The notes beneath the pieces were generated by a model. It worked only from the letters and a program-made list of their open reading frames with translations. It made no database searches and was not told the DNA's origin. Shown here piece after piece: positions 1 through 58,540 of a DNA stretch of 58,540 nucleotides (position 1 is its first letter; each line of letters starts with the position of its first letter). The stretch covers positions 237 to 58,776 of the forward strand of contig PLEX01000198.1 in NCBI GenBank assembly GCA_003136575.1. Reading direction: 5' to 3'. Source of the stretch: Bryobacterales bacterium (GTDB taxonomy: Bacteria > Acidobacteriota > Terriglobia > Bryobacterales > Bryobacteraceae). The translations under genes were made by a program, and so were the position numbers.

Positions 1-57
1 CACCTTTGTCGTTCGAGGTAGCAGCCGTCAAGGTAGCGGCAGCGGGGCCAAATGGTA

Positions 58-735
58 TTAGAGGAGGCTGCCACGGGATAACCAAGCCATGTTATCGAAA
101 CCTACACCCGTATAAAGGTAATCCATATCGGCCAGAGAGGTGTAGCGTGGATCGCTCGCGAATCGCGATGGAGGGCCTTCAAGGACCCAACCCAGATCCA
201 ACCGCCTCTGCTGGATATATGCCGCCTCAAACATGTTGGCGATTACCTCATTGACGAAAGCATTCCCACTCCAGATCTGTAGCCGATCAGCAAAGACGTG
301 TCCCGCTTCATGATAGGTGATGTACTCGCCGGGCACTCTTGCCCGCGGTTCCGACCCGAGAACCTCCTCGATTTGCGAGGGGAAGACGACAACTGCCGGA
401 ATGGATTCGAGGTCAGTGTACGGATGGGGCCAATTCCCGCCTAGCTGAGAATAGACTTCATGATCGACGACGGCAAGCGCAATCGGCGCCTTAACGTCCA
501 ATTCCGTTTCGAACCATGCCCGGGCGTCCTGAATGGCCTCGCGGTACTCGATGGCCCGCTGCTTTGCCGATGCAACATAGATAACCGGCACAGAGCCTGC
601 GGATTCCGCCAAATGAAGTTTACGCAGTCGCGAGAGAGTGGTCTCCGATTCCTGAGCAACAACGACCAGGAGAAACATCCCGCCGACCACAAAGCCTTTG
701 GCTGTTCGGCGCATGGCATCCATAATACCGGACAT
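58..735 (-). CDS. Secreted/anchored gluzincin-like metalloprotease
   Basis: The protein has one hydrophobic N-terminal segment (GFVVGGMFLLVVVA) followed by a soluble domain containing YHEAGHVFADRL, an HExxH zinc site. A Glu in NEVIANMFEAA, about 17-24 residues further on, could be the third ligand as in gluzincins. The fold resembles DUF-type peptidases that are hard to place in a named family, and the substrate is unknown. An upstream GTG/ATG frame reaches 786, but the N-terminal hydrophobic segment fits better from ATG 735 or ATG 723; no strong Shine-Dalgarno decides between them. The gene is alone and divergent from the cytochrome/PQQ gene. The zinc site is seen directly; proteolytic activity is inferred. 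Confidence 0.6.
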   Translation of the reverse strand: MSGIMDAMRRTAKGFVVGGMFLLVVVAQESETTLSRLRKLHLAESAGSVPVIYVASAKQRAIEYREAIQDARAWFETELDVKAPIALAVVDHEVYSQLGGNWPHPYTDLESIPAVVVFPSQIEEVLGSEPRARVPGEYITYHEAGHVFADRLQIWSGNAFVNEVIANMFEAAYIQQRRLDLGWVLEGPPSRFASDPRYTSLADMDYLYTGVGFDNMAWLSRGSLL

Positions 736-1052
736 CGATATGCGTTCGTGTTTCAGACCAATGTCGTCGATAGCCTCAGCGAACACCCAAAACCGGCCTG
801 CTGCGGCGAGTAATGGAATCGCCGCAACTATCGGTAGTTGAGGCGTGGAACTCGCTTAACCGGCGCGAGTCATTTCCTGCATTTGCCGGAGGTGTCGCTT
901 CGCCCGGTCGCGTTCGGATCACCGATCCCGGGCTCGCCCCGCCGGCGCAGGAAGTCCAGGTCGGCTACATCCGGAGTGTGGCGACACGAATCGGATCGCA
1001 CGGAAATACTGTCCGGCGTTGTATCATCTCTGCATAAAACCTGGAGATCCAA

Positions 1053-3266
1053 ATGTTTGACATGTCGAGATTCATCAGTTCCGGACGGCTGGCTCGGGCA
1101 GGGGGAACCCTGGTGCTTCTCATCGGCGTCGGTGCCGGTGTTTTCAGGCTGGTGGCTCAGGCACCGCCCGCTGCCGGCGACGGTGGTCCCAGTTCCTCTC
1201 TCGCGCAGTCCGTTCGTCCGTTTCTCGAAAGAAACTGCATCGGGTGCCACAACACCGGGTTGCCCTCAGGACAGGTCGACATGCAGAAACTGCTGGCCTC
1301 GACAACCTCCCTGCTGGACGATCGCGATACCTGGGAGAATCTCGCATTCCGAATGCGGTCCGATCAGATGCCGCCCGCCGGAACTCCGCGGCCTCCCAAA
1401 ACGGAAGTCGATGCGACGGTGGCGACAATCACGCGCACTTTGGCCGCCAATCCCCGGCCGACAAGTGCCGCGCCCGTCTTATCCAAAGGACCTTTTACCA
1501 GGGATTGGGCGACTTACGCCTACGATGAGGAACGCACTGGCTGGACTCGCGGGGAAACCGTGATAACGAAGGACAACGTGTCGAAGCTGCAGTTGTTGTG
1601 GAAGCTTCAGACGGACGTGAAGACGGACCCGATTAACCAATACGCCACGATGACCGATCCTCTCGTCATGAACAATGTGCAGACGAAGCAGGGGCCGAAG
1701 AAGGTGCTTTATGTCGGCGGCGGCACCAACGAACAGAATAAGGTTTTTGCAATCGACGCAAACGCGGGAACCATTCTCTGGTCGAGAGACTATCCGAATA
1801 AGGCAACCCCCGCGGCCGCCGCCTACGCTTTCTGCCCGAACAATATGAACGCGACGCCGGTGATCGATAAGCAGAGCGGCATTCTGTATTTCCTCCCGAC
1901 CGACGGAAAGCTCCGGGGCGTTAGTATTACCGACGGCGAAGACCGATTCCCGGCCACGAGCATCGTGCCGACCTTTACCCGGAACTTCAGTCTGAATCTG
2001 GTGGACGGAGTGATCTATACCGGCACTACGCGGGGCTGCCAGAATGCGACGTCGCAGATAGTCGGCATCGACGTCGCCGATCCGGATCGTCTGGTGACGC
2101 ACTTTTATACGAGCCACGGAAAAGGCTCCGGCCCGTGGGGACGAGCTGGCGTCACAAAGACTCCTTTCGGCGTCGTCGCGCAAACCGCGGATGGTGCTTA
2201 TGATCCGGCTTCCGGTCGATGGGGCAATTCGGTGGTGGAACTCGACAGAACTGTTTCGGTCGTCGATTCGTTTGCTCCGCCGAATATGGACTATCTCAAC
2301 AAGTGGGATCTGGATCTCGGTTCGAGCAGCCCCGTTTCATTTCCTTTCGACGATCGCACGCTGGTGGCATCGACCGCGAAGGAAGGCGTTATCTACCTGA
2401 TGGACGCTAAGAATCTGGGTGGTCCGGATCATCGCACGCCGCTCTATACATCGCCCCGCTGGTCGAACGATCCGGTGTTGTACGGCTACCACGGCATGTG
2501 GAGCGTGATGTCGACGTGGGTGGATGCTCAGGGCAAGCGATGGCTCCTCGCGCCTTACTACGGTCCGCCTGCGAAAGACACGATTGGCCTGTTTCCCAAA
2601 ACTCACGGACCGACAGTGAACGGACAGCTCATGGCCTTCACCGTGGAGGGCACGGGAGCCAAACCGACGCTGGTGCCGCAGTGGGTTTCGGCCGATCTCG
2701 ACCTGCCTGGCGTGGCGGTCGTCGCGAATGGCGTGATTCTCATTCTGGCGAACGGCGACAGAGGCTCAACCCTCGTGTCCGGCGGTGGCGGACGTGGCGG
2801 TGGACGCGGCGGGTTCGGCCCTGTAGCCAATGCGCAAAATGATCCGGAAGCGGCTGCGGCAGCGCTGTCTGCAGCAGGTGGCCGAGGCGCCGTCGGTGGC
2901 AGTGGTGGCGGACGCGGCGGCCGTGGTGGTTTTAGCGCGGCTGGTGGCAGTGGAGCGGCCGGTGGACGTGGCGGTCGCAGCGGTGGACGCGGCGGCAACG
3001 CGCTGGAGGCAAGCATTCCGGGCAACGAAAGGGATGCCGCGTGGCGTGCCATCAATACCCAAAAGGCTGGCCAGCGCTACTCCGGTGGCCGGGATACGAC
3101 GCACGCCGTTCTGTATGCTCTCGATCCACAGACGGGAGATGAGCTCTATTCAAGTGGCGACGCCATCGATAGCTGGAATCACTATGGCGGCATCGCCGTT
3201 TCCGACGGCGTTGTCTACCTGAGTTCGTGGGACGCGCGAGTTTACGCGCTCGGCATTAAGCGGTAA
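1053..3266 (+). CDS. Exported cytochrome c / PQQ-like beta-propeller fusion protein
   Basis: 737 residues. An N-terminal membrane/signal segment (about 17-36) is followed by a single-heme motif CIGCH (Cys62, Cys65, His66) in a domain resembling planctomycete/acidobacterial cytochrome c modules. A long beta-propeller follows with repeated blade-like segments such as KVFAIDANAGTILWSRDYP and AVLYALDPQTGDELY, typical of PQQ_2/pyrrolo-quinoline repeats. Residues about 575-649 are a Gly/Arg/Ala-rich low-complexity loop that interrupts the propeller. GGAG lies about 8 bases before ATG 1053. It probably acts in the periplasm in electron transfer or substrate oxidation; no dehydrogenase substrate can be read from the sequence, and the propeller could be purely structural. 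A hairpin lies 80 bases after the stop. Confidence 0.75.
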   Translation: MFDMSRFISSGRLARAGGTLVLLIGVGAGVFRLVAQAPPAAGDGGPSSSLAQSVRPFLERNCIGCHNTGLPSGQVDMQKLLASTTSLLDDRDTWENLAFRMRSDQMPPAGTPRPPKTEVDATVATITRTLAANPRPTSAAPVLSKGPFTRDWATYAYDEERTGWTRGETVITKDNVSKLQLLWKLQTDVKTDPINQYATMTDPLVMNNVQTKQGPKKVLYVGGGTNEQNKVFAIDANAGTILWSRDYPNKATPAAAAYAFCPNNMNATPVIDKQSGILYFLPTDGKLRGVSITDGEDRFPATSIVPTFTRNFSLNLVDGVIYTGTTRGCQNATSQIVGIDVADPDRLVTHFYTSHGKGSGPWGRAGVTKTPFGVVAQTADGAYDPASGRWGNSVVELDRTVSVVDSFAPPNMDYLNKWDLDLGSSSPVSFPFDDRTLVASTAKEGVIYLMDAKNLGGPDHRTPLYTSPRWSNDPVLYGYHGMWSVMSTWVDAQGKRWLLAPYYGPPAKDTIGLFPKTHGPTVNGQLMAFTVEGTGAKPTLVPQWVSADLDLPGVAVVANGVILILANGDRGSTLVSGGGGRGGGRGGFGPVANAQNDPEAAAAALSAAGGRGAVGGSGGGRGGRGGFSAAGGSGAAGGRGGRSGGRGGNALEASIPGNERDAAWRAINTQKAGQRYSGGRDTTHAVLYALDPQTGDELYSSGDAIDSWNHYGGIAVSDGVVYLSSWDARVYALGIKR

Positions 3267-3345
3267 AAGCACAGAGGTGGAAAAAGTCGGCCACCCCCGC
3301 CGACGATCACCCGCATCGTAACGCGGGCGTTAACAACAAATATCG

Positions 3346-3365
3346 GTAGGCTCGGACCGACCTAC
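3346..3365. terminator. Hairpin downstream of the cytochrome/PQQ gene
   Basis: GTAGG-C-TCGG-A-CCGA-CCTAC can fold into a 9-bp stem with one bulged C and a one-base loop. It sits about 80 bases after the stop codon and is followed by only a short T-rich tail, so it is a weak candidate transcription terminator. Confidence 0.3.
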
Positions 3366-3432
3366 GGTGATTTCGAAGATTGGCCCGGAGTTGGACCACG
3401 CTCGGCACCGAACTCTCACTTCTCCCGAACTA

Positions 3433-3702
3433 CTATCTCGGAGGATTCGCTGCGGGCGGTGGAATAACGAGTACCCCCGCGCCGCCGCGGCCTACTGTCA
3501 CCGGGGCGGGATTCAGGAATGCCGGATCCATCGCAGCGATGTCAACCCGATAGCTTACTGACTCCGCGCCAGGGAAATTCGCAGGTAGTTTCTGCGTCAC
3601 GTTCCCGGTGGCGGCCCATTCCGTGCCCCGCAGGAAAGTTGTAATAAACCCGACGCAGCTCATCGTGGGTACATCATGGCCCAAGGTTGTATGGAAGATC
3701 CG
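3433..3702 (-). pseudogene. C-terminal fragment of a ThuA-like domain protein
   Basis: The minus frame reads RIFHTTLGHD, FLRGTEWAATGNVTQ and KLPANFPGAESVSYR before a stop. This matches the end of ThuA/trehalose-utilisation-like domains, whose usual form is a GRVFYTALGH block followed by a FL-x-GIxWAxG block. The remaining part of the domain is missing. Upstream of about 3702 the frame is only the antisense of the histidine kinase remnant, so the gene has been cut there. No start codon of its own is apparent. The assignment rests on two family-typical blocks; loss of the rest is seen directly. Confidence 0.55.
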
Positions 3703-4433
3703 CGGCGGCAACCGCACAGACTCGTTTCGACGACAACCGTGCAGGCGTTGAGATGGCACTTGATCAGATTCGCAGTTCGGCGCGGGAGGCGATGACGGAA
3801 ATGGAGGCAATGATGGACCAGATGCGGTCCGTACCTCTGGAGAATGCGAGCCTCGTGGAAGCGCTGAAGAAACAGTACGAAGCCCTCGGCCACCGGACGG
3901 GGGCGCAAGTGGAGTTCCGCCTCGGCGACCTTCCTCCGAACGAGACACTTCTCCCCGGCTCGCAGCAGGCGATTCTTCGAGTAGCCCAGGAAGCGCTGGC
4001 AAACATCGGCCGACACGCGCGCGCAAACAACGTGACGGTCTCGCTTGGCTCATTCATCGACCGTCTCGAACTGCGGATTCAGGACGACGGGGCAGGCTTC
4101 GACCAGCTTCAGGCTCGGCGTGGCGCGGGGATTACAAACATGCGCGCCCGAGCGGAAGAGTTCGGCGGGAATTTCAACGTGACCAGCGGTCCCGGCAGCG
4201 GCACAACGGTTGTGCTCTCGATTCCCTACGCCCCCACTGTGCCGTCCTTAGAACACCGAAAGCGGACGCTGATTTATGGCTACGGCGCGACCTTCGTAAT
4301 CGTCGTTGTCATCGCTATATTGACCAGACCTCGTGATACCCGGGTCTGGCTAGCCATCGGCCTTTCTGTTGCAATCATCCGTTGTGCGGTCGTTTGGTAC
4401 CGCAAACGACGAGCCCGCAAGGAAACAGCCTGA
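3703..4433 (+). pseudogene. 5'-truncated NarL-type sensor histidine kinase
   Basis: The HATPase_c domain is complete: N box AQEALANIGRHARA, G1 DDGAGF, G2 GAGITNMRARAEEFGG and the SGPGSGTTVVLSIP end. The RELHDxxxQ phosphoacceptor helix and everything before it are missing: coding similarity starts in the second dimerisation helix (about 3722) immediately next to the ThuA fragment. After the ATPase domain come two hydrophobic segments (ATFVIVVVIAIL and VWLAIGLSVAIIRCAVVW), an unusual C-terminal membrane anchor for this family. Its TGA overlaps the start region of the following regulator remnant, showing that the two were once translationally coupled. Without the His box it cannot autophosphorylate. 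Confidence 0.7.
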
Positions 4434-4906
4434 ACCAAGGCTCGGTAGTACTGGTGGACGATCACCGTGTTGTTACGCGAAGCCTAAAGGCCTGGCTGGA
4501 GTCGTTTCCCGATATGAAGGTCGTTGGAATTGCCGCGAGTGGTGAAGAGGTGCCAGAGACACCGCTGGCAGCGGTCAGAGCCGTCGCTGCTGGAAGAACC
4601 TACATCGATCCATCATTAGCGAACCAAATCTTTCTGCGGCCACCGTCGGCGGACGAGGTACTGACCCCACGCGAGATGGAAGTGTTGAGGCTGCTCGCGC
4701 CGGGCCGCTCGAATAAAGAGATCGCCACTTCGCTTTCCATTGGCGAGGAGACCGCAAAGTCACATGTCAGCAGCGTTTTCGGCAAGCCGCAAGTGGAAAA
4801 TCGCGCGCAGGCGGTCGTGCGCGATCAAGCTACGGATCGTGGCGTTAGAGGAATTGGGATAGCCAGCAACAAAGGGCTAATGGGCGGACAGCCGGCGGCC
4901 AGTTAA
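4430..4906 (+). pseudogene. Response regulator with internal receiver deletion
   Basis: The N-terminus VVLVDDHRVVTRSLKAWLES contains the acidic pocket of a receiver. After VVGIAASGEEV the sequence jumps to the receiver end (LAAVRAVAAGRTYIDPSLA), so the phospho-accepting Asp and most of the domain are gone. A LuxR-type helix-turn-helix follows (LTPREMEVLRLL, NKEIATSLSIGEETAKSHV), with an altered segment VFGKPQVENRAQAV where KLxVxNRAQAV is usual. The likely original start overlapped the kinase stop; the position now reads CTGA where an ATGA overlap would be expected. It ends against the convergent CBS gene. This is the partner of the truncated kinase, and both appear dead. Confidence 0.65.
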
Positions 4907-5352
4907 CCGACGTAGCTTCCGCTGATGTAGCTGTGCAGATGCCCGATCATGTCCTCTTGCGCGGACATGATCCAGTTCATCAGGTCGCCGATCGAGACCA
5001 TCCCGACCGGGTGGTGATTCTGCACGACAACCAGATGCCGGAAACGGTATGTCGTCATCATGCGCAGGCAGTCTTCCACCGTATCCTCGGGCGTGACCGT
5101 GGTCGCGGGCCACGACATCACTTCGCTCACCGTCGTCTCTCTCGACGACCGGCCGAGCAGGATAATCTTTCGCGCATAGTCGCGTTCGGAGAAGATGCCA
5201 AGTTGGCCATCCTGCCCGATCACCGCGAGCGCGCCAATGTCTTTATCAGCCATCATCTGGACGGCGTCGTAAACGGAGAAGTGCGGCGCGACGGAAAAGA
5301 TTCCCCAACCCTTGCGCGCCAACACGGACTGAATCGTATCTGAAAGCGGCAT
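4903..5352 (-). CDS. CBS-pair domain protein
   Basis: 149 residues with two consecutive CBS repeats: VAPHFSVYDAVQMMADKDIG with LAVIGQDGQLGIFSERDYAR, then VTPEDTVEDCLRMMTTYRFR with LVVVQNHHPVGMVSIGDLMN. The FSERDYARK segment is typical of stand-alone CBS proteins that bind adenine nucleotides. The frame is open to 5601, but GGGAGG lies about 7 bases before ATG 5352 and the domain starts there. Probably a cytosolic energy or nucleotide sensor; the partner is unknown. It is transcribed convergently with the decayed two-component genes. Confidence 0.85.
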   Translation of the reverse strand: MPLSDTIQSVLARKGWGIFSVAPHFSVYDAVQMMADKDIGALAVIGQDGQLGIFSERDYARKIILLGRSSRETTVSEVMSWPATTVTPEDTVEDCLRMMTTYRFRHLVVVQNHHPVGMVSIGDLMNWIMSAQEDMIGHLHSYISGSYVG

Positions 5353-5659
5353 ATCAACCCTCCCAATTGTCCATTCACCGGACCAAATCACACTACTCCC
5401 ATCGGTTGCCGATTGCAAGGGGGGGCGGCGGGATGCGCGTGGGAATGTTCGGCGTGCAACGGGAATGGTCGCTCCGGGTCGTTCGTTACACTGCGTGACG
5501 GATCGAGTCCCGGAGGCTGGTTGTCGATTCTGCGAACCGGCAGTGAAGGCCCTGAGCCTCGCTTCGCGCGGCGCTGCGTCCGCGGCCGGAGGCCAATGCA
5601 AGAGTCCCTTGCGCGGCCGATAGCGAGGGAGTAGTCTAATAGCAAGAGACGTGCTTCAC

Positions 5660-6223
5660 ATGACCCGTTACGTTCCTGCCCGACATTACATCTCTTTCGG
5701 GCTTGTCGCGCTGGCGCTGGCCGTATTTTCCGCCTGGCTGGGAATCACGCTGACGCACGGCCTGCTGATCCCGGCAGTTCTCTTTTTCCTGACGGCGGCG
5801 TTGCTGCTGTCTCTGGCCGCCCAGCCGGCGATCAAGGTTTTCGACGCCCACATGGAACTTGGCCAACGGGTCATTCCGTGGAACGATATCCATCGCGTGG
5901 ACCGAACCGGCTGGATCTCTCCGCTGGTCGTCCGGATGACGCTGTTTGACGACGAAAGGATCACCATCGTTTATCCGGGCGAAGTCGATTGCTGCAAGCA
6001 TGTCCTCCGGACCATACGTCAGATGTCCACGTCGGCTCTGATCGACGGCATACCCTATCGCCAGTATTGGGGCGAAATGCTGGGCGTGCCCGATTCGAGG
6101 CAACTTCCCGCGCCTCGCCAGCGCGTGCTGCGCCCGGAAGACGAAGAGGAAGTCGAACGGCTGTATTTCCTCCTGAAGACCGTCGGTCACATCGACCCCC
6201 GTAATTCCGGCGAAGAGCGCTGA
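5660..6223 (+). CDS. Two-TM membrane protein with soluble C-terminal domain
   Basis: 187 residues. Two adjacent hydrophobic helices (YISFGLVALALAVFSAWLGI and LLIPAVLFFLTAALLLSLAA) form a hairpin. The following about 130-residue cytosolic part has a short-strand pattern (IPWNDIHRVDRT, VVRMTLFDDERITIVYP) reminiscent of PH-like domains in small membrane proteins, and an acidic tail (PEDEEEVERLYFLL). I recognise no named family. ATG 5660 is preferred over GTG 5651 because AAGAGA is better spaced. The downstream YdcF-like gene begins 5 bases after the stop, so the pair is probably one operon. Confidence 0.6.
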   Translation: MTRYVPARHYISFGLVALALAVFSAWLGITLTHGLLIPAVLFFLTAALLLSLAAQPAIKVFDAHMELGQRVIPWNDIHRVDRTGWISPLVVRMTLFDDERITIVYPGEVDCCKHVLRTIRQMSTSALIDGIPYRQYWGEMLGVPDSRQLPAPRQRVLRPEDEEEVERLYFLLKTVGHIDPRNSGEER

Positions 6224-6228
6224 AACTT

Positions 6229-6825
6229 TTGACGAATCGCCGCAGACTTTGGGTGCTAGGAGTAGCGCTCTGCATAATGATCGGTTTTTGGCTCCTCCGC
6301 GCCCCTGTTTTCCGAGCGGCGGGAAGCCTCTTTATCAGCGACGGACCGCCGGTAAAGGCCGATTACATCCTGGTGCTGGCGGGAGACGGTGTCGGCAATC
6401 GCATACTGAAAGGCGCCGAACTGGCGCGCGAGGGCTACGCTCCGGCAGTTCTCGTCAGTAACGGGGCTCGTTACTACGGACACACGGAATCCGAACTCGC
6501 AACCGAGTTCGCTATTCAGCACGGCTATTCGCCCGACCTCCTGATTACGTGCCTCTGGAACGCGAACAGCACGGTCGAAGAGGGCAAACGCGCGATCGCC
6601 GAACTGCGCCGGCGCGGGGCCCACAAAGTGGACATCGTCACAACGCTGTGGCACACTGCGAGGGCCGGGCGAATCTATCGCCGTCTGGCGCCCGATCTTG
6701 AGATCCACATGGTCGGAGCGTTCGACCGGAACTGGCACGACGGCGCGTGGTGGATCGACCGCGAAGGCCGTAAGACTTTCTTTATGGAAGGTTCCAAGAC
6801 CGTCGCCGACTTCCTTGGAATGTAG
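6229..6825 (+). CDS. YdcF/SanA-type DUF218 membrane protein
   Basis: 198 residues, starting at TTG. One N-terminal transmembrane helix (LWVLGVALCIMIGFWLL) is followed by a DUF218 domain: ADYILVLAGDGVGNRILKGA, LAREGYAPAVLVSNGA, STVEEGKRAIAELRRRG and DIVTTLWHTARAGRIYRR. DUF218 proteins (SanA, YdcF, ElyC) are envelope-associated and linked to cell-wall integrity; the chemistry is not settled. The acidic residue expected in the first block is present as Asp. It follows the two-TM protein by 5 bases. Confidence 0.75.
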   Translation: MTNRRRLWVLGVALCIMIGFWLLRAPVFRAAGSLFISDGPPVKADYILVLAGDGVGNRILKGAELAREGYAPAVLVSNGARYYGHTESELATEFAIQHGYSPDLLITCLWNANSTVEEGKRAIAELRRRGAHKVDIVTTLWHTARAGRIYRRLAPDLEIHMVGAFDRNWHDGAWWIDREGRKTFFMEGSKTVADFLGM

Positions 6826-6971
6826 TCGCGCGTGCGCGTTAATCGAATCCGGTTGCAAAGGGCATCGGGATTCCGGCAATCCGCATCCGTGAAGCACCCG
6901 GAGTTTGATTACAAAATGCCATTGCTGTCCAAATTAAAACGATAGGTGGGCGCACGAGCGGGCAAGAAGAA

Positions 6972-7038
6972 GGCTGAGGCTCCTAGTAGGCTGGATTGGG
7001 TTCCTGGAAGAACCAATTCAGCCGAAGGAGACTCAGCC
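6972..7038. repeat. Long imperfect hairpin at IS left end
   Basis: GGCTGAGGCTCC (6972-6983) pairs with GGAGACTCAGCC (7027-7038) with one mismatch, and inside it GGCTGGATTGGGTTC pairs with GAACCAATTCAGCC. The structure lies immediately before the transposase ATG at 7040. Insertion sequences often carry such end or leader stem-loops, which limit read-through transcription into the transposase. Confidence 0.55.
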
Positions 7039-7039
7039 T

Positions 7040-7487
7040 ATGAATAAAGTATGCAGCATTTTCTCGCAGGTTTTGAAGTTGTTTTCGCGTGGTGAGTTTG
7101 AGAAAGCGGTGAAGGAGCACAAAGCCGAACGGCATGCCCCGGGGATTCACCAGTTGGGGCCAGTTCATGGCGATGCTGTTTTGCCAGCTGGGGCGGGCGC
7201 ATTCGCTGCGTGAGATCTGCGGCGGGCTGGCCTGCTGCGAAGGGCAACTGAAACATCTGGGAGTGCCGGTGGCGCCGAAGATGTCCACATTGGCCTACGC
7301 CAACGAGCATCGGCCGTGGGAGTTGTACCAGACGGTATTTGAGCAAACGCTGTTCAAATGCCAGGAACTGGTCGAAAGCCAGGGCGGACGGAAGAAGTTC
7401 CGCTTCAAGAACAAACTGCTGAGTCTGGACGGGAGCATCATCGATCTGTCGGTGAGTATGTTCGACTGGGCCAAATACAAACGAACG
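7040..7487 (+). pseudogene. IS4-type transposase N-terminal fragment (frameshifted, truncated)
   Basis: From ATG 7040 the frame reads MNKVCSIFSQVLKLFSR, then a one-base shift in the CCCCGGGG run near 7137 moves the continuation to FTSWGQFMAMLFCQLGRA, LREICGGLACCEGQLKHLG and KLLSLDGSIIDLS. These blocks match the N-terminal domain and first catalytic Asp (LLSLDGS) of IS4-family DDE transposases. The sequence stops after MFDWAKYKRT: the second Asp and the YREN Glu are missing, because the element joins a foreign toxin-gene fragment at about 7487. Non-functional. Confidence 0.8.
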
Positions 7488-7619
7488 CATCGGCTTGAAA
7501 TCGTCAGGCTGGTCGCCTCGCTGGACCTTATCGAGTTGATAGCCCGCGTCATTCCGCGCATCGTCGGGAAAATCACGAAGACAATTCAGCGAATCGCCAA
7601 GGAAGCTCGCGGGCCGCAC
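7488..7619 (-). pseudogene. N-terminal fragment of RelE/HigB-type toxin
   Basis: The minus frame from GTG 7619 reads SFLGDSLNCLRDFPDDARND, AGYQLDKVQRGDQPDDFKPM and then runs into IS sequence. This is the N-terminal third of phage-derived Gp49-like (HigB/RelE) toxins, whose consensus is a FLGDSLxxLRxFPxxAR block followed by a GxQLDxVQxGxxPxDWKPM block. The C-terminal catalytic half and any antitoxin gene are absent on the other side of the IS fragment. A palindrome and a TATAAT box lie directly upstream of the start. The truncation point coincides with the transposase fragment, so the IS caused or marks the break. Confidence 0.7.
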
Positions 7620-7626
7620 GATTCAG

Positions 7627-7646
7627 ATTATATCCAACTGGATATA
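7627..7646 (-). promoter_or_regulatory. Palindromic operator overlapping -10 box of the toxin fragment
   Basis: TATATCC-AACT-GGATATA (7629-7646) is a perfect 7-bp inverted repeat with a 4-base spacer. On the minus strand its end overlaps TATAAT (7632-7627), a consensus -10 box 7 bases before the toxin GTG, suggesting a near-leaderless message. This is the arrangement expected for HigA/antitoxin autoregulation of a toxin-first operon. The symmetry is seen; the binding protein is inferred. Confidence 0.5.
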
Positions 7647-7775
7647 GCGTGCCGAACTATCGGCGACGCGCACTACCTGTGAGGGCCGCCGGACGAACTG
7701 CGGACAGGAGTACTGGAAAAATCGTCATTGGTCCGGCGCCGCCTGCGCTATGGCCAGGTCTCTATGGCGTGCGGA

Positions 7776-9278
7776 TTATTCGCTACGGTAGGCCGACGGC
7801 ATCGCAGCGGCCACAATCGCTCCCACCGAAACAAGAGCGCACAGCCCGACGAACCAATCTCCGAATCGTGTGTACATTGTGCGGTCGGCGACATAGTCGT
7901 ATTGCACCCGCGCGGAAGCCTCCTGGTACTCCGGCAACGTCTTTGTGACGCGGCCCGCCGGATCGATCACTCCCGTAATGCCATTGTTCGTGGCCCGCAC
8001 GATCCACCGATCGTTCTCCGCCGCCCGCATCCTCACGATGAGCAGATGCTGGTAGCGCGCCGCGGTCTTGCCAAACCAACTGTCGTTCGAGATATTGAAC
8101 AGTACCTGCGCCCCGCCCGCGGCAAACTGTCGAATGTATGCCGGGAAGACCGATTCATAACAAATAAACGTGCCGATCTTATGCTGTCCCAGAGCTGAAA
8201 CGACCACTCCGCGTCCAGGCACGAAATCTCCGGCCTCCGAGGAGACTTTCTGCGTCAACAGGCCCAATGGCCATGGCACAAATTCGCCGAACGGCACCAG
8301 GTTGACCTTGTCGTAGCGGCTGACGCGGTTACCCGATTTGTCGATCAGAAGAGCGGAGTTCAGCGGACCATTGCCCTCGTCGGAATTCGCGACCACCCCT
8401 GCCAGTACGCCGGATTGCGCCTGCTTCGCAATCGAGGTGATCAAAGAACGGAAAGAAGGGTCGAAATCGTAAAAAGGCGCGGGCACTTCGGGCCACACAA
8501 TGATCTGCGTCGCCCCGTCTCGACCGGCCACGGAGAGCGAGAACAGGCTCATCTGGCGTTCCGTGCTGTCGAGCAGGTCCTGCGTCCAGACCGAATCGTC
8601 GTCGATATTTGGCTGCACGACAACCGCCCCTTCGCCGCCCTGCCGCGATGCCGGCAGATCCGGAAGAAGCATCAGGAACGGCAAGGCCAGCAGCCAAAAC
8701 GCGGGATGTTTCTGCAGCTTCATCGCGAGTGCCGCGACGACCGCGGATATCAGCGCAAGGGAAAAAGACACGCCCCACACGCCTGTAACGGGCGCGAGCC
8801 GCAACGGCAGCGGCAAATCGCTCGCCGCGTTACCCAGACTCAACCACTGAAAACCGGTGTATGCGTGTGTCCATTCGAGCACAACCCACATGGCCGCTAT
8901 AGCTGGTGCGGCGAACCATTTTCGAATCACCAAACCGGACAACGCCGCGAAAACGCCGGTCTGCACGGCCTTTGCCAGGCAAAACAAAGCAAAGCAAAAC
9001 CACGCAACGCCGCCGCTCATGCCTCCATGATGCTCCAGCGTCCACTGGATCCAGCGGCACACGCCGAACCAATAGACGATTCCAGCCGCGTAGCCGAATG
9101 CGAATCGCCATCGCCAGCTATCCTCTCGGGCACAGGCGATCAGCACTGGCGCAAGCGCGACCGGTGCCAGCAGGACAAAACCGTAAGGAGGGAATAACAG
9201 AACCAGCAGACAAGCGGAACTCAGCGCAAGCAGCACATTGGCAGCCCGTGAACTGAAAAGAGCCTCGATCCGACTCAC
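7776..9278 (-). CDS. lnt: Apolipoprotein N-acyltransferase
   Basis: 500 residues, the usual Lnt length. N-terminal membrane helices (LLALSSACLLVLLFPPYGFV onwards to about 206) are followed by a periplasmic nitrilase-type domain and a final helix (FVGLCALVSVGAIVAAAM). The catalytic triad is visible: Glu264 in IIVWPEVPAPFY, Lys324 in RYDKVNLVPFGEFVP and Cys373 in GTFICYESVFP. The enzyme adds the third acyl chain to the N-terminal Cys of lipoproteins in the inner membrane. Its ATG overlaps the lipA stop by 4 bases, so it is translated with lipA; this is a Gram-negative marker. Confidence 0.95.
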   Translation of the reverse strand: MSRIEALFSSRAANVLLALSSACLLVLLFPPYGFVLLAPVALAPVLIACAREDSWRWRFAFGYAAGIVYWFGVCRWIQWTLEHHGGMSGGVAWFCFALFCLAKAVQTGVFAALSGLVIRKWFAAPAIAAMWVVLEWTHAYTGFQWLSLGNAASDLPLPLRLAPVTGVWGVSFSLALISAVVAALAMKLQKHPAFWLLALPFLMLLPDLPASRQGGEGAVVVQPNIDDDSVWTQDLLDSTERQMSLFSLSVAGRDGATQIIVWPEVPAPFYDFDPSFRSLITSIAKQAQSGVLAGVVANSDEGNGPLNSALLIDKSGNRVSRYDKVNLVPFGEFVPWPLGLLTQKVSSEAGDFVPGRGVVVSALGQHKIGTFICYESVFPAYIRQFAAGGAQVLFNISNDSWFGKTAARYQHLLIVRMRAAENDRWIVRATNNGITGVIDPAGRVTKTLPEYQEASARVQYDYVADRTMYTRFGDWFVGLCALVSVGAIVAAAMPSAYRSE

Positions 9279-10198
9279 ACGCGGGCTGCCTGTTCGTTCA
9301 CCAGATCGGCCATGTAGGAACTGCGCACCAGCGGGCCGCTGAAGACCATTTTGAATCCCATCGAGAGTCCCAGATCCCTGTATTCGTCGAACCGCTCCGG
9401 CGCGACGTATTCGGCGACCGCGAGGTTGCGGCGTGTCGGTTGCAGATACTGGCCGATGGTGGCGACATCCACATCCTGCTCTCTCAAATCGTGGAGAAGC
9501 TGCGTGACCTCATCCGGCGTTTCTCCGAGGCCGACCATGAAGCCGGATTTCGTCATCACCTCCGGCCGATGCCCCCGCGCGAAACGCAGCACTTCCAGAG
9601 ACTGGCGGTAATCGGCCTGCGGGCGGACTCGCCGATAGAGGCGCGGCACCGTCTCCATATTGTGATTGAAGACGTGAGGCGCGGCGTCGAGCACGCGTGC
9701 AACCGCTTCCATGTTCCCGTCGAAATCGGGCGTCAGGACCTCGACGCGCGCGTCCGCCACAGTCAACCGGACCTCGCGTACAGTCTCCGCAAAATGAGCG
9801 GAGCCGCCGTCGGCAAGATCGTCTCGATTCACACTGGTGATCACCACATAGCGAAGTTTCATATCGGCGGCCATTCGCGCCACGTTCGCCGGCTCGTCCT
9901 GATTGAGACGCATATCGTGGATGCGCGGGTTTCCCTTCGGCACCGAGCAGAATCCGCAGCCGCGTGTGCAGAGATTGCCCAGAATCATGAAGGTCGCCGC
10001 GCCGCGATGGAAGCATTCGTGTATATTCGGGCAACGCGCCGATTCGCAAACCGTATGCAGATCGAGCGTCCGAAGACTGCGCTTTAGTGTGTTGAGCGAT
10101 TCAAAGTGCGTCGCGCTGCGCCGCGCCCATTCCGGCAGCCTTGGCCGCGCGCCGGCACCCGGAGTAGTTGGTTTATCGATCTGAACGAGTGGCGTCAC
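9275..10198 (-). CDS. lipA: Lipoyl synthase
   Basis: 307 residues. Both iron-sulfur sites are present: the auxiliary cluster motif CESARCPNIHEC (Cys51, Cys56, Cys62) and the radical SAM motif CTRGCGFC (Cys77, Cys81, Cys84). The C-terminal RSSYMADL (Arg292-Ser293) supplies the serine ligand of the auxiliary cluster. LipA inserts two sulfur atoms into octanoyl groups on lipoyl-dependent enzymes in the cytosol. No lipB is seen in the window. It sits 12 bases after the SPOR gene and overlaps lnt by 4 bases. Confidence 0.97.
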   Translation of the reverse strand: MTPLVQIDKPTTPGAGARPRLPEWARRSATHFESLNTLKRSLRTLDLHTVCESARCPNIHECFHRGAATFMILGNLCTRGCGFCSVPKGNPRIHDMRLNQDEPANVARMAADMKLRYVVITSVNRDDLADGGSAHFAETVREVRLTVADARVEVLTPDFDGNMEAVARVLDAAPHVFNHNMETVPRLYRRVRPQADYRQSLEVLRFARGHRPEVMTKSGFMVGLGETPDEVTQLLHDLREQDVDVATIGQYLQPTRRNLAVAEYVAPERFDEYRDLGLSMGFKMVFSGPLVRSSYMADLVNEQAARV

Positions 10199-10210
10199 TT
10201 GTTTGCGCCG

Positions 10211-10927
10211 CTAATACTTCGTCACGTTGATGTTGTCGTAACCCAATCCCTTGAGCTTGGTCTTGGCATCCGACAGAGACAGGGTAGAGCGGTAGGGGCC
10301 GACAAGCACCCGATAAAGCGGCGGCTTGGGACTCTCGGCCAGAATCGCCGGCAATCCGCGTTCGCGAAGGACTTTCACGAGGACATCGGCGTTGGGCCTT
10401 GGTTCCGCGGCGACCTGCACGTAAGAGGCTCCTGGCGAAGGAACCGAGACCACCATAGACCCTGAATCCGGCGTGTTCCCTCTTGCGGGCACGGGCGGAG
10501 CGGCGGCCGGCGAAGCGAGGGCATTATGAACGGTTTGCGCCACCGTTGATTGCGCCGGGGCAGGCGCAGCATTGGTAACCTCGGGCGGTTGCGATCCACC
10601 TGCCGCCGGATTATCGGCGAGCCTGGGCTCCGGAGCCGGCAGCGAAGATCCCGTATCGCCGGACGCCGAAGTTGCCCCTGTCACTGTGGTCGCGGGCGGA
10701 GCCTTCGGCTCGTCCCTGGGGTCTTCCTTAGGCTCTGGGCGTTTGCCCTCAGTTGAGACAGGAGACGAGGCGTCGGCCACGGATGCCGCGTTCGACTTCG
10801 CCGAATTCCCTCCCACTACATAGCCCATGGCAAAAAACACGCCACACAGCAGCGTCGCCACAAAAAATATGGCCAGCAACTGCTTATTTCCGAGTACCAG
10901 TTCCTTCTCGCCGCCGTTTTCGCTCAT
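10211..10927 (-). CDS. SPOR-domain inner-membrane protein
   Basis: 238 residues. One transmembrane helix at about 18-38 (LLAIFFVATLLCGVFFAMGY) precedes a long Pro/Ala-rich linker (about 45-165) and a C-terminal SPOR domain (YVQVAAEPRPNADVLVKVLR, LYRVLVGPYRSTLSLSDAKT, LGYDNINVTKY). SPOR domains bind denuded peptidoglycan glycan strands, often at the division site, so the protein likely spans the inner membrane with the SPOR domain in the periplasm. It starts 2 bases after the slipin stop, within the same minus-strand operon. Confidence 0.85.
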   Translation of the reverse strand: MSENGGEKELVLGNKQLLAIFFVATLLCGVFFAMGYVVGGNSAKSNAASVADASSPVSTEGKRPEPKEDPRDEPKAPPATTVTGATSASGDTGSSLPAPEPRLADNPAAGGSQPPEVTNAAPAPAQSTVAQTVHNALASPAAAPPVPARGNTPDSGSMVVSVPSPGASYVQVAAEPRPNADVLVKVLRERGLPAILAESPKPPLYRVLVGPYRSTLSLSDAKTKLKGLGYDNINVTKY

Positions 10928-10929
10928 AT

Positions 10930-11718
10930 TCAGATTTTCGCTGCCTCGTCGCCGCCGGAAGTCTTATCGCTCACGCTATTCATCAGTTTATTGAACGACA
11001 CCAACAGATCCACAGGCAGGGGAAAAACGATAGTCGTGTTCTTCTCCGCCCCGATCTCCACCAGTGTCTGTAAATAGCGTAACTGAATGGCTGCGGGCTG
11101 CTGCTGAATCACGTGCGCGGCCATCGCCAGTTTCTCCGACGCGGCATATTCGCCTTCGGCGTGAATGATCTTGGCGCGGCGCTCCCGCTCCGCCTCGGCC
11201 TGCTTCGCCAGAGCGCGGATCATCTGCTCGGCCAGGTCCACCTGCTTTACTTCCACCATCGATACTTTCACGCCCCACGGCGACGTGTGCTGGTCCAGAA
11301 TGAAGCGAAGACGAACGTTCAACTCTTCCCGTTTGCTCAGCAGCTCGTCGAGTTCCACCTCTCCCAGCACGCTGCGCAGTGTGGTTTGGGCAAGCTGCGA
11401 AGTAGCGTAGAGGAAATTCGAGACTTCCACGACAGCGAGCCTCGGTTCCACCACGCGAAAATAAATGACGGCATTGACCTTCACGCTCACGTTATCCCGC
11501 GTCACCACGTCCTGCGGCGGCACTTCGATCGTGTCCACGCGCAGCGAAATCCGCACCATGCGGTCCAGCGGCACGAAGACCAGGATCACACCGGGCCCTT
11601 TAGCTTCCGGCAGCAAACGGCCCAAACGAAAAATGACGCCGCGCTCGTATTCGGCCAATATCTTGATGGAGGAGACGAGATAAATCACGACGATCAGAAG
11701 CACAACGAGTATCGGCAT
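10930..11718 (-). CDS. SPFH/stomatin-family protein (slipin)
   Basis: 262 residues. An N-terminal hydrophobic anchor ([19 protein letters not shown]) leads into a band-7/SPFH domain ([59 protein letters not shown]) and a coiled-coil [18 protein letters not shown]. The TTG frame opens at 11742, but AGGAG stands 9 bases before ATG 11718, which begins MPILVVLL. Slipins form membrane-bound oligomers and are typically encoded next to a long NfeD serine protease, as here (27 bases downstream of nfeD). The pair is thought to act in membrane quality control. Confidence 0.9.
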
Positions 11719-11745
11719 ACACCTATTCTCCTTATTCGACAAGTC

Positions 11746-13065
11746 TCATTGAGGTGGGAGCGCTTCCACCTTCAACGTCAAACCGTCAACCGCGGTCACG
11801 CGGATGCGTTCGGCGGGGCCGATCCGGATGGACGATACCGCGTTCCAGTAATCTCCGCGCACCATGACGGTGCCTGACGGATTGATTTCGCCGACCGCCA
11901 CGCCCGCGCATCCCGGCAGCGATTCAACGCCCGTTACTACTTTGTTTCGCCGCGCGCGCACGGCGATCGAAAGCAAAAAAGTCGTGATCAATGCGAAGGG
12001 AATCGTCAGGGCCAGCGCCATGCTGAACCGAATCCTCAGCGCGGGCTCGTTCGTGTCGATCAGCAGCAGCGCGCCGAGCAACAAAGCGATCGCGCCGCCC
12101 GCGGTCAGGATGCCGTGAGTCGCGAACTTGGCCTCCAGCGCAAAAAATACCAGGCCCAGAATCGCGAGCGATGCGCCGAGCCAGCCGATGGGAAACATTG
12201 CCAGCGCAGTGAGTCCGAGCAGCACGGAAATGGCTCCGAGCACGCCGGGCAACACCAGTCCGGGAGACGAAAACTCCGCATAGATACCCAATGCCCCGAT
12301 CACGAGAAGCAGGAGAGCGATGTTGGGATCGGCGATCGCCGAAAGTATCCGCTCGCGGATACCCGGCTCGAAAATCTCGATATCGGTGCGAGGGAAATGC
12401 AGAGTTTGTTTGGATCCATCGAATCGGGTAATTTCGCGTCCATCCAGAGCGCGAAGCAGAGCGTACGGATCGGCGGCGACCAAATCGATCAGATGCCGAT
12501 CCAGTGCCTCGCGGTCCGTATAGGAGACGCTCTCGCGAACGGTTTTCTCGGCGGCATCGACATTGCGCCCGCGATGCGAGGCAATCGTACGCATCAGCGC
12601 CGCTGTATCGTTTTCCACCTTTTGGTTCATGATCGGGTCGAGCGGTGTCCCCGTGGAGGATACCGGATGCGATGCGCCTGTGTTAGTGCCGGGCGCCATC
12701 GCGGCAACGTCGCCCGCTTCCAGCAGAAAAAATCCCGCCGACGCGGCGCGCGCGCCCGCGGGCCCGACCCACATGACAACCGGAATTCGCGAATGAAGGA
12801 TCTGTTCCACAATTTCCCGCGTGGAATCGAGCAATCCGCCGGGTGTGCTGAGCCTGACAATTACCGCGTCGGCGTGTTGCGCCTCGGCCTGCGCCAGCGC
12901 GGAAGCAATGATTTCGACGGTAACCGGATGAACGATGCCCGTGACATCGACTTCAAGCACGCGCGCGGAGAGCGTACTCGAAAACAGCATGGCGAGAGTC
13001 AGCAATGGAACGCGCAAGCGTCTCTCACTATAGCGCCATTCGGCCTGGCGGCGCAGCCGGCACAT
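11746..13065 (-). CDS. Long-form NfeD membrane serine protease
   Basis: 439 residues. A signal/anchor region is followed by a ClpP-like protease domain (about 35-240) with RLSTPGGLLDST, nucleophile Ser109 in GARAASAGFFLLEAGDVA and a likely catalytic Lys149 in MNQKVENDTAAL, as in the Pyrococcus 1510-N protease. Four to five transmembrane helices follow (IALLLLVIGALGIYAEF to ITTFLLSIAVRA), then a C-terminal OB-fold NfeD domain (GCAGVAVGEINPSGTVMVRG). The known archaeal homologue cleaves stomatin, matching the adjacent slipin gene. The exact start is uncertain; the signal segment VPLLTLAMLFSSTLSA argues for a start at 13065 or slightly downstream. Confidence 0.9.
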   Translation of the reverse strand: MCRLRRQAEWRYSERRLRVPLLTLAMLFSSTLSARVLEVDVTGIVHPVTVEIIASALAQAEAQHADAVIVRLSTPGGLLDSTREIVEQILHSRIPVVMWVGPAGARAASAGFFLLEAGDVAAMAPGTNTGASHPVSSTGTPLDPIMNQKVENDTAALMRTIASHRGRNVDAAEKTVRESVSYTDREALDRHLIDLVAADPYALLRALDGREITRFDGSKQTLHFPRTDIEIFEPGIRERILSAIADPNIALLLLVIGALGIYAEFSSPGLVLPGVLGAISVLLGLTALAMFPIGWLGASLAILGLVFFALEAKFATHGILTAGGAIALLLGALLLIDTNEPALRIRFSMALALTIPFALITTFLLSIAVRARRNKVVTGVESLPGCAGVAVGEINPSGTVMVRGDYWNAVSSIRIGPAERIRVTAVDGLTLKVEALPPQ

Positions 13066-13114
13066 TTATCGGCCACATAAAACGTTTCTTGGTGAAAATG
13101 TAATATAGACAGTT

Positions 13115-13120
13115 TATAAT
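13115..13120 (+). promoter_or_regulatory. Candidate -10 box for the DUF2934 gene
   Basis: A perfect TATAAT lies 15 bases before ATG 13136 in a short AT-rich divergent spacer. No Shine-Dalgarno is visible before the ATG, so the message may have a very short leader. The -35 candidate TTGGTG (13089-13094) has a long 20-base spacer, so the promoter call is tentative. Confidence 0.4.
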
Positions 13121-13135
13121 AGAAATTCACCGATT

Positions 13136-13453
13136 ATGCCCACTAAGAAAACCGTAACAACAGAAAACGCAGCCGCGGAATCCACGCTCTCCGCAAAACC
13201 GAAATCCTCCCGAAAAAGCCCCGTTGTTGAAGTGGTATCCAAGCCGCGAGTCAAAACGGTGAAGCACAGCAAAGCGTCCGTTACGCCGATCATTGCGGAA
13301 GCAGCGCCCGTGGTTGTGGAAGCTACGCCCGAAGTGAATGCCCACGAAGCGATCGCCAAAATCGCTTACGGATATTGGGTCGCCCGCGGATATCAGCCGG
13401 GTTCTCCGGAACAGGACTGGCTGCGCGCAGAGCGAGAATATCTACTGGGGTAA
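13136..13453 (+). CDS. DUF2934 domain protein
   Basis: 105 residues. A Lys/Ala/Val-rich, probably disordered N-terminus (1-66) leads to the DUF2934 signature IAKIAYGYWVARGYQPGSPE followed by QDWLRAEREYL. This short helical domain is abundant in Acidobacteria and some Proteobacteria and has no established function; it often ends small proteins with basic low-complexity tails. The basic N-terminus could bind nucleic acid, which is only a guess. A second DUF2934 gene lies at 40622. Confidence 0.8.
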   Translation: MPTKKTVTTENAAAESTLSAKPKSSRKSPVVEVVSKPRVKTVKHSKASVTPIIAEAAPVVVEATPEVNAHEAIAKIAYGYWVARGYQPGSPEQDWLRAEREYLLG

Positions 13454-13479
13454 CTGTTGGACCCGGGCCACAAATGGCC

Positions 13480-14103
13480 CTAATATTTTCGCAAAACCGC
13501 GAGCAGTCGTCCGCGGATTTCCACTTGGTTCGCCGGAACGCGGATGGGACTCATGGTTTCATTGGCGGGCTGTAGTCGGACGATGTTCCCTTGCTCGCGG
13601 TAAATTCTCTTGAGCGTGGTTTCGCTGCCGCCAACCAGAGCCACGACGATCTGTCCGTCGCGCGCTTCCTGCGTGTTCTCGACCAGAATCATGTCGCCGT
13701 CGCAGATGTGATCGTCGATCATGGAATTCCCGCGAACGCGGAGAGCGTATGTCTCCTTGCGCCCGACGAAATCGGCAAAACTCAGCGAATCGGGGGCGTC
13801 GAACGCCTGTACCGGCTGGCCGGCGGCAATCGTGCCGTGGATCGGTACCTCAAGCGACGACTCAAACTTGTTGCGGCTCTGTTCCTGAACGTAACGCGGC
13901 GCAACCTCAACCGACCGGCTCTGGTTGGCGCCGCGCGACAGGTAATTCTTTTTCGCCAGGGCCGAAATATGCTTGTGGACCGTCGCTATCGACGATAATT
14001 TCAGGCCGCGGGCGATCTCTTCATAGCTGGGGTTGTAGCCGTTCTCCACCTGATAGCGGGCGATGAAATCGAGGACATCCTTTTGTCTGCGTGTCAATGC
14101 CAT
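13480..14103 (-). CDS. lexA: LexA repressor
   Basis: 207 residues. The N-terminal winged helix is LTRRQKDVLDFIARYQVENG with a recognition region SSIATVHKHISALAKKNYLS. The self-cleavage site is Ala94-Gly95 (TIAAGQPVQ), with catalytic Ser127 (RGNSMIDDHICDGD) and Lys165 (ETTLKRIYRE). LexA represses SOS genes and cleaves itself when RecA filaments form. It is convergent with the DUF2934 gene and divergent from aroDE. No SOS box could be assigned confidently in the 250-base divergent region, since the operator sequence of this group is not known to me. Confidence 0.96.
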   Translation of the reverse strand: MALTRRQKDVLDFIARYQVENGYNPSYEEIARGLKLSSIATVHKHISALAKKNYLSRGANQSRSVEVAPRYVQEQSRNKFESSLEVPIHGTIAAGQPVQAFDAPDSLSFADFVGRKETYALRVRGNSMIDDHICDGDMILVENTQEARDGQIVVALVGGSETTLKRIYREQGNIVRLQPANETMSPIRVPANQVEIRGRLLAVLRKY

Positions 14104-14354
14104 TTGACATTATCATAGGCGAACAAAAGGTGAAACGCAAGCGAAGATTTGATTTCGGTGCTGCCGGCCGGGGAAATCACCGCTACGACGCGAACAACGA
14201 TACCGGAAAGAACCTTCTGTTGCATCGGCCTATGCCGTTGACACCGCCCGAGAACCTTGCAAGCGTGCCAATGCGGGCGACGGGCCGCAAAACCAACCGA
14301 TTCGCGGCGCGCCGAACGGCCTTCGAAAGGCACAATGATATTCTGGTTACCCGA

Positions 14355-15878
14355 ATGGCACAGCGGCGTGCGCTTCCTAAAATCTGCATCGCACTCGGAC
14401 TTCCCGACGTTCCGCGGCTGCTCGAACAGGCCCGTCGCGAAGCGGATGCCGGCGAGAATTTTCTGGAATTCCGCATCGATTATCTGCCCGATCCCGCCGC
14501 GGGGGCCGAAGCGATTGCCACGTTTCTGCGCGAGCATCCGAACTGCACCATTCTCGCCACGTGCCGCCGCCACCAGAACCACGGCCGGTTCAACGGCAGC
14601 ATCGACGATCAGTTGCGAATCCTTGAGCTCGCTATCCAGTGCGGCGCGCGCGCCATCGATATCGAGATCGAAACTGCCGAAGTTGTGCCTGCGCGCTGTG
14701 CCGAGTTGCGCGCCAAGGCCCATCTGATCGTTTCCTGGCATCACTTTGAAACCACTCCGCCGCTCGACCCCGTGTTGAAGCGCATGCGCAAGGTTCCCGC
14801 CGACGTCTACAAGCTGGTCAGCACGGCACGTAAACCAACCGACACGGGGCGAATTCTGGCCGCCAGCCGCCTCAGCCCGCGAATTCCGCTGGTTACGCTG
14901 GCGATGGGAGAAACGGGCTTTCCCACACGGGTAATCTCGCCGGCGTTCGGCACGATTTTTACTTACGCCGCGCCGGCTCATTTCCACGGCACGGCCGCCG
15001 GCCAGATCAATGCTCGCCAGCTGCGCTCCCTCTACCGCATCGACAAGTTCACAAAGGCCGCCAGGGTTTATGGCGTCGTGGCGGACCCGGTGGGCCATTC
15101 CGTGTCGCCGCACGTTCATAACCGGGCGTTCCAGTCGAAGCGAGTCGATGCCGTGTACGTCCCCCTGCTGGTAACACCGAATCAGCTTCGCGATTTCTTT
15201 CAGTTCGCCGAAGAGCTTCCCCTTTCGGGCTTCAGCGTCACTATTCCGCACAAGCGCAAAATCATGCGCTATCTCGATTACGTCGATCCTTTGGCCCGCC
15301 GAATCGGCGCGGTCAATACTGTGTGGCGCAAGGCGGGCAAATGGCGAGGGACTAATACGGATGCCGAGGCGGTGGCCCGGCCACTGGCGAAGATGATCGA
15401 TCTGGCCAAAGCGACGGTGCTGATCGCAGGCAACGGCGGGGCGGCGCGAAGCGCCGCTTGCGCGCTCTCGGACGCCGGGGCGAAGATCGCCATCACCGGG
15501 CGAAATCCCGATCGGGTCCGCGCCTTTGCCCGTCCGCTGTCCGCCGAAAACCTGACGCTCGAACAGGCCTGCGCCCGGCACTTCGACGTCGTCGTCAACG
15601 CAACTTCCGTCGGGATGTCTCCGAACGTGAGCGAGTGCCTGTTCCCCGATTCGATTCCCGGAGACATCGTATTCGACCTCGTCTACAACCCGCTTGAAAC
15701 CGAACTGATCCGCCGTGCACGCGCTCAGGGACGCCAGGTAGTGCCCGGTGTCAAAATGTTTATTGAGCAGGCCGTGAGGCAGTTTGAAATCTGGACGGGC
15801 GAATCGGCGCCGCGTGCCGCCATGGAAGCGGCCGCGCTCGACGCGCTCTCCGCAAAGTATTCCGAGCCGAAAAAGTGA
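14355..15878 (+). CDS. aroDE: Bifunctional type I 3-dehydroquinate dehydratase / shikimate dehydrogenase
   Basis: 507 residues from ATG 14355; the frame is open from 14091 but the extra residues are low complexity and overlap the lexA promoter region. The N-terminal half is a type I dehydroquinase: LEFRIDYLPD, IDIEIETAE, catalytic His in VSWHHFETTP (about 129) and Schiff-base Lys in DVYKLVSTAR (about 153). The C-terminal half is shikimate dehydrogenase: GVVADPVGHSVSPHVHNRAF, FSVTIPHKRKIM (catalytic Lys about 300), GTNTDAEAV and the Rossmann loop IAGNGGAARSAA. It catalyses consecutive steps 3 and 4 of the shikimate pathway. Such fusions are known from plants, chlamydiae and planctomycetes. The next gene overlaps its stop. 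Confidence 0.93.
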   Translation: MAQRRALPKICIALGLPDVPRLLEQARREADAGENFLEFRIDYLPDPAAGAEAIATFLREHPNCTILATCRRHQNHGRFNGSIDDQLRILELAIQCGARAIDIEIETAEVVPARCAELRAKAHLIVSWHHFETTPPLDPVLKRMRKVPADVYKLVSTARKPTDTGRILAASRLSPRIPLVTLAMGETGFPTRVISPAFGTIFTYAAPAHFHGTAAGQINARQLRSLYRIDKFTKAARVYGVVADPVGHSVSPHVHNRAFQSKRVDAVYVPLLVTPNQLRDFFQFAEELPLSGFSVTIPHKRKIMRYLDYVDPLARRIGAVNTVWRKAGKWRGTNTDAEAVARPLAKMIDLAKATVLIAGNGGAARSAACALSDAGAKIAITGRNPDRVRAFARPLSAENLTLEQACARHFDVVVNATSVGMSPNVSECLFPDSIPGDIVFDLVYNPLETELIRRARAQGRQVVPGVKMFIEQAVRQFEIWTGESAPRAAMEAAALDALSAKYSEPKK

Positions 15879-16096
15879 AATTTACCAGAAGACAGGTAGT
15901 GGCGGCGGCAGCCGGATCGGTGGCTGCCGGATCGGTGGCAGCCGCGAACGCGTTTGCGCAATCTCCGCCCGGTGCGAGTGTGACCGCTTCCGACGCGGCG
16001 AAGCAGGCCCGTGACGCCGTCGCCCGCAACGCCGATACGCTCGCAAGGTTGGCAGTCCCGATTTCCACCGAACCCGCATTTCAGTTCAAAGCATGA
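15875..16096 (+). CDS. Tiny twin-arginine signal protein coupled to amidase
   Basis: 73 residues from GTG 15875, which overlaps the aroDE stop (GTGA). The N-terminus FTRRQVVAAAAGSVAAG is a Tat-type signal, ending near a likely cleavage site at AANAFAQ; the mature part (about 45 residues) is alpha-helical (SDAAKQARDAVARNADTLAR) and ends in PISTEPAFQFKA. Its stop overlaps the amidase ATG by 4 bases (ATGA), so both are translated together. No family is recognised. It could be a secreted accessory subunit, or the detached signal and N-terminus of an ancestral exported amidase, since the downstream amidase starts without a signal. Confidence 0.7.
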   Translation: MKFTRRQVVAAAAGSVAAGSVAAANAFAQSPPGASVTASDAAKQARDAVARNADTLARLAVPISTEPAFQFKA

Positions 16097-17514
16097 CCAA
16101 CGACGTTTTCTTCGCTCCAATCACGGACCTTAACGCGCGATTGAAGGCGCGCGAATTCTCGGCCGTCGAGTTGGTGAAGGCCTTTGGCGCGCGCCTGGAA
16201 TCGCTCGGTCCGCGTTACAACGCACTGGCCCTTCCGCTCGTAAAAATCGCGCTTGAAAGCGCGAAGGACGTCGACAAGGAACTGAAACGCGAACGCTATC
16301 GCGGCCCCTTGCAGGGCATTCCGTTCGGCGCCAAGGATCTGCTCTCCTTCGCGGGGCATCCGACCACGTGGGGCGCAAAGCCGTATGCGACGCAGGTGTT
16401 CGACGAAACGGCAACGGTGCTCCAAAAGCTCGACGACACTGGTTCCCTGCTGATTGGCAAGCTTTCCATGGTCGAACTCGCCGGAGGCGGCGGATACCGC
16501 CTCGCAGGCGCGTCGCTCACCGGACCGGGGCTGAACCCGTGGGACGTCACGCGTTGGTCCGGCGGATCTTCGAGCGGCCCCGCGAGCGCAGTCGCAGCAG
16601 GTCTGGTGTCGTACGCGCTCGGCTCTGAGACATCGGGATCGATCATTACGCCGGCCGCATTCTGTGGCGTTACGGGACTGCGGCCGACCTACGGCCTCGT
16701 GAGCCGCCATGGCGCCATGGCGCTCTCCTGGACGCTGGATAAAATCGGCCCGATCTGCCGCACCGCGGAGGACTGCGGCCACGTTCTCCAGGCCATTTCA
16801 GGCGGCGACTCGGACGATCCGGGTTCGGCGGGCAAGAGCTACTATTACGCGCCTCAGTTTGCGAAGAAGCCGAGCGAGATGAAGATCGGTTTCGCGGCGG
16901 CAGATATCGAATGGGCCGATCCGGAGCTGCGCCCGGTCCTCGAAGCGGCGATGAAAACGCTCGGCGAGACGGGCGCGAATCTGGTCGAGGTAAAGCTCCC
17001 GGACTATCCGTGGGGCGCGATTATCAGCACTGTTATCGGTGCCGAGGGCGCTTCCGCCTTTGAGTCTCTGATCACGAGCGGTAAGGTCGACGAATTGGCC
17101 GATCCGAGCCAGGCCGAAGGGTTGAAGGCAAACCTGGCGATCTCCGCCGCTCAGTATTTGAAAGCGATGCGCGCGCGAACGCTGATTAAGAGCGGTTTTC
17201 GGGAGATCTTTGAAAACGTCGATCTGCTCGTCGCGCCCGCGCGCTACGGGATCGCGCCGAAGGTGAGCGAGCCGCTGGACGCATCGCCAAACAACCGCGC
17301 AAACCCTTCCACGCCCGGTATGCATTCCCTGATACCCGCGTCGAATCTCGCCGGACTGCCCGCCATTTCGTTTCCCTGTGGTTTCGCTTCGGGCATGCCG
17401 GTCGGCCTGCAACTGGTCGGTCCGGCCTTCCGCGAGAATGTGCTGCTGGCGGTAGCGAACGCATTCCAGGGCCGGACGGACTGGCACAAGCGGCACCCGA
17501 CCGTCGCCGGTTAG
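16093..17514 (+). CDS. Amidase-signature family hydrolase
   Basis: 473 residues. The amidase signature is complete: Lys81 in GIPFGAKDLLSFAG, the Ser-rich loop WSGGSSSGPASAVAAGL (cis-Ser about 159) and nucleophile Ser183 in SETSGSIITPAAF, a Ser-cisSer-Lys triad. The C-terminal part carries IPASNLAGLPAISFPCGFA and MPVGLQLVGPAFRE. It lacks a signal peptide. It resembles GatA, but there is no gatB or gatC nearby, and the partner is a Tat-signal microprotein, so a role in amide or peptide hydrolysis is likelier than tRNA amidation. The start is set by the ATGA overlap. Confidence 0.88.
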   Translation: MTNDVFFAPITDLNARLKAREFSAVELVKAFGARLESLGPRYNALALPLVKIALESAKDVDKELKRERYRGPLQGIPFGAKDLLSFAGHPTTWGAKPYATQVFDETATVLQKLDDTGSLLIGKLSMVELAGGGGYRLAGASLTGPGLNPWDVTRWSGGSSSGPASAVAAGLVSYALGSETSGSIITPAAFCGVTGLRPTYGLVSRHGAMALSWTLDKIGPICRTAEDCGHVLQAISGGDSDDPGSAGKSYYYAPQFAKKPSEMKIGFAAADIEWADPELRPVLEAAMKTLGETGANLVEVKLPDYPWGAIISTVIGAEGASAFESLITSGKVDELADPSQAEGLKANLAISAAQYLKAMRARTLIKSGFREIFENVDLLVAPARYGIAPKVSEPLDASPNNRANPSTPGMHSLIPASNLAGLPAISFPCGFASGMPVGLQLVGPAFRENVLLAVANAFQGRTDWHKRHPTVAG

Positions 17515-17524
17515 AGCGCACCGC

Positions 17525-18433
17525 ATGACGCTCGCGCCAGACGCCCTCAGCCTTTGCATGATCGTACGGAACGAGGAGCGCCAGCTTCAGGCTTGTCTCG
17601 ATTCTGTGAGCGGGCTGGTGGGCGAGATCGTCCTGGTCGATACCGGTTCCACGGACGGAACGGGAGAAATCGCCGCGCACAACGGGGCGAAATGGATTCC
17701 GTTCGATTTCACTTTCGTCGACTTCGCGGCTGCGCGCAACCATGGGCTGGCTCACGCGACCGGCAGGTGGATTCTGGCGCTCGACGCCGACGAGACGCTC
17801 GACCGGGCGGGAATTCCCCTGATCGAGGCGTTGGTCGTTCGCAACGAAAATGCGGGGTATTACGTCGAGCGCCACAATCGTTCCGGTCAGACGTCGACGA
17901 CCGACTACGCTGTGCGCCTCTTTCCCAACCGGACGGAACATCGCTATCGAGGCCGGGTGCACGAGACGGTGGACGCCTCGATTCTCGCACTGGGGGGACG
18001 CCTTCGCAAGACTGAAATCCGGATCGACCACAACTTCTCTTCCGACCCCGAATCGCGCCGGAGCAGAAACCGCTGGTATATCGAAATCCTGATGGAGGAA
18101 ATAGCGGCGGATCCAACCGACGACACGCGCCTCGACTTCCTTGCCGCCGAATATCATCAGCTGGAAATGTTCACTGAAGCGGCGGAGATTGCCGAGCGCA
18201 TTGTAGTGGCGCGGCCGGAAGATCCCCGCGCCCACCTGAACGCCGGCATCTATCACCTGATGTACAAACCCGATATGGCGCAGGCGCACAAGGATTTCAC
18301 GCGAGCGCTGGAACTGAAGCCGGGCTACGCAGAGGCCGCGTCTTTCCTGGAAACGCTAACCGCGCGCGAAAAGGAGGATGGGGCGGAGCCGGGATTTACG
18401 GGGCAGGCACGCGGGCCTACGTTTCGCGGTTGA
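17525..18433 (+). CDS. Family 2 glycosyltransferase with TPR-like tail
   Basis: 302 residues. The GT-A domain shows SLCMIVRNEERQLQACLDSV, EIVLVDTGSTDGTGEIA, FAAARNHGLAHATGRWILAL and the DxD motif at Asp87-Asp89 (LDADETLD). The C-terminal region (about 195-285) has TPR-like helices (EYHQLEMFTEAAEIAERIVV, PRAHLNAGIYHLMY, DFTRALELKPGYAEAASFLE). This architecture matches SunS-like or lipopolysaccharide-type cytosolic GT2 enzymes. The acceptor is unknown. It follows the amidase by 10 bases and may be in the same operon. Confidence 0.88.
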   Translation: MTLAPDALSLCMIVRNEERQLQACLDSVSGLVGEIVLVDTGSTDGTGEIAAHNGAKWIPFDFTFVDFAAARNHGLAHATGRWILALDADETLDRAGIPLIEALVVRNENAGYYVERHNRSGQTSTTDYAVRLFPNRTEHRYRGRVHETVDASILALGGRLRKTEIRIDHNFSSDPESRRSRNRWYIEILMEEIAADPTDDTRLDFLAAEYHQLEMFTEAAEIAERIVVARPEDPRAHLNAGIYHLMYKPDMAQAHKDFTRALELKPGYAEAASFLETLTAREKEDGAEPGFTGQARGPTFRG

Positions 18434-18928
18434 ACTTGAGGCTGGAGTGCAATGGCTCCGACTGATGATCGGCGAACGTCGGGCGGCGTTTGCCGGTGTG
18501 CCGTGGCTCGCTGGCGTCAGGTGACGCTTGTTTCGCCTGGCACCGACTCGGATGGCTCGTTTGCCAGGGGTCCCGCTTCCGTTTGCATATAGGGGTCGCC
18601 GAAGCGGCAGTGCCACACTGCGCCCGACGCATACGGCATGAATCCACATGTTGGCGTAGGTCAGATCGATAAGAACATTCCCGCTCTGTTTTTTTCGGCA
18701 GAGGATCGGGGCTCCAGCCCTACCTTCGCGTTCCTGAACGAATAAAGAGCCAACGGTGAAAGGCCTCGCTCTGTCGTTTGCCGCCGGATACATGCACCTG
18801 CGGAAGATTCAGCGGATACTCACGAACGACTGGCATCTCGCTCAGGAAGGATTTGCGCGGGTCCTGAACAGGAACGCGTAAGGCAATGCGCGTCCCACTG
18901 GTCTCTGCTGCACCGGGCGCGAAGCCGG
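18434..18928. other. Non-coding stretch with no recognisable feature
   Basis: No frame on either strand shows a family signature or a sustained coding pattern. The stretch lies between the glycosyltransferase and a decayed propeller fragment and may be eroded coding DNA. Confidence 0.4.
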
Positions 18929-19110
18929 TTTCACAAGCTCGTCCAACCAGTTCAGGACCACATTGAGCTACGTGGCCCGCTGATCGGGTAATTCCACTGG
19001 CCTCTCCACAATGAAGTGCTGTCCATCGGGGTGATATCGTAGCTGCGCAGCGGCGTCGTCGCAGACCACGACCTTTCAAACTGCGCCCGCGGCGCGCCGG
19101 CCTGGAACGA
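18929..19110 (-). pseudogene. C-terminal fragment of a PD40/TolB-like propeller protein
   Basis: In separate minus frames I read SFQAGAPRAQFER, then AAAQLRYHPDGQHFIVERP and, after a stop codon, VVLNWLDELVK. In acidobacterial Ser/Thr kinase-PD40 proteins the end runs FxAGxPRALF, then YDVSPDGQRFL, then VVxNWxxxLK, the same order. A frameshift between the first two blocks and an in-frame TAG before the last show that the gene is dead. Only the C-terminal 60 or so codons can be traced. Confidence 0.5.
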
Positions 19111-19235
19111 TGCGCACGGGGTGTTTGCGCCGGAAGTGGTTTACTGGACTGACATACCCGACGCCTGGATCAGGGACCGGAGCGTTCCGGGCGCGAACTC
19201 ACGATGCAGGGGCACCGACAAACTTCACCGAATGG

Positions 19236-19637
19236 TTACAGCGTAATAATCTCAGCTGTCGGATCCAGACGCCGCAGATCACCAGGATCGCTCGTAACTA
19301 TGATGTCTTGCCGCTCCATGGCGACTATAACGACCGACCCGTCGATAACATCCGGGGCGCTCGCGGCACGGCAGAGTTCTCCGCAGGAACGGGCAGGGTG
19401 CTCGTCAAGAGGAACAATCCCGACTTCCTCGCTCCGCAAAAACCGCGCTAAGGTGACCTGAACGCGACCGTTGCGCCATGCTTGCCCCACGACACCAACA
19501 GGCACACGGAAATGCCGGCCTTGCGTCAACGCCCGGTCGAGCAACGCGATCATCCGCTTATCGCCGCGCTCCAGGGCGATCAGCGCACCGGTATCCAGAA
19601 CTATCCCCGGCCTTGTTCGAGTGCGCGTTCTGCCCAC
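19236..19637 (-). CDS. PIN-domain toxin (VapC-like)
   Basis: 133 residues from GTG 19637. PIN-domain acidic residues are visible in GIVLDTGALIALERGDKRM, PDVIDGSVVIVAME and IIVTSDPGDLRRLD. PIN toxins are Mg-dependent RNases that cleave tRNA or rRNA. The gene overlaps the upstream ribbon-helix-helix antitoxin by 37 bases, the usual toxin-antitoxin coupling. A mutated Gly replaces the more usual Ser/Asn after LDT, but the acidic set is intact, so it may be active. Confidence 0.82.
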   Translation of the reverse strand: MGRTRTRTRPGIVLDTGALIALERGDKRMIALLDRALTQGRHFRVPVGVVGQAWRNGRVQVTLARFLRSEEVGIVPLDEHPARSCGELCRAASAPDVIDGSVVIVAMERQDIIVTSDPGDLRRLDPTAEIITL

Positions 19638-19837
19638 TTGATGTCCTTGCGAGACGGCGCGCCATGTTGCGCGATCAAGTCCCGCAGCACGTCCCGCAGA
19701 GACTCGCGTCTCTCCTGCTCCGCCAACGCCCTGGCTATGTAACCAGAAACCGAAGCGGCTCGTCCGGCCCGGACTTCCCGGTGAGCCCGCGCGATCTGAT
19801 CTTTGGGCAGACTGATCGCGATCTTCGATTTGGTCAT
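19601..19837 (-). CDS. Ribbon-helix-helix antitoxin of the PIN toxin
   Basis: 78 residues. The N-terminus KIAISLPKDQIARAHREVRA and SVSGYIARALAEQERRES form a ribbon-helix-helix fold; the C-terminal helix DLIAQHGAPSRKDIKWAERA would bind the toxin. In such modules the antitoxin neutralises the toxin and represses the operon. Its reading frame continues 37 bases into the toxin gene. Confidence 0.8.
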   Translation of the reverse strand: MTKSKIAISLPKDQIARAHREVRAGRAASVSGYIARALAEQERRESLRDVLRDLIAQHGAPSRKDIKWAERALEQGRG

Positions 19838-20111
19838 ACCAGGATCATACCGCGACGATTCGTGCTGAGAGCCGCGGGGCGCTTAATCAACGGTCCCTGG
19901 GAAGTTGCCTGATAACCCGGCGCGGCGGTGCCGCTCGCTCACGCATCGCGGCTCGGAAGGTTAGTGGAATCCGCAGCCAGTTTCGAACCGTGAGCAACAG
20001 GGAGCAGCAGAAGGACTTCAACGCGACGAAATTCCGCGCCGCTCGGAGAGTGGCCCGGCCCGTGCGCCGTCGAATGATCCGCAGTTTCGGCGTCCGGCTC
20101 GCCAGCTATCC

Positions 20112-21506
20112 TCACCTTTTCGGCGAGATAATCGGCGTTCTCCCCGCCTTCTGCAGCAGCGAGACCATCAGGTCCACCGCCGTATCGATCGGCAAACCGT
20201 TGGCAATCTGGATCGCCGTCCTGCCCTGCGCGTTCTTTACGTCCATATCGACGCCTTTGTCCGCCAAAAACTGAATTACTTCGCAGACGTTCTTCTGCGG
20301 CACCAGGTTCCCCGTTCCCGTGACCGACATATGCACCGCGTTATTCCCCGTTTTGTTCGTCGCCGTGGCGGTCGTGGGATCCAGTTCATAGGCGTATTTG
20401 ACGACCTCCACGTGCCCGCTCCCCGCAGCCGCCATCAGCAACGTCGTATCGTCCTGCGCTTTGAGCTTCGGGTCGGCACCCGCCGCAACCAGCGCCTTCA
20501 TGGCCTCCAGTCGCCCGGCCTTCGCCGCGATCAATAAAGGAGTCTGCTCGCCGGAAGGCCCGCCCCGGCCGCCTCCGCCACCACCCGCGCCCCGTCCCCC
20601 GGCCGCTATGTTAGCCGTCCGCGCGTTGGGATCGGCGCCTTTGGCCAGCAGCGCCTTTACGATCTCGACATTCCCCGCCAGCGCCGCCGCGTGCAGCGGC
20701 GTGGTGCCGGATTTATCCGCCACCTTGGGCATCGCGCCCTGATTGAGAAGCTCAACCGCCGCGTCCGTCTGGCCCAGATTCGTGGCGATCATCAGCGGCG
20801 TGTTCCCGTCCGGCAGCGCCTTATTGACGTCCGAGCCAGCGGCGATCAGCAATTTCACCGTGGCGGCATCGCCCTTCTCCACGCCAAACATCAGGGGAGT
20901 GAAGCTTCCTTTCGACGCCACGTTCACGTCGGCGCCATGTTCAATCAGCAGCTTCACCACGTTGGCGCGCCCCTGCGCCGCCGCCCACATCAGCGCGTTC
21001 TGGCCTTTCGTCTGATCCGCGGCCGCAACGTCCGCGCCATGCGCCAACAACTGCTTCACCGCTTCGGTCTTCCCGTTGCCTGCGCAAATCATCAGGGCGG
21101 TTTCGCCATTCCAGCGCGCGGCCTTCGCGTTCGCGCCGGCGTCCAGAAGCTTGAGCACGAGTGTCGCGTCGCCGTTGGTGCAAGCCAGCGTCAGCGGGGT
21201 TTCGCCGTAGTCGTTTGCGATGTCGGGTTTGGCGCCCGCGACGAGGAGCAGTTGCGCCATCTCGTCGTCGGCGTGTTCGGCAGCCCATGCCAGAGCGGTC
21301 GCGCCACCCGGCTGGCTCACATTCACGTCGGCCTTTTCCTTAATCAACGCGGCCACGGCCTTCTTATCGCCCACTTTGGCGGCGTCTACAATCCGCAGAT
21401 CGGGGCCGGTGGGCGATGCCGCGGTCAAAGCCGAAACAAACGCTGCTAGAGCCAAGCTGATCCATCCGGCGCGCCGGAATCCGATTGCTTTTGCATGGTG
21501 GGTCAT
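20112..21506 (-). CDS. Exported ankyrin-repeat protein
   Basis: 464 residues from ATG 21506 (GGAG 8 bases upstream; the longer frame to 21545 has no ribosome site). A signal peptide (GWISLALAAFVSALTAASP) is followed by about ten ankyrin repeats, for example GETPLTLACTNGDATLVLKL and GTTPLHAAALAGNVEIVKAL. Between two repeats at about residues 300-316 is a Gly/Arg-rich loop (AAGGRGAGGGGGGRGG). Ankyrin stacks bind proteins; the partner is unknown. It is divergent from the DUF1592/DUF1552 pair with about 100 bases between starts, a neighbourhood that suggests a shared periplasmic or surface role. Confidence 0.9.
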   Translation of the reverse strand: MTHHAKAIGFRRAGWISLALAAFVSALTAASPTGPDLRIVDAAKVGDKKAVAALIKEKADVNVSQPGGATALAWAAEHADDEMAQLLLVAGAKPDIANDYGETPLTLACTNGDATLVLKLLDAGANAKAARWNGETALMICAGNGKTEAVKQLLAHGADVAAADQTKGQNALMWAAAQGRANVVKLLIEHGADVNVASKGSFTPLMFGVEKGDAATVKLLIAAGSDVNKALPDGNTPLMIATNLGQTDAAVELLNQGAMPKVADKSGTTPLHAAALAGNVEIVKALLAKGADPNARTANIAAGGRGAGGGGGGRGGPSGEQTPLLIAAKAGRLEAMKALVAAGADPKLKAQDDTTLLMAAAGSGHVEVVKYAYELDPTTATATNKTGNNAVHMSVTGTGNLVPQKNVCEVIQFLADKGVDMDVKNAQGRTAIQIANGLPIDTAVDLMVSLLQKAGRTPIISPKR

Positions 21507-21604
21507 GAGAATAGCTCCGGTGTGAGTTGCGAATCCCGGATTCATGATATCGTAATTGGGGACAAAATTCCGGTCGGGATGGTCTAAAGTAGTAACAGGT
21601 CACA

Positions 21605-23983
21605 ATGCGGCTCTCCTTTTCGTCTTCGCGTATACTTCCCGGCGTCGGTCTGATTGTGGCTTTAGCCGCGATTACGCAGCTTCCGTCGGCCGCTGCGCCG
21701 CAGAAGGCCTCGGCGACCGCAGCCCCTGCCGACGCGACGCAGCAACAGGCGCTGGTCGATCAGTACTGTGTGATGTGCCACAGCGAGGCGCTGAAGACCG
21801 CAGGCGTGGTTCTCGAAGGCCTCCACATCGACCATGTGGGCGATAACACGGCAACATGGGAAAAGGTTCTGCGCAAGTTCGGCACCGGCCAGATGCCGCC
21901 GCCCGGCCTGCCCAGGCCCGAGCCGGAAGTCGCGGCAAACTTCACCAACTGGCTGGAAAAGCAGCTGAACGCCAACGCGGTCGCTCATCCGAATCCCGGA
22001 GCGCCCGCCATCCATCGCCTGAACCGGCTGGAATACGGGAATACGATTCGCGACCTGCTCGGCCTCGAAGTCGATGTGAACACGATGCTGCCCGGCGACG
22101 ATTCCGGTTACGGTTTCGATAATATCGGGGATGTTTTGTCGGTTTCGCCCGTGCTGCTCGAAAAGTACTTGTCGGCAGCGCGCAGGATAGCCCGCACTGC
22201 CGTGGGCGCGATGGACATCCCGGCTGAAGAATCGGAATTCGTCGTCCCGTTCGGCACGCCAAATGACGTGCGCGTCAGCGAGGATCTGCCGCTCGGGTCG
22301 CGCGGCGGTTACGCCGTTCACTATAATTTCCCGGTTGACGCCGAGTACATCATTCGCGTCACGATGGCCAACGGCGGCGATCGAGGCGCAAAGATCGATA
22401 CGCGCATTCCGGTCAAGGCGGGTCCGCAGGTCATCGGCGTGTCTTACGGAAAGGAGTCGCCCATGCCGGAACAGACCGGTGGCGCTCCGGGCCGCGGCGG
22501 AGCGGGTGGAGCGGGTGCTGGTCCTGGCGGTGCGCCGCCAAAGCTTGACCTGCGGATGAACGACGTTCGGGTGAAGCTGCTCGATCCGGTCGCCGGCGGG
22601 TCGCGCAACGTCTTCAGCCTGTCGGTGATCGGACCTTATAATCCGACCGGACCAGGTGTGACGCCGAGCCGCAAGAAAATCTTCGTTTGTACTCCGGCCG
22701 CTGCCGGGCAGGAAGAAGCCTGCGCCCGGCAGATCCTGACGAACCTGGCGCACCACGCTTATCGCCGCGCCGTAACGGCGGCGGACGTTTCACCGCTCAT
22801 GGGCTTTTATCAGCGGGCGCGACAGGTTGGCGGACCGGCGGGGAGTTTCGATAAGGGCATTGAATCGGCGTTGCGCGCCATGCTGGTGTCGCCGAATTTC
22901 CTGTTCCGCGAGGAGCGCGATCCCGAAGGCGCCAAACCCGGCTCCATTTATAAGCTCACGGATTACGAACTCGCTTCGCGCCTTTCGTATTTCCTCTGGA
23001 GCAGCATGCCGGACGACGAACTGCTGGATCTGGCGCAGAAGGGCCGTTTGAAGGATCCCGCCGTTCTCGATCAGCAGATGCATCGCATGCTAGCCGATAC
23101 GAAATCCGCTTCGCTTGTGACGAGTTTCGCCGGACAATGGCTCTTCCTGCGAAATGTAGAGTCCGACAAGAAGGACAAGGATGTTTTCCCGGATTACGAC
23201 CAGAGCCTGCGAAACGCCTTCAAGACCGAAACCGAGATGTTCTTTGGCAGCGTCCTGCGGGACGATGGCAGCGTTCTCGATCTGCTCCGGGCGAATTATA
23301 CCTATCTGAACGACCGCCTCGCGAAACACTACGGCATCCCGGACGTTTACGGGCCGGCATTCCGTAAGGTGATCCTGGACGACCCGAACCGCCGCGGGCT
23401 ACTGGGGCAGGGAAGCCTGCTTACCGTGACTTCCTATCCAAACCGGACGTCGGTGGTGCAGCGCGGCAAGTGGATTCTGGAGAACCTGCTTGGAGCGCCG
23501 CCACCGCCTCCTCCGCCCGACGTTCCCGCGCTGAAGCCGCACGGCTCGAACGGCAGCATGACGCTGCGCCAGGCGATGGAGCAGCACCGCGCCAACCCGA
23601 CCTGCGCCGTCTGCCACTCGCGAATGGACCCGATCGGGTTTGCGCTTGAAAACTTCAACGGGATCGGCAAATGGCGGGTGATCGACGATACGGGAGCCAA
23701 AATCGACTCTTCCGGCGTGCTTCCTGACGGGGCGACGTTTAACGGTCCCGCAGGTCTTACAAAATTGTTGTTAACCGACAGGAAGACGGATTTCGTCACT
23801 ACATTTACAAGGAAGCTGATGACGTATTCGCTGGGGCGCGGCGTCGAGTCTTACGACGAACCCGTCGTGCGGTCCATTGTGCGCGATGCCGCGAAGGACG
23901 ATTATCGGATGTCGTCGATTATTGCCGGCATCGTCCACAGCGCTCCGTTTCAGATGAGACGGGCCGCCGACAGTAAGGATTGA
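21605..23983 (+). CDS. DUF1592-family secreted multidomain cytochrome protein
   Basis: 792 residues. A signal peptide (LPGVGLIVALAAITQLPSAA) is followed by an N-terminal heme motif CVMCH (Cys55, Cys58, His59) and the domain series DUF1587 (IHRLNRLEYGNTIRDLLGLE), DUF1595, DUF1592 (LTDYELASRLSYFLWSSMPD), DUF1588 (RRGLLGQGSLLTVTSYPNRT) with a second heme motif CAVCH (Cys667, Cys670, His671), and DUF1585 (TYSLGRGVESYDEPVV). A Gly-rich loop occupies about 294-313. These proteins are abundant in planctomycetes and acidobacteria and are proposed to act in extracellular or periplasmic redox breakdown of polymers; no substrate is proven. It is followed 50 bases later by its regular DUF1552 partner. 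Confidence 0.93.
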   Translation: MRLSFSSSRILPGVGLIVALAAITQLPSAAAPQKASATAAPADATQQQALVDQYCVMCHSEALKTAGVVLEGLHIDHVGDNTATWEKVLRKFGTGQMPPPGLPRPEPEVAANFTNWLEKQLNANAVAHPNPGAPAIHRLNRLEYGNTIRDLLGLEVDVNTMLPGDDSGYGFDNIGDVLSVSPVLLEKYLSAARRIARTAVGAMDIPAEESEFVVPFGTPNDVRVSEDLPLGSRGGYAVHYNFPVDAEYIIRVTMANGGDRGAKIDTRIPVKAGPQVIGVSYGKESPMPEQTGGAPGRGGAGGAGAGPGGAPPKLDLRMNDVRVKLLDPVAGGSRNVFSLSVIGPYNPTGPGVTPSRKKIFVCTPAAAGQEEACARQILTNLAHHAYRRAVTAADVSPLMGFYQRARQVGGPAGSFDKGIESALRAMLVSPNFLFREERDPEGAKPGSIYKLTDYELASRLSYFLWSSMPDDELLDLAQKGRLKDPAVLDQQMHRMLADTKSASLVTSFAGQWLFLRNVESDKKDKDVFPDYDQSLRNAFKTETEMFFGSVLRDDGSVLDLLRANYTYLNDRLAKHYGIPDVYGPAFRKVILDDPNRRGLLGQGSLLTVTSYPNRTSVVQRGKWILENLLGAPPPPPPPDVPALKPHGSNGSMTLRQAMEQHRANPTCAVCHSRMDPIGFALENFNGIGKWRVIDDTGAKIDSSGVLPDGATFNGPAGLTKLLLTDRKTDFVTTFTRKLMTYSLGRGVESYDEPVVRSIVRDAAKDDYRMSSIIAGIVHSAPFQMRRAADSKD

Positions 23984-24033
23984 CGGTCGGGATCAGGTAA
24001 AATAAGGCAGCTGGATAAAGGGAGCTGGAACGT

Positions 24034-25398
24034 ATGTATCTCACAAAGAAAGCAATTGCCCGCCGGTCGTTTCTGAAAGGCGTGGGCGCTACCATGGCCC
24101 TTCCGCTTCTGGACGCCATGGTTCCCGCGATGATGACGGCTGCGGAGATCGCTTCCACGAAATCTCCGGTCCGCCTCGGCTTCGCTTACGTCCCGAACGG
24201 CATCATCAATCTGAAGGGCGAATGGAAGCCGGCCACAACGGGCGCGGGCTTCGAGTTCGCCTCTACCATGAGGGCGCTTGAACCCTATCGCGAGCGGCTG
24301 CTGGTGATCAGCGGCCTGATGCAGAACGGCGGCCGCGCGTTGCAGGATGGCGCAGGCGATCATGCGCGCGCGGGAGCAAGCTGGCTGACCGGCGTACATC
24401 CGAAAAAGACCGAAGGCGCGGATATTCATTGCGGCATTTCGGCCGATCAGATCGCGGCGAAAGAACTCGGCAAACTGACGCAGATCGCTTCGCTCGAACT
24501 CGGGCTTGAAGCGGCGGGTCTTGCGGGCGGCTGCGATTCAGGTTACAGCTGTGCTTACACGAACACCGTGTCGTGGCGTTCGCCGACCACGCCGCTGCCG
24601 GTCGACGTGAATCCCCGCTCGGTCTTTGAACGGCTCTTTGGCGATGGACAGAGCACGGACCCGAAGGCGCGGCTGGCGCGCATGAAGGAAGACAGCAGCA
24701 TCCTTGATTTCATGATGGAAGACGTTTCCCGCATGAAGACCGGCCTCGGGTCGCGCGACAAGAGCAAGCTGACCGAGTACCTCGATGCGATTCGCGATAT
24801 TGAGCGCCGCATCCAACTGGCCGAGGCGCAGAGCGCAAACTTCAAGATGCCGTTGATGGACAAGCCGGTGGGCATCCCGGACGATTTCGACGAGCACGCC
24901 AAACTGATGATCGATCTGCAGGTGATCGCGTTCCAGGCGGATCTGACCCGCGTCGGCACTCTGATGATCGCGCGCGAAGGCAGCAACCGGAGCTACAAGC
25001 AGGTCGGCGTTCCCGACGGGCACCACTCCGTCACGCATCACCAGAACGATCCCGAGAAGATCGCCAAGACGATCAAGATCAACGAAGTGCATGTGAAGAC
25101 CTTCGCGTACTACGTAGAGAAGATGAAGAACACGCCGGATGGCGATGGCAGCCTGCTCGATCACTCGCTGCTGCTGTATGGCAGCAGCATCAACGATGGC
25201 AACCGCCACACGCACGACGACCTGCCGCTTGTGCTGGTCGGCGGCGGCAACGGACAAGTCAAAGGTGGTCGCCACGTCGCCTATCCCGGGGAAACGCCGA
25301 TGAACAATCTGCTGTTGACGATGCTGGATAAGGCCGGAGTCAAGACCGACAATTTCGGCGACAGCACGGGCGAAGCCGAACATCTGTCGGACGTGTAA
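24034..25398 (+). CDS. DUF1552 Tat-exported protein
   Basis: 454 residues. The N-terminus ARRSFLKGVGATMALPLLDA is a twin-arginine signal. The DUF1552 body includes RLGFAYVPNGIINLKGEWKP, DHARAGASWLTGVHPKKTEG, IALELG-like core strands and a C-terminal LLYGSSINDGNRHTHDDLPL block. The fold resembles sulfatase/phosphatase-like proteins, but the catalytic metal site is not obvious. It is nearly always encoded with DUF1592 proteins and is likely its periplasmic partner. GGGAG stands 9 bases before ATG 24034. Confidence 0.92.
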   Translation: MYLTKKAIARRSFLKGVGATMALPLLDAMVPAMMTAAEIASTKSPVRLGFAYVPNGIINLKGEWKPATTGAGFEFASTMRALEPYRERLLVISGLMQNGGRALQDGAGDHARAGASWLTGVHPKKTEGADIHCGISADQIAAKELGKLTQIASLELGLEAAGLAGGCDSGYSCAYTNTVSWRSPTTPLPVDVNPRSVFERLFGDGQSTDPKARLARMKEDSSILDFMMEDVSRMKTGLGSRDKSKLTEYLDAIRDIERRIQLAEAQSANFKMPLMDKPVGIPDDFDEHAKLMIDLQVIAFQADLTRVGTLMIAREGSNRSYKQVGVPDGHHSVTHHQNDPEKIAKTIKINEVHVKTFAYYVEKMKNTPDGDGSLLDHSLLLYGSSINDGNRHTHDDLPLVLVGGGNGQVKGGRHVAYPGETPMNNLLLTMLDKAGVKTDNFGDSTGEAEHLSDV

Positions 25399-25419
25399 GG
25401 CTGGTGCAGAGCCGGCAAG

Positions 25420-25962
25420 ATGCCATCCGATACTGAGATCGCGCCTTCAGGACTACCGCCGCAGGATACAAAGGGAAAGCTTTGGGCCGACACTTATAAC
25501 AGCGTGCTCTATCCCGTGTGGATGGAGGAACTCGTAAGCGGATGGCTGCTGAGCGTCTGGAGCCGTATCAATTTCGGCGGATCGCTGGTTGTCGCGGTGA
25601 CGTCGACCGGTTCGGCCACGGCGGTCTGGCTGCAAAAATTCGACGCCATTTGGAAGGGCATTGCGTTAGTTGCAGCGTTCAGTTCAATTTTTCTCACGGT
25701 CGCGACCGTTGCTCAACGCGTCAAAGACCAGGGCAAGTTTTATTCCCAATTTAAGGAGCTTCGGCTGAGAGTCGTGGCTTTCCGTCTGGACATAAATACC
25801 ATGGAACTCAGTGAGGGGCGGAAGAAGTTTCGGGAACTGCGCGACGAAGGGAACAAGCTGATATCGGACGCGCCGCCCGATATTGCCCTGACCAAAGGGC
25901 GCAAATTGAAGATACAGGAAGAACTGGATTCTATACTAAAGAGAGAAGGGTATCTGCTATGA
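25420..25962 (+). CDS. Two-TM protein resembling SLATT-type effectors
   Basis: 180 residues. Two central helices (about 50-71 and 77-98, including SLVVAVTSTGSATAVWL and GIALVAAFSSIFLTVATVA) form a hairpin, flanked by an N-terminal amphipathic stretch (LYPVWMEELVSGWLLSVWSR) and a long helical C-terminal tail (FYSQFKELRLRVVAF, KGRKLKIQEELDSILKREGY). The size and layout match the SLATT family of membrane effectors linked to nucleotide-second-messenger defence systems, but no synthetase is seen nearby, so this is only an architectural guess. Its stop overlaps the ATG of a 26-codon gene by 4 bases. It begins 22 bases after DUF1552. Confidence 0.6.
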   Translation: MPSDTEIAPSGLPPQDTKGKLWADTYNSVLYPVWMEELVSGWLLSVWSRINFGGSLVVAVTSTGSATAVWLQKFDAIWKGIALVAAFSSIFLTVATVAQRVKDQGKFYSQFKELRLRVVAFRLDINTMELSEGRKKFRELRDEGNKLISDAPPDIALTKGRKLKIQEELDSILKREGYLL

Positions 25963-26039
25963 ACGAAAAGCACAGAAAGTCCAGCATTGTCCGCCCTGCC
26001 CCCAAGCCGAATCCCGCGCCACCGAAAATAATGGCCTGA
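25959..26039 (+). CDS. 26-residue micro-ORF coupled to the two-TM protein
   Basis: ATG 25959 overlaps the preceding stop (ATGA) and has AGAAGGG 8 bases upstream, within the end of the two-TM gene. The product has a basic N-terminus (MNEKHRKSSIVRP) and a Pro-rich, disordered C-terminus (APKPNPAPPKIMA). No family is recognised. The good ribosome site and exact coupling argue that it is translated; a regulatory or toxin-neutralising role for the membrane protein is speculative. Confidence 0.55.
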   Translation: MNEKHRKSSIVRPAPKPNPAPPKIMA

Positions 26040-26233
26040 GACGGCGTTTCCAGTGCACGAAGGCTACGGGGCAGGCGGGGTGAGCGCAGTTTCCGCGTAT
26101 GCTCTCTCGGTCTATGCGCTCTCGGCCTACCTCGCTGGTGGTTCCACCACGCGATATGCCCGTGCCCTTTGCGGGCGACCATGTGCGCGCTGGTCGATTG
26201 CGGCATTTATGCACTTTCGGACCCTCCAGGGCC

Positions 26234-27511
26234 TCAGCGTTCGGCACTTGAAGAGCCAAACTCCCGGAGCACGCGAATCGTATCGTCGTCGTGGGAGTTG
26301 ATCGAAAACTCCGAACCGGCAATCGTGATTTTTGTGGTGTAGACGCACGCGGTGATGCCTGCGGCGACGAAACCGACGCACCAGACGCACAATAACGCCT
26401 GCTTTGTGCGCCGAAAATGAATATCCCCGAAGGCCAGAGCCGCATACGCGAAGAGCAGAAATACGACAGGGAGCCAGATCCGCGCATCACCGTAATACCA
26501 GGCGGCGACCGTTGCCGCATAGGCCGGCAGATAGACACCTATCGCTCCCGGGTTGCGGCGGCGCTTCCACATTCCAAACAGCACGAGAACGAGCAAAATC
26601 GCCCCTGCCACGGGAAATGCGACCGTTGCCGGCGACGGGGCTCTGGATTTGGGCACATTGAGCGCAATTTCCCCCAGTTCGCTCAAATGCCCCGGCATGA
26701 AGGCGAACAGAACTGCCCAGTGACCTCGGATTGAAGACTGATAGTCGTACCATCGCATCCACTCCCTGAAATATACCGTCTGGCTGAGAAACCAGGCTGC
26801 TATCGCCATCGCCACCGCGGCGAGCGCGCAGCGGAGCACGCCCCGTAAACGCGTGGACGCTGCGATTCGAGCGGGCGCCGAGACTCCTGCCCAAAGCAGC
26901 ACCGGGATGAGGGCAATTCCAACGGTTCGGAGCATAATCGCAGCCAACGCCGCCAGTGCTGCCAGCGCCCATAGACGCCAGCGCCAGGCTCCCCTCCGCT
27001 GTTCCGCGTATGTGAGGGCGAGCAGACAAAGCATTGACGAGGCGAAATATGCAGTCTCGCTCTCCGCGGTGAACGTATGCTTGAGATAGAGGTAGCTCAA
27101 TTCGGTGAAACAACACAGCAGCGCCGAAATCCAGGGCTGGAACGAGAAGCCCCGAAGTCCCACCTGATACGCTGCGAGCAGACCGATCCCCAACATCGCA
27201 CAGTTCAGTGCGACAAATGAAGAAGCCGTCGCAAATCTGAAGTGAATGAGAACGGCGAGCAACGCGGGGTATCCAGGCGGAAAGGGCGTTGGCTCCCCTG
27301 GATAGACGAAGCCTTGGCCATGCGCGGCGGAATCGGCGATCGTCAGATACTTCACCGCATCCGTATTCAGGCGTAAGGGGCCGCCGATCTGTACCGGATA
27401 TACGAGGAAGAGAATAACGGCCGCGGAAGTCGCAATTCGAAGGCGAGCGTCCGCTCCGGGAGGGCTGACCTTCGAACGCAACTGCGCGAAGCTCCGGGTG
27501 GCTGCCATCAT
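26234..27511 (-). CDS. GT-C-like multi-pass membrane glycosyltransferase
   Basis: 425 residues from ATGATG at 27511. About ten hydrophobic helices are seen (SAAVILFLVYPVQIGGPLRL, LAALAALAAIMLRTVGIALI, ATVAFPVAGAILLVLVLFGM). The first periplasmic loop has LRLNTDAVKYLTIADSAAHG and TPFPPGYPALLAVLIHF, matching the loop-1 acidic motif region of GT39/GT83-type polyprenyl-phosphate sugar transferases. The C-terminal tail is soluble. The donor and acceptor are unknown. It lies 200 bases downstream of cdsA on the same strand; the frame upstream of 27511 is low complexity. Confidence 0.7.
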   Translation of the reverse strand: MMAATRSFAQLRSKVSPPGADARLRIATSAAVILFLVYPVQIGGPLRLNTDAVKYLTIADSAAHGQGFVYPGEPTPFPPGYPALLAVLIHFRFATASSFVALNCAMLGIGLLAAYQVGLRGFSFQPWISALLCCFTELSYLYLKHTFTAESETAYFASSMLCLLALTYAEQRRGAWRWRLWALAALAALAAIMLRTVGIALIPVLLWAGVSAPARIAASTRLRGVLRCALAAVAMAIAAWFLSQTVYFREWMRWYDYQSSIRGHWAVLFAFMPGHLSELGEIALNVPKSRAPSPATVAFPVAGAILLVLVLFGMWKRRRNPGAIGVYLPAYAATVAAWYYGDARIWLPVVFLLFAYAALAFGDIHFRRTKQALLCVWCVGFVAAGITACVYTTKITIAGSEFSINSHDDDTIRVLREFGSSSAER

Positions 27512-27713
27512 GCGCGGCGGTCCTCGGGGGAAGGTCTGGTCATGGGGCGGGCGACTTCCATCATCGCCAAATTGCGCGCCAAAAGCTACGTTGGAGGGAT
27601 CAAGGTTCGCAAAGCGATTGCCCGTAGCCAGGCCACGGGCCACCTTGTCAGCAGGCGGACGAGGGCGTCCGCCGCGGTTCCGGGGAACCGCCCCACCACT
27701 AATGCGCCGAGAT

Positions 27714-28514
27714 TCAGGCTTTGAATCCGCTCATAAACATGACGAGCGCATAAACCACCGGTATCGAGAACAGCGAACTGTCCAGCCGGTCGAGCATACC
27801 GCCATGGCCGGGGAGCATCGTGCCGCTGTCCTTCACCCCTGCGCCGCGTTTCAGCGCCGATTCCGCAAGGTCCCCGAGTTGCCCCGCGGCGTTAGCCACC
27901 AGAGCGATCAAAGCTGCGATCCACACGGGCGTCCCGGTGATTGCCAGAGGAACGTAGACAACGCCAAAGATCAGGCTGGTACAAGCCGACGCCACCGAAC
28001 CCTCCCAGGATTTTCCCGGACTGATGCGCGGCGCGAGCTTGTGCCTTCCGAACTTTCGTCCAACGTAGTACGCGCCCGTATCGCCGATCCAGTTCACCAT
28101 CAAGGCGAACATCAGCCAGTGTCGTCCGGCCGTCAGATGCCAGAGACCCGGCGAGTTCACGTCCGTAGCCAGCTGGATCGCAGTCTTCCACGATCCAAAA
28201 ATATAGGCGACGCCCATAACCAGCGCGGCCGCCCGTGCGGCGCCTTTGGTTAAATCTTCGGACGACAATGTGAGAGACAGCGCTGCCAGCGCGGTCAGAA
28301 ACACGATCAGTGCCGCCTGACTGAGCGGCGCGATGAGAATCAGCAGACCAGCGGCATAGCCCGGCGCAGCCCAGGCATCGGTGATGCGCGCATATTCCCG
28401 GTAGCAGAGGACGGAGAACATCGCCACCGCGGCCACCAGAAACTGCGGCGGCGAAAACAGAACCGAGTAGACTGCGACCGGTACTAGGACCAGTGCGGTG
28501 AGAACTCGCTTCAT
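27714..28514 (-). CDS. cdsA: Phosphatidate cytidylyltransferase
   Basis: 266 residues. Several transmembrane helices precede the CDS signature at about 221-245: SALKRGAGVKDSGTMLPGHG then GMLDRLDS, containing the K-D-x-G and HGG-x-DR-x-D residues that bind metal and CTP. FGRHKLAPRISPGKSWEGS is the family-typical block before it. It makes CDP-diacylglycerol for phospholipids in the inner membrane. Its ATG overlaps the uppS stop by 4 bases. The open frame continues upstream to 28739 but only as an antisense-free shadow of uppS. Confidence 0.95.
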   Translation of the reverse strand: MKRVLTALVLVPVAVYSVLFSPPQFLVAAVAMFSVLCYREYARITDAWAAPGYAAGLLILIAPLSQAALIVFLTALAALSLTLSSEDLTKGAARAAALVMGVAYIFGSWKTAIQLATDVNSPGLWHLTAGRHWLMFALMVNWIGDTGAYYVGRKFGRHKLAPRISPGKSWEGSVASACTSLIFGVVYVPLAITGTPVWIAALIALVANAAGQLGDLAESALKRGAGVKDSGTMLPGHGGMLDRLDSSLFSIPVVYALVMFMSGFKA

Positions 28515-29383
28515 TTCAGAGAAACGGTGCTGAACGATGCCGCAAGTTCGCCGATATCGCCGCCATTCGCCGTCACGCGGCCCGGTTCGACGGACAACGT
28601 TGGGGCGGGCGGAGAGTTGAGCCCGCCGAACCGCCGGTCCCGGCGTTGAAATTCGATCACGGCTTTCAGCAACTCGGCTCGGTCGAAATCCGGCCAGTAG
28701 GTGTTGGTGACGTACAGCTCGGCGTAAGCGATCTGCCACAACAGAAAATTGCTGATTCGCATTTCGCCCGAGGTGCGGATCAGCAGGTCGGGATCGGGCA
28801 AACCCGCGGTTGCGAGGCGGCGCTCGATCATTCCTTCATCCACTACCAGGCTTGAAAGACGGCCTTCGATGCGGGCTTCGTCGATGATGGTGTTTACCGC
28901 GTCCACCAGTTCGTTGCGCGCGCTGTAGTTGATGGCGAGGTTGAGGCGCATGCCGGTGCAGTGAGCCGTGGCGCGCTCGGCTTCGCGGAGCACCTCGTAC
29001 GCGCCGGCGGGCAGGGCTTCCACGCGCCCGCTCGATTGCAGCCGGATATTATTGCGTTGCAAATCTTCGATTTCGCGGCGCAGATAGATGCGCAGCAGAC
29101 GCCACAACATATCGACTTCGGCCCGGGGGCGTTTCCAGTTTTCGGCGGAAAACGCGTACAGCGTCAAAGCGCGGACTCCGATATGCGAACAATCCTCCAC
29201 CACCGAACGAACGCGGCTTACGCCGGCGCGGTGGCCGGCAAAGCGAGGCAGTCCACGGCTTTTCGCCCAACGCCCGTTGCCGTCCATAATGATGGCGATG
29301 TGGGCGGGAATACGTTCGGGGTCGATTGCCAGCGCCAGGGCCCGGTCGGCACCCTCGGGAGCAAGCGCGTCAAGGAAACTCAT
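28511..29383 (-). CDS. uppS: Undecaprenyl diphosphate synthase
   Basis: 290 residues from ATG 29383. Motifs: IAIIMDGNGRWAKSRGLPR with catalytic Asp34, GVRALTLYAFSAENWKRP, LNLAINYSARNELVDAV and the C-terminal LLIRTSGEMRISNFLLWQIA. It condenses isopentenyl diphosphate onto farnesyl diphosphate to make the C55 lipid carrier for peptidoglycan. A tail of about 40 residues (PAPTLSVEPGRVTANGGD) extends beyond the usual length of about 250. It is the first gene of the uppS-cdsA operon; the dxr gene often found next is absent here. Confidence 0.95.
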   Translation of the reverse strand: MSFLDALAPEGADRALALAIDPERIPAHIAIIMDGNGRWAKSRGLPRFAGHRAGVSRVRSVVEDCSHIGVRALTLYAFSAENWKRPRAEVDMLWRLLRIYLRREIEDLQRNNIRLQSSGRVEALPAGAYEVLREAERATAHCTGMRLNLAINYSARNELVDAVNTIIDEARIEGRLSSLVVDEGMIERRLATAGLPDPDLLIRTSGEMRISNFLLWQIAYAELYVTNTYWPDFDRAELLKAVIEFQRRDRRFGGLNSPPAPTLSVEPGRVTANGGDIGELAASFSTVSLK

Positions 29384-29603
29384 CGGCTGTTCACCATGGT
29401 ACACCGTGGCGCAAAGCTCTGACGAATACAAAGTGCCTCGCGGGGCGCACGTCGTGGACGCGCTATGCGGCGTGCAGTTGCGCTGAATCGTTTGCCGCTC
29501 GCGCGCTGCCGCCCTTGCGCTTTCGCGGACTACGCCGCGACGCGCTTCGACGGGGATTCGCAACTGCCCGCGGCTGGAAATGAATCGAAGTGGGCCAACC
29601 GCC

Positions 29604-30200
29604 TTAATGGGCGGGCAGCGACCAGATATCGAGCACGCCGCTCGTAGGATGGTCGTTGGCGTTCCCCTCGGTCAGCGCAATTCGGCCATCAGTGACCACC
29701 GGGGTGCCCCAGTGACCGGTGCAAGTGGCCAGTTCGCCGACTTGTTCGCCGGTCTCGGCTTGTAAACGCGCAGGCCGCCCCGGTTGCCATCGTAGGCGTA
29801 GAGCAGTCCGCCGACCAACACTGGCACCGTGGCGGGGTTATCGTTCTTCCAGACCGGGGTCAACTCGCGATCCTTGTATCTCCAGGCTGCGATTCCACCA
29901 CCCGGGCCGCGCCACTTCGTGGCCGCGATGTACAGCCAAGTGGTGCCGTTGTGCGTCCACTTCGCCAGTGAGTTGTTGATAAACGACGTGCCCTGCCCGG
30001 TCACCGTCTGGAGTTCGCGGCCGAGGTGCGGCTATCGCAGGCATCATAAGCTCCAAATCATCGCAACTCTTGCTGTCGCGGCAAATACATCCGTATCTTC
30101 TGCCGACCGCGCAGATCCCGGCATTCTTATTGAGGATATTGCCGGAGCGGTCGTAGCGGGACCTCGACGATTCGGCGTCGCAAATTCCGAAACAACGGTC
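29604..30200 (-). pseudogene. Decayed PQQ-like propeller protein, C-terminal part
   Basis: Three minus frames must be joined. Upstream, VVSEFATPNRRGPATTAPAI then VFAATARVAMIW; in the middle, GTSFINNSLAKWTHNGTTWL and YIAATKWRGPGGGIAAWRY; at the end, ETGEQVGELATCTGHWGTPV and VTDGRIALTEGNANDHPTS, closing with LDIWSLPAH and a stop. All are typical of acidobacterial PQQ_2 propeller proteins. One frameshift lies near 29765 and a stop codon plus shift near 30030. No 5' half is found, so only the last 200 or so codons remain. Confidence 0.7.
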
Positions 30201-30315
30201 TCCAAAGCCGGTCGCTGCTTTCCAGTTCGAGTCGTGAATGATGAAAGACATTGTCATCCGTAACGGGTGTTCGCCTTCTGAAACCGAGTACTAAGCTGTA
30301 CAGTTGTGTTTGAAC

Positions 30316-31710
30316 ATGGCCGCTCAGGACAAACCGCGCTTTGTGCCGGGGAGCCGCGTCACGCTTGCCGCGGGATTTGGTGGCCTGCTGATCGTCGTGG
30401 CGCTCGCCGGAATGGATGCCCTGCGGGTGCTTCGGGAAATCAGGGTGGAAGACGAGCGGATTCGCACGCAGTTTCTGCTCCGCAATCATCTGCTCAACGA
30501 TCTCCGCTCCAAACTCTATCTCTCCGGCACATACGTGCGCGACTATCTTCTCGACCCCGATGCCGCAAGGGCAGACGAGTACCGGGCGAGCCTCGAGCAG
30601 GTTCGCACCGAAATGGACGCCGCGCTGTCCTCGAACGGAAGCCAGGCAGGCGAAGAAGAGCCGCTTTCTCCGGGGGAAGCCGCGCAGAATGCCGCGCTTA
30701 AGGCGGAACTGGCCGGCTATTGGGAAACGATCGGTCCGATTCTCGTCTGGAATGCCGATAAGCGTCATCGCGACGGCTACACTTTTCTGCGGGACGCGGT
30801 TTTCCCCCGACGCACCGCCATGCTCGATATTGCGGGTCGAATCGCGGATATCAACGAGCAGCAGCTAAACGCCGGTAAGCGGCGTGTCGTCGTGCTGATG
30901 GCGGCGTTCCAGACGAGGCTCGCCCTCAGCCTGCTGGCGACGCTGGCGCTTGGTTTGGGAACGGCCGCTTTCAGCGCCGGAAAGATCCTGAAGCTGGAGA
31001 GCCACGCTCAAACGCGTTATCGGGAGGTTGCCGAAGCGCGCGCGCAGCTGACCAGTCTTTCCGCGCGGCTGGTCGAGGTTCAGGAGTGGGAGAGGCGAGC
31101 TCTTTCGCGGGAATTACATGACGAAGTCGGGCAGACGCTCTCCGCCGCGCTCGTCGAATTGCGCAATTTATCGGACGGCCTCGATTCAAAGCCGCCGGAT
31201 TCGTCCCGGAGCCGTATTGAAGCGATTCGCGGCCTGGTGGAGAACACCGTCCGCGCTATTCGCAACATGGCGCTTCTGCTGCGGCCTTCCATGCTGGACG
31301 ATCTGGGGCTGGTTCCCGCCCTGCGATGGCAGGCGCGCGAGGTCTCCAAACTGACGGGGATGGAAGTGACTGTTTCCGCGGATTCCGTCTCCGACGACTT
31401 GCCCGACGAGTACAAGACGTGCATCTATCGCGTGGTGCAGGAAGCTCTGCACAACTGTTCCAGCCACTCGTATGCGTCGCGAATCGTAGTCGCGGTCAGC
31501 CAGGAGCCCGACGCGCTCAGTTTCTCCATTCAGGACGATGGGCGGGGTTTCGACACAGCGCGATCGAAGGGGTTGGGACTGATCGGAATCGAAGAGCGCG
31601 TGGCTCATCTGGGCGGAAATTTCCGTGTCGATTCGGCCGCCGGACGGGGCACAAAGCTCTCGGTGGTCCTGCCGTTCGATGCGGGCCGGAGGGAACTCCC
31701 GGCCACGTGA
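30316..31710 (+). CDS. NarL-type sensor histidine kinase (copy 1)
   Basis: 464 residues from ATG 30316. Two transmembrane helices (LAAGFGGLLIVVALAGMDAL and LALSLLATLALGLGTAAF) bracket a helical sensor of about 150 residues resembling CHASE3/4-helix-bundle domains (LLRNHLLNDLRSKLYLSGTY). The HisKA_3 box is RRALSRELHDEVGQTLSAAL (phospho-His about 268), followed by HATPase_c with VVQEALHNCSSHSYASRIVV, DDGRGF and GLGLIGIEERVAHLGG. It should phosphorylate a LuxR-type regulator; the regulator at 32085 is the obvious partner. It is paralogous to the kinase at 33087. Confidence 0.92.
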   Translation: MAAQDKPRFVPGSRVTLAAGFGGLLIVVALAGMDALRVLREIRVEDERIRTQFLLRNHLLNDLRSKLYLSGTYVRDYLLDPDAARADEYRASLEQVRTEMDAALSSNGSQAGEEEPLSPGEAAQNAALKAELAGYWETIGPILVWNADKRHRDGYTFLRDAVFPRRTAMLDIAGRIADINEQQLNAGKRRVVVLMAAFQTRLALSLLATLALGLGTAAFSAGKILKLESHAQTRYREVAEARAQLTSLSARLVEVQEWERRALSRELHDEVGQTLSAALVELRNLSDGLDSKPPDSSRSRIEAIRGLVENTVRAIRNMALLLRPSMLDDLGLVPALRWQAREVSKLTGMEVTVSADSVSDDLPDEYKTCIYRVVQEALHNCSSHSYASRIVVAVSQEPDALSFSIQDDGRGFDTARSKGLGLIGIEERVAHLGGNFRVDSAAGRGTKLSVVLPFDAGRRELPAT

Positions 31711-31787
31711 AACGTGAACGGGTTTGGGAGGGGAAAGTCGCGCTTCCGCAAGGGCGCGGGTTTTAAGAGGTGATAGGCTGATGGTTG

Positions 31788-32075
31788 GTGACAGACGAAA
31801 AACGCCGCGAAATTCTTTTAGCTCTACAGAATAGAGGTGCGCCTGGGCCGTGTGCAACGTGCGGTTTTCAAGGGCGAATCGTTAAATCGGCATATGGGGC
31901 TACGATATTCTCAGAAACCCCAAAGTTCCCTTTTCAGATCGGCCCGGCTCCTGCGCAGCACCCAGGAGTTATTACGTGCGCCCTGGTTGAGTGTCCGAAG
32001 TGCGGTTTCTTCGCGACACACAACATGGCGACATTGGGCGTTGAGGCGCTGCAGGACTGTCATTTGCAGCGGTGA
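31788..32075 (+). CDS. Small zinc-ribbon-like protein
   Basis: 95 residues from GTG 31788. The N-terminus VTDEKRREILLALQNRGAPG is followed by PCATCGF, and near the end by CALVECPKCGFFATHNMATL. Two CxxC pairs about 50 residues apart suggest a zinc ribbon. Small proteins of this layout (xxILxxLxxRG, PCPRCG, then CxxCGYxxxHxxGALG) are common beside regulatory genes in many phyla, with no assigned function. It lies between the kinase and its regulator and is probably co-transcribed with them. Confidence 0.65.
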   Translation: MTDEKRREILLALQNRGAPGPCATCGFQGRIVKSAYGATIFSETPKFPFQIGPAPAQHPGVITCALVECPKCGFFATHNMATLGVEALQDCHLQR

Positions 32076-32084
32076 AACCGGCCG

Positions 32085-32735
32085 GTGAAGCGGATTCGCA
32101 TACTGCTGGCGGACGATCATAACGTGATGCGTCGCGGTCTCCGTTTACTGCTCGAAAGTCAGCCGGAGTTTGAAGTGGTCGCCGAGGCGGCCAACGGAAT
32201 TCAGGCGGTCGAGCTGGCTATCAAAACGGCGCCAGATGTCGCGGTTCTGGACATCTCGATGCCGCACCTGAGCGGTATCGAGGCGGCGCAGCGAATCGCC
32301 GAGTCGCTCCCTGGCACGGCAATCGTCGTTCTGAGTATGCACGCCGACGAGAGCTATGTTCTCCGCGCGCTTAGGGCCGGCGCGAAGGGCTATCTGGTTA
32401 AAAACTCCGCCGAGGGCGACCTCATCGCGGCGATCCGCGCAGTCAACGGGGGCAAATCCTTTTTCAGTCCCGAGGTCAGCCGGGTGCTGGTCGAGGACTA
32501 CGTTCGGGAGATGCGCGTTCGCGGGGTCACCGACAGCTATGAGTTGCTTACTGCGCGCGAGCGCGAAATCCTGCATCTGCTCGCGGAGGGAAAGTCCAAT
32601 AAGGACATCGCGGCGCTGCTCAATCTCAGTTTGTTCACGGTGGAAACGCACCGCCGGAATCTCCAGGAGAAGCTGAATCTGCACAGCGTGGCGGAGCTGA
32701 TTTTATACGCCGTGCGAAAGGGGTTGATTGCCTGA
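32085..32735 (+). CDS. NarL/FixJ-type response regulator (copy 1)
   Basis: 216 residues from GTG 32085. Receiver: RILLADDHNVMRRGLRLLLE with acidic pocket, phospho-Asp56 in DVAVLDISMPHLSGIEA, and Lys in GAKGYLVKNSAEGD. LuxR helix-turn-helix: LLTAREREILHLLAEGKSNK then AALLNLSLFTVETHRRNLQE. It is the transcription factor partner of the histidine kinase at 30316. A 7-bp hairpin, TGTTCCG/CGGAACA at 32745-32769, follows the stop by 9 bases but has no T tract. Confidence 0.94.
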   Translation: MKRIRILLADDHNVMRRGLRLLLESQPEFEVVAEAANGIQAVELAIKTAPDVAVLDISMPHLSGIEAAQRIAESLPGTAIVVLSMHADESYVLRALRAGAKGYLVKNSAEGDLIAAIRAVNGGKSFFSPEVSRVLVEDYVREMRVRGVTDSYELLTAREREILHLLAEGKSNKDIAALLNLSLFTVETHRRNLQEKLNLHSVAELILYAVRKGLIA

Positions 32736-32772
32736 CGCCCGGAATGTTCCGAAACGCCGCATCGGAACAAAT

Positions 32773-32847
32773 CTACGATTTACCCGTGACCCTGAGGCCA
32801 ATCGCCAGCACGAGTAAGACCAAAAGCACTGGCCACCGCATATCCAT
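32773..32847 (-). CDS. Possible 24-residue single-helix membrane peptide
   Basis: ATG 32847 starts a 24-codon frame whose product is one hydrophobic helix (WPVLLVLLVLAIGLRV) flanked by basic residues, ending GKS and a stop. It lies alone in the 350-base space between the response regulator and the second kinase, on the opposite strand. A TATGG box precedes it but no clear Shine-Dalgarno, so translation is doubtful. Confidence 0.25.
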   Translation of the reverse strand: MDMRWPVLLVLLVLAIGLRVTGKS

Positions 32848-33086
32848 ACAACACCTACGGTACGAAAAACCGAAACGGACGCGCATACAGCGGCGACGGT
32901 ATCTTTTGGGTTTGTAAGCGCGAGTTGTGGCAATCAAATGAGCCATCCGGGAGACGGGTGCCACAACGGCCCGAACCGGCCCAAATCGGTGTTCGGCGGT
33001 ATTTGCCGACTCAGCCAGCCGGTATATCATCGTGAACGAAGCCCTGCCGCAAGGCGTCGCTTCGGAGCCGGAGCGTCAGGGAACCT

Positions 33087-34541
33087 ATGTCGAACGCCGA
33101 ATTTACGGCTATGGCCATTCGTCGGCGTTCGCCCCAGCGTCAGACCCGGCTCGTTTTCTTCCTGGGATTCGGAGGACTTTTGCTCCTGATGGGCATCTTC
33201 GGCGCCAGCGCGATGTCGTTCCTGTCCCAGATCAGCGTGCGCGAGGAAAGAATCCGTCAGGACTATGTGACCCGCGACCGCGTGCTGCAGAGTCTGAGGT
33301 CGGAGATATATACATCCGGCACGCACATCCGCGATTTTCTGCTGGACACAAACGATGCGCTCGCCATCGAGCACCGCGAGCAGTTTCTGGACACTCAGCA
33401 CAAAATCGAAGAAGGAACGGCGGAATACCGCAGCCTCCTGCGGGACAGCGGTACCGAGCCATTCCGGCGGTTCTCGAAGGAGTTAGGCGCGTACATGGCC
33501 ACCATCGCGCCGGTATTGAGCTGGACGATGGCTGAACGTCACGCCCGGGCCTCCTCATTCGTGCAGGATGAACTATTGCCGCGTCGTATGAGCGCTATCG
33601 GCCTGGCCGACCGACTCCAGCACATCAGTGAGGAGCAACTGGATTCGGGCAGCGCGGCCGTCAGCTCGCTACTGTCCGCGTTTCGCGTGAAGCTGATGCT
33701 TCTTCTTCTGTTGGCTGTGAGCGCCGGTATGGCGTTTGCGGCGGTCGCGCTGTGGCGGCTGCTGCACCTAGAGCGTGAGTCGCAGTTGAGTTTCAACCAG
33801 GTCGTCAGCGCGCGCGAAGAGCTGAAACGGCTTTCGGCCGAACTCGTATCGGCCCAGGAGAGCGAGCGAAGGCGAATATCCCGCGAACTTCACGACGAAG
33901 TCGGTCAGGTCCTCTCGGCGATCATGCTCGGTCTCGGGAACCTTCGTTCGGCGGTGAAGGATAACAATGGCGGTGAAGTGCTCCGCCAACTCCAGTTGGT
34001 GGAGGATATGACGGAGCGCAACGCCAGTGTCGTGCGCAATATCTCGCTGCTCCTGAGGCCGACGATGCTGGACGACCTTGGTCTGGTACCTGCCCTGAAG
34101 TGGTATGCGAGAGAAACTTCCCGCGCCGGTCACATGTCGGTCGACGTCGTCTCCGATTCTTTCGACGACGACTTGCCGGAGGAACACCGCACATGCGTAT
34201 TCCGCATCGTTCAGGAGGCCGTTCGCAACGCCGCGCGCCATTCCGGTGCGCATCAGGTCCGAATCCGCATTCAGGGAATTCAGGATCGGGAAAAGCCCGG
34301 AGCGATTTCGCTATCGGTTCAGGACGACGGAAAAGGCTTCGATCCGTTGCTTGAGGCCGGACTCGGCATTCTGGGCATGCGAGAGAGAGTTTCGCGGCTG
34401 GGCGGCACACTGGAAGTAAACTCGCGATCGGGCAGCGGCACTATTCTCACCGTCTCCCTCCCGGTGCCGGCCGACCGTCATCATGCGGAACACCGCTCGC
34501 CGAGCGAGGTTCATGAGATAAGGCCCTTTCGCACAGCATAG
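33087..34541 (+). CDS. NarL-type sensor histidine kinase (copy 2)
   Basis: 484 residues. Transmembrane helices at about 22-45 (LVFFLGFGGLLLLMGIFGAS) and 202-224 (LMLLLLLAVSAGMAFAAVAL) flank a helical sensor (VLQSLRSEIYTSGTHIRDFL) homologous to that of the kinase at 30316. HisKA_3: RRRISRELHDEVGQVLSAIM (His269); HATPase_c: IVQEAVRNAARHSGAHQVRI, DDGKGF and GLGILGMRERVSRLGG. It converges with the regulator gene at 34511, the last 31 bases overlapping tail to tail. The likely partner is that regulator. Confidence 0.92.
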   Translation: MSNAEFTAMAIRRRSPQRQTRLVFFLGFGGLLLLMGIFGASAMSFLSQISVREERIRQDYVTRDRVLQSLRSEIYTSGTHIRDFLLDTNDALAIEHREQFLDTQHKIEEGTAEYRSLLRDSGTEPFRRFSKELGAYMATIAPVLSWTMAERHARASSFVQDELLPRRMSAIGLADRLQHISEEQLDSGSAAVSSLLSAFRVKLMLLLLLAVSAGMAFAAVALWRLLHLERESQLSFNQVVSAREELKRLSAELVSAQESERRRISRELHDEVGQVLSAIMLGLGNLRSAVKDNNGGEVLRQLQLVEDMTERNASVVRNISLLLRPTMLDDLGLVPALKWYARETSRAGHMSVDVVSDSFDDDLPEEHRTCVFRIVQEAVRNAARHSGAHQVRIRIQGIQDREKPGAISLSVQDDGKGFDPLLEAGLGILGMRERVSRLGGTLEVNSRSGSGTILTVSLPVPADRHHAEHRSPSEVHEIRPFRTA

Positions 34542-35164
34542 AGAATGAGATCCGCAAGATTGTGCAGATGCAGCTTCTGAAAGACGTTACTGCGGTGCGT
34601 CTCCACCGTCGAGATCGAGATATGAAGGGAGTCGGCGATCTCCCGATTGCTCTTCCCCGAAGCCAGTATTTTAAGTATTTCCTTCTCGCGGACGCTTAAC
34701 AGATCGTAACTGTCCTCTACGCCGCGCCTGCGCGCTTCGACAACATACTCCTCTACCAGAAGCTTAGTAATACTGGGACTGAAGTAGGCATTTCCCGCCG
34801 CGACCGCCCGAACCGCCGCCAGCACGTCCGCCTCCGGCGAAGCCTTCAGCAGATATCCGCGCGCGCCGGCCTTCAAAGCCCTGAGGACATAAGACTCGTC
34901 GGAATGCATACTAACCATCACGATGCGGGCAGCCGGCACCTTCTGCGCAATACTCAGGGCTGCATCCGGACCGCTGAGGCGGGGCATTCCGACATCCAGC
35001 AGGATCACGTCCGGCCCGTGAAGAGCGGCCAGATCGATCGCCTCGTAGCCGTCCGCTGCCTCCGCGACCACCTGAAACTCGCCTTCACGCTCAAGGAGGA
35101 AGCGCAGCCCGCTCCGCACCAGCGGATGATCGTCGGCAATCATTACCCGGACGGGAGCGGCCAT
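34511..35164 (-). CDS. NarL/FixJ-type response regulator (copy 2)
   Basis: 217 residues from ATG 35164, the first Met directly before the receiver; the frame opens at 35206. Receiver: RVMIADDHPLVRSGLRFLLE, phospho-Asp57 in DVILLDVGMPRLSGPDA, Lys in GARGYLLKASPEADV. LuxR domain: LLSVREKEILKILASGKSNR and DSLHISISTVETHRSNVFQK. It is paralogous to the regulator at 32085, with the same ending LILYAVRKGLI, so the two kinase/regulator modules arose by duplication, this one with the regulator inverted. Confidence 0.93.
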   Translation of the reverse strand: MAAPVRVMIADDHPLVRSGLRFLLEREGEFQVVAEAADGYEAIDLAALHGPDVILLDVGMPRLSGPDAALSIAQKVPAARIVMVSMHSDESYVLRALKAGARGYLLKASPEADVLAAVRAVAAGNAYFSPSITKLLVEEYVVEARRRGVEDSYDLLSVREKEILKILASGKSNREIADSLHISISTVETHRSNVFQKLHLHNLADLILYAVRKGLIS

Positions 35165-35429
35165 AGTCAACTTCAGAATACACTCGCGGGCAAACGGGCG
35201 CATCATGTAAACACGGTAGTTTCCAGGTGCGTGCCCTTCCGGAAAACGGGGCTGGATCGATCTGGAATACCGCGCAGGCGGTATTTAAGATCGGCCGATC
35301 CGTACCGTGAGATCGCGACTCCGGGGCGAGTTCGTTAACCGCGCCGTACGAGGAAGAACTCCGATACCTTTGGTTTCAACCTTCGACCGACTAGCCCGCG
35401 GCAGACGCGCTGGGGCCTGCGCAGTGCGC

Positions 35430-35743
35430 CTCGTCGTGCTATCGGATAACGAATTCCATTTTGCGGCTGCAGCAGATTGCGCGGAATTGCTACTGGCGAA
35501 CTGTGTGCGCAACGTCTCTAACGATGAAGTGAAGGCACTGATCGTATCGGGACTCCAGTCCGCCGTGGTTGCGTACGAAGGGGCTTCAAACACCTCAACG
35601 ATTCGCCAACGCCTCCCTGTGTCCTCCTCGTCTCCGATGGTTCCGACGATTATCCGCAGCAGGAAGTAGTGCGGAACTCCGGATACGACGTTTTGCCGAA
35701 GTCGGCTCCGAACGAAAGGCTGATTTGCCGCAGGCGATCATAG
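35430..35743 (+). pseudogene. Remnant of an atypical receiver-domain protein
   Basis: One plus frame reads VRLVVLSDNEFHFAAAADCA followed by VAYEGASNTSTIRQ; a second frame, from about 35618, reads CVLLVSDGSDDYPQQEVVRN then SGYDVLPKSAPNERLI and a stop. The second part aligns with the receiver end of the protein at 40884 (RHGYDVLSKPVHAEQVR). I interpret this as a broken paralog with a shifted frame. The surrounding 35165-35430 and 35743-35928 show nothing recognisable. Confidence 0.35.
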
Positions 35744-35927
35744 TGTGAAGCCGGGCCGGAACAGGCCCCGCGTGGCGATTCCGGAAGCGCCGCACCGGGG
35801 CGAGCGTCGCACCGTTTCCCAACAACGACGCTTAACGTACGGTTAAGACGCCCCAAAAAATCCCATGGGGACGGTATTCACACCCGGACCGGCGGGAGCT
35901 ACTCTTATGACGGGAATGATCGTCGCG

Positions 35928-35954
35928 TCGCTTCGAATCTGATTCGCGAAGCGA
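35928..35954 (+). promoter_or_regulatory. Leader hairpin before the TIGR03437 gene
   Basis: TCGCTTCGAATC pairs with GATTCG and AAGCGA, separated by a two-base CG bulge, giving a 12-bp stem with a one-base loop. It ends 8 bases before the AAAAGGAGG ribosome site, so it may influence translation or mRNA stability. Confidence 0.4.
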
Positions 35955-35976
35955 TACGGCCAAAAGGAGGCGGATC

Positions 35977-37260
35977 ATGAATGCCGGGCGAAAGTCCGAT
36001 CCGGAGGCCCGCCTGAAATCTTATTTCGCCAATCTTCGCCTGTCGTCTCGCTGTGACGCGCTGAGAAAAGCCGGGACTTGGCCACGCTATGCAGCGGCCA
36101 CCGGCTCGGCCATGGCGATGCTGACAAGCGCTTCGGCTGCGACCATCGTCGCGGGAGTCCCTGATGGCGGCCCCGAACAGTTCGTAAACGCCTCCGGGGC
36201 AAAGCGAAATCCGGCAAGCTCCCAAATGCTGCTATTGCCGGGCGGTAGCGGATTGAGTCTGACGAGGGACGTTTCCGGAGCGAGACTCTTTAATGCTTCG
36301 CGAGCCAACGTTGCGCCGGACGCGGCGCAGGCCCCTTCCATCTCGCCCGGCGGAGTCGTACCGCTTTTTGGCACGACAAATATCATCCAGCCGGGTGAGT
36401 GGGTCTCAATTTTCGGGAATGGCCTTGCGGCAGGAACCACAAATTGGATTGGGGACTTTCCGACTTCGCTCGGTGGAACCAGCGTGGAGATCAATGGTAA
36501 AGCGGCCTACCTGATGTATGTCAGTCCGGGACAAATCAATCTTCAGGCGCCCGACGATACCGCGACAGGCACGGTGACCGTGGTTGTCACCACGGCCGCC
36601 GGAAGCGCAACATCGACCGTTACGCTGAGCCAGTTTGCGCCCTCGTTCAGCCTCATTGAGTCGCCGGAAGGCACGTCGTTCGTTTCCGGCATCATCACGA
36701 GGTCGGACGGTTCGGGCGCGTATGGTGGCGGAAGCTACGATATTCTCGGTCCGACAGGGACCTTCTTTGGCTTTTCCACAGTAGCCGCGGCCGCCGGCGA
36801 CAACGTCGAACTATTCGGCGTTGGTTTCGGGCCAACCACTCCCGCCGTTCCAGCCGGGCAGGCGTTCTCCGGTGCGGCGCCGATTAACGGCGTCCTCACT
36901 CTTTACATCAATAACGTCCCCGTTACTTCGTCATTCGTCGGGATTTCGTCCACGGGCCTTTACCAGATCAACCTAACTGTTCCGCCGGGGCTTGGCGACG
37001 GAGAGTTGCCGATTCGCGCCATGGTTGGCGGCATGCAAACGCAATCGAGCGTCTGGTTTTCTCTGCGGACCTTTGAGGCGGGTTACGGGGGGAGTTCCGG
37101 ACCGGTCGGTTCCGCTGGTCCCACCGTCTTTTTCGGCTCGGGTTCCGCCGGCGGATTCGGGGGAGGGTCCGAGGGAGGGTCTGGGGGCGGCTCCGGAGGG
37201 GGATCAGCTCGCCGCGCGAAGAAGCCGTACGAGCCCAGACTGCGATTTTCGCCGAGGTAA
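35977..37260 (+). CDS. TIGR03437 (Solibacter C-terminal domain) secreted protein
   Basis: 427 residues, starting after a strong AGGAGG. The core at about 125-365 is a TIGR03437 domain: IIQPGEWVSIFGNGLAAGTT, PTSLGGTSVEINGKAAYLMY, VSPGQINLQAPDDTATGTVT and VELFGVGFGPTTPAVPAGQA. These immunoglobulin-like beta domains usually close very large extracellular proteins of Bryobacterales; here the domain makes up almost the whole protein. An N-terminal region of about 55 residues lacks a textbook signal but contains a hydrophobic AAATGSAMAMLTSASAATIV. The tail is a Gly/Ser-rich linker (GGGSEGGSGGGSGGGS) ending in a basic stretch. Function unknown; likely surface-exposed. Confidence 0.85.
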   Translation: MNAGRKSDPEARLKSYFANLRLSSRCDALRKAGTWPRYAAATGSAMAMLTSASAATIVAGVPDGGPEQFVNASGAKRNPASSQMLLLPGGSGLSLTRDVSGARLFNASRANVAPDAAQAPSISPGGVVPLFGTTNIIQPGEWVSIFGNGLAAGTTNWIGDFPTSLGGTSVEINGKAAYLMYVSPGQINLQAPDDTATGTVTVVVTTAAGSATSTVTLSQFAPSFSLIESPEGTSFVSGIITRSDGSGAYGGGSYDILGPTGTFFGFSTVAAAAGDNVELFGVGFGPTTPAVPAGQAFSGAAPINGVLTLYINNVPVTSSFVGISSTGLYQINLTVPPGLGDGELPIRAMVGGMQTQSSVWFSLRTFEAGYGGSSGPVGSAGPTVFFGSGSAGGFGGGSEGGSGGGSGGGSARRAKKPYEPRLRFSPR

Positions 37261-37612
37261 GGCCGCACCAGGCATTTGGAAATTCTATACACCAAAGGAA
37301 TCCACTCCCGACTGAAAGCGATCGGCTTGACGCCAAGGTACCGATGACCTTCGCGTCGGGATCGCGACCGCCGATAGAACGGCTCTTGAGCCCTGACAAA
37401 CGGGAGAAATGGTGGGTTCCGGGGAGATCGTCACCGGAAAGAAGTCTGCTTAATTTTTCAGACGAGTGCCGTCGGCACCGGCAAGAACGAAGCCCCGGGC
37501 GGTGAATTCAGCGGTCTGGCTGATGACTGAATTCGCGATACCATGCGTCGCCGCGCAACCCGTCTGAAGGTCGCGAAATCTACGGTAAGAACCGCCGCGA
37601 GCGCCGGAAATC
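37261..37612. other. Convergent intergenic region, no recognised feature
   Basis: It separates the TIGR03437 gene from the dksA/traR-like pseudogene. Minus frames here are only read-through of the frameshifted gene; no terminator or family signature is visible. Confidence 0.4.
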
Positions 37613-37898
37613 TCACTCGCCGGTTTCGTCCCGGGAGCAGCCGGGAGACGACAATGGATTCTGCCCGGAACTCTCGTCCGCAGCGTCCTGACAAGCCACA
37701 CACAACTCCGCCCACGGCAAAGCCCGGAGCCGGCTTGGGGGATATAGTCTCAGAACACCTGGAGCACCGTCCATACGTTCCATTGACTATTCGTCCCAGC
37801 GCGCCGACCAGCAGACGGGAGATCGTCGTCTCCAGCTCGAGATTACGCAACGCTGCTTCCAGCGCGATGCCATACGGATCGCGGCGAGTTTCTCTCAT
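37613..37898 (-). pseudogene. DksA/TraR-type zinc-finger protein, frameshifted
   Basis: From ATG 37898 (GAGGA upstream) the product reads GIALEAALRNLELETTISRL, GRIVNGTYGRCSRCSETISP; then a one-base insertion near 37732 shifts the remainder to RLRALPWAELCVACQDAADE and a stop at 37613. Joined, the sequence has the C-x2-C...C-x2-C zinc finger of DksA/TraR proteins (GRCSRC and CVACQ). Such proteins bind the RNA polymerase secondary channel or act as small regulators. Unshifted, it would have about 94 residues. The frameshift may be real decay or a base-call error. Confidence 0.7.
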
Positions 37899-38191
37899 GA
37901 CATTCCTCATGTCGAACGATTACCTCAGGTTTTACAATAGGGCGAAATCGGAACTGACACCATACCGCGTGGGCGGTAATTATGGAGGCGAATCGAATGG
38001 CGTCACGGCCCCGTCCGGAGCGAATTTTTTCACTGTGAGCCACCTTGCGGTTAAGCAAGTATCCGCCTCACCGCGATGATTTGGCACAGGTTTGTGCAGA
38101 ACCACACAGCTACCGTGGCGCTTGGCTAAAAATCCCCGTTCTGCCTGATTCCCCGACTCTGGCCGCCATCGTACAGTGAAAGCAAAGGCTT

Positions 38192-39397
38192 ATGCATCGG
38201 GCGATCTTTGTCACCATGTTCATCCGCTTCGCAATGGCGCAAAGCGTTACACTGCCCGATCGACTGCCCAAGGCGGTGAGCGGACTCGGCCCCGGAACGG
38301 CGAGGGGAGAGTTGCCGTGCGCGGTCGAGGCCCTGCAACCGGCGCTGAATTTCGCCTCACGTTTCGAGGCTGGATACGTGGTGCGGGCCCCAATGAACGC
38401 CTATCATGGCGGCGGCCATCACTGGGACGTGGTTTTTCGCGTGACACCTCGGAGAGCAGCGGCCAGCCCGTCCTCTTTGCGGATTCCATCGACCTCCCCG
38501 ACGACGCTTCGTCCGATGCGATTGAGGAAGTGCACGGCCTCTTTCTATTGGGGGAAGGCCACTACCACGTGACGTGGAGCGTGCTGGACGATCTTGGGCG
38601 CGTTTTCCGCAAGGAATGGGACCTGGATGCCAAGGCGACCGGGAAGGAGAGAATTACGATGCCTCCTGCCACGGTCGGCGACCTTGCATGGCGACCGGCG
38701 GTTGGGGCCCCAGCAGGCGCCTATCCGCAGCGCGTCACGCTGCTCGTGAACGTCGCGCGCACCGCCAGCTATCCCTGGACGACGCTGCTGGCGGTGCTGG
38801 CGCCGCTGATCGAAAGGCTGTCTGCGGCTTCTGTGCGGCTAGTGGTGTTCGATCTCCCACAGCAGCGCGAGCTATTCCGCGAGGATGGCTTCACCTTGAA
38901 TGGCATGAATCGGCTGGTTCATGCCACGAACTGGCTGACGGGTCGCGTCGATCCAGGCCGCTTCGAGCATCAGGCCGGAGTCTGGGACTTACTCGCGAAT
39001 CTGGTGAATGGGGAAAGCGAGTCGCGCGAACTGGCGGACGCCGAAGTGTTCGTAGGGGCACCGTGGTGGATCAAAGAGGCAATGCCGTCCGGATTCCCCA
39101 AACCGGACAAGGGTGTGACTCCGCGGTTCTTTTCCGTCCATTATTCCAACGCCAACGCCAGCCGAATCCCGCGCGAAGGAGCGGGCGGTTGGCAAGGCGA
39201 TATCGGGGCGCGGGGGGGGACCTCCGCCGGCAGTCGCGCAGGCGCAGATGCCGGGCCCCTCCTCCGATGATGTGACTTCCAACCTGTACGATACGATCAA
39301 GCAGACCGTACTGCGCATGAAGGGAAAGATCTTCGTTATTCAAACGCCCGAAGACCTTTCCAGGGCCATCGAGGAGATCGACCGCCGCAGGAAATGA
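38192..39397 (+). pseudogene. Acidobacterial exported VWFA-like protein with two frameshifts
   Basis: The N-terminus (ATG 38192) has a signal-like start and ALNFASRFEAGYVVRAPMNA; near 38451 a one-base loss moves the frame to SGQPVLFADSIDLPDDASSD, GLFLLGEGHYHVTWSVLDDL, RVTLLVNVARTASYPWTTLL and SVRLVVFDLPQQRELFREDG. In the G run near 39213 the frame returns, giving SSDDVTSNLYDTIKQTVLRM and IFVIQTPEDLSRAIEEIDRR. This order matches a secreted family of about 400 residues seen in Acidobacteria (LNFxFRFQAGYVVxxP, LLGEGxYxVxWxLxDD, SVRLVVFNLDQQ, TPxEFxxAIxxV). The shifts compensate (-1, +1), so the gene may be intact in the real genome. Confidence 0.65.
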
Positions 39398-39950
39398 AGT
39401 CGCCGCTCAGCGCTTCGACGATGCGATCGTCCGGAAAGTTGACTCCTGGTCGGGGTTGTCGATGAAATGATCGTCGCGCGATACGATGGCAAACCCGGGG
39501 GTCAGCGCCTCCGACTTCACGGGACCGGCGGCGTCCGGACCTGATACCAGAGCGTACCGGCGGCATTGCTCACTCATGCCGGGCAAAGGGGGTCTGTTTC
39601 CGGCGAGTGCCGAAAATCGCTGCCGACGCATTCATTGATTCGCCGCCCTGCGTGAGCAATATGCTCTGCCCATTTACTCCGGCTAACGGCAGTTGACGGC
39701 TGTCTGTCTCAACTGATACTGCCGCACTAAGGCCGAAAATACCGCCCCCGGCGTATTCCACCCCGCGTCACAACGACATAGTATAAGAACGAAGTTAGAT
39801 TCCGGACTGGACGCGGAAGCTAGCCCACGGGACCAGCAATGGTACATCCGCACGTCAGGCTGATTCCTGCGTCGTCTCCGTGAAATGGAAGGCCGGGCTG
39901 GTTCGCATGAAAGAACATCCGAAATCAGGTAACACTTCGAGGAGATCATT
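39398..39950. other. Gene-poor stretch, possibly eroded coding DNA
   Basis: Minus-strand frames such as VKSEALTPGFAIVSRDDHF and SRQLPLAGVNGQSILLTQGG look more protein-like than random, but they are short, sit in different frames and match no family I know. No promoter, hairpin or RNA gene is evident, apart from the GAGGAG ribosome site serving the next gene. Confidence 0.35.
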
Positions 39951-40577
39951 ATGAAATTGAGGGCACGGGTAGTATTTGTTTGTTTGGCTCTCATGGGCGT
40001 CGCTCAGGTATCACACGCCCAGAGCGCGAACGTTTACTTCGGACTGGGTACCGCAACGGACGGATCCAGCAACCAGCAGATCGATACATTCGGCACCGGA
40101 ATGCCGTTCACGACTCCCAAATTAGGTGGATCGTTTCTGGGCCTGGGGGCGAGCATTCTCTTTACCAAGACCCTTGGAGCCGGCGCCGACGTCTCCTGGC
40201 GCGCGACGCATGCGACGTATGCCGGCTTGCAGGTAATGCCGATTTTTTACGACTTTGACGGCATCTATGCGCCGGTGGCAACGAAACACTTTGAGCCGGA
40301 ACTACATGCCGGGCTCGGCGGGATGAGCCTGCGGTATTCTTTCACCCAGCAGCAGTGCGATCCGCTGGTCGGATGCTCGAACTACAGTCAGAGCATTGAG
40401 AGTTCAAATCATTTTCAACTGCATTTCGGCGGGGCGGTCCGGTATTACATGACAGACCACGTCTTTCTGCGGCCGTCGGTAGACCTGCACTACGTGACGA
40501 ACTTATTTCAATTTGGAAGCGACATTGTGCCCGAGTATTCACTCGGAGTCGGATATAGCTTTGGCCGGGAGCAGTAG
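39951..40577 (+). CDS. Outer-membrane beta-barrel protein
   Basis: 208 residues, GAGGAG 6 bases before ATG. The signal peptide (VVFVCLALMGVAQVSHAQS) is followed by alternating amphipathic strands (SANVYFGLGTATDGSS, LGLGASILFTKTLGAGADVS, FQLHFGGAVRYYMTDHVFLR) and a closing strand YSLGVGYSFGREQ with a near-terminal aromatic. It fits the OMP_b-brl class of about eight-stranded barrels. A Cys pair in QQQCDPLVGCSNY could form an extracellular disulfide. No porin or receptor function can be assigned. Confidence 0.8.
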   Translation: MKLRARVVFVCLALMGVAQVSHAQSANVYFGLGTATDGSSNQQIDTFGTGMPFTTPKLGGSFLGLGASILFTKTLGAGADVSWRATHATYAGLQVMPIFYDFDGIYAPVATKHFEPELHAGLGGMSLRYSFTQQQCDPLVGCSNYSQSIESSNHFQLHFGGAVRYYMTDHVFLRPSVDLHYVTNLFQFGSDIVPEYSLGVGYSFGREQ

Positions 40578-40621
40578 AGCGACCCGGACCTGAGGCTCTT
40601 ACCGAAAAGAGGAATCGATAT

Positions 40622-40957
40622 ATGGCAACACAGGCAACGAGAAAGAATACTGGCGAAACCGGGGCCAATACGATTACGCCCATCGAACGCGAGCGGATTG
40701 CTGTACTTGCATACTCACTGTGGCAACAGAGAGGCTGCCCGGAAGGGTCGCCCGACGTCGACTGGCAGTGCGCGGAACAAGAACTGACGACTGGCAAGCC
40801 GGTTTCAGGTCCGAAGGTGGTCCGGTCGAAGACGGTCGTGAATAACCCACTGGATTCGGGCGGAAAGAGGAAGGAGGATCAAAATGGGCGATCTGTTGGA
40901 TCGAATGATATCCGGGCCGCGCGATCTGTTGCGTCCGATCTTCTCAACGCCGGCTGA
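40622..40957 (+). CDS. DUF2934 domain protein
   Basis: 111 residues. The DUF2934 helix pair is RERIAVLAYSLWQQRGCPEG followed by SPDVDWQCAEQEL, close to that at 13136. Here the domain is central and followed by a basic tail (KPVSGPKVVRSKTVV). The last 74 bases overlap the start of the receiver-like gene in another frame, and that gene has its own strong AGGAGG site inside this one. The tail after about residue 75 may therefore be an extension caused by a lost stop. Confidence 0.75.
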   Translation: MATQATRKNTGETGANTITPIERERIAVLAYSLWQQRGCPEGSPDVDWQCAEQELTTGKPVSGPKVVRSKTVVNNPLDSGGKRKEDQNGRSVGSNDIRAARSVASDLLNAG

Positions 40958-41378
40958 TCGCCCACCGGTCCTCGCGATCACGGCCGATCTCCGTCTCTAT
41001 GCCAGCGTCCTAAGCGCGGCCGATTCCTTTGGCTGGGGCCTTCAGTGGGCGCGCACCATAAGTCGTGGCGTCGAAACATGCTGGTCGATGCGGCACCCGA
41101 TCGTGATTTATGATCGAGATCTTCCGAACGTCGACTGGCGATGTGCTCTCGATCTGTTGATCGAGACCGCGTCTCATGGCCGCGTCTTACTTGCGGCATC
41201 CTCGGTCGATGAGGATTTGTGGCGTATCGTGTTGCGCCGGCATGGCTACGATGTTCTTTCCAAGCCCGTCCATGCGGAGCAGGTGAGGCGCGATCTCCGT
41301 TTTGCCTGGCTGTCAATGCGGGAAACCGGGGAACCCGCGGTTGAGGGTTCCGTGAGCTGTTCAATGGCCCGAATCTGA
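40884..41378 (+). CDS. Stand-alone atypical receiver-domain protein
   Basis: 164 residues after a strong AGGAGG. The sequence follows a diverged receiver: PVLAITADLRLYASVLSAAD (strand 1, lacking the usual double acidic pair), WSMRHPIVIYDRDLPNVDWR (strand 3 with the candidate phospho-Asp in YDRDLP), HGRVLLAASSVDEDLWRIVL and HGYDVLSKPVHAEQVRRDLR with the conserved Lys. This family of short receiver proteins without output domains is common in Acidobacteria. Because the first acidic pocket is reduced, phosphorylation is uncertain; it may act by protein binding. Confidence 0.75.
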   Translation: MGDLLDRMISGPRDLLRPIFSTPADRPPVLAITADLRLYASVLSAADSFGWGLQWARTISRGVETCWSMRHPIVIYDRDLPNVDWRCALDLLIETASHGRVLLAASSVDEDLWRIVLRRHGYDVLSKPVHAEQVRRDLRFAWLSMRETGEPAVEGSVSCSMARI

Positions 41379-41402
41379 GGGCCTTAAAAAGGGGGGCGAT
41401 AC

Positions 41403-42818
41403 GTGATTCCGCGGTCGTTAATACTTGTCCTGGCACCGGCGCTGGCGTCGTGCGTGTTTACCGGATCTGCGCAGGGTGGAGAGGTCGGGAATCCGCTCGC
41501 CGAAATGGGAGCTTCAATCCGGCAACTGACCAACCGGGCGTCCAAAGCCGTTGTGGAGGTCTCAGTCACTGGATTCACATCGTCAGGCGAAGGAGGGGAG
41601 CGCGACACCGGCCGGATTTCCCGCGAGCGTTCAATGGGTTCGGGTGTGATCGTGGATTCGTCCGGGCTTATCATAACGAACGAACACGTTGTCCGTGGAG
41701 CTACGACGGTAAAGGTCGTCCTCGGCAGTGTCACCGAGGCTGGAAAGACCGATCCGCCCGGCCAGGACCAAACCACGACCTTCGATGCGCGAATCGTCGG
41801 CGTGGATCGGGATTTTGATCTCGCTCTGCTCAGCATTGACGCCGGAAAGCTCCCCACCCTCGAATTTGGCAACTCGGAAAGCCTGGCACAGGGCGATCTT
41901 GTATTCGCCATCGGAAGCCCTTTGCAGTTGCGCAATTCCCTCTCCATGGGCGTTGTCAGCGGAACTGCGAGAGTTATCGACGACGACAGTCCGGTTCTCT
42001 ATATCCAGACCGATGCCTCCATCAATCCCGGAGATAGCGGAGGAGCCCTCATCGATACGAATGGCCGTCTTGTCGGCCTGAATACCTCCATCATGAGCCA
42101 GTCGGGTGGAAGCGAAGGCATCAGCTTCGCGATTCCCGCCGATGCTGTGCATCACGTTTATGAGCAACTCCGGCTTCACGGCAGAGTTTCGCGCGGGTCA
42201 ATCGGCGTATTTGCCCAGGACGTCACGCCGCCTCTGGCCGACGGGCTTTCCCTGGGGAGACAACAGGGCGTGATGGTCGCGGACTTAGACTCCGATGGCA
42301 GCGGAACGGCCGCCGGACTCCAGCGCAGGGACCTGATCCTTAGTCTCGACGATCAGCCGATCAAGAGCGCAAGGCAGTTCAACGATGCGCTGCTTTGGCG
42401 CGAGGATGGAGAAAGAGCTGCGCTTATTATTCAGAGAGGAGAAGAGCGGCTGTCCATTACCGCCGTCATCCGAAAACTCGCGGTGCCGGCCGAGCCTCTG
42501 GCGCTTATGGGTCCGCCCGAGAGGAGCCTGGTTTCCCGCCTCGGGCTGTTCTGTCTTGAGATCGACCAGGAAGTAGCCGACGCGATGCCGAGGCTGCGCA
42601 AACAATACGGCCTCATTGTCGCGGCTCGTCTGCCCGAGAGTCAGGCGGCTGCGGCGGGTCTGCGGCAGGGCGACGTAATCCATTCTTTGAATCGTGTACC
42701 CATGGCCACGCTGGACGCTTTTCGTTCCCGGATCGATGAATTCCGCAAGGGCGATGCCGTGGCGCTCCAGATCGAGCGGGAAGGACGGCTGCGGTACGTG
42801 GCTTTCGATATCGAATAG
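41403..42818 (+). CDS. HtrA/DegP-type S1C serine protease with two PDZ domains
   Basis: 471 residues from GTG 41403 after a GGGGGG site. The N-terminus has a lipobox-like LASC (Cys17), so it may be a lipoprotein. The trypsin-like domain carries His95 (IITNEHVV), Asp139 (RDFDLALLSID) and Ser212 (SINPGDSGGALIDTNGRLVG). Two PDZ domains follow: GVMVADLDSDGSGTAAGLQR with DLILSLDDQPIKSARQF, and LIVAARLPESQAAAAGLRQG with DVIHSLNRVPM. It degrades or refolds damaged envelope proteins in the periplasm. It follows the receiver-like gene by 24 bases. Confidence 0.93.
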   Translation: MIPRSLILVLAPALASCVFTGSAQGGEVGNPLAEMGASIRQLTNRASKAVVEVSVTGFTSSGEGGERDTGRISRERSMGSGVIVDSSGLIITNEHVVRGATTVKVVLGSVTEAGKTDPPGQDQTTTFDARIVGVDRDFDLALLSIDAGKLPTLEFGNSESLAQGDLVFAIGSPLQLRNSLSMGVVSGTARVIDDDSPVLYIQTDASINPGDSGGALIDTNGRLVGLNTSIMSQSGGSEGISFAIPADAVHHVYEQLRLHGRVSRGSIGVFAQDVTPPLADGLSLGRQQGVMVADLDSDGSGTAAGLQRRDLILSLDDQPIKSARQFNDALLWREDGERAALIIQRGEERLSITAVIRKLAVPAEPLALMGPPERSLVSRLGLFCLEIDQEVADAMPRLRKQYGLIVAARLPESQAAAAGLRQGDVIHSLNRVPMATLDAFRSRIDEFRKGDAVALQIEREGRLRYVAFDIE

Positions 42819-42876
42819 GCCGCGAAAGCTCTATTTCGTCTGGGTATCGGCTCGACTGCGCAGCCGTCACAACGGA

Positions 42877-44208
42877 TCAGAACTTCCAGGTGGCCATCAT
42901 AAACGGATACGTGTAGGCATTCCCCTTCGTCGTGTTCTTCAGGAACTCGCCGGGGAAGATGTGGCCGATCCCCGCGCCAACTGTCACCGGTTTGACGATC
43001 GTCCAGGTCGAAAAGGCGTCGAATTCTTCCCCGACGTGGGTTCCGGCTGTGCCGGCGGCGCTGCGGACTACGGCCGTTCCAGCCGAGTTGTAGAGAGAGT
43101 CCGTCGCGCTCGCGAGATACCAGTTGTTGAATTCCAGATTTGCGGTTACGCGTTGCGTGGGCTTTGTTTCGAGGCCCGCTCGCGTATCCTTGATATTTCG
43201 CCACCCTACCTGATCGGCGAAACCGTACTTGTCGTGACCGGAGGGGTACAGTTGGTCGAAGGTGCCGCGAATCCCGTCTTTTGGATTCTGATCGCCGCCC
43301 GCGTAGTTGTACTCGCCATATACGCGCGGCGTGAAGAGCGACGTGAAGGTCTTGCCGGCCACCCAGTGGCCCGCCCAGGATTGAATCTTGTCCGTGCCAA
43401 GCGAACCGAATTCCCTGACCATTTCCGTTCCGTAGTCGAATCCCCTCGGAACCTTCGTGCCGACGATGCGGATGCCGCCGACTTTTTCGTTCAGCTTTGA
43501 GACCACGCCCTCTTCATTCTTAACGCCGTGCTGCAGGCGCCACAGAGCGTAGGGTTCGATCGTCACGTAGGGCGCCCACTTGTCGATACCGCCGTACAAG
43601 CCGTGCAGATTATTGCCCTGAAGGTGGTGGTCCCAGGTACCCGTCACCGGATTGACTACCGACGATGAGAAAACATCGAGCCGGTAACCCTTATAGCGGG
43701 CCGTGCCGCGAATTGCGTCGAAAACGTGCTCCGTATCGGTCCAGGCGGCATTACCGATAAGCCGCTGGTCGCCATACATCAATTCCTGGCGTCCCACCCG
43801 CAGTCCAAAAATCTGCTTCTCGACGTCACCAAATTCGACGTAAGCCATCCGGATATCCCACGTGTTCTGGTACGGCGGCGCCGCCGGAGACTTTTCAAGT
43901 GAACGGGCATCCATTCCCTGCCCGAAGATCTTGAACCAGGATACGGGGTGGATCAGCAAATTGAGTTGTAACTGGCTGAGCAGATAATCGTCGGTGGCAT
44001 TCGGCGCGTATCCGGCACCGCTGTAGCCTTCGAACCGGGCGCGGTACTGTCCGCTGAATGTCAGCCACGACGGCAGACCCTTATCAATCTCCGTGGAAGG
44101 GGACAGCCAGACCGGGACCGCCGGGGTCGCGACAGCGGCGGAGGGCGCCTGACCAAATGCGCACGCGGCAGTGCCAAAACACAGGAAAAAGAAGGACCCG
44201 TAACGCAT
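42877..44208 (-). CDS. Alginate-export-type outer-membrane barrel
   Basis: 443 residues with a signal peptide (FFFLCFGTAACAFGQAPS). Motifs of the alginate_exp family include WLTFSGQYRARFEGYSGAGY, DDYLLSQLQLNLLIHPVSWF, FGLRVGRQELMYGDQRLIGN and WDHHLQGNNLHGLYGG, ending in AYTYPFMMATWKF with a terminal Phe. Members form 18-stranded barrels that pass polysaccharides or small solutes. No alginate biosynthesis genes are nearby, so it is more likely a general or unknown-substrate channel. It is convergent with the htrA gene. Confidence 0.88.
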   Translation of the reverse strand: MRYGSFFFLCFGTAACAFGQAPSAAVATPAVPVWLSPSTEIDKGLPSWLTFSGQYRARFEGYSGAGYAPNATDDYLLSQLQLNLLIHPVSWFKIFGQGMDARSLEKSPAAPPYQNTWDIRMAYVEFGDVEKQIFGLRVGRQELMYGDQRLIGNAAWTDTEHVFDAIRGTARYKGYRLDVFSSSVVNPVTGTWDHHLQGNNLHGLYGGIDKWAPYVTIEPYALWRLQHGVKNEEGVVSKLNEKVGGIRIVGTKVPRGFDYGTEMVREFGSLGTDKIQSWAGHWVAGKTFTSLFTPRVYGEYNYAGGDQNPKDGIRGTFDQLYPSGHDKYGFADQVGWRNIKDTRAGLETKPTQRVTANLEFNNWYLASATDSLYNSAGTAVVRSAAGTAGTHVGEEFDAFSTWTIVKPVTVGAGIGHIFPGEFLKNTTKGNAYTYPFMMATWKF

Positions 44209-44292
44209 AAGTACCTATTAGCCTATCGGTCGGGAAAACCCGGAACAATAGTCTAAATCTACTATGAACCTCTCAGCAACGCATGCCCGCCG

Positions 44293-45687
44293 CTATTTCC
44301 TGGATCCCGCGATGGAAGTCACCGCTTCCCAAAAGAACTCGAGATGCTTATAAACCGCGTCGACCAGGATTCGTTCCTGATCGCTGTGCGGGCCGTAACC
44401 TTTCGGCGGATCTTCCATGTCGGTCATTGCTCCGATGCCGTAACACTGCACGCCTTTGGCACGCAGAAAAGCCATATCGGTCGCGCCGGTCGACATCATG
44501 GGCAGCGTCACCGCGCCATAGATCTTCCTGTAGGCCGCCTCCAGGGCATGGTAGGCGTCGCTGTCGATCCGCGACGGCGCTGCTCCGGGCCGCTGATTCG
44601 CGGTCTGCGGAACGATATCGATAGTCGGATCGTCGATGACCTTCTTCATCATTTCGATGAAGGCCGGCATGTCCTCATCCGGGAGCGCCCGCACGTCAAG
44701 CGTCGCCTGCGCTTCGGAAGGAATCACGTTCACCTGGTAACCGGCCTGAATCATGTTCGGCGATATCGACGTGTGCAGCATCGAATACTCCATGGGGTTG
44801 TTCACCGCCATATACTCGCGCACGGCGGGCGACTTCGCGGGATCGAAGAGTCCCCGATAGCGCGCGGCATCTTCGGGCGAACTCAGGTTGGTCAGCTTTT
44901 CGAAGTAAGTGCGGGTCGTGTCGTTAAATCGCATCGGCGGATCCCAGGCGGCAATCTTCCCCACGGCGTCCGCAAGATGCACCACGGCGTTGGTTCGCAG
45001 CGGGCGGGAGCCGTGCCCCGAGGGTCCGCGCGAAATCAATAACATGCCGCGGGGCTGCTTTTCGGTCGTCTGGATGAAGGAGTAGCTGACCTGACCATTC
45101 TTCCGCAGAACGCCGCCGCCTTCCGCCAGGCAGATCTCCGCGTCGATATCGCTCCAGTGCTCGGCGACAAGATATTCGATCCCGGGACCCGTGGACGCTT
45201 CTTCTCCCGCCTCCGATACGAAAATCACATCGCGATCGAGCGGCGTTCCCGAGCGCTTCAGCAGCACCATCGTCATCAGCGCGGCGAACAAGTCGCTCTT
45301 GTCGTCCCTCGTGCCACGTCCGTAGACGTATCCGCCGTCGATCGTCGCGCTGAAAGGAGGAAAAGTCCACTTGGAGAGGTCCACACGAACGGTGTCGCTG
45401 TGGCCCATGATCAGCAACGGGCGTTTCGTTCCGTTGCCCTTCAGTCGGGCGACAATATTCGCGCGCGCCGGATCTTTCGCGACGACTATATTGGGGATGC
45501 CTTCGTCGTCGAGGACCTTCTTCAGATAATCGACGACCCGCGTCTCGTTGCCGGGCGGGTCGGTGGTATCGATGCGCACAAGTGCCTGGAAGTGGCGCAT
45601 CGCTTCGTCGTTGACTTTGGACCAGTCGGGAGTCTGCGCCGCAGCCTGAAGCGTACAGAGAAGGGAACACACCAGCAGATGCCGCAT
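44293..45687 (-). CDS. Exported M20-family metallopeptidase
   Basis: 464 residues with a signal peptide (LLVCSLLCTLQAAAQTPD). The di-zinc site is visible: His96 and Asp98 in LLIMGHSDTVRVD, bridging Asp128 in YGRGTRDDKSDLFAAL, Glu162/163 in SEAGEEASTG, and a late His in YGPHSDQERILV. The lid domain includes SRGPSGHGSRPL. M20 enzymes remove amino acids from dipeptides or N-acyl amino acids; the closest layout is carboxypeptidase/PM20D1-like. It probably acts in the periplasm. Confidence 0.93.
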   Translation of the reverse strand: MRHLLVCSLLCTLQAAAQTPDWSKVNDEAMRHFQALVRIDTTDPPGNETRVVDYLKKVLDDEGIPNIVVAKDPARANIVARLKGNGTKRPLLIMGHSDTVRVDLSKWTFPPFSATIDGGYVYGRGTRDDKSDLFAALMTMVLLKRSGTPLDRDVIFVSEAGEEASTGPGIEYLVAEHWSDIDAEICLAEGGGVLRKNGQVSYSFIQTTEKQPRGMLLISRGPSGHGSRPLRTNAVVHLADAVGKIAAWDPPMRFNDTTRTYFEKLTNLSSPEDAARYRGLFDPAKSPAVREYMAVNNPMEYSMLHTSISPNMIQAGYQVNVIPSEAQATLDVRALPDEDMPAFIEMMKKVIDDPTIDIVPQTANQRPGAAPSRIDSDAYHALEAAYRKIYGAVTLPMMSTGATDMAFLRAKGVQCYGIGAMTDMEDPPKGYGPHSDQERILVDAVYKHLEFFWEAVTSIAGSRK

Positions 45688-45732
45688 GGCATCAGCGTAG
45701 CATCGGAAGGGGGCGCGGGGTGGAGTCCACGC

Positions 45733-47735
45733 TCACTGAATCCGCAGCGTCGAATCTATAAAGGTGGCCCTCTGTGCGGCAGCCGTTGCCCTGAGGTGTT
45801 CCGCATCTTTGTATAGCGGCCGTCCGCTCTCGTCGGTGGCCGGGCAATCGGTTTTTGCCGCAAAGATAGTCGATGGGATGGATCACAGTTGCGCCGGTTC
45901 GGGCCGCGATGGCGTTCAGCGCGTTTTCGACAAGAGCCACGAATCGTTCGAAATCCGCCCTGTCGACCGATCGCCGGCTAAGGTCGTCGGGAGTGCGGAA
46001 TCGATGGGCCATCAGCGCGGGGTCGAACGCCGGCGAAGTCGGATTCGATGCCAGAATCACCACTCGTTTGCCGAGTTTGACGAGCCTGGTAATGCCGGAT
46101 TCCAGGCCCCGCCAGGCTCTTTCGATATCCAGGGGAACCGCGCCTTCGCCAGACGGGCCGACGATACCGAACGGAGGAGCGGGAGGCGTGGAAGAGCCCA
46201 TATACTTGCCCAGATAGCAGGCTTCCCAGTAAGCGCCGATCACGACGGTCCCGACGTTCGCGGCCCGCGCCTGTTCGGTCCAGAACTCGTAGAATGCGGG
46301 GCAACGGAATCCTGGTTCCACCCGGTTGAGTCCGGGCAGCGGCGGGCAACCGCCGTTCGTCACAACAATTGCGGAAGCCAGGCGTGGGTCGGCAGCGATT
46401 GCGGCGACGACACGGGGTTCGTACTGTTCCATGTGGGAGTCTCCTACGAACAGCCTGTGACGGCTTGACAGAGACCGGATGACTTCATTCACGCGAAAGA
46501 CTGGCGCGCGGAAATTGTTGTAGCCGCTGGAGTGCCAGTCGGACGTTGCCTCGCGAAGCCGCACGATCGCGGGAGCGTCCAGCCTGGGACGCAACCGGCC
46601 CTTAAACGACATTGCGCCAACACAGACCACCGCAACCATCGCCCCGACAAGCGCGGCGCTTCTGAAGACAGGGCGAATCGTCTTACTGCGCCGAACCGGC
46701 GTTTCCAGAAACTTCCAGGTTGTCCATGCCAGCACGCCCGCAGCCAGCATCGCCGCGGCGGAAACAGCGTTGAATGCCCGGGGCGAGGGATGATAATCCG
46801 ACGCGGCGATCAGATTCAGATAGACCAGCGCGGGCCAATGCCAGAGATACAAGGGATAGCTGATCAAACCGATGAAAACTGCTGCGGGAGAAGCCAGCAC
46901 CACCGTGTTGACCCATGCTTGCGGACCGGCGCATATCAGCAGTCCGGCTCCGGCTGTCGGTAATAATGCCCGCCATCCCGGGAACTGTTTGCCTTCGTCG
47001 ACAAGCACAAAGGCCAGGACCGTGAGCAGGCTTCCGGCCAGGGACAGAACTTCGCGGGCACTCCGCGTCCAGGGAACGTCCTCTCTGATCGCGAGACCGG
47101 CCAGCAAACTCCCGATCATCAGTTCCCAGACGCGAGTGATTGGCAGGAAAAAGTTCGCGTTTGGATGCCTGTGGACCATTCCGATATTGAGCGCGAACGA
47201 CACAAATGCAACCGCAAGAATTGCCGGCAGGAACTTCTTCGTGGCTCGTCGCAGGACAACCAGAAACAGCGGCCAGAATATATAAAACTGCTCTTCAACA
47301 CCCCAGGGACTGGCGCAGAGGCTTCGACAGAGCGGAGGTGTCGAAGTATCCGGTCTCGCGCCAGAGAGCCAGATTGGAAACGAAGGCAGCTCCGGCGATG
47401 GTGTTTTTTGCAAGATTGCGATATTCGTCCGGATAGAGGGCAAACTAGCCACAACCGAGCGTCGCCGCGAGGACGAGCGCCAGTGCCGGAAAAATCCGCG
47501 CGATTCGCCGGCTGTAAAAGTTGACGACGCTGAAGCGGCCATTCTGCGCCTCTTTCAGGATCAGGCCGGTTATCAGAAAGCCGGAAATGACGAAGAATAT
47601 ATCGACGCCGACAAATCCGCCGGGCAGCAGGGCGGGGAAAGCGTGGAACAGAACTACGGCGATCACCGCGATGGCGCGGAGGCCATCGATATCGGGTCGG
47701 TAGGGCAGCGAATCGGAACCGCCGGCGGATTTCAA
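45733..47735 (-). pseudogene. OafA-type acyltransferase with C-terminal SGNH domain, broken
   Basis: From TTG 47735: [40 protein letters not shown], the acyltransferase-3 start. After TLGCG the Trp expected in such proteins is a TAG stop; the frame continues [20 protein letters not shown] and [12 protein letters not shown], then shifts near 47320 to [19 protein letters not shown]. The membrane part and SGNH hydrolase domain (HRLFVGDSHMEQYEPRVVAA) are intact to DYLCGKN, where another shift near 45865 yields CPATDESGRPLYKDAEHLRA and the true stop at 45733. One nonsense and two frameshift changes mean it is inactive. It would have O-acylated cell-surface polysaccharide. Confidence 0.85.
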
Positions 47736-47815
47736 TCGATCACCGCATCGGCCGAACCCGCCGGAAAGGCTGTGGCAACGCGCACCACAACAGAATAACC
47801 CGAGGCTCCGAAACG

Positions 47816-47852
47816 TTAACCGCGGAGCACGCCGCGACGCGCCAGCACGGAC
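47816..47852 (-). repeat. Second copy of the 3' end of the dehydratase gene
   Basis: A 27-base segment (47826-47852) repeats the sequence at 48059-48085, with one mismatch. In the minus frame it encodes LARRGVL, the C-terminal residues of the FAH-family gene, followed here by RG and a stop. It may be the remainder of a deleted paralog or a duplication from a local rearrangement. Confidence 0.55.
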
Positions 47853-47969
47853 GGTCCCGCTCGATTCAATTGCGGCGGATGGTGCCGCGGCCTAAGAATC
47901 CGCCCCCTGGCCGCAAACCGGCCATCCTCCACCCATAACGTGCAACTTATATAAGCGGCGCGTTACAGT

Positions 47970-48045
47970 GTGGATGCGGCGTGGGAAGTCGAGGTCACGG
48001 ACGAATTCAAGACCTGGTGGAACGAACTGACCGACGCGAGTCTCG
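47970..48045 (+). pseudogene. N-terminal fragment of a RelE/HigB-type toxin
   Basis: GTG 47970 begins a frame reading AAWEVEVTDEFKTWWNELTD. This is the typical start of a Gp49-like toxin (WEVExTDEFExWWxxLxxxE). It is lost after about 25 codons against the 3' end of the dehydratase gene. An AT-rich TTATATAA box lies 18 bases upstream and may be the old -10 region. The remaining toxin and any antitoxin are missing. Confidence 0.6.
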
Positions 48046-48054
48046 TAACCTTCG

Positions 48055-49221
48055 TTACAGCACGCCGCGACGCGCCAGCGCGGACATGAATTCGAACATG
48101 CTGTGCTCGTGCATCTTCACGTCGCCGGTGGGCACCATCACGTTCGCGAGGCTGCCCAGTTCGTCGGCGAAAATATGCACGCAGTCGCCGGTCTTGTGGA
48201 AGAAGCCGCTGCCGGGTCCGCCGCGGTCGCTGGTCGGCACGATGCCGGTGCCGTTAAACAGTACGACGCCATCCGGATAATCGTGAATTTCGAATAGCTG
48301 CTTCGTGAGCACATCCTGCGGATCGCGCCGGATTTCGGCCATGGAATTCACGCCCTCTTCGTGGAAACCGTCGGTGCCATCCACGTGCAGATTCACGCGG
48401 ATGTTGCGGATCGTATCTAGCGTGAAGGCGTCGTCGAACAGACGGATGAACGGCCCCATCGCGCTGCTGCCGCGCCGGTCCTTCGCGACGCCCAAAAGCA
48501 GCGCCGAGAGGCCTTCGAGATACCGGTCGTTCACATCGTTACCGAGCGTGGCCCCGACGATCTTGCCGCGCGAGTTAATCACCGAAACGAGTTCAGGCTC
48601 GGGATTCGTCCATTTCGAATCCGAGTTGTATCCGGCCTCGGCGCCGTGCCCGACGGAGGCCAACGGCACGGCCTGTTTCGTGAAGATCTCGGCCTTCTCG
48701 CCGAGGCCCACCTGCGGGTAAGTTGCGGAAAGATTCAGCCCGTTCACGTCGGTCAGATACTGGAGCAGCTTCAACGCTTCCGGAGTCGCCGGAGTCAGCT
48801 CGGAAATGCTGCCGACCGAATCCTTAATTCTGCCAATCACTTCCGACCGCTTCGACGAGTTCGCCATGTCGCCGCGAAGCGCTTCTTCGATCATGCGCTC
48901 GATCATCGAGACCGGAAACGTAACGCCCGCGGCTTTCACCGTCTGGAGATCGATCGGAGCGAGCAGTTTGCCAGCCTGCAAAATCGCCGCCAGTCCGCCG
49001 ATTTCTTCGCCTTCAGCCGCCCGCAGAGACGCCGCGGGATCGGGCTCGTTGCATAATCCGCTGACCGTGGGGAAGGCGGCGGTGATATCGGTCAGCGTGG
49101 CGTCGGGATTTACGCGAACAACCGACGGACCGAGGCCCGGCCGGTCGACACGTCCTACGAGTGCTGCGCCAGCCGCGTCCTTCGGCAGCGTGATGGAAAC
49201 AGTCAGCAGTTTTTCCAGCAT
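48055..49221 (-). CDS. FAH-superfamily sugar-acid dehydratase (AraD1-like)
   Basis: 388 residues. The C-terminal FAH-fold half includes YPQVGLGEKAEIFTKQAVPL, WTNPEPELVSVINSRGKIVG with metal-binding Glu residues, TLGNDVNDRYLEGLSALLLG and TGIVPTSDRGGPGSGFFHK. Length and neighbour match 2-keto-3-deoxy-pentonate dehydratases of the oxidative pentose (Weimberg-type) route, which release 2-oxoglutarate semialdehyde. The next gene 10 bases upstream on this strand encodes the matching dehydrogenase. The exact sugar acid cannot be read from the sequence. The terminal codons are duplicated at 47816. Confidence 0.82.
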   Translation of the reverse strand: MLEKLLTVSITLPKDAAGAALVGRVDRPGLGPSVVRVNPDATLTDITAAFPTVSGLCNEPDPAASLRAAEGEEIGGLAAILQAGKLLAPIDLQTVKAAGVTFPVSMIERMIEEALRGDMANSSKRSEVIGRIKDSVGSISELTPATPEALKLLQYLTDVNGLNLSATYPQVGLGEKAEIFTKQAVPLASVGHGAEAGYNSDSKWTNPEPELVSVINSRGKIVGATLGNDVNDRYLEGLSALLLGVAKDRRGSSAMGPFIRLFDDAFTLDTIRNIRVNLHVDGTDGFHEEGVNSMAEIRRDPQDVLTKQLFEIHDYPDGVVLFNGTGIVPTSDRGGPGSGFFHKTGDCVHIFADELGSLANVMVPTGDVKMHEHSMFEFMSALARRGVL

Positions 49222-49230
49222 GAGCGCGCT

Positions 49231-50685
49231 CTAGCGGTACTTCATGTAGATCGTGGCCAACTCCGAATAGAAGTTGATCGCCACCGACCCCTGCTCGCGA
49301 TATCCGGAACTGGAGTCCTTGACGCCGCCGAAGGGAAGCTGATACTCCACGCCCGCGCTGGGCAGATTCACCGTGATGAGCCCGGCCTCGATGTCGTGAA
49401 TATACCGGAAAGCCGCGGAAAGATCCTTCGTGAGGATCGATGCCGAGAGTCCGAAGCGTACCTTGTTCGCGATACGCATCGCGTCGTCGTAATCGTTGGC
49501 GCGGATCAGCGCCAGCACCGGTCCGAAGATTTCCTCCTGCGCGATGATGGCGTCGGGCGAAACGTCGCCGAAGATCGTCGGCGCGACAAAATAGCCCTTT
49601 GCGAAATCGCCTTCGGTGAGGCGTTCGCCGCCCGCCAGCAGTTTGCAGCCTTCGCCCTTGCCCTTCTCGATGTAGCTGAGAACGGTCTTCAACTGCGCTT
49701 CATCGGCGCACGGACCCATGTAAACGCCCGCCGCCGCGCCATCGCCAACTTTTAGAGCGGCAGTTTTCGCAACCAGCTTCGCCACGAATTCGTCGTATAT
49801 TGGCGCTTCGATAATGGCGCGGCTCGTCGCGGTGCATTTCTGGCCAGTGGACGCGAATGCGGCGTTCATGACGGTATCGACCGCGTAATCGATATCGGCG
49901 TCCTTCATGACGATGGTTGGGTTCTTGCCGCCCATTTCCAGTTGCGCCGGGAGCTTGCGCGGCGCAACCGTGTTGTAAATGTGATCGCCGACGCCGCACG
50001 AGCCGGTGAAGGAAATCGCGCGCATCGAAGGGTGGTTGACGAATGTGTCGCCGATTTCGCGGCTTGAGCCGGTCACAACGTTGAGTACGCCCTTCGGCAA
50101 TCCCGCTTCGACCAGCGCCTCGGCCAGCCGGAAGGTGCACGAAGGCGCCAGCGCGGCTGGTTTGATTACCACGGTGTTGCCGCAGATCAGCGCCGGAGCC
50201 ATCTTCCACGCGGGAATGGCGATTGGGAAGTTCCAGGGCGTGATGAGCGACACCACGCCGCGCGGCTTGCGGATGGTGAAGCAGAAGACGCCGTCGCGTT
50301 CGGAAGGAACGGTCTCGCCCGTCAGCCGCGCCGCTTCTCCGCCGAAATAGCGAAAGATATTGATGGCCCGCATCACTTCGCCGCGGGCTTCGGGGAGGGT
50401 TTTGCCTTCCTCGGTCGTCATCTCTTTCGCCAGTTGATCGATGCGGGCTGAAAGCAGCTCAGCCGCGCGATAGAGGATTTCGCCGCGCTTCGGAGCGGGC
50501 ATGTTGCGCCACGCGGGGAACGCCGCTTCGGCGGCCGCGAAGGCGCGTTCGGCATCTTCTTTTACGGACGCGGGGTAGGTCCCCACGACCGCCGCGAAAT
50601 TGGCGGGATTGTGCGATTGGAAGGTCTTGCCGCCGGTGGCAGGGGTCCACTCACCGTTGATTAGATTATTAAATTCGATAGTCAT
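49231..50685 (-). CDS. Aldehyde dehydrogenase, probable 2-oxoglutarate semialdehyde type
   Basis: 484 residues, full ALDH length. Catalytic residues: Asn152 (ITPWNFPIAIP), Glu250 (QLEMGGKNPTIV) and Cys284 (STGQKCTATSR). NAD(P) loop: SFTGSCGVGDHIY. The context with an AraD1-like dehydratase suggests 2-oxoglutarate semialdehyde as the substrate, giving 2-oxoglutarate for the TCA cycle; without the neighbour, succinate semialdehyde dehydrogenase would be an equal alternative. It is the first gene of the two-gene operon, with 9 bases between the genes. Confidence 0.9.
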   Translation of the reverse strand: MTIEFNNLINGEWTPATGGKTFQSHNPANFAAVVGTYPASVKEDAERAFAAAEAAFPAWRNMPAPKRGEILYRAAELLSARIDQLAKEMTTEEGKTLPEARGEVMRAINIFRYFGGEAARLTGETVPSERDGVFCFTIRKPRGVVSLITPWNFPIAIPAWKMAPALICGNTVVIKPAALAPSCTFRLAEALVEAGLPKGVLNVVTGSSREIGDTFVNHPSMRAISFTGSCGVGDHIYNTVAPRKLPAQLEMGGKNPTIVMKDADIDYAVDTVMNAAFASTGQKCTATSRAIIEAPIYDEFVAKLVAKTAALKVGDGAAAGVYMGPCADEAQLKTVLSYIEKGKGEGCKLLAGGERLTEGDFAKGYFVAPTIFGDVSPDAIIAQEEIFGPVLALIRANDYDDAMRIANKVRFGLSASILTKDLSAAFRYIHDIEAGLITVNLPSAGVEYQLPFGGVKDSSSGYREQGSVAINFYSELATIYMKYR

Positions 50686-50759
50686 AGAAGGGCTGCCGCG
50701 ACTGCACTGGAACCGGTGCCAGAAGGGATGACTCCAGAATAGCCCATCCCTGGCAAACG

Positions 50760-52040
50760 CTACTGTAGCTGCAACGGCTTTCCTTTGGCCGAGGGAAGCT
50801 GGATGCCAAGCAACTTCGCGATGGTCGGTGCGACATCCAGATTGCTCACGAGGCCGAGTTGAATGCCCTTACGCACTCCGTAGCCGGTGGCGATGAAAAT
50901 CGGATGCATGTCCGGGTCGCTCGCCGGATAAGCGTGGCTTCCGCCGATCTGCGGCACGGCCGCGGTCACAGGCCCGCCCGTCGTTCCGGAAAAGGAATAG
51001 CCGGTCTTCGCGGTAACCCAAAGCTGCCCGAACTGCGGATCGCGTTCCGGGCGCGGAAGGCCGAGCGCCGCGTAGTCGTCCGGACCATAGATATGGTCCA
51101 CGCCCTCCAGCGTTGCAAGCGCCTCACGAGCCTTCCCGGCCAGTCCGGCATCGTCGAAGTAAACGAACGCGGAACCGCCTTCCGGGAGAACGTAGACTTT
51201 CTTATCAAGGCCGGCGGCATTGATCGCGTTCGTCGCGCGGATCTGCTTCGTGAATGCCTTGAAACCATGATCGGAGACCACGAGAATCGTGGTCCGGTCT
51301 TCTATGCCCGCATCGTGAACGGCGGCGACGATCTGCGCGACGCAGCCATCGAGAAACGCCATCGCGTCGCGCGCTGCCAGCGTGTTCGGGCCGTATTCGT
51401 GTTGCGTCGAATCGAGCGTGAGCAGATGGACGAGCAGCAGATCCGGCTTGTGCTCGCGGATGAGATACGCCCCGGCCTTCGTCCAGATCTGGTCTCGAAA
51501 CACGATGTTGGCTTTGTTGAAGTCGGTCACGTCGTCCACTGAGATGGCGCCTTTGGCCACCATCTCGCGCTCAAGCGCACCGTTCGGCGACGCCATCTCC
51601 GGGAAGGCCCATGTAATGGTGGGCGCGTTGTTGATCGCGACCCAGTCCACCTGTGCCGTGGTTAGTCCGGCCTGATGCGCGGCGTCGTAAACGGTCGGGA
51701 CGCGAACCATCTTTTCTTTGTCGACCGTCGGATCCACCTTCACGGGCGGCCACGAGCCGGTGTGGATGATCGCGCCGTTCAGCAGCAAGCCATGAACGTC
51801 GGCGGTCACGCCGGTGACCATCGTGGTGTGATTCGGCCATGTGATGGTGGGATTGATCCCGAGCATCGGACCGCCGGTGCCGCTCGCCATGAGTTTCCGC
51901 AGTGTGGGAATGGGCAGTTTTGGGTCGTCGAGAACGTTGGCGGGGAAGCCATCGAGCGAAATCACGACGACCTTCCCGCGCTGCGCGAGGGCACAGGACG
52001 GGAGAAGGAGGGCCAGGAGGAGACGCAGGAGCTTTTTCAT
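50760..52040 (-). CDS. Secreted nucleotide pyrophosphatase/phosphodiesterase (NPP) family protein
   Basis: 426 residues with a signal peptide (LLRLLLALLLPSCALAQ). Alkaline-phosphatase-fold site: Asp30 (VVVISLDGFPANVL), nucleophile Thr67 in NPTITWPNHTTMVTG, then DSTQHEYGPNT and LVVSDHGFKAF, and the last His in GGSHAYPASDPDMHPIF, forming a two-zinc centre. Homologues hydrolyse nucleotide diphosphate bonds, phosphodiesters or lipid head groups in the periplasm. It may salvage phosphate; nothing points to a specific substrate. It appears monocistronic. Confidence 0.92.
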   Translation of the reverse strand: MKKLLRLLLALLLPSCALAQRGKVVVISLDGFPANVLDDPKLPIPTLRKLMASGTGGPMLGINPTITWPNHTTMVTGVTADVHGLLLNGAIIHTGSWPPVKVDPTVDKEKMVRVPTVYDAAHQAGLTTAQVDWVAINNAPTITWAFPEMASPNGALEREMVAKGAISVDDVTDFNKANIVFRDQIWTKAGAYLIREHKPDLLLVHLLTLDSTQHEYGPNTLAARDAMAFLDGCVAQIVAAVHDAGIEDRTTILVVSDHGFKAFTKQIRATNAINAAGLDKKVYVLPEGGSAFVYFDDAGLAGKAREALATLEGVDHIYGPDDYAALGLPRPERDPQFGQLWVTAKTGYSFSGTTGGPVTAAVPQIGGSHAYPASDPDMHPIFIATGYGVRKGIQLGLVSNLDVAPTIAKLLGIQLPSAKGKPLQLQ

Positions 52041-52137
52041 GATTCAATGCAATTGTACGCCTCGCACATTGTGAGGCTGTGAATGTTCGGGCGAGGCCGC
52101 ACGGCTCTAAGGAAGCTTCAGGGTCAGCCGGCGACCA

Positions 52138-52773
52138 TCAGGCGCGACGGGTGGTGAGTTCGCGCCAGTTGAAGCCGAGTTCGACGACGAGCAGGGAACC
52201 CAACGTGAAAACGATGAGGCCGACGGCGGCGAGCCTGTCGTTAAGGTGGCTCCAGTAGAGGGGCCAGATATTCAGCACGCGGCTGGAGACGAAGGTGAAC
52301 GTGACTGCATAGGAGCGAACCATCCATTGGCGATGCCGGGCGATTTGGCGGTTACGCGCCGTGATCAGGGCGGTGGTGGTGCAGACGACCCAGGCGGCGG
52401 CCTGCACGCAGGTTCCTGGCATGCCGGGCCGGCCGGCGGCGAGGGCGATCCCGGTCAAGGCACCGACAAAGACGGAAATAACGTAGATGCGACCGAGGAC
52501 GCGATGGAATTTCAGGTGACGCCGGCGAAAGCGCGACGAGAACTGCACAGGGCCGGCCAGGAGAGCGATGACGCCGCCGAGTGTATGGGGGATGAGGAGA
52601 TGGCGGTCGGCGATAACCTGCAGACGGTAGGCGTGATACATCGGGTAATCGGTGACGAGAAGAGCTTCCGATGTGATGAAGACAAAGAGCGTAGTGAGAC
52701 CCAGGGAAATCCAGAGAAGGGTTTTGAATCCGGAACGTCCGGAACCGGGTGTGGGCAGGGTGGAAGATGCCAT
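52138..52773 (-). CDS. DUF2306 membrane protein
   Basis: 211 residues with six predicted helices. DUF2306 features are a first helix LLWISLGLTTLFVFITSEAL, HTLGGVIALLAGPVQFSSRF and RHLKFHRVLGRIYVISVFVG, then RQIARHRQWMVRSYAVTFTF. Several His residues in or near helices (HTLGG, KFHR, RHRQW) suggest heme or metal binding similar to cytochrome b561-like proteins. Function is unproven. It follows yceI on the same strand by 69 bases. Confidence 0.85.
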   Translation of the reverse strand: MASSTLPTPGSGRSGFKTLLWISLGLTTLFVFITSEALLVTDYPMYHAYRLQVIADRHLLIPHTLGGVIALLAGPVQFSSRFRRRHLKFHRVLGRIYVISVFVGALTGIALAAGRPGMPGTCVQAAAWVVCTTTALITARNRQIARHRQWMVRSYAVTFTFVSSRVLNIWPLYWSHLNDRLAAVGLIVFTLGSLLVVELGFNWRELTTRRA

Positions 52774-52842
52774 TATTCGCCTCGTGGATGGGTAGACGCA
52801 ACGAGGGAAACCGCGGTCATTTCATTCGGCAAACGCTGGATT

Positions 52843-53433
52843 TCAGGCAGGACGAGCGAAGATCTGAAAATCGATTTCCACTTCATTCTTCACCTTGATG
52901 ATTCCGCCACCGATACTGATGGGCGTGATTCCAAAATCGGTTTGTTTGAGAACGGTGTGTCCCGTGTAGAACTCGCCGGTCTGTTTCACGGTCAGGCTTA
53001 ACGACTTGCTGACACCGTGTAAAGACAAATCGCCATCGACCTTCCATTGGCCGTCCGCCAATTTTTGGACGCGGGAAGAGCGAAAGGTTATCTCGGGAAA
53101 CTTCTTCGTCTCCAGTACCATATCCTCCATATGTGTCTGGATCGTTGCCTGATCTTTCGCGTCGACTTTGGGGTCGGGCTTCACCGTCATCTTCGCGGTC
53201 TCAACCCGAAATTCGATGCGCTGGGCACCGGACTCCAGAATGGTGCCGGCGGATATCGGCGCGCTGACGGTATGGTCATGCGCGGCGGCTGACAACAGCC
53301 CGGACTTGCCAACGTGAATCGTGATCGTGCTGCGCTGTGTGTCGATGGCTTTTTCCTGAGCGGCTTTTTCCTGAGCAATCAGCGGCGCTGCCGCTGCCAT
53401 CGCCGTGCAGAGAGCCAGAGTGCTAAGCCGCAT
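52843..53433 (-). CDS. YceI-family periplasmic lipid-binding protein
   Basis: 196 residues with a signal peptide (LCTAMAAAAPLIAQEKA). The lipocalin-like domain includes STITIHVGKSGLLSAAAHDH, FRSSRVQKLADGQWKVDGDL, SLHGVSKSLSLTVKQTGEFY and TDFGITPISIGGGIIKVKNE. YceI/TT1927b proteins hold polyisoprenoid lipids or quinone-like ligands inside an extended barrel. Its start overlaps the stop of the FAD monooxygenase gene by 11 bases, so the two are probably co-translated. A broken second copy is at 54831 beside the PKS genes. Confidence 0.92.
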   Translation of the reverse strand: MRLSTLALCTAMAAAAPLIAQEKAAQEKAIDTQRSTITIHVGKSGLLSAAAHDHTVSAPISAGTILESGAQRIEFRVETAKMTVKPDPKVDAKDQATIQTHMEDMVLETKKFPEITFRSSRVQKLADGQWKVDGDLSLHGVSKSLSLTVKQTGEFYTGHTVLKQTDFGITPISIGGGIIKVKNEVEIDFQIFARPA

Positions 53434-54565
53434 AAGAATAAACCCTCCTTAAATTCCGTTCAAAGATTTTCGCCGGAAGCATACTTGTTACCGTCTGGCG
53501 CCCCGCCGCGATCAGCCGGTTTTCCCACTGCCCGATATGCCCCATTAGAAGGGACCGCTGCTGCACATGCCTTGTTCGTTCCCGGCGCAGCGATTCGTAG
53601 CGGCGCAGCGCCAATTGGGGAGTCGCCTCTCCGCAAAACGATTTGGCCAGGACCAGCGCGTCTTCGAGCGCCATGCAGCCACCCAATCCCAGATTCGGCG
53701 TGCAAGGGTGAGCGGCATCCCCGAGCAACACTACCCTCCCCTCTCCCCAGCGTTTCAGGGGAGCGAGATCGTATGCGCCATTTTTCAAAATCGCATTTTC
53801 TTCCGTCGCGGCAATCAGGCTTTCTACGGGCTGGTGCCAGCCCGCGAACATCCGCAGGAGATCGTGCCGGCGGCCTTCGGATGAGTCGGCGTGGTCGGAA
53901 TCCGTATTCGCCGTGGCATACCATGTGAACCGGTCGCCGCCGGTGCCGAGAATGCCGAAACGCCTTCCTCGCCCCCAGGTTTCGCTGTTCGAGCCCGAGG
54001 GAACGGCTCCCCTGAGAGACGCGAGCCCCCGCCAGATCGTGTAGCCGCGGTAGATGGGTTCGTGAACTCCCAGTATTTGAGAGCGGACGCGCGAGCGAAT
54101 GCCATCGGCGCCGATCACAAAGTCATGCTTCACCGAAGCACCACCAGCGAAATGGACTCCAACGCCGGATTTCCGCCGGTCGAGGTATTCGAAATCGTGG
54201 CCGAGACGGACACGCCCCGCCGGCAGCGCGGAAATCAGTGCGTCCAGCAGATCGCAGCGGCGCGTGCACAGAGCTGGTACGTCGAAATGGCCCAGTCCGA
54301 TATCCATCAGGATCGAGCCTGTGATGGAGCGAACGAGGAACTGCTGGTTCGGCCCGCTCAATGCCGCCACGCGTTCGAGCACACCCAAGTCCTTCAGCAC
54401 ACGCGTAGCGTTGGGCCAAAGCATCATACCCGCCCCCACCTCGCGAAGCTCGTTTGCCCTTTCGTATACCGTCGCGTGGATGCCTGCGCGGTGAAGCGCG
54501 ACGGCCGCGGCTACGCCGCCGATTCCACCGCCGATAATGCCGATATTCAGTCTCTGCAGGTTCAT
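53423..54565 (-). CDS. FAD-dependent monooxygenase
   Basis: 380 residues. Group A flavoprotein hydroxylase motifs: GxGxxG in IGIIGGGIGGVAAAVALHRA, the DG motif in FVIGADGIRSRVRSQIL and the GD motif in VVLLGDAAHPCTPNLGLGG. It resembles salicylate/3-hydroxybenzoate or zeaxanthin-epoxidase-type hydroxylases acting on phenols or olefins. It is transcribed away from a type III PKS cluster whose product could be a resorcinol, and overlaps yceI at its 3' end. Streptomyces SrsC, a flavoprotein acting on a type III PKS product, is a functional precedent; the substrate here is inferred. Confidence 0.9.
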   Translation of the reverse strand: MNLQRLNIGIIGGGIGGVAAAVALHRAGIHATVYERANELREVGAGMMLWPNATRVLKDLGVLERVAALSGPNQQFLVRSITGSILMDIGLGHFDVPALCTRRCDLLDALISALPAGRVRLGHDFEYLDRRKSGVGVHFAGGASVKHDFVIGADGIRSRVRSQILGVHEPIYRGYTIWRGLASLRGAVPSGSNSETWGRGRRFGILGTGGDRFTWYATANTDSDHADSSEGRRHDLLRMFAGWHQPVESLIAATEENAILKNGAYDLAPLKRWGEGRVVLLGDAAHPCTPNLGLGGCMALEDALVLAKSFCGEATPQLALRRYESLRRERTRHVQQRSLLMGHIGQWENRLIAAGRQTVTSMLPAKIFERNLRRVYSYAA

Positions 54566-54611
54566 TGATTCAGGTTTACTTTTGGGTGCGTTGCGGCACC
54601 GGTGTCAAAGT

Positions 54612-54627
54612 CCGGAAGCTCTTCCGG
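54612..54627. other. Short perfect inverted repeat in the divergent spacer
   Basis: CCGGAAG-CT-CTTCCGG, 46 bases upstream of the FAD monooxygenase start, is a 7-bp perfect palindrome with a 2-base spacer, repeated in part by the adjacent CCGGAAG. It could be a regulator-binding site or a small hairpin. Confidence 0.3.
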
Positions 54628-54830
54628 AAGCAAGTCCGGAGACGGCGTGCCCGTTCCGCGAGGGGCTGTACCCGTCAGAAACCACGATCTCTAATAGGGA
54701 TACCATGGCTCGGTTCTTCATCGCGGTTGGCTGCAACATTCCTTGCATACCCGGGACGGCTGCAGGTGAACTTTGGTTCCATGAGGAATTTCATTCGAAG
54801 TACCGTAAATGACGCCTGGACAACCGCAAA

Positions 54831-55031
54831 ATGAACGGAAATCCGACCTTGCTCGGCGTCGGCAAGTCCATCGCAGTGAACGTGAAGCCGGCGGGCGACG
54901 CATGGTCGGGTAATGCCCTCATCAGGCAGACGGATTACGGCATTCAGGGCGCGGACGGACCCGCCAGGGTGCAAGACAGGGCGCACGATAAGATAGAAGT
55001 TCAATTCGACATCTGCGCACTTCCGAAATGA
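54831..55031 (+). pseudogene. C-terminal fragment of a second YceI protein
   Basis: The frame reads TLLGVGKSIAVNVKPAGDAW, SGNALIRQTDYGIQGADGPA and DKIEVQFDICALPK, aligning with the last 65 residues of YceI proteins (LHGVSKSLSLTVK, LKQTDFGI, VKNEVEIDFQI in the copy at 52843). The first two thirds, including the signal peptide, are missing. A stop precedes ATG 54831. It lies just before the type III PKS gene on the same strand. Confidence 0.7.
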
Positions 55032-55134
55032 CCGCTGTTCTATTGCGGGGTGTTGAATTCCGAAACAGTGCGGCAGCTTCCAACTTCCATTCTGTGCGCC
55101 GCATCCAAAACTCTGCAATGATTTCGGGCTCCCT

Positions 55135-56364
55135 ATGGCTACATTGATTCAGCCCCGTGTTGTGCACAATCGACTTTCCAGCCCAGGCGGCGTGCGTCTG
55201 CATTCTTTTTGCCTTGTCCGTCCACTGCACTCCGGAACACAGGAAGAAGCTTTGCGTTGGCTGGCGGAGGCCCATATCCGGGCGGAAGAAACCCAGCGTC
55301 TGAACAACGGCCATCCACCGGTCAGTCCTGGTTTTGCGGCCATGATGCCCAGGCTGCTGCACCGCTACGGCTGTTCACCAGGCAAGATCTCCGCGCGCGG
55401 ATCTGAATTGAACGATTACCTGCACACGTCATGGGAAAATATGGAAGTTTATCGTCTGGCGGAGAGTTCCAAAGGGGCCGGCATGTCGGTACGCTCGCAG
55501 GTCTTTGCACGCGCCGCGCACCGAACGATGAATGCGATGTTTGCGAACGAGCCCAACCCACCGGACGATCTCATCCACGTGACCTGCACCGGATACCTCT
55601 CCCCCAGCGCAGCCCAACTGATGGCAGTGGAAAAAGGTTGGCGGCGGACACGCGTCACCCACGCTTATCACATGGGCTGTTATGCCGCATTGCCGGCCAT
55701 CCGCATCGGAAGCGGATTTCTGGCCTCCACAACCGGCCGGGCGCACCGCGTGGACATTGCGCACACCGAACTCTGCACCTTGCACCTTGACCCTTCAGAC
55801 CACAGCCCCGAACAGCTCGTTGTGCAGAGCCTGTTCGCGGATGGTCACATCCGCTATACCCTGAGCGATGGCTCCGGCCCGGCTCCGGTCGCCACGGCGG
55901 ACATGACTCATTCCGGGTACCGTATCCTTACCATGGCGGACGAACTGCTTGCAGACTCCGCCGACGACATGCGGTGGAGTCTGAGCGAGTGGGGATTCCG
56001 CATGGCCCTCACGCAGCAAGTGCCGGAAAAAATCGGCAATGCATTGCCCGCGTTCCTGGCGAGGCTTTTCTCGCAGGCAGGACTCGATTACGAAGCGGAG
56101 AAGGAGAGTGCAATTTTTGCGATCCACCCCGGCGGACCAAAGATCGTTGAACAAGTCTCGGATGCGCTGGGCCTGCGTCCGGAACAATCCGCCGCCAGCC
56201 GCACCGTATTGCTCAATTACGGGAACATGTCATCCGCAACTCTGCCGCATGTGTGGAATGAGATCCTGGAATCAGGCGCAGCCGAGCCCGGACAACTGGT
56301 GGCAAGTCTTGCGTTTGGTCCGGGCCTGACGATATGCGGCGCCTTGTTCCAGGTGGAACAGTGA
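55135..56364 (+). CDS. Type III polyketide synthase
   Basis: 409 residues. The chalcone-synthase-type triad is present: Cys151 in LIHVTCTGYLSPSAAQL, His331 in FAIHPGGPKIVEQV and Asn364 in LNYGNMSSATLPHVW. The C-terminal FGPGLTICGALF matches the family's GFGPGLT loop. The enzyme condenses malonyl units onto an acyl starter; bacterial members with a similar layout make alkylresorcinols, alkylpyrones or phloroglucinols. The long N-terminus (about 1-35) is usual. It heads the PKS-membrane protein-methyltransferase operon, 70 bases before the next gene. Confidence 0.95.
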   Translation: MATLIQPRVVHNRLSSPGGVRLHSFCLVRPLHSGTQEEALRWLAEAHIRAEETQRLNNGHPPVSPGFAAMMPRLLHRYGCSPGKISARGSELNDYLHTSWENMEVYRLAESSKGAGMSVRSQVFARAAHRTMNAMFANEPNPPDDLIHVTCTGYLSPSAAQLMAVEKGWRRTRVTHAYHMGCYAALPAIRIGSGFLASTTGRAHRVDIAHTELCTLHLDPSDHSPEQLVVQSLFADGHIRYTLSDGSGPAPVATADMTHSGYRILTMADELLADSADDMRWSLSEWGFRMALTQQVPEKIGNALPAFLARLFSQAGLDYEAEKESAIFAIHPGGPKIVEQVSDALGLRPEQSAASRTVLLNYGNMSSATLPHVWNEILESGAAEPGQLVASLAFGPGLTICGALFQVEQ

Positions 56365-56434
56365 CCCCGTCCTTGTTACAGGCCGGATTCCGGACCCCAA
56401 TTCCGGGGCTGACAATCCGCCATTTAATTCAGTC

Positions 56435-56941
56435 ATGAAATACCTGCTGCTGTTGCCGCTGGCGGTGCAGGGGCTCGCCATCCTTGTGGATGAGTTCCAC
56501 TTCCACTTCGCGCGCGGACTGCCGCGTTGGGAGCGCATTGGACATCCGCTCGATACCTTCACGGTGTTGGCTCCCATATTGTGGCTGGTCTTTACCGTGC
56601 CTTCCGAGCGCAATCTGATCGTCTACATCGTAGCCGCTGCATTCTCGTGCTTTTTCGTCACCAAGGACGAATTCGTACATGCCGATCTTTGCCCGCCGGC
56701 CGAGCACCTGAATCACGCCGTGCTCTTCATCGCGCATCCACTGGTTTTTGCCGCGTTGGCACTGCTGTGGCCGCTCTATCACTCGCCCGCCGGAGCAGCC
56801 GCGTGGCTCGAACGCTTTCGCGGCCTGGAATACGCCTTGCCGGCCCAGGCCACATTGATGGCACTGTACATGATCTATCAGGTTGTCTACTGGAACCTGA
56901 TCCGGAAGGCTCCGGCAACCGGGTTCGAGGCACGCCGGTGA
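56435..56941 (+). CDS. Small multi-pass membrane protein of the PKS operon
   Basis: 168 residues with about five helices (YLLLLPLAVQGLAILVDEFH, FTVLAPILWLVFTVPS, AVLFIAHPLVFAALALLWPL, LMALYMIYQVVYWNLI). Conserved-looking polar residues include DEFHFHFARGLPRWERIGHP and FVTKDEFVHADLCPPAEHLN. The His/Asp-rich clusters suggest metal binding, but I recognise no named family. Its TGA overlaps the methyltransferase GTG, so the two are translated together. It may present or release a membrane-bound product. Confidence 0.7.
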   Translation: MKYLLLLPLAVQGLAILVDEFHFHFARGLPRWERIGHPLDTFTVLAPILWLVFTVPSERNLIVYIVAAAFSCFFVTKDEFVHADLCPPAEHLNHAVLFIAHPLVFAALALLWPLYHSPAGAAAWLERFRGLEYALPAQATLMALYMIYQVVYWNLIRKAPATGFEARR

Positions 56942-57711
56942 GGAGCGCGTCACAACAGTCCGTAAACAATGAGATCTACCACGCCCTTGGCGAGCGCTGG
57001 TACAAAGCGCAGGACGATCCTGTGGCGCTGCTGCGCGCCGAGTCGCGATTGCGCAACCCCTGGGTCGCGGAGGAACTCCGCGCACGCTTCGCCGGGCGCT
57101 CACTCCGCATCCTCGATGCAGGCTGTGGGGGCGGTTTCCTTTCCAACTATCTGGCCACCCAGGGACACACCGTCGTTGGCCTCGATTTCGCTTCGGATGC
57201 GCTGAAAGTCGCCCGCCTGCATGACGCCACCGGCCGGGTGGAATTCATACAAGGAGATGCCTATCGACTTCCTTTCCAGGATGGCGCCTTTGATGCCATT
57301 TGCTGTATGGACTTCCTTGAGCACGTGGAAGAGCCGGAACTCTCCATCCGTGAAGCCGCCCGCGTGCTCGTGCCCGGCGGTTTGTTCGTCTATTACACCT
57401 TCAACCGTAACTGGCTGGCCTGGTTGGTGGCGATCAAAGGAGTGGAGTGGTTCGTGCCCAATACTCCGCCCAATATGCACGTTCTGCGTTTGTTCATCAA
57501 ACCCGAAGATTTGAATTCCATGTGCGCGCGTTCCGGTCTCGCAGTAGATTCGGTGCGCGGCATGGCGCCGGTGGTCTTCTCCGCGGCGTTCTGGAAACTG
57601 CTCACCTTCCACACCGTGGCTGACAGTTTTGCCTTCCGATTCACACGATCGACCAGAATTTCCTATATTGGATTCGCCCGCAAGATACAAGAAGAGCAGG
57701 TCAACTTTTAG
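56938..57711 (+). CDS. SAM-dependent methyltransferase (UbiG/UbiE-like)
   Basis: 257 residues from GTG 56938, overlapping the previous stop (GTGA). The N-terminus NNEIYHALGERWYKAQDDPV resembles UbiG. The SAM motif is LRILDAGCGGGFLSNYLA, then VVGLDFASDALKVARLHD, and GAFDAICCMDFLEHVEEPEL for motif II. The later VLVPGGLFVYYTFNRNWLAW and NMHVLRLFIKPEDLNSM resemble the UbiG hydroxyl-O-methylation domain. UbiG methylates phenolic quinone precursors, so O-methylation of a PKS-derived phenol is likely. A frame extends upstream to 56527 but is a shadow of the membrane gene. Confidence 0.92.
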   Translation: MRSASQQSVNNEIYHALGERWYKAQDDPVALLRAESRLRNPWVAEELRARFAGRSLRILDAGCGGGFLSNYLATQGHTVVGLDFASDALKVARLHDATGRVEFIQGDAYRLPFQDGAFDAICCMDFLEHVEEPELSIREAARVLVPGGLFVYYTFNRNWLAWLVAIKGVEWFVPNTPPNMHVLRLFIKPEDLNSMCARSGLAVDSVRGMAPVVFSAAFWKLLTFHTVADSFAFRFTRSTRISYIGFARKIQEEQVNF

Positions 57712-57749
57712 TAGATTTTTAATGCCGCTGCTTCGATAGCAAACGTGGC

Positions 57750-57997
57750 ACGCCGATTCCCGAAGAAGAATGGCTGTCTGCGCGCGGCGTCGGCGCCGAT
57801 ACCGACATCGTGTCCAAGGAAATGTACGCGTTCGAAGATTCGCGATGGCCCGCGGCTGGTTCTTCGGCCCGAAAACACGGCCTCGGTGATTCGCGCCTGC
57901 ATCGCAACTCTACTACATCGGCCCATGTTCCGGCGCGAGCCCGCAGAAAGGCCGTTACCGGCAGTTTTTTCAGATCGGCGCGGAAGCGATCGGCTGG
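57750..57997 (+). pseudogene. Fragment of histidyl-tRNA synthetase
   Basis: Three frames join to give TPIPEEEWLSARGVGADTDI then VSKEMYAFED, next RDGPRLVLRPENTASVIRA, and finally IGPMFRREPAEKGRY-like sequence (readable as GPMFRREP followed by GRYRQFFQIGAEAIGW). This is motif 1 to motif 2 of HisRS. At least two frameshifts separate the blocks; the front and the large C-terminal part are missing. A working hisS must lie elsewhere in the genome. It stands immediately before gap. Confidence 0.75.
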
Positions 57998-58193
57998 AAT
58001 CCCGTTCATCGACCCTGAAGGTCGAAAGGGTGTCGGTACGCCCGGGATGTTTTGCGATGTGGATGCGAGCCAGATCTGCCGACGGGAGACATTTTGTCCG
58101 TTCAGCCGAACCGGGTCCGCAAATTCCCTTTGATATCCTGATTCTTAACCCCACGCAACAGCGTAAATCCCGAAGGAGAACCAATCCCCAATT

Positions 58194-58540
58194 ATGCCCG
58201 TTAAAGTTGGTATCAACGGCTTCGGCCGAATTGGCCGCAACGTTTTGCGCGCCGCGCTTGGAAATCCCGAAATCGAATTTGTTGCTGTCAATGACTTGAC
58301 CAGCCCGGCCACACTGGCCCACCTGCTCAAGTACGACTCGATCTTGGGCAACCTGAAGAATGAAGTTTCCGCAGGGGAAGGATTCATTACAGTCGATGGC
58401 AAGAAGATCACCGTTTTCTCAGAGCGCGATCCTGCGAAGCTGGATTGGGCCTCTGTTGGCGCGCAGATCGTTGTCGAATCGACCGGCTTCTTTACAGATG
58501 CCCTTAAGGCCAAGGCTCACCTCGGCGCGACCGTCAAGAA
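58194..58540 (+). CDS. gap: Glyceraldehyde-3-phosphate dehydrogenase, 5' part (cut by window end)
   Basis: ATG 58194 begins MPVKVGINGFGRIGRNVLRA, the NAD-binding GxGxxGR motif of GAPDH, followed by VNDLTSPATLAHLLKYDSIL and VVESTGFFTDALKAKAHL. The window ends about 115 codons in, before the catalytic Cys. It oxidises glyceraldehyde-3-phosphate to 1,3-bisphosphoglycerate in central metabolism. AAGGAG lies about 15 bases before the ATG, slightly long spacing. The upstream spacer shows no promoter that I can name. Confidence 0.96.
   Translation, partial: MPVKVGINGFGRIGRNVLRAALGNPEIEFVAVNDLTSPATLAHLLKYDSILGNLKNEVSAGEGFITVDGKKITVFSERDPAKLDWASVGAQIVVESTGFFTDALKAKAHLGATVK

Follow-up and report, generated by a model that had tools for sequence, protein, structure and literature searches.

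Type III PKS lipid pathways and the Bryobacterales locus

Alkylquinones made through type III PKSs have already been published for Streptomyces, mycobacteria and Myxococcus xanthus, as outlined in sections of PMC10896814 and PMC9927152. The srsABC genes of Streptomyces and the mycobacterial and streptomycete pkqABC genes combine a type III PKS bearing Trp281 with a methyltransferase and a flavoprotein (relevant sections of PMC9927152), and in M. xanthus (Myxococcota) the type III PKS pathway of FtpA leads from an alkylresorcinol to an alkylquinone (PMC10896814, in outline). PKS, oxidoreductase and methyltransferase genes also meet in hidABC (hierridin) and in the Planctomycetota MT-oxidoreductase-T3PKS operons, while an 'S. 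ferox' operon has a PKS gene, two methyltransferase genes and a gene for a lipid/isoprenoid-binding protein (operon descriptions in PMC10896814).

The locus studied here occupies positions 52138-57711 of the window, by which we mean the whole 58,540-nt stretch of contig PLEX01000198.1 (GCA_003136575.1) from a Bryobacterales bacterium, a soil acidobacterium. The six genes, the YceI remnant and the two gene overlaps proposed in a preliminary description were all borne out at the coordinates given (Table 1). The MT start overlaps the mem168 stop by 4 bp, and the FMO and yceI genes share 11 bp, exactly as in L002, a close relative (PKS 77% identical), and in the same-genus genome G010. This organisation goes beyond chance, since the PKS-mem168-MT order recurs in many phyla and the FMO/YceI overlap in L002 and G010.

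Table 1. Features of the studied locus, in window positions
Feature	Position	Strand	Evidence
DUF2306 predicted membrane protein, 211 aa	52138..52773	-	PF10067 E=1.1e-25
YceI lipid-binding protein, 196 aa	52843..53433	-	PF04264 E=3.7e-20
FAD-dependent monooxygenase (FMO), 380 aa	53423..54565	-	PF01494 E=1.7e-22
C-terminal remnant of a second and distinct yceI, 66 aa	54831..55031	+	PF04264 positions 92-148 E=0.0035
Type III PKS, ArsB-like, 409 aa	55135..56364	+	PF02797 E=1.3e-24; PDB 3vs9 E=4.6e-70
mem168, membrane protein, 168 aa	56435..56941	+	22 invariant residues; AF2 pLDDT 92.1
UbiG-like SAM methyltransferase (MT), 257 aa, GTG start	56938..57711	+	TIGR01983 127.2 bits

The locus resembles srsABC and pkqABC in its Trp281 PKS, its methyltransferase and a flavoprotein nearby, but differs from them in having mem168 in its core, a methyltransferase of UbiG type and a distribution over many Gram-negative phyla. 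Nor is the single PKS-MT-flavoprotein operon of Srs/Pkq found, as the window FMO lies on the opposite strand and, in 78 of 80 loci, no FMO was found close to the PKS. FtpA, which we liken to the locus by its description only, could belong to a PKS-mem168-MT cassette or to another system. The hidABC and Planctomycetota operons differ from the locus in gene set and order, and the sections of PMC10896814 that describe them make no mention of mem168.

A conserved core of PKS, mem168 and MT

With the PKS alone as query we gathered 80 loci. In 70 of them mem168 directly follows the PKS, with the same orientation and a spacing of -16 to +174 bp, and the MT is present in 65, adjacent in 64 of those. 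The phyla include Chlamydiota, Bdellovibrionota, Myxococcota, Fibrobacterota, Acidobacteriota and others. A mem168 query of 297 Acidobacteriota genomes returned 15 matches in 14 of them, counting the window, with MT adjoining in 14 of the 15 and PKS in 12. The conserved core is PKS, mem168 and MT and not the full set of six genes; beyond these three, blastp clustering of neighbours in the 80 loci found only lineage-limited conservation. Five mem168 loci show no MT although their sequence runs on for 3 to 9 kb downstream (L005, L036, L038, L063 and L073), and a sixth, L081, also has none, but its sequence ends too soon. Among the papers listed by searches of the open-licence PMC literature we recognised none as a description of the cassette, which is widespread and apparently undescribed.

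The closest solved relative of the window PKS, which itself has Trp as in ArsB, is Azotobacter ArsC (3vs9/3vs8); we know of no mem168 or methyltransferase neighbour for Azotobacter ars. The window PKS has a Cys182-His331-Asn364 catalytic triad, although its match to PF00195 reaches only 21.4 bits, under the cut-off of 27. Triad and Trp281 are kept in all 80 aligned rows, i.e. the window and 79 of the 80 loci, one locus being left out of the alignment. Trp281 aligns to the Trp of 3vs9 (ArsC G284W) and to the Gly of 3vs8 (wild-type ArsC), the position at which ArsB Trp281 or ArsC Gly284 decides between resorcinol and pyrone (PMC6274091 and PMC9927152, in the passages on this residue). An alkylpyrone product, considered because ArsC is the best PDB match, was therefore set aside, and the presence of Trp281 favours resorcinol as the predicted product of this ArsB/ArsC-related enzyme.

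The window MT exceeds the NCBIfam UbiG cut-off of 102.95 bits, its best PDB match is 4kdc, 3-demethylubiquinone-9 3-methyltransferase (E=2.5e-31), and the UbiG model matches 40 of 40 scanned MTs at E<=1e-20. Unlike UbiG, the enzyme is here tied to a type III PKS and sometimes fused to mem168. Such fusions, seen at 8 of 70 loci, fall into three lineages of the PKS tree (the Holophagae group, L047 in Myxococcota and L054 in Bdellovibrionota).

mem168 and the proposed lipid pathway

mem168, which the preliminary description left as an unnamed membrane protein, proves to be the best conserved and the most novel component of the locus. Members of its family are mostly 143-186 aa long. Across 60 sequences 22 residues are invariant, many of them acidic or His, including E20/H24, E33/H37/D40, D78/E79/H82, E90/H94 and H101. 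The AF2 model is confident, yet in Pfam nothing scores above cut-off (one sub-threshold match, PF07695, E=0.024), NCBIfam gives no match, PDB sequences hold no relative (best E 1.1), and comparison of the fold with PDB and BFVD gives no match (best PDB E 1.4). Judged by these four collections, mem168 fits no recognised sequence family or fold of known membrane metal-dependent hydroxylases. It could represent a novel type of enzyme that modifies the ring, and is a candidate ring hydroxylase.

A modified phenolic or quinone lipid, as the preliminary description proposed, stands as the likeliest product, given how closely a Trp281 PKS is associated with both a membrane protein and an MT of UbiG type. 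From the sequences we put at about 0.5 the probability that PKS, mem168 and MT form a membrane phenolic-lipid pathway, in which mem168 would hydroxylate the ring and the MT would O-methylate it to yield a methoxylated alkyl hydroquinone or quinone-like redox lipid. The PKS is predicted to add malonyl units to a long-chain acyl starter, aldol closure giving a 5-alkylresorcinol. Once this lipid had entered the membrane, its ring would be hydroxylated by mem168, which is probably an integral-membrane enzyme that depends on a metal; an FMO or U32-type protein would replace mem168 in this step in L002 and some Riflebacteria, and in the window the FMO may put a second hydroxyl on the ring. As its family membership suggests, the MT would then O-methylate the neighbouring hydroxyl at the membrane, touching mem168. 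In some Acidobacteriota a periplasmic YceI protein may, by analogy with YceI proteins that bind ubiquinone-8, bind or carry the lipid, with a possible antioxidant or electron-carrying role.

Indirectly, the 10 of 80 PKS loci without mem168 hint at a ring-hydroxylase role for it, since in four of these an FMO (L002, L022) or a U32 protein (L016, L024) adjoins the PKS. None of these four genomes has a mem168 match anywhere, while another four of the ten have neither FMO/U32 nearby nor mem168 elsewhere in the genome. The enrichment of FMO/U32 (4/10 vs 1/71, Fisher p=0.0006) involves categories picked post hoc, non-independent rows and a U32 model built from the two loci it detected. The U32 matches are modest (E 8e-9 and 8e-11), the sole NCBIfam match of the U32 protein is a tRNA hydroxylase model, far under cut-off, and the three Riflebacteria loci are a single clade. 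The window carries both mem168 and FMO. Fused mem168-MT is also present in the Geothrix relatives L010 and L014, which we take to be anaerobes, and this argues against an O2-dependent enzyme.

Alternatively, mem168 might be no enzyme at all and might act as an anchor, substrate presenter or exporter holding the MT at the membrane, so that the lipid would be an O-methylated alkylresorcinol with ring hydroxylation only where an FMO occurs. The fusions and short overlaps suit such a scaffold as well as they suit an enzyme, and G123 keeps mem168-MT with no PKS of cassette type. The 22 invariant residues, however, seem beyond the needs of an anchor, several PKS loci carry mem168 but no MT that could be detected, and the YceI-coupled paralogues have no neighbouring MT. 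We regard a non-enzymatic role as doubtful.

The hydroxylase reading has a wider form, which we offer as a tentative possibility: mem168 would define a novel class of metal-dependent ring hydroxylases, small and integral to the membrane, and PKS-mem168-UbiG would be an unrecognised polyketide-quinone/quinol antioxidant pathway of environmental Chlamydiota, Bdellovibrionota, Myxococcota, Fibrobacterota and Acidobacteriota, in some of which YceI would carry the lipid through the periplasm. To our knowledge type III PKS alkylquinones have not been described in Chlamydiota, Bdellovibrionota or Fibrobacterota. If true, a redox-active polyketide lipid pathway would be common to many Gram-negative phyla, with environmental chlamydiae and kin of predatory bacteria among its carriers. 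mem168 would also be a tractable candidate for a new membrane enzyme family, being small, rich in invariant residues, confidently modelled, in places naturally fused to its partner and perhaps replaced elsewhere by FMO or U32 proteins.

The divergent FMO, YceI and DUF2306 genes

Non-conservation of the divergent arm with the PKS had been set beforehand as grounds for refutation; the arm proves unconserved for DUF2306, mostly so for FMO and not cleanly so for YceI. FMO is near the PKS in 2 of 80 loci (L002 and L022), YceI in 1 and DUF2306 in none, counts limited by the early ending of 50 of the 80 loci at contig edges. When the searches for FMO, YceI, DUF2306 and U32 were repeated on six-frame translations without any filter, the DUF2306 gene of the same-genus genome G013 was recovered and the result did not change.

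The claimed link of FMO to the PKS is weak. It draws on L002, where FMO-YceI-PKS-MT all lie on one strand, and on the Riflebacteria locus L022, whose FMO is of the same family and falls in the same NCBIfam neighbourhood as that of the window, whereas G010 has the FMO-YceI operon and yielded no type III PKS when searched. The window FMO has relatives at 79% in L002 and 62% in G010; its best NCBIfam models, PRK06753 and HpxO, are both under cut-off (247.2 vs 500 bits for the HpxO urate hydroxylase model).

For YceI the link partly stands. The window protein scores 73.3 bits against the Pfam cut-off of 23.7 and has an apparent signal peptide, judged by eye. Besides the case of L002, the only YceI gene of G318 at the threshold used is separated from the downstream PKS by a single gene, and YceI adjoins mem168-like genes in G351 and G393. 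YceI proteins bind ubiquinone-8, and in BcnA-LcoA the gene of a YceI lipocalin stands beside that of a small membrane protein, cytochrome b561 (PMC9113575, in the parts on these proteins). The partner of YceI here is instead mem168-like or an FMO, and the neighbours of the window YceI (FAD_binding_3, DUF2306) include no Pfam match to cytochrome b561. A link to the cassette, if true, would tie YceI proteins to a non-isoprenoid ligand.

The YceI remnant scores 18.1 bits against PF04264, under the Pfam cut-off, and E=1.7e-12 against a custom YceI model searched against six frames only. It is 32% identical to the intact window YceI, and no N-terminal part was found in the six frames of 54501-55140. 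Its identity to the window and L002 YceI proteins (32-36%) led us to reject it as the source of the L002 yceI.

The arm could be an unrelated FMO-YceI operon beside a horizontally acquired cassette whose product is an alkylpyrone or simple non-redox resorcinol. A search of the other 60 relatives gave neither mem168 nor a cassette-type PKS, and FMO-YceI stands alone in G010, as such an origin would imply. Yet L002 also joins FMO-YceI to a PKS, YceI recurs near the PKS or mem168-like genes in G318, G351 and G393, and Trp281 speaks against the pyrone, making this account unlikely. Least probable is a single pathway of PKS, mem168, MT, FMO, YceI and DUF2306 yielding a periplasmically carried quinone, which the single-strand L002 genes, the L022 FMO and the recurrence of YceI would suit, but which the scarcity of all three arm genes near PKSs, the G010 operon and the opposite strand of the window arm oppose.

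DUF2306, whose proposed link to the PKS gained no support, is probably a mere neighbour. As a b561-like partner of YceI it was set aside, the single-sequence model being poor (pLDDT 48). In G013 no close FMO or YceI was found, and a 76% DUF2306 relative adjoins a TPR gene, its other flank lost to the contig end; a homologous TPR gene adjoins FMO-YceI in G010. Relatives of the window organism also have another type of PKS, of 351 aa. The connection of the TPR genes to PKSs is ambiguous, since searches of G010 and G013 turned up no type III PKS; homologues of the G010 TPR gene are missing beside the PKS in L122, L124 and L126, and adjoin the 351-aa type in six of the nine relatives' stretches (L119, L120, L121, L123, L125 and L127).

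Conservation of the PKS-mem168-methyltransferase cassette

The six genes and yceI remnant of the preliminary description are all present, with the Cys-His-Asn triad it saw in the PKS (Cys182-His331-Asn364) and both its gene overlaps: 4 bp between the 168-residue membrane protein mem168 (stop ending at 56941) and the UbiG-like methyltransferase (MT, GTG start at 56938), and 11 bp between the flavin monooxygenase (FMO) and yceI. The source is contig C31 of a 6.6 Mb genome (242 contigs, 83% complete).

Coordinates of the window genes and of compared loci
Feature	Location	Strand	Content
DUF2306	window 52138-52773	-	
YceI	window 52843-53433	-	
FMO	window 53423-54565	-	
YceI remnant	window 54831-55031	+	
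PKS	window 55135-56364	+	
mem168	window 56435-56941	+	
MT	window 56938-57711	+	
G318 locus	L165:5141-8999	one strand	YceI, ketosynthase, PKS, NADPH-dependent FMN reductase in a row
G351 locus	L143:8451-9706		yceI overlapping mem168 paralogue
G393 locus	L180:685-1869		yceI after more distant mem168 paralogue
Riflebacteria L024	L024:10176-11345		U32-family protein
Riflebacteria L016	L016:6902-7396		U32-family protein; contig ends within gene

A PKS-keyed scan of genome contigs yielded 134 relatives, of which the best 80 were kept and their core genes counted by tblastn with the window proteins, ORF extension and a recount; 50 of these loci are shorter than 19 kb, ended by contig limits. mem168 is present in 70 of the best 80, always directly 3' of the PKS on the same strand (-16 to +174 bp), and the MT in 65, of which 64 have it adjacent and one, L011, at another place in the locus. 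Five mem168 loci show no MT despite 3-9 kb of downstream sequence (L005, L036, L038, L063, L073), and none is seen in L081, at a contig end. By record title the carriers are Chlamydiae, Bdellovibrio relatives, Myxococcales, Fibrobacteres, Holophagae/Geothrix, Blastocatellia, Verrucomicrobia and some Proteobacteria. mem168 and MT form a single open frame in eight of the 70 loci (L007, L010, L013, L014, L023, truncated by its contig, L047, L054 and L076), representing three lineages on the PKS tree: the Holophagae group, one Myxococcota row and one Bdellovibrionota row.

Since these loci had all been chosen by their PKS, a separate mem168-keyed search (alignment A1, threshold 1e-8) was run, giving 15 matches including the window, all at E<1e-49, in 14 of 297 Acidobacteriota genomes. 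The MT is adjacent in 14 of the 15 and the PKS in 12; of the others, G318 has its PKS on another contig, G123 has no such PKS genome-wide at E<=1e-30, and the second copy in G351 is coupled to yceI.

Predicted products and the proposed mem168 step

The closest PDB relatives of the window PKS, 3vs9 and 3vs8, are Azotobacter ArsC G284W and wild-type ArsC, respectively, in excerpts of the review PMC6274091, which with excerpts of PMC9927152 attribute resorcinol versus pyrone formation to ArsB Trp281 versus ArsC Gly284. Trp occupies the ArsB Trp281 position in the window PKS and all 80 aligned rows (the window and 79 of the best 80 of 134 loci; in L070, outside the alignment, it was read by eye), with a possible small bias as one of six scan patterns included it. 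This residue points to a 5-alkylresorcinol as the likely first product.

The window MT (METHYLTRANSFERASE) scores above the NCBIfam UbiG cut-off and is closest in the PDB to 4kdc, a 3-demethylubiquinone-9 3-methyltransferase that we take to be E. coli UbiG; the UbiG model matches all 40 MTs scanned (the window and 39 full-length sequences out of 65 locus MTs) at E<=1e-20. UbiG methylates a hydroxyl that neighbours another oxygen on a lipid-linked ring, and by analogy the resorcinol would be expected to gain an extra ring hydroxyl before methylation.

Replacement in PKS loci lacking mem168 makes this protein a candidate ring hydroxylase. It is missing from 10 of the best 80 of 134 loci, four of which have another enzyme class beside the PKS and no mem168 match genome-wide: L002, the closest relative by PKS, and L022 carry an FAD_binding_3 monooxygenase, L024 and L016 a U32-family protein (PF01136, E 8e-9 and 8e-11) directly 3' of the PKS; that protein matches TrhP, a prephenate-dependent hydroxylase, weakly and far under the model's cut-off. 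In L002 the MT gene starts within the PKS gene end, at mem168's expected place. The three Riflebacteria loci (L016, L022, L024) form one clade on the PKS tree, which reduces the argument to two or three events. Against it, the window carries both mem168 and FMO, and neither mem168 nor an alternative enzyme was found in L017, L043, L051 and L070; L050 has mem168-MT elsewhere, and L068 a divergent paralogue. The cassette also occurs in Geothrix, an anaerobe, so O2 may not be needed for the reaction.

Twenty-two residues are invariant across 60 mem168 sequences, including E20/H24, E33/H37/D40, D78/E79/H82, E90/H94 and H101; the set takes in the window with 59 of 70 loci and omits eight fused sequences and three judged partial or doubtful. 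The AlphaFold2 model (pLDDT 92.1, pTM 0.87) has long helices at 2-27, 31-53, 58-76, 88-116 and 131-156, near whose ends the acidic and His residues look like a candidate dinuclear metal site. mem168 has no Pfam match above cut-off, no NCBIfam match, no relative among PDB sequences (best E 1.1) and no fold match in the PDB (best E 1.4) or BFVD.

FMO, YceI and DUF2306

The proposed co-occurrence of the divergent arm with the PKS stands in one lineage for its FMO-YceI part. L002, the only close PKS relative (77%) among the best 80 of 134, has FMO-YceI-PKS-MT on one strand, so FMO-YceI and the window-type PKS do belong together in the window/L002 lineage; arm orientation, mem168, DUF2306 and the leftover of a different yceI set the window apart. 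Overall the association is rare: by tblastn and six-frame HMMs, built from few sequences so that distant relatives can be missed, two of the best 80 of 134 loci have FMO, one has YceI and none has DUF2306, and DUF2306 is not upheld as part of the PKS system.

In this genus DUF2306 may instead be linked to FMO-YceI and TPR genes. G010, a same-genus genome among 60 other relatives, has an overlapping FMO-YceI pair (61-62% and 64-68% identity) followed by a TPR gene, and no type III PKS by two queries. A homologue of that TPR gene adjoins a 76% DUF2306 relative in G013, where the contig ends on the opposite side and neither a close FMO nor a close YceI was found. Another homologue of it lies on contig C124 (L119) of the window's own genome, beside a second, different type III PKS of 351 aa.

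A YceI survey found 22 genes in 9 of 11 genomes. The only YceI of G318 at the threshold used lies upstream of a PKS, separated from it by a ketosynthase gene; an FMN-reductase gene follows the PKS. Of the 22 invariant residues, the mem168 paralogues beside yceI retain 19 in G351 and 15 in G393. They possibly represent a second system; neither has PKS or MT alongside, and the genomes are filed under different phyla. According to excerpts of PMC9113575, YceI proteins hold octaprenyl lipids or ubiquinone-8, and BcnA, paired with a b561 protein, guards membranes against lipid peroxyl radicals; by analogy YceI here could plausibly serve as a carrier or antioxidant. PMC10896814 (in part) describes a planctomycete operon in which a PKS is accompanied by two MTs, a lipoprotein and a lipid/isoprenoid-binding protein.

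Precedent and origin

The cassette chemistry belongs to the known type III PKS phenolic lipids and polyketide quinones, described for Streptomyces, mycobacteria and Myxococcus xanthus in parts of PMC9927152 and PMC10896814. The mem168-bearing cassette is new as far as searches of open-licence PMC literature show, and subscription papers could describe it; known systems that may bear on this are the myxobacterial alkylpyrone cluster (PMC12766979, in part) and M. xanthus ftpA.

None of the 60 other relatives has the window-type PKS or mem168, and 32 have a different type III PKS (27-32% identical). On the PKS tree G069 and G351, from two other Acidobacteriota families, fall in one group with the window and L002. 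Such scattered occurrence implies that the cassette was either transferred or repeatedly lost.

Two record titles may mislead: L061, titled Chlamydia trachomatis, probably a misnomer, comes from a metagenome bin, and its PKS clusters with those of environmental chlamydiae; the PKS of L068, titled Synechococcales cyanobacterium, falls inside Bdellovibrionota rows, so that bin title may be wrong. A peroxiredoxin-like gene, judged by sequence look only, recurs in 14 of the best 80 of 134 loci, mostly chlamydial and mostly downstream of the cassette (for example L015, L026 and L045).
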